From positions 28,084 through 92,083 of the forward strand of contig CACGZQ010000003.1 of the NCBI GenBank assembly GCA_902577575.1: a DNA stretch of 64,000 nucleotides. The letters run 5' to 3'. This stretch comes from an uncultured Pelagibacteraceae bacterium (lineage in GTDB: Bacteria; Pseudomonadota; Alphaproteobacteria; Pelagibacterales; Pelagibacteraceae). A model generated the notes under the pieces. That model ran no database searches. It was not told the DNA's origin and saw nothing but the letters and a program-made list of their open reading frames with translations. Positions 1 to 64,000 of this stretch are shown here, piece by piece (the first letter of the stretch is position 1; every line of letters starts with the position of its first letter). Position numbers and translations under genes: made by a program.

Positions 1-77
1 GCTAAATGAAAAGGTCTACTCATGGCGTTTATATATATTCTTCTTTAAATTTATCAAGTAGTCATTATATACATCTT

Positions 78-653
78 ATGAATGATTATTTAGAATCTAT
101 AAAAAAAAGAGACCCTGCGGCAAAATCAATAATAAGTATCATTCTCACATACCCTGGTGTAAAGGCAGTTTTCTTTCATCAAATATCAAACTTTTTTTAC
201 AAAGCTGGATTTGACTTAATAGCTAGAATTATTTCACAAACAATAAGATTTTTTACAGGTATTGAAATTCATCCCGGGGCCAAGATAGGTAAAAATTTAT
301 TTATTGATCATGGTATGGGGGTAGTAGTCGGCGAAACTTCTGAAATCGGAGACAACGTTACTATATATCACAACGTCACTTTAGGTGGGAGTTCTCCCAG
401 TATAGATAGCGAGAGACAACGACATGAAAAAAGACATCCTACGATTGGCAATGATGTTGTGATCGGGTCTGGCGCACAAATAATTGGGCCAATTAAAGTT
501 GGTAACAATGCAAGAATTGCAGCTAACGCAGTTGTAGTAAAAGATGTTCCAGAAAACGCAACGATGGTTGGCATCCCTGCTAGAGCAGTCAAGTTGGAAA
601 ATAAAGGTAGCTTTAGACCTTATGGTGTAGACGATAAAGTAAAAGATGAGTAA
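78..653 (+). CDS. cysE: serine O-acetyltransferase; start probably at internal Met ([17 protein letters not shown]) rather than at 6
   Basis: Left-handed beta-helix hexapeptide repeats and motif [24 protein letters not shown] in ORF 6..653. Confidence 0.9.
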
Positions 654-1023
654 AGATTGGGATCCAAATTTAACTCCAGAACAAAATTATGTTTTAAAAC
701 AAGAGGGAACAGAGTCTCCAGGTAGCAGTCCTTTAAATCAAGAAAAAAGAGAGGGCTCTTATCACTGTGTAGGGTGTGGAACAAAATTATTTGAGTCTAC
801 AACTAAATATGAAAGTGGTTCAGGCTGGCCTTCTTTTTTCGAATCTATTCCAGGAGTATTCGAAGAAAAAAAAGATATGCATATTGGTTATCCAAGAACT
901 GAGTATCATTGCAAAAAATGCGGAGGTCATCACGGTCATGTTTTTGATGATGGTCCAAAACCTACTGGAAAACGATATTGTAACAATGGTATTTGTTTAG
1001 TTTTTAAACCAAAAGGCGAGTAG
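646..1023 (+). CDS. msrB: peptide-methionine (R)-S-oxide reductase
   Basis: GSGWPSF, two CxxC zinc pairs, [21 protein letters not shown] motif. Confidence 0.95.
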
Positions 1024-1138
1024 TTATACACAAACCAATTAAGTGTTTTAATACAACTTATCAAAAAATTATAATTTAACTTGTCATGTCCTCTAGACCA
1101 AGGCGACACAAGTTTGTAAGATTATCATTTCATCCACC

Positions 1139-1696
1139 ATGAAGAAGCAAATTATTTCCCTACCTATAATTATATTCTCGTTAATTTCATTTCATACTTA
1201 CGCATCAGATTTAAATTGGAAACCAGCTCAGGATGGAGATAAAATTATTTTAATAAGACACGCCAAAGCTCCGGGTGGCGGTGATCCAGAAGGATTTAAA
1301 ATTGATGATTGTAAAACTCAAAGAAATCTCGACATTATGGGCATTAATCAAGCAAAAAAAATTGGCAAACTTTTTAGAGAAAAAAAAGTTAAAATTAATC
1401 AAGTTTTATCAAGCCAGTGGTGTAGGTGCAAAGATACAGCAAAATATGCTTTTGGCAATTTCAATGAATTTTCTGCGTTAAATTCTACTTATACTCCGCC
1501 ATATGATCAAAATGAAAAACAGCAGATTAAGGATTTAAAAAAATATGTAAATAATTGGAATGGTAAAGGGGGAAACCTAGTTTTAGTTACGCATTATGTA
1601 ATTATCTTGGCGATAACAGGAGAAACAACACGATCTGGTGAAGTAGTCATCACTGATAAAAATTTTAAAGTTTTATCTACAATTAATACTTTTTAA
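1139..1696 (+). CDS. histidine phosphatase superfamily protein, exported
   Basis: Signal peptide, LIRHAKAPG motif, second catalytic His in LVLVTHYV. Confidence 0.8.
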   Translation: MKKQIISLPIIIFSLISFHTYASDLNWKPAQDGDKIILIRHAKAPGGGDPEGFKIDDCKTQRNLDIMGINQAKKIGKLFREKKVKINQVLSSQWCRCKDTAKYAFGNFNEFSALNSTYTPPYDQNEKQQIKDLKKYVNNWNGKGGNLVLVTHYVIILAITGETTRSGEVVITDKNFKVLSTINTF

Positions 1697-2037
1697 AAAA
1701 ATATAAAATATCCAACTGTTATTAAAATTAAATATTCAATAAATGTTTTAATTTTTAAAAGAGTTTTCTTATCCTGAAATTTGTTATTGATGAATAAAGT
1801 TAATCGAGAAAAAGCCAGGTGAACCAAAATAACACTTAAAGCTATACCAAGTAAAGTATGGTAAAAGCTAAAATTTTTAAGGCCATAAAAGCAAGCTGCG
1901 ATAAATGTGAACCAGGATATATTGGTTACAAATAAAGTAATTAAAATACCTGATCCTTTTTTAAAAATACTTTGAGACTTGATGAAAGTATATGACCACA
2001 AAAGAGTGAATAAAAAACCTGCGTATTTAATTATCAT
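1693..2037 (-). CDS. hypothetical multi-pass membrane protein
   Basis: ORF with several hydrophobic segments, fills the gap between neighbours. Confidence 0.6.
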   Translation of the reverse strand: MIIKYAGFLFTLLWSYTFIKSQSIFKKGSGILITLFVTNISWFTFIAACFYGLKNFSFYHTLLGIALSVILVHLAFSRLTLFINNKFQDKKTLLKIKTFIEYLILITVGYFIFF

Positions 2038-2087
2038 GAGCCAATATTGTAATTGCGGTAAAGTTCAAAGGCAAATATAAACGTTAT

Positions 2088-2804
2088 ATGATCATTAAAC
2101 TTGTGTTTGCTTTTGGGGCTGGATTTATAAGTTTTCTCACCCCTTGCGTACTTCCAATTATCCCGGGTTATATTTCATATATTACTGGAAAAGATTTAGG
2201 GGAAATAGATAAAGACAAATCAATAGTTTTGACTAAAACTATTCTTTTTTCACTTGGTTTTTCATTTGTTTTTATAACACTTGGAGCTGCTGCCTCTGCA
2301 ATAGGAAACGTACTTCTTTTCTTTTCAAATGAATTACGAATTGTTGCAGGATTAATAATTATTGTTTTTTCATTACAAATGTTAGGTTTTTTAAATTTTT
2401 CTTTTTTAAATACTGAAAAAAGAATTCAAACTAATTCAAATTATAAAGATAATTATGCATTTCCATTTATAGTTGGTGCGGCTTTTGCATTTGGCTGGAC
2501 ACCATGTATTGGTCCGGTTTTAGGATCCATAATTGCTTTGTCGGCTACTGAGGCTACAATTAGTAAAGGGATTTTATTATTATCATTTTATTCTTTAGGA
2601 TTAGCTATCCCATTTATATTATCCGGATACTATATGAGTAGATTTTTAAATTCTAAAAAAGGTTTTGGTAAATATTATGGAACTATTACAAAATCTGGCG
2701 GAGCCATTCTTTTAATTACAGGCATCTTGATTACTACAAATTATATTCAAGTTATAAGTTATTATATTTTGACGACCTTTCCAATTCTCGCTAAAGTTGG
2801 TTAA
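2088..2804 (+). CDS. ccdA: cytochrome c biogenesis protein CcdA family
   Basis: FLTPCVLPIIPGY and GWTPCIGPVLGSI motifs, six TM segments. Confidence 0.9.
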   Translation: MIIKLVFAFGAGFISFLTPCVLPIIPGYISYITGKDLGEIDKDKSIVLTKTILFSLGFSFVFITLGAAASAIGNVLLFFSNELRIVAGLIIIVFSLQMLGFLNFSFLNTEKRIQTNSNYKDNYAFPFIVGAAFAFGWTPCIGPVLGSIIALSATEATISKGILLLSFYSLGLAIPFILSGYYMSRFLNSKKGFGKYYGTITKSGGAILLITGILITTNYIQVISYYILTTFPILAKVG

Positions 2805-3706
2805 TGAGCGAAATAACAGTCTTAGGAATTTTTGTTGCTGACATAAGTTTTTCTGGACCTAAAATCCCATCAATAGGTGAAACTATTTTGGGAAAAAAAT
2901 ATAATGTAGGTCCAGGAGGAAAAGGTTGCAATCAAGCCATAGCAATTGCCAGACTCGGTGGAAATACAAACTTTATAAGTAAAATTGGTAAAGACGCATA
3001 CGGAGAGTTAGCTCTTAAAACTCTTGAAAAAAATAAAATTTCTACAGAAAATATAATTCAAGATGGCAATCAACAAACTGGCGTAGCAGGAATTTTAGTT
3101 GATCAAAATACTGGAAAAAATGCAATAAATGTAATTGTAGGTGCCCCAAGTTCTTTAAAAATAAGTGAAATTGAAAAACAAATTAATTTAATAAAAAAAT
3201 CAAAAATTTTTTTAACTCAATTAGAAGTTCCAAAAGATGTTACCTTACATTGTTTGAAAACTGCTAAAGAAAATGGATGCACTACAATTTTAAATCCTGC
3301 ACCAGCATCTGAAATTTCAAATGAGTTTTATAATAATATCGATTTTTTTACACCTAATGAAACCGAGGCCGAATTTTATACTGGAATAAAGATTACTAGC
3401 GAGAAAGAGGCAAAGCAGGCAGCAGATAAACTTTTAAATTTAGGAATAAAAAAAATAATAATTACGCTTGGAGAAAAAGGTCTCTTTTATTCTGATGGAA
3501 AAGAAGAAACTTATTTAAAAGCTAATGCAGTAAAAGCTATTGATACTACTGGCGCAGGAGATGCTTTTAATGGGGGTTTAGCTTTTGGGTTATCTAGAGA
3601 AAAACCAATAAAAGAGTGTTTAGAATTAGCAAATAAAGTTGCTGGAATATCTACAACTAAACTTGGAGCAGGGGATGCGATGCCTTTTATCCAAGATATT
3701 AGATAA
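2804..3706 (+). CDS. rbsK: ribokinase (PfkB family)
   Basis: GPGGKGCNQAIAIARLGG and DTTGAGDAFNGG motifs. Confidence 0.85.
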   Translation: MSEITVLGIFVADISFSGPKIPSIGETILGKKYNVGPGGKGCNQAIAIARLGGNTNFISKIGKDAYGELALKTLEKNKISTENIIQDGNQQTGVAGILVDQNTGKNAINVIVGAPSSLKISEIEKQINLIKKSKIFLTQLEVPKDVTLHCLKTAKENGCTTILNPAPASEISNEFYNNIDFFTPNETEAEFYTGIKITSEKEAKQAADKLLNLGIKKIIITLGEKGLFYSDGKEETYLKANAVKAIDTTGAGDAFNGGLAFGLSREKPIKECLELANKVAGISTTKLGAGDAMPFIQDIR

Positions 3707-3708
3707 TT

Positions 3709-4161
3709 TTACTCAGGCCTGAAAATTAAACAAAGACCATTATTACAAAATCTTTTACCACTTTTAGTTGGCCCATCATTAAAGACATGTCCATGATGTG
3801 CACCGCATTTAGCACAATGATATTCTGTTCTTTTCATGCCAAATTTATAATCTATCTTAGTTTTAAATGCTCCAGGTAAAGCCTCTGAAAATGATGGCCA
3901 CCCAGTACCACTATCGAATTTACTAGTAGAAGCAAAAAGTTTGTTTCCACAATTAGCGCAATGATAAAAACCCTTTCTGCTTTCTCTTAGTAAATCACTA
4001 GAAAAGGGTCTTTCAGTACCCTCGTTAAACATTATTTCTTTTTGTTTTTTTGTAAGATTTTTATTGATAATTTTCTTTGTATTCGCAAGTAGTGAGTTTA
4101 AAGGAAGAATAAAAGATGAAAAAATTGTTAAGCTTAAATATTTTAAAAAATTTCTCCTCAT
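3709..4161 (-). CDS. msrB: peptide-methionine (R)-S-oxide reductase, exported (Tat-like signal MRRNFLK)
   Basis: MsrB motifs GTGWPSF, HHGHVFNDGPTKSGKRFCNNG; N-terminal RRNFLK plus hydrophobic stretch. Confidence 0.9.
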   Translation of the reverse strand: MRRNFLKYLSLTIFSSFILPLNSLLANTKKIINKNLTKKQKEIMFNEGTERPFSSDLLRESRKGFYHCANCGNKLFASTSKFDSGTGWPSFSEALPGAFKTKIDYKFGMKRTEYHCAKCGAHHGHVFNDGPTKSGKRFCNNGLCLIFRPE

Positions 4162-4418
4162 TCTCCTTTTAAAATATTATCTAATTCACCGTTTCTGTTC
4201 GCTTCCTGAAGTTTATCATTACCACCAATGTAATGATCGCCGATAAAAATTTGAGGAATAGTTCTTACACCATTAGTTCTTTGAAGCATTTCTTTAGCGT
4301 TTGCTGGATCTGCCCAAATATCTATTTCCTCTATCTCAACATTTTTTGTTTTTAATAATGCTTTAGCTGCTGCACAAAATGAGCAAGGATTGCCAGTATA
4401 CATTGTGACTTTTTTCAT
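4158..4418 (-). CDS. grxC: glutaredoxin 3
   Basis: CSFC active site, TIPQIFIGDHYIGGNDKL. Confidence 0.93.
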   Translation of the reverse strand: MKKVTMYTGNPCSFCAAAKALLKTKNVEIEEIDIWADPANAKEMLQRTNGVRTIPQIFIGDHYIGGNDKLQEANRNGELDNILKGE

Positions 4419-4420
4419 AA

Positions 4421-4717
4421 TTAATATATATCAGTTAATTTAATTTTTTCTCTAAGTTTTTTTCTTCCTAATTGAAACTTTTTCCTATGTTTGATGCTTG
4501 TATTATGCACTCTTTTTCTCCATAAACGAAACGAACCTGGTTTTAAATTTTTTCGCATTATTTTAATGACTTGAGACTCATTTTTTCCAGTTTTTTCTTT
4601 TATCTCTTCAAAAGTAATCCTATCCGCCCAAGCAGCCCAAATAATCCAATTATCATCCTTTTCTTTAGGCTCAGGGTTTTTAACTCTTGTTTTAGGGATA
4701 AAACTTTTTTTCTTCAT
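4421..4717 (-). CDS. TIGR03643/DUF2805-like small protein
   Basis: IWAAWADRITFEEIKEKTGKNESQVIKIMRKNLKPGSFRLWRKRV pattern. Confidence 0.75.
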   Translation of the reverse strand: MKKKSFIPKTRVKNPEPKEKDDNWIIWAAWADRITFEEIKEKTGKNESQVIKIMRKNLKPGSFRLWRKRVHNTSIKHRKKFQLGRKKLREKIKLTDIY

Positions 4718-4730
4718 AAATTTATATATA

Positions 4731-5357
4731 GTGACTAATCAAATGTTTCCAACAGACTATATAATATTTTTGCAAATCATTTTATTTTTATTTATTTCTC
4801 CAGGTCCGCCCAGAGTTGTAATAGTTTCACACACATTAAACTATGGATTAAATAGATCTGTTTGGACTGCTTTAGGAGATATATCTGCAAATACTATCCA
4901 AGCTATTTTAGTAGTTTTTTTAATTGGCTCTTTTTTAAGTGATAACCCTCAAGTCCTTTACTATTTAAAATGGGCAGGGATATTTTATATAGTTTATTTA
5001 GCCTATGACACTTTTAATTCTAAAATAAAAAGTTTTAATTCTAAAGATCGAAATTTAAAATCACCACTATCGTTTTATAAAGATGGATTATTAGTTGCAG
5101 GTTTAAGCCCAAAAGCACTTTTATTTTTTGGAACAATTTTTCCTACTTTTATTAATTTCGGATCAAATATCATTTCACAGTTTGTAATCTTATTAATCAC
5201 TTATGTAGTTTTAGATTTTTTAACGCTAATGATTTATGGATTGGCAGCTGAAAAAATTTCAGTGTGGTTAAGAAGTAAACCAAAGCTATTAAATACAATT
5301 TCTGCGTGTGTTCTTTTAATTTTAGCAGTTTACATCGCTGCGACACAGAATTTTTAA
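4731..5357 (+). CDS. LysE family translocator
   Basis: SPGPPRVVIVSHTLNYG N-terminal motif, 5-6 TM helices. Confidence 0.8.
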   Translation: MTNQMFPTDYIIFLQIILFLFISPGPPRVVIVSHTLNYGLNRSVWTALGDISANTIQAILVVFLIGSFLSDNPQVLYYLKWAGIFYIVYLAYDTFNSKIKSFNSKDRNLKSPLSFYKDGLLVAGLSPKALLFFGTIFPTFINFGSNIISQFVILLITYVVLDFLTLMIYGLAAEKISVWLRSKPKLLNTISACVLLILAVYIAATQNF

Positions 5358-5435
5358 TCAATTCTAACTGTTGTCAAAATCTTTATTTCTTGTTTTAATT
5401 AATCATTAATTAATTAATTAACAAGAAGGGAAATA

Positions 5436-6677
5436 ATGAATAAAATAGCAAAACTATTTGTTACATTTATTTCAGCAATAACTTTAGCACTTGTATCTTT
5501 TACTTCTTCTTTTGCAAAAGTAGAAGGTGAATACATTGTGTTAGGTTCTGCAATATCTCTTACAGGTAAATACTCTTCAAATGGAGTTCATACTCAAAAT
5601 GGTTATAACATGGCCGTTGAAAGAATTAACAAAATGGGTGGAGTAGAAGTACAAGGTAAGAAATATAAGTTTGAGATCATTTACTATGATGATGAGTCAA
5701 ACCCAAAAAGAGCCGCTCAGTTAGCTGAAAGACTAATTAAACAAGATGGCGTTCATTACATGCTTGGACCATATAGTTCAGGTTTAACGAAAGCCATTGC
5801 ACCAGTAACCGAGAAATATAAAATTCCTATGGTTGAAGCGAATGGTGCATCTAGATCTTTATTTACAAAAGGATACAAATATTTGTTTGCGGTGTTATCA
5901 CCAGCTAACCAATACCTTGAAGTAGCTATCGATTTAGCGGTAGAAAAAAACGGTGGTAAAGGAGTAAAAATTGCTCAAGCATTTGAACAAGATGCTTTCT
6001 CACAAGACGTGAGACTTGGTATTTTAGATGCAGCGAAAAGAACTGGATCTGAGATAATCATCGATGACAAGCTACCAAAAGAACTTAATGATATGGCAGC
6101 TACATTGGCTAAAGTAAAAGCTGTTAAGCCAGATGTACTTGTTGTATCAGGTCACACAAAAGGCGCATTAACTGCAATCAGACAAATTTCTGAAATGAAA
6201 GTTGATGTTCCTATGTTAGCGATGACACACTGTGATGCTGCAAAACTTTCTAAACAACACGGAAAGAAATCAGAATTCGCATTGTGTGCTTCTCAGTGGC
6301 ACAAAAATTTATCTTACAAAGATAAATTCTTTGGCTCTGGTAAGAAATACGCTAAAGACTTCCAAAAAGAATTTGGATATGACCCGCCATATCAATCAGC
6401 AGAGTCTTCTGCAGCATTGTTAGTATTTAAGGATGCGTTCGAAAGAGCAAATTCTTTTGACAGAGATGCAGTTAGAGATGCGCTAGTTGATACAGAAATG
6501 CAAACTTTCTATGGAAACATTAAATTTGGACCTGGTGGCCAAAACGTTGCCAAGCCAATGATCTTGTTCCAAGTAAGATGTAAAGGCGATGATTGTGAGA
6601 ATAGAGTAGTAGCTCCAACAAAATGGGCTTCTGACAAGTTCTATCATCCAATCCCGAAATGGTCTGAAAGAAGCTAA
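5436..6677 (+). CDS. branched-chain amino acid/amide-type ABC transporter substrate-binding protein
   Basis: Signal peptide; Peripla_BP_6-like sequence (ALTGKYSSNG...YYDDESNPKRAAQLAERLI); followed by LIV permease and ATPase genes. Confidence 0.9.
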   Translation: MNKIAKLFVTFISAITLALVSFTSSFAKVEGEYIVLGSAISLTGKYSSNGVHTQNGYNMAVERINKMGGVEVQGKKYKFEIIYYDDESNPKRAAQLAERLIKQDGVHYMLGPYSSGLTKAIAPVTEKYKIPMVEANGASRSLFTKGYKYLFAVLSPANQYLEVAIDLAVEKNGGKGVKIAQAFEQDAFSQDVRLGILDAAKRTGSEIIIDDKLPKELNDMAATLAKVKAVKPDVLVVSGHTKGALTAIRQISEMKVDVPMLAMTHCDAAKLSKQHGKKSEFALCASQWHKNLSYKDKFFGSGKKYAKDFQKEFGYDPPYQSAESSAALLVFKDAFERANSFDRDAVRDALVDTEMQTFYGNIKFGPGGQNVAKPMILFQVRCKGDDCENRVVAPTKWASDKFYHPIPKWSERS

Positions 6678-6695
6678 TAACTTCTGAATAATTTG

Positions 6696-6723
6696 AAAAG
6701 CCCCTAGTTTTCTAGGGGCTTTT
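6696..6723 (+). terminator. intrinsic terminator-like hairpin after the substrate-binding protein gene
   Basis: Perfect 12-bp stem AAAAGCCCCTAG-tttt-CTAGGGGCTTTT followed by cttttat. Confidence 0.8.
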
Positions 6724-6744
6724 CTTTTATAAGATTTAAAATTT

Positions 6745-7638
6745 ATGGACTTTCTTATTTTTAAAGCTCCAATGTTAATGGTCCAGGCATCACTGGATGG
6801 GATTCTTTTAGGCATATTATTTGCGTTGATCGCATACGGCATGGCTCTTCAATGGGGTGTGATGAATATAATCAATATTGCACAGGGTGATCTAGTAATT
6901 CTCGGAGGTTATATTGCATACACTATCTATCTTTGGGGAATTCATCCTGCTTGGGGAGTTATCATTTCTCCCATAATAATGTTTTTTGTGGGATGGGGGC
7001 TTTACAAACTTGTGATTAATAAAGTTGTAGACCGAGATTTATTTATTTCAATTTTAGCAACTTTTGGTATTGCCATTGTATTCCAACAGCTAATGAATTT
7101 TATTTTTGGTGCTGACGTTGTTGTTGCACAGTCTGAATACGGAACAACAATGTTATTTGATAATTCAGTAACCTTACCAAATTCAAAAATATTCTCTGCT
7201 TTTATCAGCGTGTTATACGCAATAGCTCTAGTTATTTACATGAGGAAATCTAAACTTGGACGAGCTATAAGAGCTACAGCACAAAATGCAAGAGCTGCAA
7301 AAATTTTAGGTGTAGATACAGAAAAAGTTTACGCTGCAACTTTTGGAATTAACGCTGCATTATGTGGGATTGCGGGTGCTTTAATTTCAATCACTCTAAC
7401 ACTTCACCCTTATGTAGGCCTTCCATATACTGTAAGATCTTTCATGATAGTTATTGTTGCAGGTCTTGGAAATTTACCAGCAGTAGCAGTTTCAGGGATG
7501 GGGTTAGGACTTTTTGAGGAATTTGCTGATTATATTTTAGGTACAGAATTTAGAATAGGAGCAGTATTTTTATTGCTAGTCTTAATATTAGTTTACAGAA
7601 GATTTAAACTTTCGAGAAAAAGGGAATATCTGAAATAA
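6745..7638 (+). CDS. livH: branched-chain amino acid ABC transporter permease (LivH type)
   Basis: GVMNIINIAQGDLVILGGY, RAIRATAQNARAAKILGVD motifs. Confidence 0.9.
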   Translation: MDFLIFKAPMLMVQASLDGILLGILFALIAYGMALQWGVMNIINIAQGDLVILGGYIAYTIYLWGIHPAWGVIISPIIMFFVGWGLYKLVINKVVDRDLFISILATFGIAIVFQQLMNFIFGADVVVAQSEYGTTMLFDNSVTLPNSKIFSAFISVLYAIALVIYMRKSKLGRAIRATAQNARAAKILGVDTEKVYAATFGINAALCGIAGALISITLTLHPYVGLPYTVRSFMIVIVAGLGNLPAVAVSGMGLGLFEEFADYILGTEFRIGAVFLLLVLILVYRRFKLSRKREYLK

Positions 7639-8703
7639 ATGGAAAAAGTAAAACAAAAAGATTTAATTTTATACTCTGGCTTAATTATTTTAGGTTTAGC
7701 CGCACCATATTTATTTTCCGCTTTTAAAGTTCAGCTTACGTATCTTTGTGTTTTGATCGTTCTAGCGATGACATGGAACTTGCAAGGTGGAGAAATGGGC
7801 TACAACACCTTCGGAAATATTCTTTTCTACGGTCTAGGAATGTATTTAACTGCCTCGGTTCAGGTTGGTATGTTTTTTCCATTAGCAGAATGGACGGAGA
7901 GTGGTGGAGAAAAAACATTCGTACATACTACGGCGCAATATTTTCAAGGAATAGGTGTCGGATTATTAGTTGCAGCAATTATCCCAACTATTATAGCGGG
8001 CGCTATAGGTTACGCTATTTTAGGTTTAAGAGGCCACTACTTTGCTATTTGTACTTTAGGTTTGGGGATAGCAGCAGGTGAAATTGCCGGAGGAATAGAA
8101 ATTATTGGAGCCGGTCAAGGTTTCACCACACCACCTTTTCCTGCTGAAATCGTTGACGCTGAAGCAAGAGGAAAGTTTTTCTACTTTTTAAGTTTTGCAT
8201 TATTAATCGGAACATTTGTATTTGTTAAATATATTTACGGTTCTAGATTTAGATTAATTTTAAATGCGATAAGAGACAACGAAGATAAAGCAGAAGCTAT
8301 GGGTATTCAAACAATGAAATATAAAATTGTTGGTTGGATGTGTTCTGCATTCTTCTGTGGTCTTGCTGGTGGAATTATGGGCGGACTAATTGGGTATATA
8401 GACTCTACTGATGTTGCTTTTGACGGAAGAGAGATGGGAGTCTTCATGGTTCTGATGGCAATACTTGGCGGTAAAGGAACTTTGTGGGGTCCAGTGATTG
8501 GTGCAACTTTATTCCACTTCTTCAAAGAAGGTCTTTGGACATTAATTTTAGGCTGGCAGTATGTTGCACTAGGAGTTTTAATTGTTGTAATCGTAGTTTA
8601 TTTCCCAGAAGGGCTAATGGGTTGGTTGCGAGAAAAATACCCTGAAAGATTTGGTGAAGTGATAGATGAAAAAGATCGGAAAGCACAGGTAGAATTAAAA
8701 TGA
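7639..8703 (+). CDS. livM: branched-chain amino acid ABC transporter permease (LivM type)
   Basis: LNAIRDNEDKAEAMGIQTMKYKI, GGKGTLWGPVIGA motifs. Confidence 0.9.
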   Translation: MEKVKQKDLILYSGLIILGLAAPYLFSAFKVQLTYLCVLIVLAMTWNLQGGEMGYNTFGNILFYGLGMYLTASVQVGMFFPLAEWTESGGEKTFVHTTAQYFQGIGVGLLVAAIIPTIIAGAIGYAILGLRGHYFAICTLGLGIAAGEIAGGIEIIGAGQGFTTPPFPAEIVDAEARGKFFYFLSFALLIGTFVFVKYIYGSRFRLILNAIRDNEDKAEAMGIQTMKYKIVGWMCSAFFCGLAGGIMGGLIGYIDSTDVAFDGREMGVFMVLMAILGGKGTLWGPVIGATLFHFFKEGLWTLILGWQYVALGVLIVVIVVYFPEGLMGWLREKYPERFGEVIDEKDRKAQVELK

Positions 8704-9434
8704 GTATTTTACAAGTTAAAAATGTGAGTAAATCTTTTGGCGGTGTTCAAGCTAACGTGGATATTTCTGTTTCGGTAGAACAGGGATCTATAGTTGGTTT
8801 AATAGGACCTAATGGCTCAGGTAAAACTACTTTATTCAATTCTATTGTCGGAACTCATCCGATCGATAAAGGATCAATTGTTTTTGATAGTACAGAAGTT
8901 TCCGAAATGCCAGTGCCAGCAGTCGCTAAACTTGGTTTGCTAAGAACCTTTCAACAAACAAGAATTTATTCAAAACTTAATTGTGTAGAGAATATGCTAA
9001 TAAGTCACAAAGCTAGTGACTCAGGATTTATTTTTGCAAAAGTACCTGTTGAACTTACTGAGAAAGCAGAAAATATTTTAAACTTTGTAGGTCTTTTTCA
9101 AAAAAGAAATTTGAGAGCAGGTGATTTATCATTTGGACAACAAAAATTACTAGAATTAGCAATGGCCTTGATGAATGAGCCTAAAATGCTTTTATTAGAC
9201 GAGCCTACAGCTGGAATCAACCCAACTTTAATTAACGGAATTATAGATAGACTAATCAAAATAAATAAAGATTATGGAATTACTTTATTAGTCATAGAAC
9301 ACAATATGAAAGTAATTATGAGTTTAGCACAAAAAATTTTCTGTTTAGCCCACGGTAAAATGCTAGCAGAGGGTTCTCCAGATCAAATTAAGAATGATAA
9401 GCGAGTTGTTGATGCTTATTTAGGAGCGCAGTAA
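8700..9434 (+). CDS. livG: ABC transporter ATP-binding protein (LivG type)
   Basis: Walker A GPNGSGKTT, LSFGQQKLLELA, Walker B LLLDEPTAG. Confidence 0.92.
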   Translation: MSILQVKNVSKSFGGVQANVDISVSVEQGSIVGLIGPNGSGKTTLFNSIVGTHPIDKGSIVFDSTEVSEMPVPAVAKLGLLRTFQQTRIYSKLNCVENMLISHKASDSGFIFAKVPVELTEKAENILNFVGLFQKRNLRAGDLSFGQQKLLELAMALMNEPKMLLLDEPTAGINPTLINGIIDRLIKINKDYGITLLVIEHNMKVIMSLAQKIFCLAHGKMLAEGSPDQIKNDKRVVDAYLGAQ

Positions 9435-10219
9435 TGGCAAATCAATACGATGTTTTAGGTAAAGCACCTGGTTTAGAAGATTTAAATAAATTATCACCTA
9501 ACGATGTTCATCTAACCATAAGAGGCTTAAATGCAGGTTATGGAAAAATGGAGATACTACATAATTTTGATTTAACAGTCAGTAAGGCTCAATCTTTATG
9601 TTTAATAGGTCCTAACGGAGCAGGAAAATCTACAATTCTTCACTCGATATACGGTTTCACAAATATTTTCGATGGAAAAATTGAATTAGAAGGAAATGAA
9701 ATTACAACATTAACTCCTGCTCAGAAACTTAGTAAAGTGGGCATAGCTTATATTTTACAAGATAACTCAGTATTTCCTGATATGACAGTTGAGGAAAATC
9801 TTTTAATGGGTGGATACATTAAAGATAAACAGGACGAAGCCTATGAGGAAGCTGAGAGAATTTTCCAAAAATATGAGAGATTAAGAAATAGAAGGAATCA
9901 ACCTGCAAAAGTTTTATCAGGCGGTGAGAGAAGGTTATTAGAAATCTCAAGAGCGTTGGTCATGAAGCCCTCTGTTTTATTAGTAGACGAGCCATCAATA
10001 GGCCTGGAACCAAAATATATAAATATGGTTTTTGAAATTTTAGAAGATCTTCAAAAAGCAGAGAAGAAAACAATAATACTTGTGGAACAAAATGCAAAAA
10101 AAGGTTTAGAGTTTGCAGATATAGGATACGTGTTAGTATCTGGTCAAACGGCTATCGCAGGTAAAGGGGATGATCTTTTAAAAAATCCAGATGTAGGAAG
10201 ATTATTCCTTGGTGGATGA
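9434..10219 (+). CDS. livF: ABC transporter ATP-binding protein (LivF type)
   Basis: GPNGAGKST, LSGGERRLLEISRAL, LLVDEPSIGLEP. Confidence 0.92.
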   Translation: MANQYDVLGKAPGLEDLNKLSPNDVHLTIRGLNAGYGKMEILHNFDLTVSKAQSLCLIGPNGAGKSTILHSIYGFTNIFDGKIELEGNEITTLTPAQKLSKVGIAYILQDNSVFPDMTVEENLLMGGYIKDKQDEAYEEAERIFQKYERLRNRRNQPAKVLSGGERRLLEISRALVMKPSVLLVDEPSIGLEPKYINMVFEILEDLQKAEKKTIILVEQNAKKGLEFADIGYVLVSGQTAIAGKGDDLLKNPDVGRLFLGG

Positions 10220-10920
10220 TTAACTCACAAGCTTTCTTCACAGGTTTAAAATCTTTAAAAGGTGCAAGAAGTCCAGCGTTACCTTTGGCGGCATGTTTTG
10301 TTGCTTTAGGAGCTTTACTTAAAGATGCCGGATTTAACATTCAACAAAGTGCAGCCTCAAGTTTTTTTACATACGCATTGCCCGGACAATTAGTAATGGC
10401 GGAGTCATTATTATTAGGCGCATCTATTGTAAATATTTTTTTAGCAGTTTGGTTAGTTAATTTTAGACTTTATCCAATGACAGTTTCTTTATTCCCTTTA
10501 CTTGAGCATAAATCACAACCTAAGTGGAAATATTATTTGTCTTGTCACTTTCTTGCAGTTTCGTCATGGTTAATTGCTAAAGACACTTACAAAAAGATAA
10601 ATGCCAAATATCGGATAGATTTTTGGATAGGTATTGGTACTGGAACTTGGTTAACAGCTGTTTTTATGACAGTTATTGGGTATTTAGCAGCAGATCTTTT
10701 AAATAAAGAAATGTTAATTGGGTTAGCAATTGTAAATCCAATCTATTTTTTTTGTATGATGATAGGCGCTATGAAAAACTTAGCTGTATCTATTGCAGTT
10801 GTTTTAGGCACAACTTTAGGACCAGTTATTTATTTATTTTCTACTGAGTGGTCGTTATTATTTGCCGGATTGATCGCTGGATCTATAGCTTTTTTGTTTG
10901 GAGAAAAAAATGGGAAGTAG
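10216..10920 (+). CDS. azlC: AzlC family ABC-independent permease (branched-chain amino acid exporter subunit)
   Basis: AzlC-like N-terminus (GLKSLKGARSPALPLAACFVALGALLKDAGF) and TM profile; paired with AzlD. Confidence 0.8.
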   Translation: MINSQAFFTGLKSLKGARSPALPLAACFVALGALLKDAGFNIQQSAASSFFTYALPGQLVMAESLLLGASIVNIFLAVWLVNFRLYPMTVSLFPLLEHKSQPKWKYYLSCHFLAVSSWLIAKDTYKKINAKYRIDFWIGIGTGTWLTAVFMTVIGYLAADLLNKEMLIGLAIVNPIYFFCMMIGAMKNLAVSIAVVLGTTLGPVIYLFSTEWSLLFAGLIAGSIAFLFGEKNGK

Positions 10921-11236
10921 TGGAATTATTATATTAGCTATTATAGCAACATCAACAGCTACATACATTTCTAGATTTATGGGAGCATTAACTTCAGAAA
11001 AAGTAAGCGTAAATTCAAAAATATTTAAATGGTTTAACTGTGTCGCCTATTCAACTTTAGCAGCTTTACTTGGGAGAATGATAATATTTCCTGCAGGAGT
11101 TTTAGCAGACTCAGAACTTATAATGAGACTAATAGTATTCTTTACTTGCATTGCGATATTTATAATATCTAAAAAAAACTTAGTAATACCCACGGTTACC
11201 TCTGCAATTTTACTAAGCTTTTTGACTAACATTTGA
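10898..11236 (+). CDS. azlD: AzlD family small membrane protein
   Basis: About 110 aa, 4 TM segments, overlaps the AzlC 3' end. Confidence 0.75.
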   Translation: MEKKMGSSGIIILAIIATSTATYISRFMGALTSEKVSVNSKIFKWFNCVAYSTLAALLGRMIIFPAGVLADSELIMRLIVFFTCIAIFIISKKNLVIPTVTSAILLSFLTNI

Positions 11237-11255
11237 TTTATGGTAAAATTACAAA

Positions 11256-11312
11256 ATGGAACCAATACTAGCAATTTTAATTGTTTTGTGGATCATGGGT
11301 AATATTGAGTAA
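11256..11312 (+). CDS. putative 18-aa hydrophobic microprotein MEPILAILIVLWIMGNIE; stop abuts the next start (TAAATG)
   Basis: Read directly; hydrophobic peptide; stop codon immediately adjacent to csiD-like start at 11313. Confidence 0.3.
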   Translation: MEPILAILIVLWIMGNIE

Positions 11313-12209
11313 ATGAGCTTTGCACTTTCAGATCATAATAATTCGAAGAGAGTACGAGTAATTAACTTAAACGAAAGTGATCTCGACAGGTTAATTTTTC
11401 CTTTTAAAAAACATTCAATTTTATCATTAGAATACAAACCATTTTCAAGATTTAGCCTTGCGAAAAGCTTGGATGAAGTATTTCAAAATAAGTTAAGTAA
11501 AACTTTAAATGATATTCTTAATGACCGTAATACAGGAACTGCGATTGTTAAACCCGATATAAGTAATAAAAAATTTGATAAAGATTTTTTAGTCAAGCTC
11601 TCAACAGGTCTTGCTTATTTAGTTGGTAATCCAAACTTTGACTCCATGACAGGGAAATACTATGCAAGATTTTATGTAAAGCACCAGGACAGTAGTGATT
11701 CTTATCTTAGAAAAGCCTATACAAATTTAGATCTTCATACCGATGGAACTTACGTGAAAGAGAAAACTGATTGGATTATAATGACAAAAATGGAGGAACA
11801 GAATGTAGGTGGAGGAGAAAGTGTAATTTTACATTTAGACGATTGGGAACATTTGGAAGATTTAAGTAATGATCCTGTGGGTCAAGAAAATTTTGTTTGG
11901 GGATCACCGAAAAGTAAGAATGTTGATTATAAAGTTGAACATCCAGTATTTTCAAAAGATAAAAATGGAAAACCAATTATTTCTTATATTGATCAATTTC
12001 CTGAGCCAAAAAATATGAAACAGGGTTTGTTTTTACAAAAACTATCAGACGCTTTAGAACAAAGTAAAAATAAAATAAGCTTTCCTTTACCTGTTGGATC
12101 GACAATTTTCTCTAATAACTATTTTTGGTTGCATGGAAGAAAAGCTTTTAAAGAGCATTCTGGGCTATCTAGAGAATTACTTAGAATTAGAGGAACTTTT
12201 TTTCACTAA
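11313..12209 (+). CDS. glaH: CsiD/GlaH family Fe(II)/2-oxoglutarate-dependent oxygenase (glutarate 2-hydroxylase)
   Basis: NLDLHTDGTYV, GGGESVILHLDDWEHL, PVFSKDKNGKPIISYIDQFPEPK, NNYFWLHGR. Confidence 0.85.
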   Translation: MSFALSDHNNSKRVRVINLNESDLDRLIFPFKKHSILSLEYKPFSRFSLAKSLDEVFQNKLSKTLNDILNDRNTGTAIVKPDISNKKFDKDFLVKLSTGLAYLVGNPNFDSMTGKYYARFYVKHQDSSDSYLRKAYTNLDLHTDGTYVKEKTDWIIMTKMEEQNVGGGESVILHLDDWEHLEDLSNDPVGQENFVWGSPKSKNVDYKVEHPVFSKDKNGKPIISYIDQFPEPKNMKQGLFLQKLSDALEQSKNKISFPLPVGSTIFSNNYFWLHGRKAFKEHSGLSRELLRIRGTFFH

Positions 12210-12275
12210 TACCTAGTTGACTCTAGATTAGATATTTATTTTAATAAGTACAATTAATAAACACAGGGGGAAATA

Positions 12276-13268
12276 ATGTTAAATAAGTTCAAAAAACTTA
12301 TCAGCCTAGTTTTCGCAACTGTTCTTTTAACTGCAATTTCAAACACATCTTTCGCTGCTGACAAATTACACTTTGTAATTGGTGGCGGTGCTGGTGGTGG
12401 TTGGGATGGAACTGCTAGGGGAACTGGTGAAGCTTTAACTAAAGCTGGTTTTTTAAATAGTGCATCATTTGAAAATATGTCAGGTGGTGGTGGAGGAAAA
12501 GCTTTATCATATATGATAAATACTAAACCTTCAGATACGATTTTAGTTCAATCTACTCCATTAGTTCTTAGATCAATAACTAGACACTCTGGTTATGTAG
12601 ATAAAAAGAACGCAGCTAAGGTTACATCTTATAAAGATGTTGTGCCAATAGCTGGTGTGATAGGTGATTACGGTGCAATTGTTGCAGCTAAAAACTCACC
12701 TTACAATTCATGGAAAGATGTAGTCGCTGCTTATAAAGCAAATCCTAAATCAGTAAAAATGGCTGGTGGATCTGTTAGAGGAAGCATGGACCATTTAATT
12801 GGTGCCTTAGCTTTTAAGGAAGCCGGTGCTAATCCAAATGATGTTGTCTACATTCCTTATGATGCAGGTGGTAAAGCTCTAGCAGGACTTTTATCAGGTG
12901 AAACTCAAATTCTTTCAACAGGTTTGGGAGAAGTTATGGGTGCAAGAGACCAAGTAAAAATTCTTGGTATTACAGCTCCAAAAAGAGTGGCTGATGCTCC
13001 AGATGTTCCAACCTTAAAAGAACAAGGAACTAATGCAATTTTTGTAAATTGGAGAGGTTTCTTTGGCCCTCCAGGTATGAGTGATGGTGAAAGAAAGAAA
13101 ATTGCTAAAATGTTAGGTGATGTTCAAAAAACACCTGAATGGGAAGCAGTCAGAAAGAGAAATGCTTGGGTAAATATTTATAACCCAGATAAAAAATTCG
13201 TTAAATTTTTAGAAAAACAAACAGTTGAAATGACTGGTTTGTTAAAAAATTTAGGCGTAATTAAATAA
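12276..13268 (+). CDS. tctC: tripartite tricarboxylate transporter substrate-binding protein (TctC type)
   Basis: Signal peptide, VIGGGAGGGWDGTARG, followed by TctB and TctA. Confidence 0.85.
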   Translation: MLNKFKKLISLVFATVLLTAISNTSFAADKLHFVIGGGAGGGWDGTARGTGEALTKAGFLNSASFENMSGGGGGKALSYMINTKPSDTILVQSTPLVLRSITRHSGYVDKKNAAKVTSYKDVVPIAGVIGDYGAIVAAKNSPYNSWKDVVAAYKANPKSVKMAGGSVRGSMDHLIGALAFKEAGANPNDVVYIPYDAGGKALAGLLSGETQILSTGLGEVMGARDQVKILGITAPKRVADAPDVPTLKEQGTNAIFVNWRGFFGPPGMSDGERKKIAKMLGDVQKTPEWEAVRKRNAWVNIYNPDKKFVKFLEKQTVEMTGLLKNLGVIK

Positions 13269-13286
13269 ATTATTAAAGGAAGAGCG

Positions 13287-13757
13287 GTGAAAATTAGTCC
13301 TTCAAAGATTATTTCACTGCTCTTTTTTATATTCTCAGGTTTTTATCTCTATACAGCTCATCAAATCCAAGTTTTTACATTTGACGAAAACGCAGCTTTC
13401 AATGCAAAAACGTTTCCAATTTATTTAGGTTACGCGGGTTTATTATTTTCGGCTCTTTATATTATTTTACCAGAGACAAAGCCCTCAAATGTAAATTTAA
13501 AAGTTTTGGATTACAAGAAAACAATCACATTAGTAATTCTTATGATTTTATACGGACTAACTATTTTAAGAGTAGGATATTTCCTCTCGACCTCAATTTT
13601 TTTAGTTTTATCTTACATTGTTCTTGGAGAAAAAAAATGGACTTGGATATTTATTTTATCTTTTCCTTTTGTGGCGATATTTATGTATCTTCTACATGGA
13701 TTATTAAATATTTATCTTCGTGATCCGTTTTTACAATATATAGGAATAATGGGATGA
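13287..13757 (+). CDS. tctB: tripartite tricarboxylate transporter small membrane subunit (TctB type)
   Basis: Four TM segments and gene order tctC-tctB-tctA; GTG start not excluded. Confidence 0.8.
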   Translation: MKISPSKIISLLFFIFSGFYLYTAHQIQVFTFDENAAFNAKTFPIYLGYAGLLFSALYIILPETKPSNVNLKVLDYKKTITLVILMILYGLTILRVGYFLSTSIFLVLSYIVLGEKKWTWIFILSFPFVAIFMYLLHGLLNIYLRDPFLQYIGIMG

Positions 13758-15253
13758 TAGAAGGCATACTCATTGGACTTGAAACAGCTTTATCACTAAA
13801 AAATTTAATGATGGTTATGATTGGTTGTTTTGCAGGAACCATTATTGGAATGCTACCTGGTTTAGGTCCGATGACAGCAATTGCATTGATGATACCAATT
13901 ACTTACGGTTTCGAACCATCAACTGGATTAATTTTAATGGCTGGAGTTTATTATGGAGCAGTTTTTGGGGGCTCTACATCCTCAATTTTAATAAATGCAC
14001 CTGGAATACCTGGGACTGTTGCTACATCTTTCGATGGATATCCGATGGCTCAACAAGGCAAGGCAGGTAAAGCGCTAGCAATAGCTGCCTATAGTTCTTT
14101 TGCCGGGGGAACAATTGCAGCGATTTTCTTATTAATAGCCGCTCCAAGTCTATCAAAAGTAAGTTTAGCTTTTAGGTCTCCTGATTATTTTGGTTTAATG
14201 ATTTTAGGTTTGACTGCTGTGTCGGCTTTTTCGGCTAAGGGCCATTTTTTAAAAGCAATGATGATGGTAGTTTTAGGGCTAATGCTGGCAAGTGTTGGTC
14301 AAGATACACTTTCAGATATACCTAGATTTACTTTTCAAAATATGAACTTATCTGATGGAATTAGCTTTGTTTTAGTCGTTATGGCGACTTTTGCTATGAG
14401 TGAAGCACTAACAATTATATTTAAAGCAAACGATCCAACAAGAGTAGCTAAACAAATTTCTCTATCGCAATTAGGTTCAATAAAATTAGATAAAATAGAA
14501 ACAAAAAAAATGATTACAACAATCCCAAGATCTTCGGTTTTAGGATTTATTATAGGCGTGTTACCAGGCGCCGGTTCTACAATAGCCTCCTTTTTAGCTT
14601 ACGGTATGGAAAGAAACTTTGTGAGTGATGAGGAAAAACAAAAATTTGGAAAAGGAAGTGTTAATGGATTAGCAGCACCTGAAACAGCTAACAATGCTGC
14701 ATGTTCTGGATCTTTTGTTCCCTTACTTACTTTAGGTATACCTGGTAGCGGCACAACTGCGGTAATGTTAGGAGCATTATTAGGTTTTGGAATTCAACCT
14801 GGACCTAGATTGTATCAAACTAATCCTGAAATTTTTTGGTCAGTTATTATGTCAATGTATATAGGTATGGTTATTCTTTTAATTTTAAATCTTCCTTTAA
14901 TCCCTTACATAGCTCGGGTTTTAGCTACTCCACGAACTTTTTTAATTCCATTAATACTTTTCTTTTCCGTGACAGGGATTTATTTAATGTCATTTAATAA
15001 TTTTGATATTTACTTAATGATAGGTATTGCAGTTTTTGCAACAATTTTGAGGCTTTACGATTTTCCAATGCCTCCTTTAATACTAGCATTTGTTTTGGGC
15101 GGACTAATGGAAGAGAATTTACGGAGATCATTATTAATTAGTGATGGATCATGGTCATTTTTGTGGGATAGGCCGCTAACAATGATAATAATGTTCATTA
15201 TTTTCACTATTGTAGGATGGCAAATTTATAAGAGTTTTTCTCAAAAAAACTAA
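13754..15253 (+). CDS. tctA: tripartite tricarboxylate transporter large permease (TctA type)
   Basis: GTIIGMLPGLGPMTAIALMIPITYG, GGSTSSILINAPGIPG, NNAACSGSFVPLLTLGIPGSGTTAVMLGAL. Confidence 0.95.
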   Translation: MIEGILIGLETALSLKNLMMVMIGCFAGTIIGMLPGLGPMTAIALMIPITYGFEPSTGLILMAGVYYGAVFGGSTSSILINAPGIPGTVATSFDGYPMAQQGKAGKALAIAAYSSFAGGTIAAIFLLIAAPSLSKVSLAFRSPDYFGLMILGLTAVSAFSAKGHFLKAMMMVVLGLMLASVGQDTLSDIPRFTFQNMNLSDGISFVLVVMATFAMSEALTIIFKANDPTRVAKQISLSQLGSIKLDKIETKKMITTIPRSSVLGFIIGVLPGAGSTIASFLAYGMERNFVSDEEKQKFGKGSVNGLAAPETANNAACSGSFVPLLTLGIPGSGTTAVMLGALLGFGIQPGPRLYQTNPEIFWSVIMSMYIGMVILLILNLPLIPYIARVLATPRTFLIPLILFFSVTGIYLMSFNNFDIYLMIGIAVFATILRLYDFPMPPLILAFVLGGLMEENLRRSLLISDGSWSFLWDRPLTMIIMFIIFTIVGWQIYKSFSQKN

Positions 15254-15389
15254 AGGGTGTTGTTAAAATGCAACAATAAAAACCCCTATTTTATTGTTTT
15301 ATTGTTAATTCTATTACAAATGGAAATTGACGACAGATAGTTAATTAGTTAAATAGACTCATTAATATTAATATTAAACTAGGACAACT

Positions 15390-16043
15390 ATGAAAAAGAT
15401 AATCGCGATATTTTTGTCTTTAACATTTTTATCAATCCAAGCAGTAAAGGCTGAAGGCTTTGGTATGGGAATTTCTGGAGCAGTACACATGTTTGATGTA
15501 TCTGGTACGGAAACAACTAGACAAAGCAGTGAGAAAAATTCAGGTAGTCACGACGATCAAGCTATTGTTCCGGAAATTTTTGTTGAAACATTTATGGATG
15601 GAGGTTTAACATTAGGTCTTGCTTACATACCAACAAGAGAAATGGGAAGTAAATCTAGAACTGATTCTAATAGTGCAGGTGATAGTGGTACTTACAAAGC
15701 TGAAGCTGAATTAGACAACGTAATTCAAATCTACGCAGACATCCCTGTTGGGAGTTTTGGTGGACGTGATGTTTATGGTAAAGTTGGAATTCAACATGCA
15801 ACAATTTCGACTTTAGAGTCTTTAAACTCTGGTTCAACTTATCCTGATGAAGACGTGCTTGGCTTAACTTTAGGTTTAGGTACAAAAGGTGATTTACCTG
15901 CAGCTAACGCGTACTACAAAGCTGAGTTGACTTACACTAATTTTGAGGATTACGAAGCAGAATCAAGCTCAACACTTCCGAATAAAGTTGAAGCTGAGCT
16001 AGAGGACATTGCTGCTAGATTTTCAATTGGATATAAATTTTAA
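15390..16043 (+). CDS. outer-membrane beta-barrel-like protein
   Basis: Signal peptide, alternating polar/hydrophobic strands, C-terminal IGYKF. Confidence 0.65.
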   Translation: MKKIIAIFLSLTFLSIQAVKAEGFGMGISGAVHMFDVSGTETTRQSSEKNSGSHDDQAIVPEIFVETFMDGGLTLGLAYIPTREMGSKSRTDSNSAGDSGTYKAEAELDNVIQIYADIPVGSFGGRDVYGKVGIQHATISTLESLNSGSTYPDEDVLGLTLGLGTKGDLPAANAYYKAELTYTNFEDYEAESSSTLPNKVEAELEDIAARFSIGYKF

Positions 16044-16067
16044 ATAGAAAATATTTTATAAAATATT

Positions 16068-16101
16068 AAAAAAACCCGCAGGGAACTGCGGGTTTTTTTT
16101 T
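16068..16101. terminator. intrinsic, potentially bidirectional terminator between convergent genes
   Basis: AAAAAAACCCGCAG-ggaa-CTGCGGGTTTTTTTTT. Confidence 0.9.
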
Positions 16102-16487
16102 TACAACCTTACATATTTTTTTTCTCTATCTACTGACCAGTCTCTTGTTCCATTAGCTACTATGAATAAAAATCCGCCAGCTAATCCAATATTTTTTAAA
16201 AAGGAAACAAGTTGCATCTGATTTGAAAAATCTAAATGAAATATAAAAGCTGTTGCTAAACAAAAAATTGCAAGTAGACCAGCTGAAACTCTAGCTCTAT
16301 ATCCAACTATAACAAATATAGGTAAAATTATTTCCAATATAATTGCAGGATAAATTAAAAAACCTGGAACTCCAAATCCTTCCATCCAATTCATAGATCC
16401 ATCTATACTAAAAATTTTATTAAAGGCAGATACAAGAAAAAGGCTAGAAATTAAAACTCTACCAATTAAATCCAATACATTGCTCAT
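16101..16487 (-). CDS. DoxX family membrane protein
   Basis: GRVLISSLFLVSAFNKI, four TM segments. Confidence 0.85.
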   Translation of the reverse strand: MSNVLDLIGRVLISSLFLVSAFNKIFSIDGSMNWMEGFGVPGFLIYPAIILEIILPIFVIVGYRARVSAGLLAIFCLATAFIFHLDFSNQMQLVSFLKNIGLAGGFLFIVANGTRDWSVDREKKYVRL

Positions 16488-16537
16488 ACCTAAATTTAAG
16501 ATGAACTTAGTTTAAAGTCAAAATATGATTGTTTAAA

Positions 16538-17614
16538 TCAGGTTTTTTTCATAAATCTCAATATTATAGGAACTAAAAACAGTATCATTAATAATCTGAT
16601 TATATGATGAAAAGAGACAAACTCTGGATCCAAGTCAAAGAAAATAGCAATAACTGCAACTTCATAAATTCCTCCGGGGCAATACGAGAGAAGTAAAGTA
16701 AAAAAATTCTTGTCAATTATTAAGCCAGCTAAGATTGCCGCAATAATACCCAAGACTACAAGTAATAGTGTAGCAACAAAGCTATGCAATGAATTTTTAA
16801 CTATCTCATTAAAAGTCTTATCAGCAAATCTACAACCTACCGACGCCCCAAGAATTAATAGACAATAGTCTATTATATTTGCTGGCAGTTGATAGTATGC
16901 GATATCTGCAATCTGCAGAACCCCGCTTGCTATTAGAGTTCCAGATAATAGCGCAGCAGGCACTCTTAATTTATCGAATAAAAATATCAATAAAATAGAA
17001 ACAAAGATTAGTAAAAATAAATCTGAAATATTTTGATTATTTATTGTTTCATAATTAACTTTAATCGTGTCTACCTCATAAAAACCTTGAACCAAGAAAG
17101 GAAATACAGTGATTATTATTATCAATCTTATTAGATGTGAGGTTGCTACATGACTCAAATCAGTTTTTTTCTCGTCCTCAGCAAGTATCATTAATGGACC
17201 CAGAGCGCCTGGTGCAGCAGAAAAAATTGAAGTTTTTTTCTCATAACCTGAAAACTTTTGTAAATATTTTGAAACTATAAAAATACTGACAATTATGTAA
17301 AAGAACATTATTAATGACGTAAAAAACCATTCGTGAATTTGAGAAAAAAGTTCTTTGTCAATATAATTACCAATATAAAGGCCCAATAATATTAAGATCG
17401 ATGATAAGACTAATTTTGGAGTCCTGATTTTTACACCTAACAAAGAAGCTATAGAGGTAGCCAACATTGGGCCTAAAAACCATGCTAGAGGTATTTTAAA
17501 ATAATCTGCAATTAGCGCACTAGGTATAGAAATTATAATCATTAATACAAAAGCAAATGAGAATATTTGATTAAAATTTTCTTTATTAAAAGGGATTGCT
17601 TGTTTATTCTTCAT
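16538..17614 (-). CDS. AbrB family transporter/regulator-like membrane protein
   Basis: Duplicated TM repeats; P.AWFLGPMLATS and CPGGIYEVAVIA motifs. Confidence 0.8.
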   Translation of the reverse strand: MKNKQAIPFNKENFNQIFSFAFVLMIIISIPSALIADYFKIPLAWFLGPMLATSIASLLGVKIRTPKLVLSSILILLGLYIGNYIDKELFSQIHEWFFTSLIMFFYIIVSIFIVSKYLQKFSGYEKKTSIFSAAPGALGPLMILAEDEKKTDLSHVATSHLIRLIIIITVFPFLVQGFYEVDTIKVNYETINNQNISDLFLLIFVSILLIFLFDKLRVPAALLSGTLIASGVLQIADIAYYQLPANIIDYCLLILGASVGCRFADKTFNEIVKNSLHSFVATLLLVVLGIIAAILAGLIIDKNFFTLLLSYCPGGIYEVAVIAIFFDLDPEFVSFHHIIRLLMILFLVPIILRFMKKT

Positions 17615-17619
17615 AGTTA

Positions 17620-18384
17620 ATGATTCTTGGATTTATAGGCACTGGTAAAATATCGTCATCTATTATTTACGGTATTTTTAACTCAAAATTAAAAGTTAAA
17701 AGAATTTATATCTCCTCAAGAAACAGAAGCATAGCTAAAAAGTTAGAAAAAAAATATAGGCAAGTAAAAAGGATTCGCAATAACCAAGAAATTATCAATA
17801 AATCCTCAACTATTATATTAGGAGTTACTCCAAATGTTGGCAATATTATCTTATCAAAATTAAAATTTCCAAAAAATAAAAAAATCATTAGTTTAATTTC
17901 AACTATAAAATTAGATAAATTAAGAAAATTAACTCGTAATAAAAATATTGTTAGGGCTACCCCTTTACCACCTATTGAAATAAATAAAGGGCCAATCATA
18001 ATTTGTCCGCCTAATAAAAGTGTAAAAAATTTTTTTAAGTATTTAGGAGAAGTGATTGAGATAAGAAATGAGAAACTGAGCTATAAATTTTGGTCAACGG
18101 CTTCTTTAATGGCCGCATACTATGAAATTCTTAATATAAGCTCTAGCTGGTTAGTTAAAAAAGGTATCAATAAAAAAATGGCGGATAAATATATTTCTGA
18201 ATTATTTTTATCTTTAAGCCAAGATGCTGTAAAAAAACATGCTCAAGGATTTAAGAAACTTGTCGCAGACTCTCAAACCCCAAAAGGTTTAAATATGCAG
18301 GTTTTAAAGGAATTAAGAAGATCAAAATTTTATAAAAATTTTGTAAAATCTCTTGAAAATGTTAATAAGCGAGTAAGCAGATAA
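17620..18384 (+). CDS. pyrroline-5-carboxylate reductase-like NAD(P)-binding protein
   Basis: LGFIGTGKISSSIIYGI; ProC-like C-terminal dimerisation region. Confidence 0.75.
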   Translation: MILGFIGTGKISSSIIYGIFNSKLKVKRIYISSRNRSIAKKLEKKYRQVKRIRNNQEIINKSSTIILGVTPNVGNIILSKLKFPKNKKIISLISTIKLDKLRKLTRNKNIVRATPLPPIEINKGPIIICPPNKSVKNFFKYLGEVIEIRNEKLSYKFWSTASLMAAYYEILNISSSWLVKKGINKKMADKYISELFLSLSQDAVKKHAQGFKKLVADSQTPKGLNMQVLKELRRSKFYKNFVKSLENVNKRVSR

Positions 18385-18399
18385 ATTAAAAAATTTTTT

Positions 18400-18837
18400 A
18401 TGAGTTCAGAGACTTTTAATTGGACATGCAATCACACTTGGTCAAAAAGTGCCAAAAATACTTTCTGGTGTTTATTAGGTTGTGCTATTGGAGATTTCGG
18501 AACAATTTTATTTTTTCAATTAACTAAAATTCCTTTTCCTGTTTTGGGAATAATGGTTTTGGCTATAATTAATGGTATAATTACAAGTATAATTTTAGAG
18601 ACAATTATTTTATTAAGACAGAACTTTTCTTTTAAGCTAGCTTTTAAAACTGCGATAGGTATGAGTTTAATCTCAATGGTAAGCATGGAAATTGCTATGA
18701 ATGCTACTGACTATTTCCTTACAGGAGGAGCTATCCTAACCTGGTGGGTTGTCCCAATAATGTTAGCTGTTGGTTTCGTTACGCCTTGGCCATATAATTA
18801 TTGGAGATTAAAAAAATTCAACGAAGCTTGCCACTAA
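18400..18837 (+). CDS. DUF4396-like membrane protein
   Basis: MEIAMNATDYFLTGG... and WWVVPIMLAVGFVTPWPYNYWRLKKF. Confidence 0.7.
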   Translation: MSSETFNWTCNHTWSKSAKNTFWCLLGCAIGDFGTILFFQLTKIPFPVLGIMVLAIINGIITSIILETIILLRQNFSFKLAFKTAIGMSLISMVSMEIAMNATDYFLTGGAILTWWVVPIMLAVGFVTPWPYNYWRLKKFNEACH

Positions 18838-19364
18838 ATAATTTTGTTTAAGATTTTATCCTTAAAAATAAAATGATGGACAATCACTGCAACTATATGC
18901 AGAGCTACAAGCGTTAATAGTAAATAATTTGCGTAAATATGAACTTCATAATAAGCATCAGCTAAAACAAAGTTATCTTTTTCAAATCCATATTTAAAAA
19001 ATATAAAATTAAGCGTTTCCCCCATATAAAGTTTCTTAAGAATTCCAGAAATAGTTATTGTAAAAATACTTAAATAAAGTAAAAAATGGTTAGCCTTTCC
19101 AATGAAGACTTGTCCTTTGAAAAAACTTTTAGTTTCAGATGGACTTGGGTTAAAAAATTTCCAAATTAGTCTAAACAAAGTTACATAGAAAACGCTTATT
19201 CCAACTAGGATATGTATATTTTCAAGTTCAATTCTTTCATCAGAAAATTCAAGCCCTACTAAATAAAATCCAAAAGGAACCTGGGCTATTAAGACTATGA
19301 ATGTAACCCAGTGGAACAATTTGGCCAATAGCCCATATTCATTTTGACTGTTAAAAATTTTCAC
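18834..19364 (-). CDS. cytochrome b561 family protein
   Basis: KLFHWVTFIVLIAQ, HILVGISVF, VHIYANYLLLTLVALHIVAVIVHHFIFKD heme-ligand histidines. Confidence 0.85.
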   Translation of the reverse strand: MKIFNSQNEYGLLAKLFHWVTFIVLIAQVPFGFYLVGLEFSDERIELENIHILVGISVFYVTLFRLIWKFFNPSPSETKSFFKGQVFIGKANHFLLYLSIFTITISGILKKLYMGETLNFIFFKYGFEKDNFVLADAYYEVHIYANYLLLTLVALHIVAVIVHHFIFKDKILNKII

Positions 19365-19382
19365 AATTAATTATAATTTATT

Positions 19383-19865
19383 ATGTTATACAAAAACACT
19401 ATAAATAAATTAGCAATTTTTACAGTAGTGCTATTCTCTGTTTTTTATATCTTTAATTTTGTCACAGATAAAAAAGATGCTTTAGCTAATATTGAAAATA
19501 AAAAAATTGTCGAAGTTTTTAAGACTCCATCATGCGGATGTTGTTATGGGTACGTTTTATTTTTAGAAGAAGAAAAATTCAAAGTAAAACAAACAGATAT
19601 GAGAAGCCTTCATACAATAAAACAAAAATATAATATTCCAGTAGAAATGCAGTCTTGCCATACTACTATCATGGGAAAGTACTTTATTGAAGGACATGTC
19701 CCATTTGAAGCGGTTAATAAATTATTAAAAGAGCAACCTGATATTGATGGTATAGCTTTGCCTGGAATGCCAATTGGCACACCAGGAATGCCAGGCGATA
19801 AAGATGAGCCCTATATTATTTATCAACTTAAAGATGGGAAATCTTCGGTATTCATGACAATTTAA
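19383..19865 (+). CDS. DUF411 family metal-binding protein
   Basis: VEVFKTPSCGCC, QSCHTTIMGKYFIEGHVP, GIALPGMPIGTPGMPG. Confidence 0.9.
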   Translation: MLYKNTINKLAIFTVVLFSVFYIFNFVTDKKDALANIENKKIVEVFKTPSCGCCYGYVLFLEEEKFKVKQTDMRSLHTIKQKYNIPVEMQSCHTTIMGKYFIEGHVPFEAVNKLLKEQPDIDGIALPGMPIGTPGMPGDKDEPYIIYQLKDGKSSVFMTI

Positions 19866-19870
19866 TTTTT

Positions 19871-20320
19871 ATGATAGAAAAGATAAAAATAATCAAAACA
19901 CTTATTATTATTTTTTCTTTAAGCTTCCCTTTTTCTGCCAATGCTCAAACCGTAGAAGAAATTATTAAAGGCAGAAAAGCAATGTTTAGTGAAAATTATC
20001 AAAACGCTAAAAAAATATCTATTCTGTTGAAATCTAAAAGAATTGAGGAGGCCAAACCTTTAATGAAAAAAATTTCAGATAATTACAAAAAACTTTTAAA
20101 TTATTTTCCTGAAAATACAAAAGAAGGCTTTAAAACAGGGTCGCTACCAAGCATATGGGAAAATAAAGATGAGTTTAATGCTTTAATGAAAAAAGCATCA
20201 GAGGATATGATAAAACTTGCAAAAGCAATTGAAACTGCAGAAGACCTTAGAGCAGTGCAGAAAGAACTAATGTGGAGCAACTGCACAGCCTGTCATAGTA
20301 AGTTTAGAGCGCCTCATTAA
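19871..20320 (+). CDS. cytochrome c (c556/c-prime type)
   Basis: Signal peptide, C-terminal heme motif CTACHSKFR. Confidence 0.85.
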   Translation: MIEKIKIIKTLIIIFSLSFPFSANAQTVEEIIKGRKAMFSENYQNAKKISILLKSKRIEEAKPLMKKISDNYKKLLNYFPENTKEGFKTGSLPSIWENKDEFNALMKKASEDMIKLAKAIETAEDLRAVQKELMWSNCTACHSKFRAPH

Positions 20321-20326
20321 ATTTTA

Positions 20327-20914
20327 ATGCAACTTTTTCCGCTAATTTTATTCGGTATTGCAACCGCGTTTTCTCCTGGTCCAAATAATATCATGACATC
20401 TTATACAGCTTTCAATTTTGGTTTTAGGAAAGCTATTCCTACAATGTTAGGAGTTATTATTGGATGGACACTTTTAATTGTACTTTTGCAATTAACCTCG
20501 GTTGCAATTTTTCAAAAGTTTGAATTTATTCAAACTACAATTAAAATATTAGGATCAATTTACCTTTTTTATATGGCATACAAATTATCCTTTGCAGGGC
20601 AAAAAAAAAATCAAAAAATTGATCCAAAACCAGTTACTTTTTTAAATACTTTTTGGTTTCAATTTGTAAATCCTAAAAGCATTATAGTTGGACTAACCTC
20701 AATTTCATTGTTTATTGATACACAAAATAATTACTTAAGAGACTCGATTGTTTTAACATTTGTTTGGTTTTTAATGGCTGTTGGAAGCCAAACTGCATGG
20801 TGTTTAATGGGTAAATACATGAGAAAATTCGCCACAAGTGATAAATTTATTAAGAATTTTAATTATACAATGTCTTTTTTACTTATAGTTTGTGTGATTT
20901 TGTTCTATGTATAG
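20327..20914 (+). CDS. LysE family translocator
   Basis: FSPGPNNIMTSYTAFNFGFRKAIPTMLGVIIG. Confidence 0.88.
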   Translation: MQLFPLILFGIATAFSPGPNNIMTSYTAFNFGFRKAIPTMLGVIIGWTLLIVLLQLTSVAIFQKFEFIQTTIKILGSIYLFYMAYKLSFAGQKKNQKIDPKPVTFLNTFWFQFVNPKSIIVGLTSISLFIDTQNNYLRDSIVLTFVWFLMAVGSQTAWCLMGKYMRKFATSDKFIKNFNYTMSFLLIVCVILFYV

Positions 20915-20917
20915 CGC

Positions 20918-23590
20918 ATGAAATTTAATAGTAAAAATTCCTTTAATTCATTAGATAATATTTCATCATCTGGTAAAAACTATAAAATCTTCAATTTAAA
21001 AAAAGCTGAAAAGCATGGTTTAAACGGAATTTCAAAACTACCAAAATCTCTCAAAGTTTTATTAGAAAATTTACTAAGATGTGAAGATGATTTAACTGTC
21101 GATAAAAAACAGATTTTAGCAATCAAAGAATGGTTAAAAAATAAAAAATCTAATACTGAAATAGCTTACAGACCAGCAAGAGTTTTAATGCAGGACTATA
21201 CAGGAATTCCAGCGGTAGCGGATTTAGCTGCTATGAGAGATGCTGTAAAAGATAAAAATAAAGATCCAGAAAAAATAAACCCCTTATCAACTGTAGACTT
21301 AGTAATTGATCACTCTGTAATGGTTGATGAATATGCTTCAGGAAAATCATTTGACAAAAATGTAGAAAGAGAATTTTCTAGAAACGGGGAACGATACTCT
21401 TTTTTAAAATGGGGACAAAAAGCTTTTGATAATTTTAGAGTTGTGCCACCAGGAACAGGTATTTGCCATCAAGTAAACTTAGAATATTTATCTAAAGTTG
21501 TCTGGTCATCTAAAAGCGAGAACGATCTTTATGCTTACCCAGATACTTTAGTTGGAACAGACAGCCACACAACAATGGTTAACGGTTTGTCAGTATTAGG
21601 CTGGGGAGTTGGTGGTATTGAAGCTGAAGCTGCTATGTTAGGACAACCAATTTCAATGTTAATTCCAGAAGTTGTTGGAGTTGAAATAAAAGGTAAACTT
21701 AAAGAGGGAACAACCGCAACTGATTTAGTCTTAACAATTGTGGAAATGTTAAGAAAAAAAGGTGTTGTAGGAAAATTTGTAGAATTTTATGGAGAAGGAC
21801 TTAAAAACTTAACTTTAGCTGATAGAGCTACTATTGCAAACATGGCGCCCGAATATGGAGCAACATGTGGTTTCTTTCCTGTTGATGATGAGTCATTAAA
21901 ATATTTAAAATTATCTGGAAGAGACGATGCTACTATTGCTTTGGTAGAAAAATATTCTAAAGAGCAGGGCCTATGGGCGAGCAATGATGTGGAATTTACT
22001 GATACAGTCTCTCTAGATGTAAGTACCGTCGTGACAAGTATCTCTGGACCTAAACGACCTCAAGATAAAGTTTTACTAACCGAGGCAGCAAGTTCTTTCG
22101 CTAAAGTTTATAAAGAAAACACTAAAAGATCTACAATTGTTGAATCTGATGTTACAGGAGTAGATTTTAAATTAAAAGATGGAGACATTGTTATCGCAGC
22201 AATCACTTCATGTACCAATACCTCAAATCCAAGCGTTTTAATCGGAGCTGGACTTCTTGCTAAAAAAGCTCATGAGAAGGGATTAAAAGTGAAACCGTGG
22301 GTCAAAACTTCTTTAGCACCAGGGTCTCAAGTTGTTACTGACTATCTAGAAAAAGCTGGTTTAAATAAATATTTAGATGAGTTAGGTTTTAATCTTGTGG
22401 GATATGGCTGTACTACATGTATTGGAAACTCAGGACCATTAAATGAAAATATATCAGATGCAATTAACAAAAAAGATTTATATGCAGTTTCAGTTTTATC
22501 TGGAAACAGAAACTTTGAAGGCAGAATCAATCCTGATGTAAAAGCAAATTATTTAGCGTCACCTCCTTTAGTCGTTGCTTATGCTTTAGCCGGGAATATG
22601 AATTTTGATTTATACAAATCTTCTCTAGGTAAAGATAAAGAGGGAAAAGATGTTTTTTTAAAAGATATCTGGCCAAGCAATAAAGAAATTGAGGATATTA
22701 TGCTTACCTCTTTAAATGCAGACATGTTCAAGAAAAGATATTCTAATGTTTCAGAAGGTCCAAAAGAATGGAGAGAAATAAACACAGTTGACAGTGATAT
22801 TTATAATTGGGAACAAAACTCAACATATGTAAAAAGGCCACCTTTTTTCGATAATCTTCCTGATAAACCTGAGGGTTTTAAAGCAATCAATGATGCTAGG
22901 ATACTTTTGTTATTAGGAGACACAGTAACTACGGACCACATTTCACCAGCAGGAAGCATTAAGAAAGATAGTCCTACAGGAAATTATTTTATGGAGCATC
23001 AAATTCAACAAAAAGACTTTAACTCTTATGGATCTAGAAGAGGAAATCATGAAGTAATGATGAGAGGAACATTTGGTAATATCAAAATTAGAAATGAAAT
23101 GGCGCCTGGAACAGAGGGTGGATTTACTACTTTACAACCTGATGGCAAAGTTATGAGTGTTTATGAAGCTGCAATGGAATATAAAAAAAGAAAAAACGAT
23201 CTAGTTGTCATTGCTGGTAAAGAATATGGAACAGGCTCCTCTAGAGACTGGGCAGCAAAAGGAACAAAACTGTTAGGTATTAAAGCTGTTTTAGCTGAAA
23301 GTTTTGAAAGAATTCATAGATCAAATTTAGTAGGTATGGGTGTTTTGCCACTACAATTTCAAGAAGGTTTTGATAGAAAAAAATTAAAAATAACAGGAGC
23401 TGAACTCATTACAATAGTTGATATTGAAAAAGGAATTAAACCAAGAGCAGAGGTATCTTGTGAAATAAAATATAAAGATGGAACAATTAAGAAGATTCAA
23501 GCTTTGAGTAGAATAGATACTGAAAATGAAATAGAATATTACAAAAATGGAGGAATTCTTCAGTATGTTTTACGTAACATGCTCAATTAA
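20918..23590 (+). CDS. acnA: aconitate hydratase A
   Basis: Full-length; [52 protein letters not shown]. Confidence 0.97.
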
Positions 23591-25095
23591 TGAGAAATAT
23601 AACAGTAAAAGTTCACCCATCTAAAGTGAATTTAAAAAAGAAAGAACAACTAGCATGGAAAATTGCAGAAATCTCATCAGATAAAGCAAAATTAAATAAA
23701 GAAGCAATCGAGATGGTTATCAATAGAATTATTGATAATGCGTCGGTAGCAATAGCATCTTATAATAGGAAGCCCGTTGTTTCTGCAAGACAGATGGCTT
23801 TAGCACATCCTAGAAAGAATGGAGCAAACGTTTTTGGTTTAAATCCTAAAGTAAAAGTAGATTGTGAGTGGGCTGCTTGGGCAAATGGTACTGCAGTAAG
23901 GGAACTTGACTATCATGATACTTTTTTAGCAGCAGATTACAGCCATCCTGGAGATAATATACCTGCAATTTTAGCAGTGGCTCAACAAAAAGGATGCAAT
24001 GGAATGGATCTTATAAGAGGAATTTTAACAGGATATGAAGTTCAAGTTAATTTAGTTAAAGGGATTTGTTTACATGAACATAAAATAGATCACATAGCGC
24101 ATTTAGGTCCTAGTGTTGCAGCAGGTTTAGGAAGTTTGTTAAGATTAAATACAGATACGATCTTTCAATCAGTTCAACAAGCACTGCATACTACAATCTC
24201 AACTAGACAATCAAGAAAAGGAGAAATTTCTAGCTGGAAAGCTTTTGCACCTGCACATGCTGGAAAATTAGCGGTCGAAGCAGTTGATAGATGTATGAGA
24301 GGTGAGGGAGCTCCAAGTCCGATTTATGAAGGTGAAGACAGTGTTATAGCCTATGTTTTATCAGGTCCTGGCAAAAAATATATTGTGCCTTTACCTAGAG
24401 TCAATGAGCCCAAAAAAGCAATATTAGAAACTTATACCAAAGAGCATTCTGCTGAGTACCAATCGCAGGCGTTAATTGATTTAGCGAGAAGTTTAAATAA
24501 GAAAATTAAAAATTTGAATAATATAAAAAAAATTACAATCGAAACTAGTCACCATACACATTACGTAATAGGAACCGGAGCTAACGATCCTCAAAAAATG
24601 GATCCTTATGCAAGTAGAGAAACCTTAGATCACTCTATTATGTATATTTTTGCGGTAGCTTTAGAGGATGGAGCCTGGCACCATGTAAAATCTTACACAC
24701 CTCAAAGAGCTAGACGTAAAAGCACCGTTCAACTTTGGCGAAAAATAGTAACTAAAGAGAATAAGAAATGGACAAAAAAATATCATAACAGAGACCCTAA
24801 AAAGAAATGTTTTGGTGGGAAAGTTGTCGTAAAAATGAAAAATGGTTCCACAATTTCGGAAGAAATCAATGTAGCAGACGCTCACCCAGCTGGAAAAAGA
24901 CCATTCGGTAGAAAAGAATATATAAATAAATTTAAAATACTTACTGATAATATTATTTCAAAAAAAGAGTCACAAAGATTTCTAAGATGTGTCCAAAATT
25001 TAAGAAAATTAAAACCTAAAGATTTAAAAGGACTTAACGTTGAAATTTTACCTAAAATGAGAAAAAAAAATAAAAAGGTTAAAGGTATTTTTTAA
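23590..25095 (+). CDS. prpD: MmgE/PrpD family 2-methylcitrate dehydratase
   Basis: [50 protein letters not shown]. Confidence 0.9.
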
Positions 25096-26058
25096 TTATT
25101 TGATTTTCTTTGCTAAGTCATTAGCACTTAACCAGGCATTTTCAACCTTAGGACCAATAAACCAATCAGCACACAATCCTAACCTTAACTTTTTATTCCA
25201 ATAACTTTTAAAAGGTGATCCATGTAAATTATAAGAATATTTCCATCCATGTGTTTTTTTAAAAATAATCTTATTTTTTTTGTATCCGGTAAAGTTCAGA
25301 AATTTTGAAATCAAAGTATTTTCAACTTTTTTATTTTCTTTATAATTATTTATATTTTTCCTAGCCCATTTAATTGATGACTGTAATGTCCAAAGTGAAT
25401 TTGAGGAATTAAATCTATTCTTACTATTTTCGTAGGCAGCCCATATTAAAATGTCATCATTAAATTTTATACTACTAATCGGTACAGTTTTTTGATTTTT
25501 AAAAGCCAGCATTGTTGTAATATTAGGTTCCATATAAATCTTTAAATTTGATATTTTTTTTTCAAGATATTTTCCTGCAATTTTTTTCAATTGTGGAAAA
25601 GGACAAGTTAAAATTAGCGATTTAGCTTGGATATTTTCATTATTATTCAGTTTTATTTCCCAAAAGTATTTATTTTTAAAAATTGATTTGACTGGAGATT
25701 GAAAACTTTTTTTAATTTTTTTTGTATAGTACTTAGAAATAAAATTATTTCCTTTCGTACCAATAAATTTTTTAGATTTGTCTTTTTTTTCGAATGTAAA
25801 ATCTAAGTGAATTCCGCTCCAAATTTTAGCATGTTTTTTTTTACAAAGAATTTTTATAAGATTTCTAAATTCCTTTGATTTTGGAGATATATATTGAACT
25901 CCGTGGTCAAAGCTTAAATTTTGTTTAAACCTTTTATTTGATGCACGTCCGCCTGGACCTCTAGCTTTATCAAGAATGTGTACTGAATATTTTTTTGAAA
26001 GAAGGTGAGCTATTGTAGAGCCAGAAACACCTGACCCTATAATACAAAAATCTACCAT
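25096..26058 (-). CDS. FAD/NAD(P)-dependent amine oxidase (renalase-like)
   Basis: DFCIIGSGVSGSTIAHLLSKKYSVHILDKARGPGGRAS; SFDHGVQYIS. Confidence 0.85.
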   Translation of the reverse strand: MVDFCIIGSGVSGSTIAHLLSKKYSVHILDKARGPGGRASNKRFKQNLSFDHGVQYISPKSKEFRNLIKILCKKKHAKIWSGIHLDFTFEKKDKSKKFIGTKGNNFISKYYTKKIKKSFQSPVKSIFKNKYFWEIKLNNNENIQAKSLILTCPFPQLKKIAGKYLEKKISNLKIYMEPNITTMLAFKNQKTVPISSIKFNDDILIWAAYENSKNRFNSSNSLWTLQSSIKWARKNINNYKENKKVENTLISKFLNFTGYKKNKIIFKKTHGWKYSYNLHGSPFKSYWNKKLRLGLCADWFIGPKVENAWLSANDLAKKIK

Positions 26059-26675
26059 TACAAGAATAAAAATTTATATTTTTCGTTAATCGATAGAACA
26101 TCATAACTTACTAGCCCACCAATTATTAACTGTATTGAAATCACTAAAATTACTAATAATCCCAAATATCCAAGCCACATATGTTTTTTGATATATTCTG
26201 CAAAATAACTTGCAAGTGTAGCTATTAAAAATACTGATAATAATAATCCTATAACCATTAAATGAAAATTTCCTTTTGAAGCTGCTACAACTGCAATAGT
26301 GTTATCAAAACTTAACGTAAGATCTGCAATTAAAACTTGATAAACTCCCATACTAAAACTTTTAGTTTCAGCTGATTTTACTTGTGGAGTTTTAATCTTG
26401 TTTTTACCAAAAAAGTCTTGTCTTAAATTATTTATAACCCATAAAAGTAAAACTCCTCCTAGGATTTTAATCCAAGCAAATTCAAATAAATAATTAGCTC
26501 CGGATGCAAAAACAATTCTAAATAAGAATGCCGCTGCAACACCCCATGCTATAATCTTTCTTCTATTATCTGTTGCAAATCCTGCAGCAATTAAACCTAT
26601 TATGATCGCGTTATCTGCGGCCATAACTATGTCTATTAATATGATTTGTACTGAAATAATTACTTGCTCTAACAT
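26058..26675 (-). CDS. TerC family integral membrane protein
   Basis: DIVMAADNAIIIGLIAAG and LIADLTLSFDNTIAVVAASKG. Confidence 0.92.
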   Translation of the reverse strand: MLEQVIISVQIILIDIVMAADNAIIIGLIAAGFATDNRRKIIAWGVAAAFLFRIVFASGANYLFEFAWIKILGGVLLLWVINNLRQDFFGKNKIKTPQVKSAETKSFSMGVYQVLIADLTLSFDNTIAVVAASKGNFHLMVIGLLLSVFLIATLASYFAEYIKKHMWLGYLGLLVILVISIQLIIGGLVSYDVLSINEKYKFLFL

Positions 26676-26722
26676 TCGAGAATCAATGTATATAAGGTTC
26701 TTAAGATATATTAAAGAATAAA

Positions 26723-28048
26723 ATGGAATTGTTTAAAAGCTCATCAAAATTTTCAAAAAAACAAATAATTTTGTTGTCCATACCGGTTTTTTTTTCAAAC
26801 ATAGCTATCCCTTTAGTAGGAATGGTAGATACAGGTTTAATGGGAAATCTGGGTGAAACAAAGTACTTAGCTGCAACTAGTATAGCAACTTCAGTAATGA
26901 CAATGATAATTTGGAGTTTTGGATTTTTACGAATGGGAACTGTTGGAATTGTATCACAAGCTTATGGAAGAAGTGATTATAGAGAAATAATTAAAACAAT
27001 ACTAAGAAATTTGATAATTGCCTTGATAGTTGCATTTATTATACTTATTTTTTTACCATCTTTAAAAATTGCAATAAAATATTTTTTTTCTCCCAGTGAT
27101 GAAACAGAAGTTTTAGTAAATACATATTTGAATGTTAGAGTTTTTTCTGTTCCTGCTGAATTAATTATTTATGTTTTAGTAGGTTTTTATTTAGGAATTC
27201 AAAAAACTAAAATATCAAGTCTTTTAATAATAATTTTATCGGGTCTAAATATTGTTTTCAGTTCTTTATTAGTTCTGACTTTTGACTTAAAAGTATTTGG
27301 TGTTGCTTTAGGAACACTTATTTCAAGTTATATTACGCTGATAATATTTCTAATATATACTTATAGTTTTTTTGTTAAAAAATTTAAAATTATTCCTAAA
27401 TTTGAAAATTTGTTGGTAAAATCTAAACTAATTAAACTTTTTAATATAAATTTAGATATTTTTATAAGAACTGTATTTCTAACTTTTGCTTTTCTTTGGG
27501 TTACGTACCTTGGATCAAAGATTGGAGAAGATTATTTAGCAGTTAATACAATATTACTACAATTTATAATTTTATCTTCTTTTTTTTTAGACGCTTACGC
27601 TTTTTCTACGGAGGGAATAATCGGGTTTGCGATTGGTAGAAGAAATAAGAATTCTTTTCTAGAGGTAGTAAAAAACTCAATTCAAGTTAGTTTTGTTACT
27701 GCAATAATAATTTCTTTTTTATTTTTAATCTTTTATAGAGAAATAATTTTTGTTATTACTGATATTGAAATCTTAAGATTTATAGCTTTTCAGCATATAT
27801 TATGGATAATCATTATACCGCCAATTGCTTGTTTTTGTTATCAATTAGATGGAATTTTTATAGGAGCATCTCAAACAAAAGAAATTAGAAATGCGATGGT
27901 AGTTTCTGTATTGGGTTATATTTTATTTTCAATTTTTTTAACTAGACACTTAGATAACCACGGAATATGGTTTTCTCTTTTACTTTTTATGATATTAAGA
28001 TCCTTAACTTTAGGGTTTTATTTTAAGAATATTCTTAAAAAATTTTAA
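26723..28048 (+). CDS. MATE family efflux transporter
   Basis: 12-TM profile, IPLVGMVDTGLMGNLG, QAYGR. Confidence 0.88.
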   Translation: MELFKSSSKFSKKQIILLSIPVFFSNIAIPLVGMVDTGLMGNLGETKYLAATSIATSVMTMIIWSFGFLRMGTVGIVSQAYGRSDYREIIKTILRNLIIALIVAFIILIFLPSLKIAIKYFFSPSDETEVLVNTYLNVRVFSVPAELIIYVLVGFYLGIQKTKISSLLIIILSGLNIVFSSLLVLTFDLKVFGVALGTLISSYITLIIFLIYTYSFFVKKFKIIPKFENLLVKSKLIKLFNINLDIFIRTVFLTFAFLWVTYLGSKIGEDYLAVNTILLQFIILSSFFLDAYAFSTEGIIGFAIGRRNKNSFLEVVKNSIQVSFVTAIIISFLFLIFYREIIFVITDIEILRFIAFQHILWIIIIPPIACFCYQLDGIFIGASQTKEIRNAMVVSVLGYILFSIFLTRHLDNHGIWFSLLLFMILRSLTLGFYFKNILKKF

Positions 28049-28915
28049 ATGCAGATTCTATATAAAGTACCAGGTTATATTCTTGTTTGTTTTGGAGGCT
28101 TTTGTTTAAGTTGGGGAGGATTTATAATAAGGTCCTTCGAGCAAGCTACAGTATGGCAGATTTTATTCTTAAGATCTTTTTTCTTCTTACTGGGATTAAC
28201 TGTTTTTTTATTTATTGTTTATAAGAAAAATACTTTAATAAAGATTAAAACTTCTGGATTACCTGCTTTACTAGGAGGATTTGTACTTTCTTTTAGTTTT
28301 ATAGCCTTCGTTGTTGCAATGAGCAATACCACAGTTGCTAATGTCGTATTTATAATTAGTACTCAAACAATGTTTCTCGCTTTATTTGGTTTTATTTACC
28401 TTAAAGAGAAAGTTTCATTAATTGGTGGTTTGTCAATTTTTCTTGCTATGAGTGGAATATTAGTAATGGTAGGAGACTCTGTTTCTTCAGGTTCGCTATT
28501 TGGAAATCTTGTTGCTTTGGCTATCCCAATAAATTTTGCAGTATTAGTAATGATAATAAGGAAATATAAAAACCTTGATATGGTTCCTGCTATTTTTTAC
28601 TCAGGTATTTTTAGTTGTTTGTACGGAATAATTTTATCTGAGTCTTTTAGTTTTACTTTTAATGATATTTTTATGGGTTTTTTACTTGGTGTCCCTCAGC
28701 TGGCTCTCGGGTTTATTTGCATAACAATTGGTTCAAGAACTACACCATCAGCAACTATTGGCCTATTAATGCTATCAGAAACATTATTCGCACCCATTTG
28801 GGTTTGGATATTTTTAGGTGAAATTCCACCCTTGAGTGTTTTTATAGGTGGTTTAGTTATAATTTTAGCGATAATTTTAAAAAGCTTTGATAAAAAACAG
28901 GTTACTTACAATTAA
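28049..28915 (+). CDS. DMT (EamA) family transporter
   Basis: Ten TM segments, two EamA repeats. Confidence 0.85.
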   Translation: MQILYKVPGYILVCFGGFCLSWGGFIIRSFEQATVWQILFLRSFFFLLGLTVFLFIVYKKNTLIKIKTSGLPALLGGFVLSFSFIAFVVAMSNTTVANVVFIISTQTMFLALFGFIYLKEKVSLIGGLSIFLAMSGILVMVGDSVSSGSLFGNLVALAIPINFAVLVMIIRKYKNLDMVPAIFYSGIFSCLYGIILSESFSFTFNDIFMGFLLGVPQLALGFICITIGSRTTPSATIGLLMLSETLFAPIWVWIFLGEIPPLSVFIGGLVIILAIILKSFDKKQVTYN

Positions 28916-28957
28916 TAATAATTGACATTTAAGGATATTTGGAACAATGTCCTGTTT

Positions 28958-29104
28958 GTAACGGGAGAGACCAATTTAGGCGCCGAAGGAGCAACCACCC
29001 CGGAAACTCTCAGGCAAAAGGACCGTTACCGTAATAACTCTGGAAAGCAGGCTTAGGCCTCACCGAAGGATTAAATCTCTCAGGTACACAGACAGATGGG
29101 GTCA
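28958..29104 (+). ncRNA. tandem glycine riboswitch (two aptamers) upstream of gcvT
   Basis: acgggagagacc...gcgccgaaggagcaa...aactctcaggcaaaaggaccgt, then aactctggaaagcaggc...caccgaaggattaaatctctcaggtacacagacagatgggg; canonical glycine aptamer consensus twice. Confidence 0.95.
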
Positions 29105-29116
29105 AAAAGAGTTATT

Positions 29117-30211
29117 ATGGAAGTGCAAAAAACAGCTTTATACAATTATCATAAAAACTTGGGAGCAAAATTTGTTCCTTTTGCTGGATATGAAATGCCT
29201 ATTCAATATAAAGATGGTATTGTTAAAGAACATATTTCTACAAGAACACACGCTGGATTTTTTGATGTCTCACATATGGGGCAATTTTTTTTAGAAGGGG
29301 ATGAAACATTAATAACTGCTTTAGAAAAAATTATACCAGCAGATTTAAAAAATTTGAAAATTAATCATTCAAAATATTCTTTTTTACTTAATAATGAAGG
29401 TGGAATAATTGATGATTTAATTATTACAAGAACAGAAAAAGGTTTTTGTATAATCTTAAACGCAGCTTGTAAGGAAAATGATATAAAACAAATTTCTCAA
29501 TTTTTAAAAAAAAACCACAAACATCTTTTAAACAATGATTTATCTTTAATAGCGTTACAAGGACCTAAATCTGTAGAGATTTTAGAAAAATTAATTCCGG
29601 GCGTTACTAATTTAAAATTTATGACAGGAAACAATTTTGAGTATGAAGATGAAAATCTATATGTAACAAGATCTGGATATACAGGTGAAGATGGTTTTGA
29701 AATCTCGATTTCAAACAAAAAAGTTGAAAAGCTTATCGATTATTTAATTTCAAATGAAGTTAAACCGATAGGTTTAGGAGCTAGAGATACATTAAGATTA
29801 GAAGCTGGTCTCTGTTTATATGGTCATGACTTAAATGAAAAAATAAATCCAGTAGAGGCTAATTTAAGATGGGCTATAGCAAAAAAAAGGAAAGAAGTTG
29901 GCGGCTTTAATGGATGGGAAAAAATAAAAGATTTATTAGCCAACGGAAGTGAAAAAATTAGAGTTGGTATAAAGCCAGATGGAAAAGTTATAGCCAGAGA
30001 AAATACAAAAATCTTTTCATCAGATAATAATGAAATAGGATTCGTTACTAGCGGTACTTTTGGCCCGAGTGTGAACGCTCCAGTTGCAATGGGATATGTT
30101 AAATCAGAATTTTCTGAAGTAGGTACATCTATTCAGCTTGAAGTAAGAGGAAAAAAATATGGGGGTAAGATTTCTGAACTTCCATTTTATAAAAAAAGTT
30201 ATGTTAAATAA
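29117..30211 (+). CDS. gcvT: glycine cleavage system aminomethyltransferase T; start corrected because the ORF start at 29096 lies in riboswitch aptamer 2
   Basis: TALYNYHKNLGAKFVPFAGYEMPIQYKDGI, SGYTGEDGFEI. Confidence 0.95.
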   Translation: MEVQKTALYNYHKNLGAKFVPFAGYEMPIQYKDGIVKEHISTRTHAGFFDVSHMGQFFLEGDETLITALEKIIPADLKNLKINHSKYSFLLNNEGGIIDDLIITRTEKGFCIILNAACKENDIKQISQFLKKNHKHLLNNDLSLIALQGPKSVEILEKLIPGVTNLKFMTGNNFEYEDENLYVTRSGYTGEDGFEISISNKKVEKLIDYLISNEVKPIGLGARDTLRLEAGLCLYGHDLNEKINPVEANLRWAIAKKRKEVGGFNGWEKIKDLLANGSEKIRVGIKPDGKVIARENTKIFSSDNNEIGFVTSGTFGPSVNAPVAMGYVKSEFSEVGTSIQLEVRGKKYGGKISELPFYKKSYVK

Positions 30212-30223
30212 GGGTAAATAAAT

Positions 30224-30604
30224 ATGAGTGAAAAAAAATTTTCTAAAAAACATGAATGGGTTTCACTAGATGGAGACGTTGCTACAGTAGGAATAACTAA
30301 GCATGCAACAGAAATGCTCGGTGACATTGTTTTTGTGGAGGTTCCAGATGCAGGTAAAGCTGTAGAAAAAGAAGGTCAAGCAGCTGTTGTAGAGTCAACT
30401 AAAGCTGCGAGTGATGTTTATTCTCCTATTTCTGGAGAAATAACTGAGGGAAATAAAGCCATTGCAGATGATCCCGGGAGCGTAAATACTGACCCTGAAG
30501 GTGCCAGCTGGTTTTTTAAGTTAAAGATAAAAGATAAAGGTGAGTATGAATCCCTAATGTCAAAAGACGAATATGATAAATTTTGTAAGGAGAACCCTAG
30601 CTAA
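30224..30604 (+). CDS. gcvH: glycine cleavage system H protein
   Basis: [17 protein letters not shown] lipoyl-lysine motif. Confidence 0.97.
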
Positions 30605-33472
30605 ATGATTGACGATAATTCAAAAGAATTTATTAAAAGACATATTGGTCCTTCTGAAGAAGATCAGTACAAAATGTTACAATACGTTGGCTATAAATCA
30701 TTAGAGGATCTAATGAGCAATACTGTGCCAGAAAAAATCTTATTAAAAGATGATCTTAAAATCGATCAGCCAATGTCAGAGAACGATGCTTTAAAAAAAT
30801 TAAAATTTATATCCAAAAAAAATAAAATCTTTAAAAACTTCATTGGAATGGGATACTATAATTCTATTACACCTAATGTAATTCTTAGAAATATTTTAGA
30901 AAATCCAGGATGGTATACATCTTATACACCTTACCAACCTGAAGTGGCGCAAGGTCGTCTTGAAATGCTTTTAAATTTTCAACAATCAATAATTGACTTA
31001 ACGGGCATGGATATAGCTAATGCTTCTTTGTTAGATGAAGCAACAGCAACAGCAGAGGCAGTAGGATTAAGCCAGAGATTAGATAAGACTAATTCAAAAA
31101 AAATATTTATTTCAAGCAATTGTAATCCTCAGACAATTGATCTCATAAAGACTAGAACAAATCCTTTTGGTTTAGAATTGATCATTGGTGACGAAAAAAA
31201 AGATCTTTCAAAAATTAATGAAGATATAATTTGCGGTGTTTTATCTTATCCGGGAACTTTAGGTGAGATAAACGATCCTAGTGAAAGCATCAGTCAAATT
31301 CACAAAAAAAACGGAAAAGCTATTTTGGTTTGTGACTTATTGGCTTTAGCAAGATTAAAAACCCCAGCTGAACTTGGAGCTGACATTGCTGTCGGTAGTG
31401 CTCAAAGATTTGGTATCCCAATGGGTTACGGCGGGCCTCACGCAGCATTTTTTGCTACAAAAGAGGAATTTAAAAGATCAATGCCAGGAAGAATAATAGG
31501 GGTTTCAAAAGATAGACATGGAAAAAAAGCTTACAGGCTTTCATTACAAACTAGGGAGCAACACATTCGAAGAGACAAAGCAACGAGTAATATTTGTACT
31601 GCTCAAGCTTTATTGGCTATCATTTCTGCTGCTTTTGCAATTTATCATGGACCTGAAGGAATACTTAAAATAGCGAATAGAACTTCTAAATTAGCAAAAA
31701 TCTTTGCTGATAATATTAAAGCAAGCGGTTATAAAATTCTATCAGATCATTTCTTCGATACCGTTACAATTAAAACCAATGAAAAAACAAATCCTATTTT
31801 TGAGGCTGCACTAAAAGAGAATATAAACCTCAGAAAAATCGATAAAGATCATTTATCTGTTGCGTTTGATGAAGCAAAAAAACTTGATGATGTTAACTTA
31901 TTGTTAAAAATATTTGGAATATCTAAAGTAATTAAACAAGACGTGAAGGTTGAACTAGATAATCTTCCAAAAAATCTTTTAAGAACATCAAAATACTTAA
32001 CTCATCCAGTTTTTAACAAATACCATTCTGAAACTGAGATGCTAAGATATTTAAAGAAACTAGAAGATTGTGATATTGCACTAAATAGATCAATGATTGC
32101 TTTAGGATCTTGTACAATGAAACTAAATGCAACAGCAGAATTAATTCCTATTACCTGGAAAGAGTTTTCACTTCCACATCCTTTTGTTCCTACAAATCAA
32201 ATGGAGGGTTACAAAATACTTTTTAATGATCTAATAAACGATTTGAAAGAAATTACTGGATATGACGCAGTTTCTTTACAACCTAACTCTGGGGCTCAAG
32301 GAGAGTATGCAGGTCTAATGACTATAAGAAAATTTCATAAAAATAACAAACAAGAAAATCGTAATGTTTGTCTAATTCCGGACTCAGCTCATGGAACTAA
32401 TCCAGCAAGTGCCCAAATGTGTGGGATGAAAGTGGTTGTAGTCAATTGTGACGACGATGGAAACGTGGACATAGACGATCTTAAAAATAAAGCTGAAAAA
32501 CACTCAAAAGATTTAGCTGCTTTAATGGTTACTTACCCCTCTACTCATGGAGTATTTGAAGAAAAAATCATGGATATTTGCGAAGTTATTCATAAGCATG
32601 GCGGACAAGTTTATATGGATGGAGCCAATCTAAACGCACTTGTGGGTGTCGCAAAACCAGGAAAATTTGGACCTGATGTTTGCCATATTAATTTACATAA
32701 AACATTCTGCATACCTCACGGCGGAGGTGGACCAGGAATGGGCCCAATCGCTTGCGCTAAGCATCTAGCAGATTTTTTACCAACACATGAAATTATTAAA
32801 GAGGCAGGTCCTAAGAATGGAATGGGAGCTGTATCAGCTGCACCCTGGGGTAGTTCAAGCATACTTCCAATATCCTGGATGTATATAAAGATGATGGGCG
32901 CTGAAGGATTGAAAAAAGCCTCACAAGTCTCAATTTTAAATGCAAATTATATTTCAAAAAAATTATCCAAAGATTACAAAGTTCTTTATACTGGTAAAAA
33001 TGGAAATGTTGCACATGAGTGTATAATTGATATCCGACCAATAAAAGCAAGTTCAGGAATCTCTGAGGAGGATTTAGCAAAAAGACTGATTGACTTTGGC
33101 TATCATGCTCCAACAATGTCATGGCCTGTTGCTGGTACAATTATGATTGAGCCAACTGAAAGTGAAAATTTGGAGGAGATTGATAAATTTTGTAATGCAC
33201 TTATAAAAATTAAAAAAGAAATTAATTTAGTGGAGTCATCAAAGTTTGACAAAATAGATAACCCGCTAAAAAATGCACCTCATACTTATGTCGAATTGGC
33301 CTCAAGTGAGTGGAAGCATGCTTACTCGAGAGAGGAAGCAGCTTTTCCCACTGAGTATGTAAAAAATAATAAATATTGGGCACCTGTTGCTAGAGTAGAT
33401 AACGTTTTTGGAGATAGAAATTTAGTATGTTCATGTCCTTCAATGGATGAATATAAAGATGAAGCTGCTTAA
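30605..33472 (+). CDS. gcvP: glycine dehydrogenase (decarboxylating), single-chain P protein
   Basis: FIGMGYYNSITPNVILRNILENPGWYTSYTPYQPEVAQGRLE; NLHKTFCIPHGGGGPGMGP. Confidence 0.97.
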   Translation: MIDDNSKEFIKRHIGPSEEDQYKMLQYVGYKSLEDLMSNTVPEKILLKDDLKIDQPMSENDALKKLKFISKKNKIFKNFIGMGYYNSITPNVILRNILENPGWYTSYTPYQPEVAQGRLEMLLNFQQSIIDLTGMDIANASLLDEATATAEAVGLSQRLDKTNSKKIFISSNCNPQTIDLIKTRTNPFGLELIIGDEKKDLSKINEDIICGVLSYPGTLGEINDPSESISQIHKKNGKAILVCDLLALARLKTPAELGADIAVGSAQRFGIPMGYGGPHAAFFATKEEFKRSMPGRIIGVSKDRHGKKAYRLSLQTREQHIRRDKATSNICTAQALLAIISAAFAIYHGPEGILKIANRTSKLAKIFADNIKASGYKILSDHFFDTVTIKTNEKTNPIFEAALKENINLRKIDKDHLSVAFDEAKKLDDVNLLLKIFGISKVIKQDVKVELDNLPKNLLRTSKYLTHPVFNKYHSETEMLRYLKKLEDCDIALNRSMIALGSCTMKLNATAELIPITWKEFSLPHPFVPTNQMEGYKILFNDLINDLKEITGYDAVSLQPNSGAQGEYAGLMTIRKFHKNNKQENRNVCLIPDSAHGTNPASAQMCGMKVVVVNCDDDGNVDIDDLKNKAEKHSKDLAALMVTYPSTHGVFEEKIMDICEVIHKHGGQVYMDGANLNALVGVAKPGKFGPDVCHINLHKTFCIPHGGGGPGMGPIACAKHLADFLPTHEIIKEAGPKNGMGAVSAAPWGSSSILPISWMYIKMMGAEGLKKASQVSILNANYISKKLSKDYKVLYTGKNGNVAHECIIDIRPIKASSGISEEDLAKRLIDFGYHAPTMSWPVAGTIMIEPTESENLEEIDKFCNALIKIKKEINLVESSKFDKIDNPLKNAPHTYVELASSEWKHAYSREEAAFPTEYVKNNKYWAPVARVDNVFGDRNLVCSCPSMDEYKDEAA

Positions 33473-33481
33473 TCTCTTTTA

Positions 33482-34708
33482 ATGAAAATTGCTGTTATCG
33501 GCTCAGGTATCTCAGGATTATCTTCCGCATATTTTCTCTCAAAAAAATATAAAGTTGACCTATACGAAAAAGAAGATCACTTTGGAGGTCATTCTTTTAC
33601 CTATGAGATAAAAGAAGATGATAGAATTGTTCCAGTAGATCTAGGCTTTATTGTTTTTAATGAGGTTACTTATCCAAATTTAGTAAATTTTTTTAATGAA
33701 TTAAAAGTTCCTTATGAAAAAAGTGACATGTCATTTTCTGTATCAATTAAGAATAGTAATGTTGAATATAGCGGAAGTGGTTTAGGAGGTATTTTTGCTA
33801 ATAAATTAAATCTTCTTAATTTAAAATTTTTATACATGATTAGAGAGATAATTTCATTTTATAAAACTGCTCCAAAATTACTTGAAAGTGAGATTAAAGA
33901 AGAGACTCTAGGAAATTTTCTTAATAAAAAAAAATTATCAAAATACTTCATCGAGTATCACTTAATTCCCATGGTAGCTGCTATCTGGTCCATGCCATTT
34001 AATAAAGCAAAGGAAATGCCATTAAAATTTTTTTTAAATTTTTTTACTAATCATGGTTTATTTAAATTTAAAAATAGACCTCAATGGTACACAGTTTCAA
34101 ATAGAAGTAGAGCTTATGTAAAAAAAGTAACGGATAAAATTAGTGGGGAAATTTTTAAAAATTATAAAGTGGATAAGTTAATTAGAAGCGATGACAATAT
34201 CAGGGTAATTATTGGCAATGAATATGTTGACTATGATCAAGTAGTTCTAGCTTCCCATGCAGACCAAAGTTTAAGAATGTTAGAAAAACCGACAGAACAA
34301 GAAAAAAATATATTGGAAAAATTTAATTACGTGAAGAATGAGGCTTACTTACATACTGATAAGAGATTGATGCCTCACAAAAAAAGGGCCTGGTCTAGTT
34401 GGAATTCTGTTTCAGATGGAGAAAAGACATGCATTACCTATTGGTTAAATAAACTACAAAATTTAAATACATCTAAAGACTATTTTTTAACTTTAAACCC
34501 TATTTATAAAATTAACGAAAATTCTGTTATAAAAAAAGTTGATTTTACACACCCATATTTGAATTCAAAGAATACCGCACTTCAAAAAGATCTAAGATTA
34601 ATACAAGGAAAAAAAAGAACTTGGTTTTGTGGAAGTTATTTTGGTTACGGATTTCATGAAGATGGATTAAAATCATCTATAGATTTGATAAATAACTTTA
34701 AAATTTGA
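33482..34708 (+). CDS. FAD-dependent amine oxidase/oxidoreductase
   Basis: AVIGSGISGLSSAYFLSKKYKVDLYEKEDHFGGHSFTY. Confidence 0.9.
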   Translation: MKIAVIGSGISGLSSAYFLSKKYKVDLYEKEDHFGGHSFTYEIKEDDRIVPVDLGFIVFNEVTYPNLVNFFNELKVPYEKSDMSFSVSIKNSNVEYSGSGLGGIFANKLNLLNLKFLYMIREIISFYKTAPKLLESEIKEETLGNFLNKKKLSKYFIEYHLIPMVAAIWSMPFNKAKEMPLKFFLNFFTNHGLFKFKNRPQWYTVSNRSRAYVKKVTDKISGEIFKNYKVDKLIRSDDNIRVIIGNEYVDYDQVVLASHADQSLRMLEKPTEQEKNILEKFNYVKNEAYLHTDKRLMPHKKRAWSSWNSVSDGEKTCITYWLNKLQNLNTSKDYFLTLNPIYKINENSVIKKVDFTHPYLNSKNTALQKDLRLIQGKKRTWFCGSYFGYGFHEDGLKSSIDLINNFKI

Positions 34709-35466
34709 TGAATTCCTGCATTTACAACGGTGAAGTAACTCACACAAGATTTAAACCTGTAAGACATTTTTTAAAATATAAAACTTTTTCATTTTTAATT
34801 GATTTAGATGAAATCAATCAATTAGACAGTTCAATAAATATTTTCTCTCATAATAAATTTAACATTTTTAGCTTTTACGATAAAGATCATGGTGAACGTG
34901 ACGGAAGTGATTTAAAAGAGTGGGTTCTTAAAAACATTAGTAAGTTCAATATAAAAGGTAAAATTAATAAAGTTAAAATACTTTGTTATCCAAGAATTTT
35001 TGGCTATGTGTTCAACCCTTTAAGCATTTTTTACTGCTACGAGGATAATCAATTGAGGGCAATTTTTTACGAAGTAAAGAATACTTTTAATGAGCAACAC
35101 ACATATATTTTTGAAATTAAAGATAGTGAAGAAATAGCTCAAAAATGCAGAAAAAAGTTTTACGTTTCACCATTTATGGATATGGAAACTTACTATAATT
35201 TTAAATTACTTAACCCCAGTGATAAACTCTTAGTCTTTATAAAACAAACAGACTCGAAAGGAACAGTTTTAACAGCTACCCAAACAGGAGAAAGAAAAGA
35301 ATTCAGCCCAAAACAACTCATGCTTAACTTTTTTAAGTATCCCCTAATGACAATTAAAATTATTAGTTCGATACATTTTGAAGCATTTCTTTTGTGGAAA
35401 AAAGGGGCAATATATAGAAAAAGAAATATCAAATTAAAAAATAATTTAAGTTACGAGGAATATTAA
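34705..35466 (+). CDS. DUF1365 family protein
   Basis: YNGEVTHTRFKPVRHFLKYKTFSFLIDLDE; FGYVFNPLSIFYCYE; SPFMDMETYYNF. Confidence 0.92.
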   Translation: MMNSCIYNGEVTHTRFKPVRHFLKYKTFSFLIDLDEINQLDSSINIFSHNKFNIFSFYDKDHGERDGSDLKEWVLKNISKFNIKGKINKVKILCYPRIFGYVFNPLSIFYCYEDNQLRAIFYEVKNTFNEQHTYIFEIKDSEEIAQKCRKKFYVSPFMDMETYYNFKLLNPSDKLLVFIKQTDSKGTVLTATQTGERKEFSPKQLMLNFFKYPLMTIKIISSIHFEAFLLWKKGAIYRKRNIKLKNNLSYEEY

Positions 35467-36656
35467 TGAGTTTAATAAAAATTTCAGAAAGATTCGTACT
35501 AAATAAATTGAAAAAAATCTCACAAGGAAATCTAAAGCTCATAAATTATGATGGAAAAGTTTTTCATTTTGGTGACTTAGAGAGTAAATTATCATCAGAT
35601 ATCAAAATTAATAAACCTAATTTTTACCTAAATGTCATTATGGGTGGAAGCTCAGCTTTAGGTGAAGCTCACATGAAAAAAGATTTTTATTCCTCAAATT
35701 TAACAAATTTAATTGAACTTACAGCGAGAAATATTAATACAATCTATTCTTTTTCAGGAAGTTTAAAATTACAAAAAATCAAAAATTTTCTAAAAAAAAT
35801 ATTTGCATCAAATACAAAATCTAAAAGTAAAAAATATATTTCAAAACATTATGATTTAGGGAATGAATTTTTTTCGTCGTGGCTTGATAAATCTCTTACT
35901 TATTCAAGCGCAGTCTATAAAAACGAGAAAGATGATTTAGAAATCGCTCAAAGAAATAAATTTCAAGAGCTTATAAATTTAATGAATATTAAAGATGGAA
36001 ACAAGGTTTTAGAGATAGGGTGTGGTTGGGGCGGATTTGCAGAATTTTTAGCTAAAAATTATGATGTGAGTGTTGACTGTATCACAATTTCTAAAAATCA
36101 ATACGAGTTTACAAAAAAGAGGATTTTTAACTCAGGACTAAACAATAAAGTTAATGTTAAATTTTTAGATTACAGAGATCTCAAGGAAAAATATGATCAC
36201 GTAGCTTCGATAGAAATGATAGAAGCTGTTGGTGAAAAATACATGGACCAATATTTTGGTACAATTAAAAATGTTCTTAATTATGGGGGAACTGCTGCAA
36301 TTCAAGGTATCGTGATAAAAGATGACTTATTTGAAAGATATAGAGCAAATGAGGATTTTATTCAAAAATATATATTTCCAGGGGGGTTTTTACCCTCAAT
36401 TCAATTTATGGAAAATCTAATTAAAAAAAATGGTCTAAAACTAGAAAAAATTAATACCTACTCCGACGATTATGCCAGAACTTTAGCAACTTGGAGAAAA
36501 AATTTTTTAGGTGCTTGGGAAAAAATTAGCCCTCTTGGTTTTGATGAATATTTTAAGCGTATGTGGGAATTTTACTTATCTTATTGTGAAGGCGGTTTTA
36601 AGTCTAGAAACATTAACTTGATTCAATTCTCTATGTCTAATAGATATTCGTCATGA
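35466..36656 (+). CDS. cfa: cyclopropane-fatty-acyl-phospholipid synthase family protein
   Basis: YDLGNEFFSSWLDKSLTYSSAVY; VLEIGCGWGGFAEF; FIQKYIFPGGFLPS. Confidence 0.93.
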   Translation: MSLIKISERFVLNKLKKISQGNLKLINYDGKVFHFGDLESKLSSDIKINKPNFYLNVIMGGSSALGEAHMKKDFYSSNLTNLIELTARNINTIYSFSGSLKLQKIKNFLKKIFASNTKSKSKKYISKHYDLGNEFFSSWLDKSLTYSSAVYKNEKDDLEIAQRNKFQELINLMNIKDGNKVLEIGCGWGGFAEFLAKNYDVSVDCITISKNQYEFTKKRIFNSGLNNKVNVKFLDYRDLKEKYDHVASIEMIEAVGEKYMDQYFGTIKNVLNYGGTAAIQGIVIKDDLFERYRANEDFIQKYIFPGGFLPSIQFMENLIKKNGLKLEKINTYSDDYARTLATWRKNFLGAWEKISPLGFDEYFKRMWEFYLSYCEGGFKSRNINLIQFSMSNRYSS

Positions 36657-37177
36657 AAAAATTTATAGTACTAATTTTACTAATTTTAACAACAGGATGT
36701 GCAAACAAAATGAAACCGACAGATTTTAAAGATCAAAAACCAAGACTATTTATCGAAAATTATTTATCGGGTAATGTCAAAGCTTGGGGAGTATTACAAA
36801 ATAGATCTGGAAAAGTTACAAGACAATTTAAAGCTGATTTAAATGGAAAATGGGATGGTTCTCAATTAATTTTAGACGAAGTTTTTGATTGGAATGATGG
36901 GGAAAGGCAAACTCGTCAATGGACTATTAAAAAAATTGATGAACATAACTACGAGGGAACAGCCTCTGATGTAGTTGGAACAGCTAAAGGATATTCATAT
37001 GGTCCAGCTTTTAAATTTGAATATGTATTGCTGGTGCCCGTCAAAGGCAAAAATATTAAAATTACTTTTGATGATTGGATTTTCATGCAGGATGATCGCG
37101 TAGCAATAAACAGAGCGACAATGACTAAATTTGGAATTAAAGTAGCAGAATTAACCGTAATGTTTGTAAAAGATTGA
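36653..37177 (+). CDS. DUF3833 family lipoprotein
   Basis: Lipobox LTTGCANK; FKADLNGKWDGSQLILDEVFDWNDGERQTRQW. Confidence 0.85.
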   Translation: MKKFIVLILLILTTGCANKMKPTDFKDQKPRLFIENYLSGNVKAWGVLQNRSGKVTRQFKADLNGKWDGSQLILDEVFDWNDGERQTRQWTIKKIDEHNYEGTASDVVGTAKGYSYGPAFKFEYVLLVPVKGKNIKITFDDWIFMQDDRVAINRATMTKFGIKVAELTVMFVKD

Positions 37178-37178
37178 T

Positions 37179-37763
37179 ATGTTTGAGCTTCCTAAATTAG
37201 ATTACAATAATTCAGCTCTTTCTCCAATAATGTCAGAGCAAACTTTGGATTTACATCATGGCAAACATCATCAAACATATATTACAAATCTAAATAATTT
37301 CATAAAAGGTACTGATTATGAAAAATTATCTTTGGAAGATATAATTAAAAAATCATCAAATGAAAAAAAAGCAGGAATTTTCAACAATGCAAGCCAACAT
37401 TGGAATCATAATCTTTTTTGGAAGTGCATAAAACCTAATGGCGGAGGAAATGTTCCATCTAAGCTTGAAAGTAAAATTAAAGAAGATTTTGGAGATTTTG
37501 AAAAATTTAGGGAGGAATTTATCAATGCTGGAGTTACTCAGTTTGGATCTGGATGGTGTTGGTTGTCTTTAAAAGAAGATAAGCTCGTAGTAACTAAATC
37601 ACCAAATGCTGAAAACCCAATAATTCATAATATGAAACCTATACTAGGTTGTGATGTGTGGGAGCACTCGTATTACTTAGATTACAGAAATAAAAGACCA
37701 GCTTATTTAGAAAATTTTTTTGATAAATTAATCAATTGGGAATACGTTAACTCTCTTCTTTAA
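37179..37763 (+). CDS. sodB: superoxide dismutase Fe/Mn type
   Basis: TLDLHHGKHHQTYITNLNNF; NNASQHWNHNLFW; DVWEHSYYLDYRNKRPAYLE. Confidence 0.97.
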   Translation: MFELPKLDYNNSALSPIMSEQTLDLHHGKHHQTYITNLNNFIKGTDYEKLSLEDIIKKSSNEKKAGIFNNASQHWNHNLFWKCIKPNGGGNVPSKLESKIKEDFGDFEKFREEFINAGVTQFGSGWCWLSLKEDKLVVTKSPNAENPIIHNMKPILGCDVWEHSYYLDYRNKRPAYLENFFDKLINWEYVNSLL

Positions 37764-38516
37764 TTATCGTTTAACAAGTTTATCAACTAGAAATAAATAA
37801 AGTCTATAAGGTAATATTCTTAAAAATTTTAAAGTTAAAGTTAATCCTTTTGGGAAATGGATTTCAAAAGCATTTCCTTTCACCAAGCCATTATAAATTT
37901 TATCTGCGGCGTATTCAGGAGTTTTTAAAAACGGCATAGGAAACTCGTTTTTATCGGTCAAGGGAGTTTTGATGAAACCTGGTGATACAACTGAGACCCT
38001 CACTCCAAATTTTTTAAAATCAAAGTAAATACTTTCGCTAAAATTAGTTAAAGCAGCTTTTGAAGGACCGTAACCACTTGAATTTGGCAGACCTCTGTAA
38101 CCTGCAATTGAAGAAACTATCGAAATGTGTCCAGATTTCTTATTTTTAAAATAATCTTCAACAACTTTTACGCAATCAATAACCCCTAAAAAATTAACAT
38201 TAATTACATTTTTAATTTTATCTGGATCTATATTTTGCTCATCTTTTGGCTCGTAAGTTCCACTGGAGAACAAACAAATGTCAATATCACCAAAAGTATT
38301 TAAAATATCTTTAAAAACATTATTTATTTGGGATTTGCTCGTTACATCTAGAGGAAATGAACTTATGTTGTTATGCTCAGCTAACTTATCCAAAAGTTCT
38401 TTTCTTCTTGCAGATACTGCAACTTTCCAACCCTCGTTAGCAAATTTTTCAGCTACTGCCTTTCCAATTCCGCTACTTGCACCTGTAATCCATATTTTTT
38501 TCTGATTTTCAGACAT
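37764..38516 (-). CDS. short-chain dehydrogenase/reductase
   Basis: TGASSGIGKAVAEKFA; SGYGPSKAALTNF. Confidence 0.9.
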   Translation of the reverse strand: MSENQKKIWITGASSGIGKAVAEKFANEGWKVAVSARRKELLDKLAEHNNISSFPLDVTSKSQINNVFKDILNTFGDIDICLFSSGTYEPKDEQNIDPDKIKNVINVNFLGVIDCVKVVEDYFKNKKSGHISIVSSIAGYRGLPNSSGYGPSKAALTNFSESIYFDFKKFGVRVSVVSPGFIKTPLTDKNEFPMPFLKTPEYAADKIYNGLVKGNAFEIHFPKGLTLTLKFLRILPYRLYLFLVDKLVKR

Positions 38517-38537
38517 AAATTAGTTATACCTTAATTT

Positions 38538-39002
38538 ATGACTAAGAATAAATATTTATCTCTTACATTCATTCTTTTAATAACATTTTTGGCATCTGGG
38601 ATTGGTGGATTTACTACTTCGACTTTTAAAGAGCCTTGGTATTCTCAGATAATTCTTCCAAGTTTTAATCCTCCGAGCTGGGTGTTTGGGCCTGTTTGGA
38701 CAGTTTTGTATATCTTAATGTCAGTAGCAATTTGGCGTATTTGGATAAACTACTATGATAATAAAATTTTAAATTTATATTTTTTACACCTCTTTTTTAA
38801 TATGATTTGGAGTATTATTTTTTTTGGTTTTCATCAAATAGGACTAGCATTACTAGATTTAGTTTTAATTCTCATATTTATAGTTATCTTAATGAAAATT
38901 TATTACTTGAAGGATAAGATTAGTTTTTCTTTAATGGTCCCTTACTTTTTATGGAGCGGTTATGCCTTAGTTTTAAATTTTAATATTTTTATTTTAAACT
39001 AA
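38538..39002 (+). CDS. TspO/MBR family protein
   Basis: EPWYSQIILPSFNPPSWVFGPVWTVLYILMSVAIWRIW. Confidence 0.92.
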   Translation: MTKNKYLSLTFILLITFLASGIGGFTTSTFKEPWYSQIILPSFNPPSWVFGPVWTVLYILMSVAIWRIWINYYDNKILNLYFLHLFFNMIWSIIFFGFHQIGLALLDLVLILIFIVILMKIYYLKDKISFSLMVPYFLWSGYALVLNFNIFILN

Positions 39003-39020
39003 ATTAAGCTATACACACGC

Positions 39021-39815
39021 ATGAATTACAAAAAAACTTTTAATTTTTTAAAATCTTTACCTATAAAATTAAATTCGTTTTACAAAAAAAAATCAAAATC
39101 CTTAATTAAAGTAAACAACAAGTCAAAAGATAAGAAAGATTTTGATCCGGTAACTAATTTTGATAAATCTTTTGAAAAATATATAAGATCATTAATTCAA
39201 AAAAAATTTCCTAAGGATTCTATCATTGGAGAAGAGTTTGACGATAAAAAGTCTGATAATCATTTTCAATGGTCAATCGATCCGATAGACGGAACAAGAG
39301 CTTTTGTTATTGGAGCGCCGACTTGGTCCAATTTAATAGGCCTTTCTTTTAAGGAAAAATCAAAAGTTGGATTAGCAAATTTTCCAGAATTAAATAAATT
39401 TTATATAAATGATCAAACAAAATCCTATATTTTTAAAAATAATAAAAAAAAAATTCTTAAATCCTCTAATAACAGCAATTTAGAAACAGTTAAAATTATC
39501 GGAAACTTTCATGGGACCTTAAGTTATGAAAGACAAAGAAAGGTTATAAAGAAATTTGGATGGTCATTTAGATTAGCTGGTTTTGATGCCTTGAATTATT
39601 GTTTATTAGCTGAAGGAACAGTTGATGCTGTAATAGAAGCTAACTTAAAGCCTTACGATATTTTACCTTTAATACCCATCATCAAAAACTCAGGTGCAAT
39701 TGTGACTAATTGGAATAATGAACCTGCAGAAATAGGAGGTAATATTATTGCTTCATCTAATAAAGCTTTACATAACAAGATTCTAAGATTACTAAAACCT
39801 TTTACAAAAAAATGA
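39021..39815 (+). CDS. inositol monophosphatase family protein, probable histidinol-phosphatase
   Basis: DPVTNFDKSFEKYIRSLI, IGEEFDD, IDPIDGTRAFVIGAPTW. Confidence 0.85.
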   Translation: MNYKKTFNFLKSLPIKLNSFYKKKSKSLIKVNNKSKDKKDFDPVTNFDKSFEKYIRSLIQKKFPKDSIIGEEFDDKKSDNHFQWSIDPIDGTRAFVIGAPTWSNLIGLSFKEKSKVGLANFPELNKFYINDQTKSYIFKNNKKKILKSSNNSNLETVKIIGNFHGTLSYERQRKVIKKFGWSFRLAGFDALNYCLLAEGTVDAVIEANLKPYDILPLIPIIKNSGAIVTNWNNEPAEIGGNIIASSNKALHNKILRLLKPFTKK

Positions 39816-40333
39816 TTAATTTGTTTATAAATAGAGTTTTTAGAGCTATTAAAATAGATATAGATCTTTACGAAGAAGTTGAAAAAGATAAAAAAGCAAC
39901 TTTTCAAGCTGGTATAGTAGTTGTTTTATCTAGTTTAGCCGCAGGAGTTGGCTCAATACATTTAGGTGCTTCAAATTTTTTAGTTGCACCTGCATTATCT
40001 TTGCTAAGTTGGTATGTTTGGGCTTATGTTATTTACTTTGTTGGGGTTAAATTATTTAGAGATCCAAACACGAAAAGTGATCATGGAGAACTTTTAAGGA
40101 CTATAGGTTTTTCTAGTGCACCTGGTTTGATAAGGGTTTTTGGAGTTACACCTGAGTTAATGACTGTAACTTTTGTAGGTTCTGCATTTTGGATGTTAGC
40201 CTGTATGGTCGTAGCTGTAAAATCTGCGTTAGATTATGAAAGTCTGTGGAAGGCTTTCGGAGTTGTTGTTGTTTCTTGGTTGTTTCAAGCGTTCTTCTTA
40301 TTCTTGATAATCGTTTTATTTAAAGGCTTTTAA
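39812..40333 (+). CDS. YIP1 family membrane protein
   Basis: Multi-TM; ATFQAGIVVVLSSLAAGVG, GFSSAPGLIRVFG. Confidence 0.8.
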   Translation: MINLFINRVFRAIKIDIDLYEEVEKDKKATFQAGIVVVLSSLAAGVGSIHLGASNFLVAPALSLLSWYVWAYVIYFVGVKLFRDPNTKSDHGELLRTIGFSSAPGLIRVFGVTPELMTVTFVGSAFWMLACMVVAVKSALDYESLWKAFGVVVVSWLFQAFFLFLIIVLFKGF

Positions 40334-40644
40334 ATTGGAAATATTGTTTTAGCTAAATTACAGCTCGTACAAATCTTGTAGCTATACATGATTAAGTTTT
40401 GTTTTACGCTCTCATCCTCTTTTTTACACTCTTCGCAAACATTATTAAGTTCAATATTCTTACTTATTACCCAAGCTCTATGATAAAAATTATCAATATT
40501 TTTTTGAATTAATCCTTTAGCTACTTTATTAGCCTCTTCTTTATTATATGGACCGTGAACAACTTTTGTTTGCTCATCTAATGTATCAATTTTATTGGGG
40601 TTTTTGTGAATTCCTTCTATGACAATAAATCCATCGTTTTTCAT
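40330..40644 (-). CDS. hypothetical protein with two CxxC pairs
   Basis: VCEECKK and ICTSCN; divergent from msrA. Confidence 0.65.
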   Translation of the reverse strand: MKNDGFIVIEGIHKNPNKIDTLDEQTKVVHGPYNKEEANKVAKGLIQKNIDNFYHRAWVISKNIELNNVCEECKKEDESVKQNLIMYSYKICTSCNLAKTIFPI

Positions 40645-40669
40645 AATTATTGATATATCATTTTTTTAT

Positions 40670-41239
40670 ATGAAAAAAATTTTACTTTTTGTCACTATAT
40701 TCTTCATTGAACATAATTCTTACGCCTTGGAAAAAAAAGCTTATTTTGCTGGCGGTTGCTTTTGGTGCATGGAAGAGTCATTTGATCAAGTAGAGGGAGT
40801 AATCTCATCAATTTCTGGATATTCAGGAGGTCACTTAAAAAACCCTACTTATCAAGATGTAATTTATAAAGATACTGGCCACGTAGAGGCTATAGAAATC
40901 ACGTATGACTCAAATATTGTTAGCTATGAGAGTCTTTTAAATGTTTATTGGAGAAATATAGATCCTTTCGATTCGGAAGGTCAGTTTTGCGATAAAGGTA
41001 AAAGCTATAGATCAGTAATTTTTTTTCAGAATCAACTAGAGAAAGAATTTATTAATAAATCTTTTAAAAATTTAGAAAGTAAATTCGATAGGGAAATAGT
41101 AACTTTAGTTTGGAAATTCAAGGAATTCTATCCAGCGGAAGATTATCACCAAGATTATTATGAAAAAAATTTTATTCGTTATTTAATGTATAAAAAGGCG
41201 TGTAAAAGAGAAGATACCTTGAAAAACATATGGAACTAA
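40670..41239 (+). CDS. msrA: peptide-methionine (S)-S-oxide reductase, exported
   Basis: AYFAGGCFWCMEESFDQVEGV; signal peptide from internal Met at 40670. Confidence 0.93.
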   Translation: MKKILLFVTIFFIEHNSYALEKKAYFAGGCFWCMEESFDQVEGVISSISGYSGGHLKNPTYQDVIYKDTGHVEAIEITYDSNIVSYESLLNVYWRNIDPFDSEGQFCDKGKSYRSVIFFQNQLEKEFINKSFKNLESKFDREIVTLVWKFKEFYPAEDYHQDYYEKNFIRYLMYKKACKREDTLKNIWN

Positions 41240-41685
41240 AAAAAATAATTTTAGCAATTTTTTTTCTGGGTTTTGTTAGCTCAGCGAATGCAGAAATGAT
41301 AAAACCAGCGGAAAATTTATCTGCTTATGATGTTATTAAAATACAATTAGATGCTTTAAAAAATAATGATGACAAAGATAATGGCATAAAACAAACATGG
41401 ATATTCGCTCATCCTGATAATAAAAAAATGACTGGCCCATATCCCAGATTTAGAATTATGCTCTATGATGTTCATTATAGAATACTGTTAAACCATTTTT
41501 CACATAAGATAGATTTAATTACGAATACTGAAAATAAATTTGTTTATGGAGTAAAAGTTTTAAGCGATGAGAAGCAACAATTTTTTTATGAATGGCATGT
41601 AAGTAAAGGCAATGAGGAAAATTGTACAAATTGTTGGTTTACCACAGCAGTTTCAATGCCACTTGATCAAGGAAATTCAATTTGA
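41230..41685 (+). CDS. DUF4864-like exported protein
   Basis: Signal peptide; SAYDVIKIQLDALKNND...GIKQTWIFAHPDNKKMTGPYPRF. Confidence 0.7.
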   Translation: MELKKIILAIFFLGFVSSANAEMIKPAENLSAYDVIKIQLDALKNNDDKDNGIKQTWIFAHPDNKKMTGPYPRFRIMLYDVHYRILLNHFSHKIDLITNTENKFVYGVKVLSDEKQQFFYEWHVSKGNEENCTNCWFTTAVSMPLDQGNSI

Positions 41686-41882
41686 AAAGACCACCTTTTG
41701 CTATTCGATACTTAATTATTGGTGCAATATTAGTAGTACCACCAATTCTCAGCACTCATTATGGAACAATATATTTAGGTAAGCATAATGGTGTCCTTCT
41801 TGGTTTTTGCGTTGGAATAGTCTGTGTATCTTTTGCATGTTGGAAGCTTTTTATTGATGAGTGGAGGGATGACGAGGACTAA
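41682..41882 (+). CDS. small hypothetical membrane protein
   Basis: 66-aa ORF, two TM segments, flush with flanking CDSs. Confidence 0.6.
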   Translation: MKRPPFAIRYLIIGAILVVPPILSTHYGTIYLGKHNGVLLGFCVGIVCVSFACWKLFIDEWRDDED

Positions 41883-43018
41883 TGAAATTCGAAATCTCAA
41901 GAGAAGGAGCGTTAAAGCAGCTCGATGATTTTATAAACAGTGAACTTACAAATTATAGTTTCAAAAGAAATTTTGATTTAGGACCAAAAGACAAATCAAA
42001 TGTATCTTGCTTATCACCGTACATCTCTCATAGATTAATAACTGAATATGAAGTCGCAAAGATAGTTTTAGCAAAATTTCCATATCAAAAAGTTGAAAAA
42101 TATATCCAAGAAATATTTTGGAGAGTTTACTGGAAAGGTTGGTTAGAACTTAGACCTCAAGTTTGGACTGACTTTATAGAGGATTTAAAAGGATTAAAGG
42201 AAGATAACAATTATAAAAAAGCTATTAACGGTGAAACTCAAATTGAATGTTTTAATGATTGGGTAAAAGAGCTTAAAGAAAATAATTATTTACATAATCA
42301 TACTAGAATGTGGTTTGCTAGCATTTGGATATTTACTTTAAATCTACCTTGGCAAAAAGGCGCTGAATTCTTTATGAAACATTTATTTGATGGTGACGCT
42401 GCTTCTAACACCTTGAGTTGGAGATGGGTTGCTGGACTTCAAACTAGAGGAAAGCACTACGTTGCTCAGTCATGGAATATAAGCAAGTTTACAAATAATA
42501 AATATAAGAATGTTAAATTAAACGAGAACGCTTTGCCTTTAATAGATAAAAAAGAATATAAATTAAATCCACTTAATTTTAATGTAGAAGATAATTCAAA
42601 TGAAAATTTATTACTTTTCGAGAACGAATTAAATTTAGAGAATAAAAATTTAAAAAAATATAAAAATATTTACCTAGTTTTGCTAAGAAATAATGTTCGA
42701 AAGCTAAAGCTTGGACAAAAGGTACTAGACTATAAATCAGAAATAATTAATGATCAAAAAAAAAGATTTAAAGATTTACAAATCATAGATGAGGTAAAAT
42801 TTCAAACTCTTGTAGATGAAATTAACTCATTTGATGTTGTCCACCCATGCATTGGAGAGAATTTTTCTTTTTTAAATACTGTTAGAAAAAAGCAAAATTT
42901 AGAATTAAACTTCGTTTTGAGTGAGGAAGATAAATTTTCTTGGCAGTTTTCTAATAAAGGGTATTTTAATTTTAAAAATAATATTCCTAAAATTTTAACT
43001 AGTTTTAATTTGCAATAA
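41882..43018 (+). CDS. photolyase FAD-binding-domain protein lacking an N-terminal antenna domain
   Basis: LSPYISHRLITEYEV, FWRVYWKGWLELRP, SIWIFTLNLPWQKGAEFFMKHLFDGDAASNTLSWRWVAGLQTRGKHY. Confidence 0.88.
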   Translation: MKFEISREGALKQLDDFINSELTNYSFKRNFDLGPKDKSNVSCLSPYISHRLITEYEVAKIVLAKFPYQKVEKYIQEIFWRVYWKGWLELRPQVWTDFIEDLKGLKEDNNYKKAINGETQIECFNDWVKELKENNYLHNHTRMWFASIWIFTLNLPWQKGAEFFMKHLFDGDAASNTLSWRWVAGLQTRGKHYVAQSWNISKFTNNKYKNVKLNENALPLIDKKEYKLNPLNFNVEDNSNENLLLFENELNLENKNLKKYKNIYLVLLRNNVRKLKLGQKVLDYKSEIINDQKKRFKDLQIIDEVKFQTLVDEINSFDVVHPCIGENFSFLNTVRKKQNLELNFVLSEEDKFSWQFSNKGYFNFKNNIPKILTSFNLQ

Positions 43019-43019
43019 T

Positions 43020-43145
43020 CTATTTAGAAGAACACTTTTTTGAGCAATATTTTACTTTGTCCCAATTAAGCCTCCATTTTTTTCTCCAAGTAAAAGGTTT
43101 ATTACAAACCGTACAAGTTTTTTTAGGCAAATTAGCTTTTTTCAT
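43020..43145 (-). CDS. DUF2256 family zinc-ribbon small protein (41 aa)
   Basis: Translated by hand: MKKANLPKKTCTVCNKPFTWRKKWRLNWDKVKYCSKKCSSK; not in supplied ORF track. Confidence 0.9.
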   Translation of the reverse strand: MKKANLPKKTCTVCNKPFTWRKKWRLNWDKVKYCSKKCSSK

Positions 43146-43491
43146 CGTTCAGAAGGTGTTTATTTTTTATAAATAGAAAATAAGCTGCGATCTCATAAAA
43201 AATATTTAATATGAAAAATAGAGGCTTAATTTTAAATATTTTATATAAAAAATTATATTTAGGAACATTTTTCCAAATTATTAAAAAAGACTCTGCTCCA
43301 TCAATTACTCTACCATCTTGTATAACATGCATTCTTCTTAATAGTTCTCTGTATGATTTTGAGGTAACTTTCTGAGCTTCTTCATTATTAGTTACATCTA
43401 TCCATTCTACACTGTTATCACTATGTTTTTTGTAATGATTGATTTCGGCTCTACAAATATTACATGAATTGTTAAAAAAAACTTTAACCAT
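43132..43491 (-). CDS. DCC family (DUF393) thiol-disulfide oxidoreductase-like protein
   Basis: VFFNNSCNICRAEINHYKK; VIDGAESFLIIWKNVP. Confidence 0.88.
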   Translation of the reverse strand: MVKVFFNNSCNICRAEINHYKKHSDNSVEWIDVTNNEEAQKVTSKSYRELLRRMHVIQDGRVIDGAESFLIIWKNVPKYNFLYKIFKIKPLFFILNIFYEIAAYFLFIKNKHLLNDEKS

Positions 43492-44965
43492 TAGTATTTT
43501 CTTTTATAAAATTATTGGCAGCTTTAAAAATTCTTGTTTTTCTCTCTTTATTCATTTTTTCAGAAACTCTAACCATCATTGCAAGGCGTGGATTTTTTAA
43601 GAAGAATTTCCTATGTCTGTCTATAAATTTCCAATATAATCCATCCATGACATCACACCAGGGACCTTTTTTAAAATGCATCATTTTAAGAAAATAACTA
43701 GATCCACAAATATAAGGTTTAGTTGCAAAAATCCCCCCGTCACTAAACAATCCCATTCCATAAACATTTGGCGCCATCACCCAGTCAGATGAGTCCACAA
43801 ACATTTCCATAAACCATTTGTAAATTTGTTTAGGATTTATCTCACAAAGATTCATTATGTTAGCCAATATCATTAGTCTTTCTATGTGATGTGACCAGCC
43901 AAAGTTTTTAGCATTATTGATCGCATGGTCTAACGGATCTAAACCAGTGTTTCCATCATACCAAGATTTTTTCATTTTTCTTTTATGATTAAAAAAATTA
44001 GAGTTATCTAATCGTTGATCATAGTTTTGATAAATTCCTCTCATAAACTCTCTCCAACCAATAATCTGCCTGATATAACCTTCTAAGGAATTCATAGGTA
44101 TTTTATTTTCAATCTTTCTTAATTTCTCTATTATTTCATCTGGAGCTATTAAACCTAAGTTTATTATTGGACTTAACGCGCTATGAAAAACAGTATTAGA
44201 TTTGTCTGTTACTGCGTCTTCATAATCTCCAAACAGCTTTATTCTCTCTTTCAAAAATTCATCTAGCCACTTAGTTGCGTCTTTTCGTGTTGTTGGAAAC
44301 CAAAACTTATCAGTATTTCCTGGATGATCTTTAAAATTAGAATTTATAAATTTTTTGAGAGCAGCAGTATCCTTTGTCTCTTTTACCTTAGAAATTATTG
44401 GGACTTTAATAGTATTTGGAAGCTTTTTTCTATTTTCTTCATCAAAACTCCATTTATTTCCTTTTGGAGTTCCGTTTTTATTCATTAATAAATTCATTTT
44501 TGTTCTTACAATTTTATAAAAATTTGCCATGAAAGGTCGCTTGTTTTTAGAAAGGTAATCTTTGAATTCTTGTCTTTCCATTAAAAACATTGGAGACTTA
44601 ATCTGATTAATTTTAAGTGAATTTTTTTTTCCTAAATTTAATATTCTTTTTTCAAAAAATTTATCCTCAATTTCAAAAAAAGTAATTTCCTTTATCTTTT
44701 TTTCTTTAATAGTTTTTTCTAATTTTTTTTCATAGGACAATTTAAAATCTTTATTAACATCTTTATATATTAAATTAAAATTTTTAGATTTTAGCTCATC
44801 CTTAAATGATCTCATTGAAGACAGAAATAACAGTATTTTTAATTTATGATGTTTTTCAAAAGTACATAGTCCATAGTCTTCTGCCATAAAGAAGGTATGG
44901 TCTTTATATTCAGAGAGATATTTTGGGTTAAATAGTTGATTTCCTAAAATTATAAAAAGCTTCAT
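43484..44965 (-). CDS. cryptochrome/photolyase family protein of the FeS-BCP/CryB (photolyase-related) group
   Basis: LEGYIRQIIGWREFMRGIYQ; RLMILANIMNLCEINPKQIYKWFMEMFVDSSDWVMAPNVYGMGLFSDGG. Confidence 0.92.
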   Translation of the reverse strand: MKLFIILGNQLFNPKYLSEYKDHTFFMAEDYGLCTFEKHHKLKILLFLSSMRSFKDELKSKNFNLIYKDVNKDFKLSYEKKLEKTIKEKKIKEITFFEIEDKFFEKRILNLGKKNSLKINQIKSPMFLMERQEFKDYLSKNKRPFMANFYKIVRTKMNLLMNKNGTPKGNKWSFDEENRKKLPNTIKVPIISKVKETKDTAALKKFINSNFKDHPGNTDKFWFPTTRKDATKWLDEFLKERIKLFGDYEDAVTDKSNTVFHSALSPIINLGLIAPDEIIEKLRKIENKIPMNSLEGYIRQIIGWREFMRGIYQNYDQRLDNSNFFNHKRKMKKSWYDGNTGLDPLDHAINNAKNFGWSHHIERLMILANIMNLCEINPKQIYKWFMEMFVDSSDWVMAPNVYGMGLFSDGGIFATKPYICGSSYFLKMMHFKKGPWCDVMDGLYWKFIDRHRKFFLKNPRLAMMVRVSEKMNKERKTRIFKAANNFIKENTNG

Positions 44966-45049
44966 AAGTAATAAAATACATATTTTATTAAGATATTACA
45001 CGCGTCATTATTTGCATGTAAATAAGCTTTAATAATGTTATTTTTAATT

Positions 45050-45760
45050 ATGAAAAAAGTAATTTTAGGTGCAACTGGATCAATAGGTTCTTCTTTGGCA
45101 AAAAAATTAGTTGACAGTGGAGAGCAGGTGCACTTAGTAGGCAGAGATGAGACTAGTCTATCGGAGTTAGCAAAAAATTTAAATTCCAAGTTTACAGTTT
45201 GTGATGTCTTAGAGGAAAATTTTTCTGAAAAAATACTAAATGATTTGAAAGACGAGCCAATTAATGGTTTAGCTTTTTGTGTAGGATCAATTGATTTAAA
45301 ACCATTAAAGTTAACAAAAAAAAGTGACTTCATGCAATCATTCAATTTAAATCTTATTTCTGCAACAGAGGTAATTAAAAGCTTAGCAGATAACTTAAAA
45401 AAAAATAAAGGTTCAGTTGTTTTATTTTCAACGGTAGCAGTAAAACAAGGCTTTCCAAACCATGCAATAGTTTCATCAGCAAAAGGTGCCATAGAGGGCC
45501 TTACTTTAGCTTTAGCAGCTGAGTTCGCACCTAATGTGCGTGTCAATTGTATTGCACCTAGTTTGACAAATTCCAAGATTTCAAATTTTTTACTTAAAAA
45601 TGAAAAAGTAGTCGAAGGTATTGCCAAAATGCACCCAATGAAAAGAATAGGTGAAGGGGGAGACTCAGCATCTGTTGCTAAGTTTCTACTTACAGATGAA
45701 AGTTCTTGGATAACAGGTCAAATTTTAGGCGTTGATGGAGGAAGATCATCTGTCGCATAA
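45050..45760 (+). CDS. SDR family oxidoreductase
   Basis: ILGATGSIGSSLAKKL; GQILGVDGGRSS C-terminus. Confidence 0.9.
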   Translation: MKKVILGATGSIGSSLAKKLVDSGEQVHLVGRDETSLSELAKNLNSKFTVCDVLEENFSEKILNDLKDEPINGLAFCVGSIDLKPLKLTKKSDFMQSFNLNLISATEVIKSLADNLKKNKGSVVLFSTVAVKQGFPNHAIVSSAKGAIEGLTLALAAEFAPNVRVNCIAPSLTNSKISNFLLKNEKVVEGIAKMHPMKRIGEGGDSASVAKFLLTDESSWITGQILGVDGGRSSVA

Positions 45761-45791
45761 CAATTATTTTAAAAACAATTAAATAGGCCAT

Positions 45792-46286
45792 ATGAAAAAA
45801 ATTTTAATAATAGTTTTATCTCTTTTTTTTAGTTCGACTTTAATGGCTGCAGGAAGTGATAGTAGTAGTGGATCATCTTCTTCTATGGGCGATTCTTTAT
45901 ATGAAGATGCAGTTAAATTAGTTAAGAGAGCAGGAAAATTAGAAAAAAAAGATAAAACTGATAAAGCTAAAAAACTATACGCTCAAGCTTTTGACAAGCT
46001 AGAAAAAGCTTACAAATCAGACAAAAATAATCCAGATATTCTTAATTACATGGGATTTACAACTAGAAAAACTGGAAATTTTGAAAAAGCTGAAAAGTTT
46101 TATTTAAAAGGTTTAAGTTTAAAACCTAATCATAATGGTATTAATGAATATTTAGGTGAACTTTATGTGCAAACTAATAGAATAGATAAAGCTAACGAAA
46201 GATTAGAAGTTCTGAAGAATTGCAATTGTAAAGAATATGGTGAACTTGAGTTAATTATTAAAACTAAAGGCTCTAAAGTTTACTAA
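45792..46286 (+). CDS. TPR-repeat exported protein
   Basis: Signal peptide, Ser-rich linker, TPR-like repeats (PDILNYMGFTTRKTGNFEKAEKFYLKGLSLKPNH). Confidence 0.85.
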   Translation: MKKILIIVLSLFFSSTLMAAGSDSSSGSSSSMGDSLYEDAVKLVKRAGKLEKKDKTDKAKKLYAQAFDKLEKAYKSDKNNPDILNYMGFTTRKTGNFEKAEKFYLKGLSLKPNHNGINEYLGELYVQTNRIDKANERLEVLKNCNCKEYGELELIIKTKGSKVY

Positions 46287-46660
46287 GATAAATCTACAGC
46301 AAACTTTTTTAATTTTTCAATTGGTATAAGTTCTAAGGTCTTAATATTTGTCTTTTTCAAATAAACTGAGCAAGCTGCATCCTCTTCGATAGCTCTAGCG
46401 TACCAAGTTGCACAAACACACCAGCAGTCACCTTCTTTTAATCCTGGAAATCCAAATTCAGGATGAGGTGTAATCAAATCATTACCAACCTTCTTTGACC
46501 AAAGTAAAAATTTATCTGTCACTTTTGCACAAACTGTGTGAACCCCTCTATCATTTTTATCTGTATTACAACATCCATCCCTAAACCAACCTGTTAATGG
46601 GTTATTAGAACATGGTTCTAAAGGCTCACCGAAAACATTTTTTTGAATTTCATTACTCAT
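46283..46660 (-). CDS. DUF2237 family protein
   Basis: NVFGEPLEPCSNNPLTGWFRDGCCNTDKNDRGVHTVCA; PGLKEGDCWCVCATWYARA. Confidence 0.92.
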   Translation of the reverse strand: MSNEIQKNVFGEPLEPCSNNPLTGWFRDGCCNTDKNDRGVHTVCAKVTDKFLLWSKKVGNDLITPHPEFGFPGLKEGDCWCVCATWYARAIEEDAACSVYLKKTNIKTLELIPIEKLKKFAVDLS

Positions 46661-47265
46661 CTTGAAAAAACATTAGCAATTTTTTTATCTATTTCTAGAT
46701 TAAATGAAAAGGATCTTCTCTCTCCACTTGATTTAAATGGATATGCTGTATGCATTAAATAATGCGGAAAAAGAATTACATCTCCTACTTTTGGTTGATG
46801 GTTATAAATACTATCGCTTAAGAACATTTTATTTCCATTGATGAAATCAATCGTACCATCAACTCCTGTTTTTTTATTAGTTTTTGAGATAAATTTAGGA
46901 ATTTTCAAATAACCTACACCTGATATATGACCATCGTGATAATGTATAGGATTATACTCATTGTTAAATTGTCTAACTACCCAAAAATTTTTTAATGAAA
47001 TTCTATTTACATTTTTTCCAATAGTTTTATAGATATATTTTTTTACTTCATTAGAAATTACTTTTTCTAAATTTTTTTTTACAAAAGATTTTGGTAATTG
47101 AAATTCTTGTTTTACCTGTCCAACTAACTTTTTCGAATAATCTAATTTTTTTAATAAACTCCTTTTATTTAAAATTTGGTCAACTTCATTATTAATTTTT
47201 TTTATTAATTTATTTGAAAATTTTAATTTAGCTATTTTTGGACCAAAAGGGCTTATTACTTTCAT
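46657..47265 (-). CDS. putative 2OG-Fe(II) oxygenase (TIGR02466-like)
   Basis: YNPIHYHDGHISGVGYLKIP; PKVGDVILFPHYLMHTAYPFKSSGERRSFSFN. Confidence 0.85.
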   Translation of the reverse strand: MKVISPFGPKIAKLKFSNKLIKKINNEVDQILNKRSLLKKLDYSKKLVGQVKQEFQLPKSFVKKNLEKVISNEVKKYIYKTIGKNVNRISLKNFWVVRQFNNEYNPIHYHDGHISGVGYLKIPKFISKTNKKTGVDGTIDFINGNKMFLSDSIYNHQPKVGDVILFPHYLMHTAYPFKSSGERRSFSFNLEIDKKIANVFSR

Positions 47266-47267
47266 AA

Positions 47268-47735
47268 TTATAGTTTTGTCGGATTAGGTTGACCTTTATA
47301 AACTTTTTCAGGATCAAATTTTTTTTCTTTTTCTTTGAATTCTAATTTAATTTCTTCAGAATTTTCAATTTTTCCTAAAGGTATTGATCTATAAAAGCAT
47401 GATTTATATCCCACATGGCAGCTTGATCCGTTTCCTATATCTACTGACATCCACAATGCATCCTGATCATCATCAATTCTTAGATCAATAACTTTTTGTA
47501 CAAAACCGCTCGTTTTTCCTTTGTGCCATATATCTTTTCTAGATCTACTCCAATAATGAGCTTCTTTAGTTTCAATAGTTTTTTTTAAAGCTTCTTCATT
47601 CATGTAACCATGCATTAATAATTCACCGGAGCCACTGTCAGAAGTGGTTACTGGAATAAGTCCATCTTTATCAAATTTAGGAGATAGAAATTTTCCTTCT
47701 TCTACCTCAAAAACGCTTTCTCTCTTTTTGAACAT
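47268..47735 (-). CDS. hisI: phosphoribosyl-AMP cyclohydrolase; start placed at internal Met (MFKKRESVF)
   Basis: HGYMNEEALKKTIETKEAHYWSRSRKDIWHKGKTSG; SCHVGYKSCFYR. Confidence 0.92.
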   Translation of the reverse strand: MFKKRESVFEVEEGKFLSPKFDKDGLIPVTTSDSGSGELLMHGYMNEEALKKTIETKEAHYWSRSRKDIWHKGKTSGFVQKVIDLRIDDDQDALWMSVDIGNGSSCHVGYKSCFYRSIPLGKIENSEEIKLEFKEKEKKFDPEKVYKGQPNPTKL

Positions 47736-47809
47736 GAGGGTAAAATAATGAAAAAAAGACAAAATAGCAATTTGCATTAATCAAATATGTCCTATAAAAC
47801 CTTGTAACG

Positions 47810-48418
47810 ATGAAGTTAGTTAAAGACGCAGATAAAACATCCTCAAAAAAGCCTGAAGTTTCGGATAAACAGGCTGAAGAGGCATTTAAAACTATTCTTG
47901 AATGGATAGGAGAAGATCCAAACAGAGAAGGTCTTGTTGAGACACCAAAAAGAGTAATTAAAGCATTTAAGGAATATTTTAAAGGCTATCATCAAGATGC
48001 TGAAGCTGATTTATCTAAAACATTTGGAGACGTGGAGGGTTATGACGATATGGTAGTGGAAAAAAATATCACACTTGAAAGCCATTGTGAACATCATATG
48101 GCACCTATAATTGGAGTTGCGCATGTTGCTTATATTCCTAACAAAAAGGTTGTAGGCTTAAGCAAGTTAGCGAGAACGGTAGAAATATTCTCCAAAAGAC
48201 TTCAAACTCAAGAAAGACTTACAATGCAGATAGCTAAAACTTTAATGAATTCATTAGACGCGAAAGGAGTAGCAGTTACCATTGATGCTGCTCATCAATG
48301 TATGACCATGAGAGGTGTTAAAAAAGAAAGAGCAACAACGGTTACTAACTATTTTTTAGGTTCTTTCAGAGAAGACTTAAGTATTCAAAATAGATATTTA
48401 AGATATATTAAAAAATAA
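47810..48418 (+). CDS. folE: GTP cyclohydrolase I
   Basis: LESHCEHHMAPIIGVAHVAYIPNKKVVGLSKLARTVE; RLQTQERLT. Confidence 0.97.
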   Translation: MKLVKDADKTSSKKPEVSDKQAEEAFKTILEWIGEDPNREGLVETPKRVIKAFKEYFKGYHQDAEADLSKTFGDVEGYDDMVVEKNITLESHCEHHMAPIIGVAHVAYIPNKKVVGLSKLARTVEIFSKRLQTQERLTMQIAKTLMNSLDAKGVAVTIDAAHQCMTMRGVKKERATTVTNYFLGSFREDLSIQNRYLRYIKK

Positions 48419-49420
48419 ATGTCTCAAAAATTTAAAGCTGTAGTCATAGATAATCAAAACGAAAAATTTACAAGAGAAATTAAAGAAATTGACACAAGTC
48501 ATCTTAAAGATGGAAACGTTTTAGTAAAAATAGATTATTCAAGTCTTAATTATAAAGATGCATTAATTTTAAATAATGGAGGCAAGATTGTAAGAAAATT
48601 TCCTTTCGTTCCAGGTATAGATTTTTCAGGCACTGTAGTTGAGAGTGAAGATAATAAATTTAAAAAGGATGATAAAGTCATTTTGACTGGTTTTAGAGTA
48701 GGAGAAGCTTTCTTTGGTGGTTTTGCTCAGTACGCTAAAGTAGACGCAAACTTTTTAATCAAAATACCAAAAGATTTAGATACTCATAAGTCTATGATGC
48801 TTGGTACAGCAGGTTTTACAGCCCTTTTATGTTCTTTTGCAGTTAAAGCTAAAGAGGAATTGCTGCTAGGTGAAAAAGTAAAAGATGTTTTGGTAACTGG
48901 TGCTACGGGCGGAGTTGGAAGTATTACTGTAATGATTTTATCTAAAATGGGATATGACGTTCATGCTGTGACAGGAAAAAAAGATAAAAATAATTATCTA
49001 AAAGGTTTAGGTGCAAAAAATATTATAGACAGAAAAGAATTTGAGGGAGAAAGTAAGCTTCTAGAAAAAGGAGTTTGGGACGGAGTTGTTGACACTGTTG
49101 GTGGCGCTGCTTTAACAAAAATATTCGCACAAACTAAACCAGGAGGAATAGTTGCTGCGTGTGGAAATGCGGGTGGAATAAAGATTAATACCAATGTAAT
49201 GCCTTTCATAATTAGGGGTGTTAAATTGTGGGGTATCGATTCGTCTGGCTCCTCAATAAAAAGAAGAGAGTTTGTCTGGGGCGAAGCAGCAAAATTGATT
49301 GATTTTTCAAAAGTTCAATCATTTACTAAAGAGCTCTCGTTTACTGAACTTTTAGATACTTACCCTAAGCTTTTAAAAGGCGAGTTTTCTGGAAGGGCTA
49401 TAGTAAATCCAAATAAATAA
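48419..49420 (+). CDS. acuI: MDR family oxidoreductase, acryloyl-CoA reductase-like
   Basis: SSLNYKDALILNNGGKIVRKFPFVPGIDFSGTV; VTGATGGVGSITVMILSKMGYDVHAVTGK. Confidence 0.85.
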   Translation: MSQKFKAVVIDNQNEKFTREIKEIDTSHLKDGNVLVKIDYSSLNYKDALILNNGGKIVRKFPFVPGIDFSGTVVESEDNKFKKDDKVILTGFRVGEAFFGGFAQYAKVDANFLIKIPKDLDTHKSMMLGTAGFTALLCSFAVKAKEELLLGEKVKDVLVTGATGGVGSITVMILSKMGYDVHAVTGKKDKNNYLKGLGAKNIIDRKEFEGESKLLEKGVWDGVVDTVGGAALTKIFAQTKPGGIVAACGNAGGIKINTNVMPFIIRGVKLWGIDSSGSSIKRREFVWGEAAKLIDFSKVQSFTKELSFTELLDTYPKLLKGEFSGRAIVNPNK

Positions 49421-49437
49421 ACTATAATCAATAAATA

Positions 49438-50328
49438 ATGGATTGGGACAAATTAAAAATTTTTCATACTGTTGCTGAGGCATCGAGTTTCACAAAAGCA
49501 TCAACAATTTTAAATTTAAGCCAATCAGCTATTAGCCGCCAAATTCAAGGTTTAGAGACCGATTTAAAGGTTCAATTATTTGAACGTCATGCCAGGGGTT
49601 TAGTTCTTACTGAAAATGGCGAATATCTTTTTAAATCAGCCCACGAAGTTATTTCTAAGTTGAAAGACGTTGAGTCAAACTTAAGCGGTCACAAAGATAA
49701 ACTTAATGGAAGACTTGTAGTAACTACCGTAGTAAGTTTTGGAACAACTTGGCTTACTCCAAGGATAAAAGAATTTATGGATCTTCACCCAGGTATAGAA
49801 ATTGAATTAATATTTGATGATAGAGAGCTCGATTTAGCGACTCGAGAAGCAGATGTTGCTATTAGAATGAGACGACCTAAACAATTAAATTTAATACAGA
49901 AAAAATTTGTAGATTTTAATTATCATATTTATGGTTCAAATGAATATTTAGAAAGAAATGGTTATCCAAAAACACTTAAAGATTTAGATAAACATAAATT
50001 CATTACCTATGGTAAAGGAGCTCCGTCTCCTGTTTATAATCCTGATTGGGTATTGAAAGTTGGTTCGAAAGAAGGAAAAAAAAGAAGATCTTTAATGAAA
50101 GTAAATAGTGTTTACGGCCTGTTACTAGCTGTTCAAAGTGGAGTAGGTTTAGCTGCACTCCCAGATTATATCACCCATAACATTAGTGGTATCACTAGAG
50201 TTTTACCAAATGAACCAGGCAAACCAACCGAAACACATTTTGTTTACCCATCTTCTCTAAAAAATAATGCAAGACTTATGGCATTTAGAAACTTTCTTTT
50301 TAGTAAGGTTAACGAATGGAAATTTTAA
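49438..50328 (+). CDS. LysR family transcriptional regulator
   Basis: N-terminal HTH FHTVAEASSFTKASTILNLSQSAISRQIQGLE. Confidence 0.95.
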   Translation: MDWDKLKIFHTVAEASSFTKASTILNLSQSAISRQIQGLETDLKVQLFERHARGLVLTENGEYLFKSAHEVISKLKDVESNLSGHKDKLNGRLVVTTVVSFGTTWLTPRIKEFMDLHPGIEIELIFDDRELDLATREADVAIRMRRPKQLNLIQKKFVDFNYHIYGSNEYLERNGYPKTLKDLDKHKFITYGKGAPSPVYNPDWVLKVGSKEGKKRRSLMKVNSVYGLLLAVQSGVGLAALPDYITHNISGITRVLPNEPGKPTETHFVYPSSLKNNARLMAFRNFLFSKVNEWKF

Positions 50329-51434
50329 TATCTTTTATAATACCTTTTATTATACTACTAACAGTTGTAGTATTTATCCATGAATATGGCCACTATTACT
50401 ATGCTAAGAAGTATGGAGTAGGAGTTACAGATTTTTCTATTGGATTTGGAAGAGAAATATTTGGTTTTAACGATAAGTCAGGAACCCGTTGGAAGTTCTG
50501 TCTTATACCATTAGGTGGATACGTAAAGTTTTTTGGTGATAGAAATGTTTTTAGTCAAGCAGAGCAAGAGGAATTATTAAAAAAATATAGTAAAGAAGAT
50601 CAGGAAAAACTATTTGTTGTTAAACCTTTATATCAAAGATCTTTAATAGTTGCTGCAGGTCCATTTGCTAATTTCCTGTTAGCAATATTGATTTTTGCAT
50701 TTATTTACATGTTTGCAGGAAAAGATTTTACACCAGCCCAAATTCAAGAAGTTCAGCCAGAAAGCCCAGCATACGAAGTTGGCATAAAATCTGGAGATAT
50801 AATTAAATCAATAAATGATAAAGAAATTAAAAGCATAATGGAGGTTTCTGCCTTCATAAACTCCTCCTCTTCAAATGTGATAAATATTGGCATTTTAAGA
50901 AACGATAATGAACTCAAATTTTCTGTAGAACCAAAAATTATTAAAAGTGAAGATGCTTTTGGAAATAAAGCAAATAAAAAAATAATCGGAATTAAAATTG
51001 CACCTTTGAATGACGAAATTAAAAGGCAAAGATTGGGTCCTGCGACAGCTATATTTTATGCAATAAAAGAAACATGGTTTGTAATTGATGCTTCTTGGAA
51101 TTTTATTATATCAATGTTTGAAGGCACTGGAGATACCACTCAATTAGGTGGCCCAATTAAAATAGCAAAAATTACAGGACAAGTGGCTAAACTTGGTTTT
51201 ATAGCCTTTTTAAGCATTATGGCCTACATATCAATTAGCTTAGGATTTATAAATTTATTACCAATTCCCATGCTAGATGGAGGGCATTTGATGTTTTATG
51301 CTTTTGAGAAGGTTTTAGGCAGACCTTTAACACAAAGAACACAGGAGGGATTTTTCCGAATCGGTCTTTTTTTGCTACTTTCTCTAATGTTTTTCACAAC
51401 ATTTAATGACTTAAAAGATTTAGGTTTGTTTTAA
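50316..51434 (+). CDS. rseP: site-2 protease-like RIP metalloprotease
   Basis: HEYGHYYYAKKYGVGV; NLLPIPMLDGGHL; PDZ-like segment. Confidence 0.92.
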   Translation: MEILISFIIPFIILLTVVVFIHEYGHYYYAKKYGVGVTDFSIGFGREIFGFNDKSGTRWKFCLIPLGGYVKFFGDRNVFSQAEQEELLKKYSKEDQEKLFVVKPLYQRSLIVAAGPFANFLLAILIFAFIYMFAGKDFTPAQIQEVQPESPAYEVGIKSGDIIKSINDKEIKSIMEVSAFINSSSSNVINIGILRNDNELKFSVEPKIIKSEDAFGNKANKKIIGIKIAPLNDEIKRQRLGPATAIFYAIKETWFVIDASWNFIISMFEGTGDTTQLGGPIKIAKITGQVAKLGFIAFLSIMAYISISLGFINLLPIPMLDGGHLMFYAFEKVLGRPLTQRTQEGFFRIGLFLLLSLMFFTTFNDLKDLGLF

Positions 51435-51457
51435 GCCATTTTTTAATTAAAAAAAGT

Positions 51458-51538
51458 CAATAAAATCAACACTTTTAAGGTACACAATATATTGTGTTGA
51501 TATTTACGTGAAACACCAAAAAAATGTTGATTTTATTG
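51458..51538. promoter_or_regulatory. nested palindromic region upstream of the HU gene
   Basis: Outer 14-bp inverted repeat CAATAAAATCAACA (51458-51471)/TGTTGATTTTATTG (51525-51538) around perfect 16-bp palindrome ACACAATATATTGTGT (51482-51497). Confidence 0.6.
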
Positions 51539-51576
51539 GATTTTTATAGAGATTGGTAAATAACTAAGGGGCATAA

Positions 51577-51852
51577 ATGAATAAAAAACAATTAGTAGCA
51601 AAAATATCGTCCACACTGGGTCAAAGCAAGGCTGATGCTGAGAGAACGTTTGATTCAATAACGACTATTATTTTGGATGCTTTAAAGAATGACGATACTG
51701 TAAAAATAGCTGGTTTTGGTACATATAAGGTGGCAAAAAGAAAAGCTAGAGTAGGAAGAAATCCACGAACAGGTGAGTCAATTCAAATCGCTGCATCCCA
51801 AAAAGTTAAGTTTTTACCTGCTAAAAGCTTAAAAGAAATGTTTAACAGATAA
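51577..51852 (+). CDS. hup: HU family DNA-binding protein
   Basis: MNKKQLVAKISSTLGQSKADAERTFDSI; GFGTYKVAKRKARVGRNPRTGE. Confidence 0.95.
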   Translation: MNKKQLVAKISSTLGQSKADAERTFDSITTIILDALKNDDTVKIAGFGTYKVAKRKARVGRNPRTGESIQIAASQKVKFLPAKSLKEMFNR

Positions 51853-51862
51853 ACGTTTTATT

Positions 51863-51895
51863 TAGCCCTTATTTGAAATCCTCAAATAAGGGCTA
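51863..51895. other. strong hairpin after HU gene (no T-tract on either side)
   Basis: TAGCCCTTATTTGA-aatcc-TCAAATAAGGGCTA, perfect 14-bp arms. Confidence 0.6.
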
Positions 51896-51990
51896 ACTAC
51901 TTGCAAAAACTGCATAGCTCAAATCAAGACAATTCAATTCTTTTTAGATAGTTAAAACCCTATAACGCACGCTTAACAAGGGAGTTAGTT

Positions 51991-53283
51991 ATGAAAAAAT
52001 ACTTAGGATACTTTCTAGCAGGTACAGCCATTTATTTTGGCTTTGCTGGTCTTGGATATGCTGAGACTACAGTGTCTGCAGAGGTACAATACATTTTTAA
52101 TACCCTATTATTTTTAATGTCAGGTTTCTTGGTCATGTGGATGGCTGCAGGTTTCGCTATGTTAGAGTCAGGATTAGTAACATCAAAATCTGTTTCAGCA
52201 ATCTGTGCAAAAAATATAGGTTTATACTCAATCGCCGGAGTAATGTTCTGGTTGGTTGGTTACAATTTAGCTTATGGTATTCCAGAAGGTGGATATATTG
52301 GTTCATTTACACCTTGGAGTGACAATTCATCATTAGAAACAGGATATTCTGATGGTTCTGATTGGTTCTTCCAAATGGTGTTCTGTGCAACTACAATGTC
52401 AATCGTATCTGGCACATTAGCTGAAAGAATTAAGATCTGGCCATTTTTCTTATTTGCCGCAATTTTAACTGGAATTATATATCCAATTTCAATGGGTTGG
52501 CAGTGGGGTGGCGGATGGTTATCGGTAGCTGGTTTCTCAGACTTTGCTGGTTCAACATTAGTACATGCTGCTGGAGGAGCTGCGGCTCTTGCAGGTGCAA
52601 TCGTATTAGGCGCTAGAACTGGTAGATTTTCAGGAAAAGGCGAGGCTAAACCGATGGCACCATTTGCTGCATCATCAATTCCGTTAGCAACATTAGGAGT
52701 ATTTATACTTTGGTTAGGTTGGTTCGGATTTAATGGTGGATCTCAATTAGCTTCTGGAACGCTAGAAGACGTTTCAGCAGTAGCAACAATTTATATTAAT
52801 ACGAACTTAGCTGCAGGTGGTGGTGTATTAGCTGCTGCAACAGTATCAAGAGTTATTGGTGGAAAAACTGACGTTGTTATGATGCTAAACGGCGCAATTG
52901 CTGGATTAGTAGGTATTACCGCAGAACCACTAACACCAAGTCCGTTAGCTGCAATCTTCATTGGAGCAATAGCAGGAGTATTAATGTACTTCTCAACAAA
53001 ACTATTGTTCAAAATGAAAATTGATGACGTAGTTGGAGCCATCCCAGCACACTTAGTAGCTGGAGTATGGGGTACATTAGCAGTGCCATTAACAAATGGA
53101 GATGTTACTTTCGGAGCACAATTCTTAGGAACTATCTCAGTTGTGGTATTCGTATTCGTAGTCTCACTAATTGTTTTCCAAATAATAAAAAACACAATTG
53201 GATTAAGAATTAGTAAAGAAGCTGAAAGGTTAGGAACTGACAAAGCAGAAGTCGGTGTAATAGCTTACGGTATCAGAGACTAA
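51991..53283 (+). CDS. amt: ammonium transporter
   Basis: MWMAAGFAMLESGLVTSKSVSAICAKN; FAGSTLVHAAGGAAALAGAIVLGAR. Confidence 0.96.
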   Translation: MKKYLGYFLAGTAIYFGFAGLGYAETTVSAEVQYIFNTLLFLMSGFLVMWMAAGFAMLESGLVTSKSVSAICAKNIGLYSIAGVMFWLVGYNLAYGIPEGGYIGSFTPWSDNSSLETGYSDGSDWFFQMVFCATTMSIVSGTLAERIKIWPFFLFAAILTGIIYPISMGWQWGGGWLSVAGFSDFAGSTLVHAAGGAAALAGAIVLGARTGRFSGKGEAKPMAPFAASSIPLATLGVFILWLGWFGFNGGSQLASGTLEDVSAVATIYINTNLAAGGGVLAAATVSRVIGGKTDVVMMLNGAIAGLVGITAEPLTPSPLAAIFIGAIAGVLMYFSTKLLFKMKIDDVVGAIPAHLVAGVWGTLAVPLTNGDVTFGAQFLGTISVVVFVFVVSLIVFQIIKNTIGLRISKEAERLGTDKAEVGVIAYGIRD

Positions 53284-53318
53284 TTAAAAGTTCCCTCCCT
53301 CGTTAGTTGGGAAAAATT

Positions 53319-53352
53319 ATAAGGCCTGCAGGTTTCCCCCTTCAGGCCTTAT
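53319..53352 (+). terminator. terminator-like hairpin after first amt
   Basis: ATAAGGCCTG-(14 nt)-CAGGCCTTAT followed by ttatttta. Confidence 0.7.
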
Positions 53353-53437
53353 TTATTTTACAAACCTCGTATGCATTAAATTCATGCTTCAAAACTTTTA
53401 AATTTGATATCAACTCATCAAAAAAAAGGGGGGAAAC

Positions 53438-54727
53438 ATGAAAAAATTAACTTTCATTTTAATAGGTTGTATTTCTGCTTTACTAATTAGCTCTCAAAGC
53501 TTTGCAGAAACAACTATGTCTCAAGAGGGACAATATATTTTTAACTCATTAGGATTTTATTTGGGTGGAGTGCTAGTTGCTTTCATGGCAGCAGGTTTCT
53601 GTATGCTTGAGAGTGGATTAGTGACGACGAAAAGTGTATCGACAATTGCCGCGAAAAATATAGGTAAATTTGCTATATGCTCACTCGTTTTCTTTTTGGT
53701 AGGCTATAATTTAGCTTATGGCGTACCAGAGGGTGGTTATGTAGGCTCATTTACCATTTGGACAGACTCGTCCGACGCTGAAACAGGTTACTCAGGCTAT
53801 TCAGATTGGTTCTTTCAAACAATGTTTGTGTGTGCAACAGCTTCAATAGTATCTGGAGCAGTAGCAGAGAGAATTAAGATCTGGCCATTCTTCATTTTTG
53901 CAGCAATTATGGCAGGAGTTATTTATCCAATTTCAATGGGATGGCAATGGGGAGGCGGCTGGTTAGCTAGCGGAGGCTTTTCTGATTTTGCAGGTTCAAC
54001 TTTAGTTCATGGATGTGGTGGCGCAGCAGCGCTCGCTGGAGTTATAGTTCTCGGAGCTAGAGAGGGCAGATTTGGACGAAAAGGTGAAAAGAGATCAATG
54101 CAACCTTTTGCAGCTTCAAGTATTCCATTGGTAACACTTGGAACTTTTTTACTTTGGTTTGGATGGTTTGGTTTTAACGGCTTTAGTCAACTAGCAATGG
54201 GAACTTTTGACGATGTAAATGCAATTTCTAAAATTGCAGTTAATACACATTTAGCAGGTGCAGCAGGAACTTTTACCGGAGCTGCTATTACAAGATTAAT
54301 TGGAGGTAAGACCGATATTGTTATGATGCTGAATGGTGCTCTAGCTGGATTAGTAGCTATAACTGCAGAACCTCTAACACCTGGTCCAATTACGGCTATG
54401 TTTATTGGATCCATAGGTGCAATCATTATGTATTTTGGTACAAAAATGTTAGAGAGCTATGGTTTAGATGATGTAGTTGGGGCTATTCCAGTACATATGT
54501 TTGCCGGAATATTTGGAACTTTAGTAGTTCCTTTAACAAATCCTGATACATCCTTTGGCACTCAATTTATTGGGACTGCATCCGTTTGTATTTTTAGTTT
54601 TGGATTGTCTTGGCTGACTTTCACAGCTCTTAAATCAACTATTGGATTAAGAATTAGTAAAGCCGCTGAGAAATTAGGAACTGATAAAGCTGAGGTAGGA
54701 GTTACCGCTTATTCTATAAGAGACTAA
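53438..54727 (+). CDS. amt: ammonium transporter, second tandem paralog
   Basis: AFMAAGFCMLESGLVTTKSVSTIAAKN; FAGSTLVHGCGGAAALAGVIVLGAR. Confidence 0.96.
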   Translation: MKKLTFILIGCISALLISSQSFAETTMSQEGQYIFNSLGFYLGGVLVAFMAAGFCMLESGLVTTKSVSTIAAKNIGKFAICSLVFFLVGYNLAYGVPEGGYVGSFTIWTDSSDAETGYSGYSDWFFQTMFVCATASIVSGAVAERIKIWPFFIFAAIMAGVIYPISMGWQWGGGWLASGGFSDFAGSTLVHGCGGAAALAGVIVLGAREGRFGRKGEKRSMQPFAASSIPLVTLGTFLLWFGWFGFNGFSQLAMGTFDDVNAISKIAVNTHLAGAAGTFTGAAITRLIGGKTDIVMMLNGALAGLVAITAEPLTPGPITAMFIGSIGAIIMYFGTKMLESYGLDDVVGAIPVHMFAGIFGTLVVPLTNPDTSFGTQFIGTASVCIFSFGLSWLTFTALKSTIGLRISKAAEKLGTDKAEVGVTAYSIRD

Positions 54728-54737
54728 AAAAAACTTA

Positions 54738-54767
54738 AATAAAGGCCTGATCAATCAGGCCTTTATT
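54738..54767. terminator. terminator-like hairpin after second amt
   Basis: Perfect IR AATAAAGGCCTGAT-ca-ATCAGGCCTTTATT. Confidence 0.75.
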
Positions 54768-55785
54768 ACTTGTTTTTTTCCCATAAATTTTTCACATCAA
54801 TCATTGGGGATACTCCAAAAATTGAATTAATATTTGCGCAATGAATAGCTAAACTTGGAATCGGAGATAAACAAGAATGTGATTTGTAGATATTATGAAG
54901 CGGTTGTTCCCAAGGGTCTTTCCATTCTAATCCCATTTTTTCTAACTCATTAAAGTATTTATCTATTAAATTTTTACTAGTCATAAAAGTTACAAGGCTT
55001 TCTGATACAGTCCTCCAATGATACTTTTCTCCAAGATATATTTTTGTATCTTCATCTTTTGTATACAAATAAGGATAATCGGATGGTAGTAATATTATTT
55101 CATCTGAAAAAAAAGAGGAAAACTTTTCATAACTAAAAATCATTTCTGTAATTGCATTAGGTGTATGCAAATAATCATCTTCTACAAAATATATTAAATC
55201 GGCATTTTCATTTTTTGCAATTAATAAAGAATTATAAAAATTTGCCATATTTGAAAATTTAGCCTTAGAGTAATGACCTTTAATTTTATCTTTAAATTTT
55301 TCCACTTCAATTGAAATTAAATCATTTTTAGTGTCCGAACTTCTTAAAATTTCGCGGATTTTTGCTAAATCTTTTTCAGAAGAGTTTGTATCAGTAATAA
55401 TTATTTCAAAATTTGAATTTGGAAAATTTTTTTTGGCAATATTTATAGAGTTAATTAATGATTTCAAAGTTCTAAAAGTATATTCATTTTTTTCACAATC
55501 AAATATTCTTTTCTTATTTTGGTCCATTATTAATTCTGAAGTACAAGTTCTAAGAATAATCTTAAGAGAATTAACTTTTCTCTTAATATTAATTTGGCCC
55601 AATGGAATAGTTACTGATTTTTTGCCTGGAATACTAAGAGTTTCACTTAAGCTTTTATTTAAAGTCGGGGAGCTAAAATCTGATTGATTAATAATTTCAT
55701 AGCCAAGTAATCTACAAATCTTAATAAATATTCTTTTTAAAAAACTAGATTTTTTTGTATTTTCTATTTTTTTCATTCTGGTCAA
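54766..55785 (-). CDS. hypothetical glycosyltransferase-like protein
   Basis: Long ORF; ADLIYFVEDDYLHTPNAITEMI resembles a GT-A DxD region. Confidence 0.65.
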   Translation of the reverse strand: MTRMKKIENTKKSSFLKRIFIKICRLLGYEIINQSDFSSPTLNKSLSETLSIPGKKSVTIPLGQINIKRKVNSLKIILRTCTSELIMDQNKKRIFDCEKNEYTFRTLKSLINSINIAKKNFPNSNFEIIITDTNSSEKDLAKIREILRSSDTKNDLISIEVEKFKDKIKGHYSKAKFSNMANFYNSLLIAKNENADLIYFVEDDYLHTPNAITEMIFSYEKFSSFFSDEIILLPSDYPYLYTKDEDTKIYLGEKYHWRTVSESLVTFMTSKNLIDKYFNELEKMGLEWKDPWEQPLHNIYKSHSCLSPIPSLAIHCANINSIFGVSPMIDVKNLWEKNK

Positions 55786-55814
55786 ATTTATATATTAGTT
55801 TATATTCTACTTCT

Positions 55815-56213
55815 ATGAACATTAAATCTTCTCAAGAATTAGTAGCAGAAGCTGAAAAAAAAATTGAAACTTTGAGCGCAAAAGAGGCTAAAATCTTAGT
55901 CGATAAAAAGGAAATAACTCTAATTGATGTAAGGGATATTAGGGAGCTTTGGAAAGAAGGCACTCTAGAAAATTCAATACATATACCGAGAGGCATGTTG
56001 GAATTCTGGCTTGATCCTCAAAGCTCATATTACAATTCAAATAAAATTAAAGAAGTAAAGAAAATGGTATTATTTTGTGCATTAGGTTTTCGCTCTGCAT
56101 TAGCAACAAAAAGCTTAGTTGATATGGGATTTAAAAATGTTGCTCACGTTAGCGGGGGATTTGATGCTTTAAAAAATGCAGGTGTTAAAGTAATCAATAA
56201 AGATAAGAAATAA
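55815..56213 (+). CDS. rhodanese-like domain protein
   Basis: TLIDVRDIRELWKEGTLENSIHIPRGMLEFWLDP; FCALGFRSALAT active-site Cys. Confidence 0.92.
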   Translation: MNIKSSQELVAEAEKKIETLSAKEAKILVDKKEITLIDVRDIRELWKEGTLENSIHIPRGMLEFWLDPQSSYYNSNKIKEVKKMVLFCALGFRSALATKSLVDMGFKNVAHVSGGFDALKNAGVKVINKDKK

Positions 56214-56214
56214 T

Positions 56215-56823
56215 TTATTTACTTGCTTCTTTCAAGACAAACTCAATTCTATCTTGTCCCCAAAAGATTTTATTATTTGAAACAAAAGTTGGAGCTCCAA
56301 AAATACCCTTTTCATAGGCCTCACTTGTTCTTTTTTTTAGTGTATCCTTGATAGATGACGAAGTGGCTCTTAAAGCAAAAGTTTTAGGATTTACGTTTAA
56401 ATTTTTAAGGACTTTTTGAACGATATTATCATCATTCATATTCAAACCATCTTGCCAAATAGAATCAAAAATATTGTCTATATAATAACTTTTGAAATTA
56501 TCTTCTTCAGCTACAAAGACACCTCTCATTAAATTTAAGCTTCTTATTGGAAAATAAGAATTAAATTTAAATTTAACATTATTTCTTTCTGCAATTAGCT
56601 TACAGTCTCTTATCATATGTTTTGCTTTAGCAGGAATAAAAGCTGGAGCTTTAATCCCATGTAAATTATGTAATCCACCTAAAAGAATAGGCTTATAACT
56701 AATCTTTATTGAAGCTTTACGCTCAATTTTTTTTATTTCTTTATGTGCTAGAAAAGAATATGGACTTACAAAGTCAAAATAAAAATCAAATGGTTTAATC
56801 ATTAAAGCTGATTTTTTTTGCAA
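56215..56823 (-). CDS. 2-hydroxychromene-2-carboxylate isomerase/DsbA family protein
   Basis: FDFYFDFVSPYSFLAHKEI; GIFGAPTFVSNNKIFWGQDR. Confidence 0.9.
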   Translation of the reverse strand: MQKKSALMIKPFDFYFDFVSPYSFLAHKEIKKIERKASIKISYKPILLGGLHNLHGIKAPAFIPAKAKHMIRDCKLIAERNNVKFKFNSYFPIRSLNLMRGVFVAEEDNFKSYYIDNIFDSIWQDGLNMNDDNIVQKVLKNLNVNPKTFALRATSSSIKDTLKKRTSEAYEKGIFGAPTFVSNNKIFWGQDRIEFVLKEASK

Positions 56824-57265
56824 AAAGAATTCTTAAAAACCAATAAAAGATTAATCCTACGGGACCAGTAAAATAGGTTAAGATTAAAGACGGGATCGTA
56901 ATTATTCTTGGAATTAGATATCTTTTAGAGTCTCTCACAATCCATGCCCCAGCAAACAAACTTATCGATAGAAAATGTATCCAAAATATTAAAAGTAAAA
57001 TTTCACTTGAAAACATTGAATATAAAGAGTCTAATCCGTAGTATAATTCAAAACCAGATAGGATATTATTTTCCAAGTATAGGTTGAAAGACAAATAGGC
57101 GTAAGCAATCGCTAGGAGTAATAAAGGTATAATTGATTGTGCAAAAAAATTTGTTATCGGGTGATAAGGAATAAAGATTAGTAGCAACCAGAAAGGAATT
57201 ACCCCCCAATTTGTAATCAAATAAATAATTTCTGGATTAATAATTTCTAATAGATCATTTATCAT
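56795..57265 (-). CDS. ABA4-like (DUF4281) membrane protein
   Basis: NWGVIPFWLLLIFIP; WIHFLSISLFAGAWIVRDSKRYLIPRIITIPSLILTYFTGPVGLIFYWFLR. Confidence 0.8.
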   Translation of the reverse strand: MINDLLEIINPEIIYLITNWGVIPFWLLLIFIPYHPITNFFAQSIIPLLLLAIAYAYLSFNLYLENNILSGFELYYGLDSLYSMFSSEILLLIFWIHFLSISLFAGAWIVRDSKRYLIPRIITIPSLILTYFTGPVGLIFYWFLRILFAKKISFND

Positions 57266-57291
57266 AAAAAATAATATAGTATATTAAAATA

Positions 57292-57852
57292 ATGAATCCC
57301 ACATCAAATAAAAGTGATTTTGAAGATCTAACTACCAATTTAAAAGACTTGGCATATTCATATCTTGAGAAATATAATCCTTCCAAACAACAATTAAAAA
57401 TTTACTTACTAAAGAAATATTTGACTAAAATTAAAGGAACCAAGTCAAAAAAAGAGGTAACATCAATTATTGATGAAATAGTCATTAATTTAGAAAAAAA
57501 TAAAATTTTGAGTGATGAATTATATTCAGACTCTAAAGCAAGAATGTATCTAAGAAGGGGTTATTCTTTAAATAAGATAAATCAATCTTTAAGAAGTAAA
57601 GGAATAGATGAAAAATTCGTAAAACAAAGCTTAGAAAAAATTAAAGAAAATCAAATCGAACCTGATTTCGTCTCTGCGTTAAAACTTTGTAAGAGGAGAA
57701 GGATAGGGCCTGTTCGTCCAGAAAATAACCGTGAATTATTCTATAAAAAAGATATGGGCATTTTAGCTAGAGGCGGATTTAGTTTCGATTTATCAAAGAG
57801 AGTCTTAGATCTTGATGTTAAAGAATTTAATAAGTTAATTAGACTTATTTGA
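57292..57852 (+). CDS. recX: RecX family regulatory protein
   Basis: AYSYLEKYNPSKQQLKIYLLKK; RRRIGPVRPENN. Confidence 0.8.
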   Translation: MNPTSNKSDFEDLTTNLKDLAYSYLEKYNPSKQQLKIYLLKKYLTKIKGTKSKKEVTSIIDEIVINLEKNKILSDELYSDSKARMYLRRGYSLNKINQSLRSKGIDEKFVKQSLEKIKENQIEPDFVSALKLCKRRRIGPVRPENNRELFYKKDMGILARGGFSFDLSKRVLDLDVKEFNKLIRLI

Positions 57853-57978
57853 TTTCTTTTTTTTTTCTTCTTCCACAAGAAAATCAATTTTTCTTTTAAG
57901 TGCATTTCTTACCAAAATAAAGAATAAGACACCAAAAATAGTAACTGATATAATAATTATTAAAATTGTTTTAATCAT
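57835..57978 (-). CDS. putative 47-aa single-pass membrane protein
   Basis: Hand translation begins MIKTILIIIISVTIFGVLFFILVRNALKRKIDFLVEEE; 144 nt in frame; start overlaps the 3' end of cysQ-like gene. Confidence 0.45.
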   Translation of the reverse strand: MIKTILIIIISVTIFGVLFFILVRNALKRKIDFLVEEEKKKKSNKSN

Positions 57979-58750
57979 TCAAATTCTCAGATCGTTTAAT
58001 TAATAGACTTGGATTTCTATAGTCTGCTTTTCCGTATAAGAATGGTTTCTCATCTAAAGTTTTAATAATAGCTCCAGCGTTTTGAGCAATAGCATGTCCC
58101 GCAGCATAATCCCACTCATTTGCCCTTTCTCTTGCAGCATAAATATCATATTCACCTGTAGCAATAACACAAAATTTATACGAGCTAGCCATTTTAACTA
58201 TAGAGTTTACATTGTTTTCTTTTAGTTTATTCAAAATCAGATCTGATGGTTTTATCACACTAGATAAGGCAACAATTTTTCCTTTTGGTTGTTTTTTTTT
58301 ACAACTTATTTTGTTCGTTTTACCGTTTTCAATTAAAAAACTTTCACCTGGTCCATATGAGAAGAAAAGTCTATTCTTTTTTGGTACACCAACTAGCCCT
58401 AAAACAGGAACTTTATCAATTATTAGTGCAGCATTAATTGTATATTCATCTTTTCCAGCAATATATTCTTTAGTTCCATCGATAGGATCAATAAGCCAAA
58501 AAACTTTTGAAGTATTCTTTACCTTCAAATCAACTGTTTCCTCGGAAATAATTTTGATATTCGGTGTTAGTTCTGAAATTTTTTTAGAAATTATCTCATT
58601 TACTAATAAATCCCCATTGCTGACAGGCGATTTATCTTCTTTAATTTCTATTTTCAAACCTTCATTATAAAGCCTTATTGACTCTTTTCCTGCATATTCA
58701 AAAGTTTTTATCAAATTTTCTGCAATAACTTTAAGTTCATTACTATTCAT
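57971..58750 (-). CDS. cysQ: 3'(2'),5'-bisphosphate nucleotidase (CysQ)
   Basis: DKSPVSNGDLLVNEII; WLIDPIDGTKEYIAGKDEYTINAAL. Confidence 0.9.
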   Translation of the reverse strand: MNSNELKVIAENLIKTFEYAGKESIRLYNEGLKIEIKEDKSPVSNGDLLVNEIISKKISELTPNIKIISEETVDLKVKNTSKVFWLIDPIDGTKEYIAGKDEYTINAALIIDKVPVLGLVGVPKKNRLFFSYGPGESFLIENGKTNKISCKKKQPKGKIVALSSVIKPSDLILNKLKENNVNSIVKMASSYKFCVIATGEYDIYAARERANEWDYAAGHAIAQNAGAIIKTLDEKPFLYGKADYRNPSLLIKRSENLND

Positions 58751-58916
58751 GTTCTATTTTTTCTAATGTTACATTTTCAATATTTATTACTCGTTTTCCA
58801 AAATTTTCGAAATTTACTGTGACTTTGTTACCTATGATCGATTGCACTTGACCTATCCCCCAATCGTTATTTGCAGGATTCTTAACATAATCACCTGGTT
58901 CAAAGTCAATAAGCAT
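58743..58916 (-). CDS. DUF3553-like small protein (57 aa)
   Basis: Hand translation MLIDFEPGDYVKNPANNDWGIGQVQSIIGNKVTVNFENFGKRVINIENVTLEKIEHE; below ORF-track cut-off. Confidence 0.85.
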   Translation of the reverse strand: MLIDFEPGDYVKNPANNDWGIGQVQSIIGNKVTVNFENFGKRVINIENVTLEKIEHE

Positions 58917-58956
58917 TATGGAAAAAAAATATTAAATATACTATACACTCTTAATT

Positions 58957-60084
58957 ATGAATTCTCTAGGAATTAATAAAACAAATAAACAAACTAGAGT
59001 AGTAGTCGCTATGTCAGGAGGTGTTGACTCATCTGTTGTTGCAGCTTTGATGAAAGAAGAAGGTTACGATGTTACTGGTATTACATTAAAATTATACGAT
59101 GATACTAAACAATCTAGGGAGGGGAGACAATGTTGTGCTGGTCAAGATATTATGGATGCAAAAAGAGTTTCAGAGAAAATAAGTATAAAACATGAAATTT
59201 TGTATTATCAAAAAAAATTTAAGACCGAAGTAATTGACTCTTTTATAGATAGTTATGCAGCGGGAGAAACGCCGATCCCTTGTGTTCAGTGTAATCAAAC
59301 AGTTAAATTTAGAGATTTATTTAAATATGCTAAGGATTTAAATGCGGACGCATTAATAACTGGTCATTATGTATCTAGAATTCAACAAAATGGAAACGCC
59401 AGCATGTATCGCGCCAAGGATCACAATAGGGATCAAAGTTATTTTTTATTTAGTACTACACAAGAGCAATTAAATTTTTTGAGATTCCCTCTTGGCGAAA
59501 TAGATAAAGCAGAAACAAGATCTATAGCGAAAAAATTAAATTTAAACGTAGCAGATAAACCGGATAGCCAAGATATTTGTTTCGTACCAAATGGAGATTA
59601 CAGTGCTGTAATAAAAAAATTTAGACCAGACTCTTTTAAAAGTGGTAAAATTATTGATTTGGATGGAAATCAAATAGGTGAGCATGAAGGAATTATTAAT
59701 TATACAATTGGCCAAAGAAAAGGAATTAAAATAGCAAGTAATAAACCATTATACGTTGTAAACATAAATTCCGATAACAATACAGTTGTAGTAGGCAATA
59801 AAGAAAATTTAGAAATTAAAGAAATCAGGCTTAGAGAATTAAATATTTTGGCTGATAAAAAAGAATTTGATAAAGCAATAAATATCAAAGTGAGATCTAC
59901 TGGCAGACTTTTAAAAGCTAAAATCAATTTAGAAAATAATTATGCAAAAGTTGAAATTTTAGATAAAGAAATTGGAATTTCACCAGGTCAAGCTTGTGTT
60001 TTTTATTCTCAAGATGAATATGGGGATAAGGTTTTAGGTGGAGGGTGGATTGATAAGACTTTCAATAATTATTTATCCACTTAA
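58957..60084 (+). CDS. mnmA: tRNA-specific 2-thiouridylase
   Basis: [58 protein letters not shown]. Confidence 0.97.
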
Positions 60085-60130
60085 TTAACAACCTATATCA
60101 AGACACGCATTTAGTGATTATAATTTTTTC

Positions 60131-60323
60131 AGAATATGATTTAATAGAATTAATTAAGAGGCAACTCTTAACTGGCCATTTAGGGAAAAACCGAGAGGTT
60201 CAAGCTTAAAGGGCAGAAAGGTGAACCTAGTAGCGCTAGAATAGTTCATCGGGACGGCTTGGCGGTAGCGCCTAAAACGACGAGCCAAAACTACTAAATT
60301 TCTGGGCGAAAGCCTAGAAATTT
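60131..60323 (+). ncRNA. candidate structured non-coding RNA of unassigned family
   Basis: Perfect TATAAT at 60119-60124; stems TTAAGAG-GCAA-CTCTTAA (60154-60171), GGTTCA/TGAACC (60197-60202/60222-60227), TAGTAG/CTACTA (60228-60233/60291-60296), GGCG-GTAG-CGCC (60261-60272), AAATTTCTGGGC-GAAA-GCCTAGAAATTT (60296-60323); no credible ORF; locally GC-enriched. Confidence 0.7.
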
Positions 60324-61023
60324 AAGTGGTTCTTCTCCAAAAAAATCTAGATAATAAATAAAATAAAATTACACCAACAAAATAATTCCATTCTAATGCA
60401 TGTTTAAAATGAGTATTTCCTTTAGTTACTAAAATAGGCAGACTTAATATTGCTATAATAACTAAAATACTAACGAGTAAAAATTTTACAACCAAAACTT
60501 TTTTCAATATAAATTTTTCTAATTTTTCTCTCAATTTATAAAAATGATATACTAAATAGCCTTGAGCAATTAATTCAAAAATAATGAACAATAAAAGAAC
60601 AACCCTTCTAAATAATTTGTAAATCTGTATGTCAAATTTTATACCTAGAAAAATTGAATGAATAGCCAAAAAAATTGCTGATAAAATTCCAAAAGTTTTA
60701 AATTTATAATTTGTATTTGTAGAGTAAAGTTTATTTACTAAATTATTATTATTGTTCCAGTAATAATATAAAAGTATTGCAGTAAAAATCATTGAAGGTT
60801 TAAAGATCAAGTATTGGGGAAAAGTTCTTGAAGCCCTACTAATAGATAAACTTCCATCTAAATATGGAATAGAGAAAGCAGATCTACCTATTTGATCTAC
60901 AGTAAAAATTGTTTCTTCTAACAATTCAGGATTTTGAGATATGTAAAGACATAAATTTATGGCTAGCAACGGAATAAAAAATATCCATATACTCAATTTC
61001 CTTATTTGAGTTATTTCTGGCAT
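60322..61023 (-). CDS. hypothetical multi-pass membrane protein
   Basis: 233-aa ORF with several TM segments. Confidence 0.65.
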   Translation of the reverse strand: MPEITQIRKLSIWIFFIPLLAINLCLYISQNPELLEETIFTVDQIGRSAFSIPYLDGSLSISRASRTFPQYLIFKPSMIFTAILLYYYWNNNNNLVNKLYSTNTNYKFKTFGILSAIFLAIHSIFLGIKFDIQIYKLFRRVVLLLFIIFELIAQGYLVYHFYKLREKLEKFILKKVLVVKFLLVSILVIIAILSLPILVTKGNTHFKHALEWNYFVGVILFYLLSRFFWRRTT

Positions 61024-61037
61024 AAATGATTTACTGA

Positions 61038-61121
61038 TTATTTCTTTTTATTTCTTTTTCTAGCTCTTCTCTTTTTTGAGCCAATTTTTCTTCTTCCTCG
61101 GTGCTTTTTTGGATAACCCAT
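61038..61121 (-). CDS. 27-aa highly basic peptide MGYPKKHRGRRKIGSKKRRARKRNKKK
   Basis: Hand translation; AAGGAGG Shine-Dalgarno 7 nt upstream of ATG; compact operon-like spacing to downstream CDS. Confidence 0.6.
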   Translation of the reverse strand: MGYPKKHRGRRKIGSKKRRARKRNKKK

Positions 61122-61187
61122 ATTTTTGCCTCCTTTTTTATATCTTAATTAGTAAAGTACTATATAAAAGTCAGATATACTTATTTT

Positions 61188-62384
61188 ATGAAAAAGTCTA
61201 TAAGCACATTTTTAAAACACCCAACAAAAGACAATACTAATAGATCAGCAAACCCGCCGGTAACAAGAGTCTCAACAATTTTATTTAATTCAATGCAAGA
61301 AATGTATCAGCATGAATTAAAAATAAAAAAACATAAAAAAGTATCTCATTATACATATGGACGATACGGCAGCACTACTACCATTGAATTAGAAAATATT
61401 CTTAAAGAACTAGAGCAGGCATACCACGTTTTTTTGACTGGAACAGGGTTTGGAGGAATAGCTCTGGCATTGATGTCTTTATGTAGACCAGGAGATGAAA
61501 TTTTAGTTTCAGATAATGTTTATGGTCCTACGAAAGAAATATCTCAAGAACTTATGAGGGAGTTTAATGTAAATGCAAAATTCTATAATCCAGATTCTTT
61601 TGCAGATTTAAAAAATAAAATTTCAAAAAAAACTAAAATGATTTTAGTAGAAAATCCGGGGAGTAATACATTTGAATTTCAAGATTTATCTAAAATTACC
61701 AATTTAGCGAAAAAGAGAAAAATTTTCACTTTATTAGATAACACTTGGGGTACACCATTATATTTGAAACCACTAAAAATTGGTTTTGATATGTCTTTTT
61801 GTTCTGCTACAAAATATTTCTCAGGGCATTCTGATGCAATGGGCGGATCTTTAGCAGTAAATAAAAAAGTTTTTAAAAAAATTATGTTTTTTTACAAATT
61901 ATCAGGTTATCGAATGTCTGCTGATGAAGCTTACTTGATCATTAGAGGCTTAAGAACATTAGACACTAGACTAAAACAACATGCCGAAAATACTAAAATG
62001 ATAATAAATTTTCTTAAAAAACAAAAAAAAATTAAAGAAATTCTATACCCACATAATCCAGCTAGTAAAAATTATAAACTTTGGAAAAAATATTATTCTG
62101 GAGCAACGGGGTTATTATCAATCGTTGTTAAAAGTAAAAATAAATCTTCAGTGATTAAATTTGTAAATTCTCTCGAATTATTTGGTATTGGTTATAGTTG
62201 GGGTGGATTTGAAAGTTTGGCAATACTTCAAGAGATTAAAAGCCAAAAAAAAGACGAGTATTTAAAAGGGAGACAATTTTACAAATTTAAAAAAGATGAA
62301 CATATTGTTAGGTTGCATATAGGGTTAGAGGACCCAAAAGATTTGATTAATGATTTAAAACAAGGTTTAAAAAAAATAAAGTAA
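61188..62384 (+). CDS. metC: cystathionine beta-lyase / trans-sulfuration PLP enzyme
   Basis: HYTYGRYGSTTTIELE; LLDNTWGTPLYLKPLKIGFDMSFCSATKYFSGHSDAMGG. Confidence 0.92.
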   Translation: MKKSISTFLKHPTKDNTNRSANPPVTRVSTILFNSMQEMYQHELKIKKHKKVSHYTYGRYGSTTTIELENILKELEQAYHVFLTGTGFGGIALALMSLCRPGDEILVSDNVYGPTKEISQELMREFNVNAKFYNPDSFADLKNKISKKTKMILVENPGSNTFEFQDLSKITNLAKKRKIFTLLDNTWGTPLYLKPLKIGFDMSFCSATKYFSGHSDAMGGSLAVNKKVFKKIMFFYKLSGYRMSADEAYLIIRGLRTLDTRLKQHAENTKMIINFLKKQKKIKEILYPHNPASKNYKLWKKYYSGATGLLSIVVKSKNKSSVIKFVNSLELFGIGYSWGGFESLAILQEIKSQKKDEYLKGRQFYKFKKDEHIVRLHIGLEDPKDLINDLKQGLKKIK

Positions 62385-63607
62385 TGAAAAATTTTTTTCC
62401 TAACAAAACTGCACTTTACGCTTTGATTGCAGCATGCTTTGTAGTTTGTGTTACTATGGGTGTTAGGCAAACTTTTGGTCTTTACTCAAGCGAGTTCGAA
62501 ACATCTGGAGGAACTTCTAATACTCAGTTTGGTCTGGCAGTTGCCTTACATGCAATATTTTGGGGTATTTTTACTCCAATTTTTGGAAGAGTTTCCGATA
62601 AGTTAGGAGGTTATGTTGTCATAATACCAGCTTTAATTTTTTATTCTGCTGCGATGTTATTAATGGGAAATAACTATATTTCTGGAATATGGCTTCAAAT
62701 GAATCTTGGTTTATTCGTCGGTTTAGGTTTAGCTGGAGCGGCAGGAACAATCTTAACACCAATGATCTCAAAACATTTTCCTAATGAGAATAGAAGCAAG
62801 GCTGCAGGTATTGTTACTGCTTGTGGAGGATTAGGAATGTTTATATTTCCTATAATAGCAAATACTTTTAAAAATATTTCTACTTGGCAAAGTTCATTTA
62901 TTTTGTTTTCAATCATATTATTTTTAATGTGTATACCTGGTTTCTTTGTAAAATTACCAAAGAATACGGTCACTATTGAAAATTCTAACGTAGATAATCG
63001 TAGTTTGACTGAAGTTTTAAAAGAGTCATTTGCACATAAAGGTTTTCGCTTATTAATATTAGGATTTTTTGTTTGTGGTTTTCAAATTACTTTAATTGCA
63101 ACTCATGTTCCAAGGTACGTCCAAGATAAAGGATTAGCTGACTGGACAGGGATGGCAATTTTAGCATTAATAGGTTTTTTTAATATAATTGGAACTCTAA
63201 TAATGGGTTACTTAGGTGACAAATATAGCAAGAAAATTCTTTTAAGCGGCTTATATTTTTTAAGAGGGATAGCTCTTATACTTTTTATATTTTTACCAGC
63301 CTCAAATCTTTCTGCAATTTTGTTCGGCACATCATTTGGACTTCTTTGGCTTGCAACTGTTCCAGCTACAAATGGTATAGTCGCACAGATATTTGGAACA
63401 AGAAATTTGACGCTTTTATTCGGTATTGTATTTTTGAATCATCAATTCGGATCTTTCTTAGGAGCCTATTTAGGAGGTTATTTTTATGATAATTTTGGTA
63501 GTTTTGATTACGCTTGGTACTTAGCAATCGTTTTATCATTTATAGCTACAGCGGTGCATCTACCAATTGATGAGAGACCTTTGACTACTGTGGATAAAAC
63601 TATCTAA
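62384..63607 (+). CDS. MFS transporter
   Basis: 12-TM profile; FGRVSDKLGGYVVI; GYLGDKYSKK. Confidence 0.9.
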   Translation: MKNFFPNKTALYALIAACFVVCVTMGVRQTFGLYSSEFETSGGTSNTQFGLAVALHAIFWGIFTPIFGRVSDKLGGYVVIIPALIFYSAAMLLMGNNYISGIWLQMNLGLFVGLGLAGAAGTILTPMISKHFPNENRSKAAGIVTACGGLGMFIFPIIANTFKNISTWQSSFILFSIILFLMCIPGFFVKLPKNTVTIENSNVDNRSLTEVLKESFAHKGFRLLILGFFVCGFQITLIATHVPRYVQDKGLADWTGMAILALIGFFNIIGTLIMGYLGDKYSKKILLSGLYFLRGIALILFIFLPASNLSAILFGTSFGLLWLATVPATNGIVAQIFGTRNLTLLFGIVFLNHQFGSFLGAYLGGYFYDNFGSFDYAWYLAIVLSFIATAVHLPIDERPLTTVDKTI

Positions 63608-63681
63608 GGTTGTATTTTGAGTCCCAAAATGAATCAAAAGTGAATCAAAACATGAACATTTAATATTGCACAACTGTTAAT

Positions 63682-63690
63682 TGTGGATAA
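63682..63690 (-). promoter_or_regulatory. single consensus DnaA-box-like 9-mer TTATCCACA
   Basis: Plus strand TGTGGATAA; exact consensus but isolated. Confidence 0.3.
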
Positions 63691-63748
63691 TTTTTTTATT
63701 TAATCATAAGGGGATATTTTATAGGCTCTAGATAACAAAGGAGCAAAA

Positions 63749-64000
63749 ATGTTTTCACAAAAATTAGGAAAAAAATTAGACAGATACCATTTACTCAAAC
63801 ATCCTTTTTATCAGATATATTGGAATGAAGGAAAACTTAACAGGGAAATAATAAAAGATTACGCTGAACAATACTACCAACATGTTAAAGCTTTTCCAAG
63901 ATACATTAGCGCAACTCATTCGATCTGCGAAGACATTGAGAAAAGAAGAATTCTTTTAGAAAATTTGCAAGATGAGGAAAACAAAGATGGCGATCATCCA
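63749..64000 (+). CDS. CADD-like (heme-oxygenase/PqqC-fold) protein, truncated by window end
   Basis: SD AAAGGAG then MFSQKLGKKLDRYHLLKHPFYQIYWNEGKLNREIIKDYAEQYYQHVKAFPRYISATHSICEDIEKRRILLENLQDEENKDGDHP; open to the edge. Confidence 0.8.
   Translation, partial: MFSQKLGKKLDRYHLLKHPFYQIYWNEGKLNREIIKDYAEQYYQHVKAFPRYISATHSICEDIEKRRILLENLQDEENKDGDHP

Follow-up and report, generated by a model that had tools for sequence, protein, structure and literature searches.

The RNA family IMES-2 (Rfam RF02035) has been catalogued as a marine family with a consensus of four hairpins, and we know of no established function for it. Other structured RNAs of the same bacteria have been proposed: Meyer et al. 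(2009; PMC2704228) described candidates of Pelagibacter ubique, for example the SAR11_0636 element. These resemble IMES-2 in being GC-enriched intergenic SAR11 RNAs, and one of them is thought to be a separate ncRNA. Unlike IMES-2, none of the candidates in Table 1 of PMC2704228 lies beside mnmA, MGMT or rmuC. The SAR11_0636 element is described there as a three-stem junction and, compared by description, is not evidently the same as IMES-2. 6S RNA (RF00013) is likewise an autonomous ncRNA of similar length but differs in architecture, the long rod with a central bubble being a feature of 6S.

The stretch of DNA analysed here (the window) comprises 64,000 nucleotides from an uncultured Pelagibacteraceae bacterium. 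On its plus strand, positions 60147-60288 match RF02035 over model positions 1-141 of 141 with 153.5 bits against a gathering score of 54.7 (E=3.5e-40), and compensatory changes in relatives keep the consensus helices. The window's copy is an ordinary IMES-2 RNA without any essential difference. The earlier note had called this RNA unassigned, which the full-length match contradicts, while its guess at an IMES family proved correct; for its other guess, a divergent 6S RNA, there was no Rfam match at E<=10, and the fold of the patch is not that of 6S either. The Rfam search which it had proposed thus gave as strong match IMES-2 and not tmRNA, 6S or RNase P RNA. No further family was credible for the patch even at E<=10, in agreement with the missing RNase P, SRP and tmRNA signatures noted before: alpha_tmRNA (models RF01849/RF00023) and RNase P RNA (RF00010) are found elsewhere in the same genome, and SRP RNA (RF00169) is present in congeners. 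Apart from IMES-2, the window's sole Rfam match is a glycine riboswitch aptamer (RF00504, 28952-29035, plus strand, 66.9 bits). Several congeners have short, partial matches to alpha_tmRNA no more than a few kb from their tmRNA gene (Table 1), as if islands had been inserted there.

The patch has a GC content of 46-48% compared with 20-34% in its surroundings and is flanked by mnmA (58957-60084, plus strand) and a convergent gene (60322-61023, minus strand). As the earlier note had stated, no sense ORF covers it; the sole ORF of at least 40 aa there is an antisense one of 44 aa. The region 60147-60324 folds with -61.8 kcal/mol (z=-5.35), a value matched by none of 200 shuffles. What is added here for IMES-2 is the host family, the genomic contexts, the boundaries of the unit, divergent members and a helix between loops 3 and 4. 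This helix is not claimed as new; the structure line of the RF02035 model is without it.

Table 1. Features of the IMES-2 locus (window coordinates) and partial alpha_tmRNA matches in congeners (genome:contig:positions)
Feature	Position	Strand	Remarks
-35-like element GTGATT	60114-60119	+	consensus GTGATA; conserved in relatives
-10-like TATGAT	60135-60140	+	conserved T(A/G)TG(A/T)T box (alignment of relatives)
IMES-2 RNA (RF02035)	60147-60288	+	full model 1-141
P1 hairpin UUAAGAG-GCAA-CUCUUAA	60154-60171	+	nearly invariant, GNRA loop
P2	60172-60216	+	invariant CUG/CAG base, internal loops, inner helix with GAGA loop
AAA linker after P2	60217-60219	+	invariant
P3 hairpin	60220-60250	+	60220-60227 pairs with 60243-60250
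Loop-3 side of loop-loop helix, GCGCUA	60233-60238	+	covaries with 60266-60271
P4 hairpin	60256-60286	+	60256-60264 pairs with 60278-60286; contains G.A mismatch
Loop-4 side of loop-loop helix, UAGCGC	60266-60271	+	covaries with 60233-60238
Terminator hairpin	60289-60331	+	19-bp stem, GAAA loop, -23.9 kcal/mol, z=-8.13
Partial alpha_tmRNA matches (outside window)	G000:C3:1517-1589; G036:C7:18627-21317; G018:C1:96804-97285

The covariation analysis across relatives that the earlier note had suggested was based on two alignments, A2 with 27 sequences and A3 with 43 sequences aligned to the model. In A3, double changes were found in 30 of the 45 pairs and 94% of the cells are paired, with 0 of 500 shuffles reaching this on any measure; as A3 was fitted to the hairpins, these counts lean towards them. 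Slid controls for the four-hairpin structure drop to 33-44% paired. Compensatory changes therefore strongly support hairpins P1-P4, in line with the helices that had been proposed for this region in general. P1 is paired in 100% of the cells in the 43 sequences, and four of its pairs show compensatory changes when divergent members are included. In P2 six outer and four inner pairs are double-changed, and P2 is reduced in the divergent members L199, L035 and L036, by eye to a simple 7-bp stem in the sequences of L199 and L035. P3 shows both-side changes in all eight pairs (97% of cells paired) and P4 double changes in five; in the alignment the G.A mismatch of P4 becomes A.G in L125. Besides the GNRA loops GCAA (60161-60164) and GAAA (60308-60311, in the terminator), which had already been recognised, there is a third, GAGA (60193-60196), which had been missed.

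Compensatory changes also strongly support a helix that joins loops 3 and 4 and lies outside the model to which A3 was fitted. Its four inner pairs are present in 43 of 43 sequences and the two outer pairs in 37 and 35. We counted 14 double-change cells, a number reached in 0 of 500 shuffles, and slid controls are lower; three pairs are double-changed, a number which alone is within the shuffles (97 of 500). The inner variants are GCGC/GCGC, GUGC/GCAC, GUAC/GUAC, GCAC/GUGC and UCGC/GCGA, and the main 6-nt variants are GCGCUA/UAGCGC, GUGCUA/UAGCAC, GUACUA/UAGUAC, GCACUU/UAGUGC and UCGCUG/UAGCGA, with some outer pairs mismatched. The variants GUGC/GCAC, GCAC/GUGC and UCGC/GCGA are not palindromic, which argues for pairing between the two loops and against a self-complementary dimer site; the contact is probably one within a single molecule. 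Probably the two mutually pairing hairpin loops hold IMES-2 in shape.

Two of the helices read from the single sequence did not withstand this comparison. The inner GGCG-GUAG-CGCC hairpin fits the sequence of the window but is without compensatory support (74% of cells paired and one pair double-changed, about as in shuffled alignments), and it is in competition with the covarying helix of loops 3 and 4. Of the long-range TAGTAG/CTACTA helix, judged from the alignment and not by pair counts, the CTACTA part (60291-60296) belongs to the 5' arm of the terminator and varies in L009, L017 and L026, uncompensated on the other side.

Upstream of the RNA a simple sigma-70 scan gave no consensus promoter, and the promoter-like block was recognised through its conservation. 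The -35-like element belongs to a longer conserved block (type CAAC/CACg..TA.TAAGTGATA). Most upstream regions have kept this element although their gene contexts are unrelated, and its distance to the TTAAG core is 40-43 nt in most cases; the -10-like box follows about 15-16 nt past the element. This block is common to the mnmA and MGMT contexts. The TATAAT that had been pointed out at 60119-60124 does exist but is not conserved in relatives, where GTGAT (60114-60118) and the box at 60135-60140 are. Accordingly the RNA proper begins near 60147 and not at 60119, where the patch had been thought to start. At the -35 position the block often forms a dyad ATCA(C/A)-N7-GTGAT (L048, L049; about 60100-60119 in the window), which may be a candidate site for a regulator.

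Downstream of IMES-2, terminator hairpins were found in all four cases folded. In the window a terminator scan gave a match at 60295-60324 and the hairpin ends at about 60331. The U tract following it is weak in the window's genus and clear in relatives, with U runs behind the hairpins of L206, L035 and L199. We infer that an RNA of about 180 nt is transcribed from the unit. In the window the hairpin extends into the final codons of the convergent gene and may serve this gene too. The convergent gene itself encodes a membrane-like protein of 233 aa without a Pfam match.

The neighbours of IMES-2 differ. They are mnmA and the convergent membrane gene in L195 as well as in the window's genus, whereas in genus g6 and its allies a tyrosine (Xer-like) recombinase and an MGMT-like gene lie next to IMES-2; the genes beyond the recombinase vary there, and by eye many of them are glycosyltransferase-like. 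In L199 the nearest gene is rmuC-like, and in L035 and L036 IMES-2 lies between nuclease-like and SRAP-like genes (all named by eye). The promoter-like region, the IMES-2 core and the terminator thus form one unit in four unrelated gene contexts. Because this unit changes its neighbours and was not found in several complete relatives, gene order argues that IMES-2 is a self-contained, independent small-RNA gene, probably acting in trans, and not a riboswitch. The structured, probably trans-acting ncRNA of the earlier note is supported.

In the window's genus one IMES-2 copy was found in 25 of the 36 other genomes. Five IMES-2-less congeners were searched for mnmA and the mnmA match was missing there too; for this reason the shared region is probably absent from these five assemblies. 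An order-wide draw gave matches to the model built in this analysis in 197 of 397 genomes, and in class-wide and phylum-wide draws IMES-2 was seen in the SAR11 family Pelagibacteraceae only. Among the matches listed the relatives are all from SAR11, a marine group, and a pattern scan with one genome per species found at least 120 contigs, the titles shown being all Pelagibacteraceae or Pelagibacter. None was found in the genomes of the sister family f2 that were searched. IMES-2 was also unmatched in the complete or near-complete genomes G446, G447, G450, G267, G357 and G455, matched at chance level only in G452 and G453, and was not seen at the recombinase locus of these non-matching genomes; this absence is based on a pre-filtered model search, which missed G158 (found by Rfam's model), and on the inspection of one locus, and is hence not proven genome-wide. 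On a tree of the recombinase, a one-gene tree, carriers are scattered among non-carriers, a pattern suggesting that IMES-2 was lost or gained repeatedly. As complete close relatives appear to be without it, IMES-2 is apparently dispensable and not a core housekeeping RNA.

Several observations concern the recombinase locus itself. The complete Pelagibacteraceae genomes G453, G446, G447 and G445 each have exactly one PF00589 tyrosine recombinase; the f2 genome G037 has two stronger ones. Upstream of the recombinase (loci L206-L225, e.g. L211, L218, L223) there is a near-perfect palindrome, for example TTACTATTGATAA-CAATTAA-TTATCATTAGTAA, the arms of which change together between lineages, and the GC skew turns from plus to minus at the locus in four of four complete genomes. 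Together these features resemble a dif system that is located at the terminus and has a single recombinase (XerS/XerH-like). The idea that IMES-2 marks an attachment site was rejected, for the recombinase that adjoins IMES-2 in g6 is present as a single copy in each of the 20 genomes searched, including genomes without IMES-2. A viral origin was rejected as well: phage and plasmid collections gave no match. A short pattern had a chance match in one viral contig, within a phage gene rich in GC; a second pattern found none.

We consider it about as probable as not (roughly 0.5) that IMES-2 is a dispensable trans-acting sRNA in which a loop-loop scaffold presents P1 and the CUG...CAGAAA segment to a protein. 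The gene would give rise to an RNA of about 180 nt acting in trans, the contact between the P3 and P4 loops would make it a compact scaffold, and this scaffold would offer two segments to a partner, the P1 hairpin with its nearly invariant sequence and the CUG...CAGAAA base of P2. The partner would most likely be a protein, modulated in its activity by IMES-2. The invariance of these two segments suggests a partner that reads sequence. Binding of a protein is favoured on account of this invariance only, and invariant segments would equally arise from base-pairing with mRNAs. The main rival is therefore a regulatory sRNA in which an invariant segment (the opened P1, the CAGAAA linker or part of loops 3 and 4) pairs with mRNAs. 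An autonomous sRNA gene with a terminator, a patchy distribution as is common among regulatory sRNAs, and short invariant segments would suit such an RNA; we nevertheless regard it as possible but rather unlikely, as nearly all conserved sequence lies inside well-supported helices or the loop-loop helix and no long conserved single-stranded seed is present beyond short linkers.

That IMES-2 could be a housekeeping RNA in divergent form, in particular one that replaces 6S RNA, is improbable. 6S RNA was undetected with the Rfam model (E<=1) in 17 of 17 SAR11 genomes from both families, with the control Caulobacter being found, and the size of about 180 nt is similar; yet the long rod and central bubble typical of 6S are missing from the architecture of IMES-2, searches of the sister family f2 found neither of the two RNAs, complete relatives seem to do without IMES-2, and there are separate tmRNA, SRP and RNase P RNAs. 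An accessory SAR11 RNA with a scaffold locked by the loop-loop contact, which is gained and lost as a self-contained cassette and controls a core protein such as RNA polymerase, as a stand-in for 6S, would be a long shot. Very little speaks for a cis-acting element of a neighbouring gene (riboswitch, attenuator or part of a 3' UTR), which the start 62 nt past mnmA in the window's genus and the position close upstream of the MGMT gene in another genus might suggest. From lineage to lineage the neighbours differ, whereas the promoter remains joined to the RNA and its terminator; in the window the gene that comes next is convergent, and the RNA's own terminator precedes any downstream gene; as a riboswitch leader it had already been thought unlikely. 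Similarly hard to credit is conservation at the DNA level, as a recombination or terminus-linked site. IMES-2 does adjoin the Xer-like recombinase at the replication terminus in g6, and P1 is a perfect inverted repeat, but the recombinase gene has a palindromic site of its own and occurs without IMES-2 in many genomes, and the compensatory changes, among them G-U intermediates and those of the loop-loop helix, speak for pairing of RNA.

SAR11 cells rank with the most numerous of the ocean, and few of their regulators are known. The SAR11 lineages carrying IMES-2, its separate and apparently dispensable gene and the testable loop-loop contact can guide the choice of strains, deletion and mutation.
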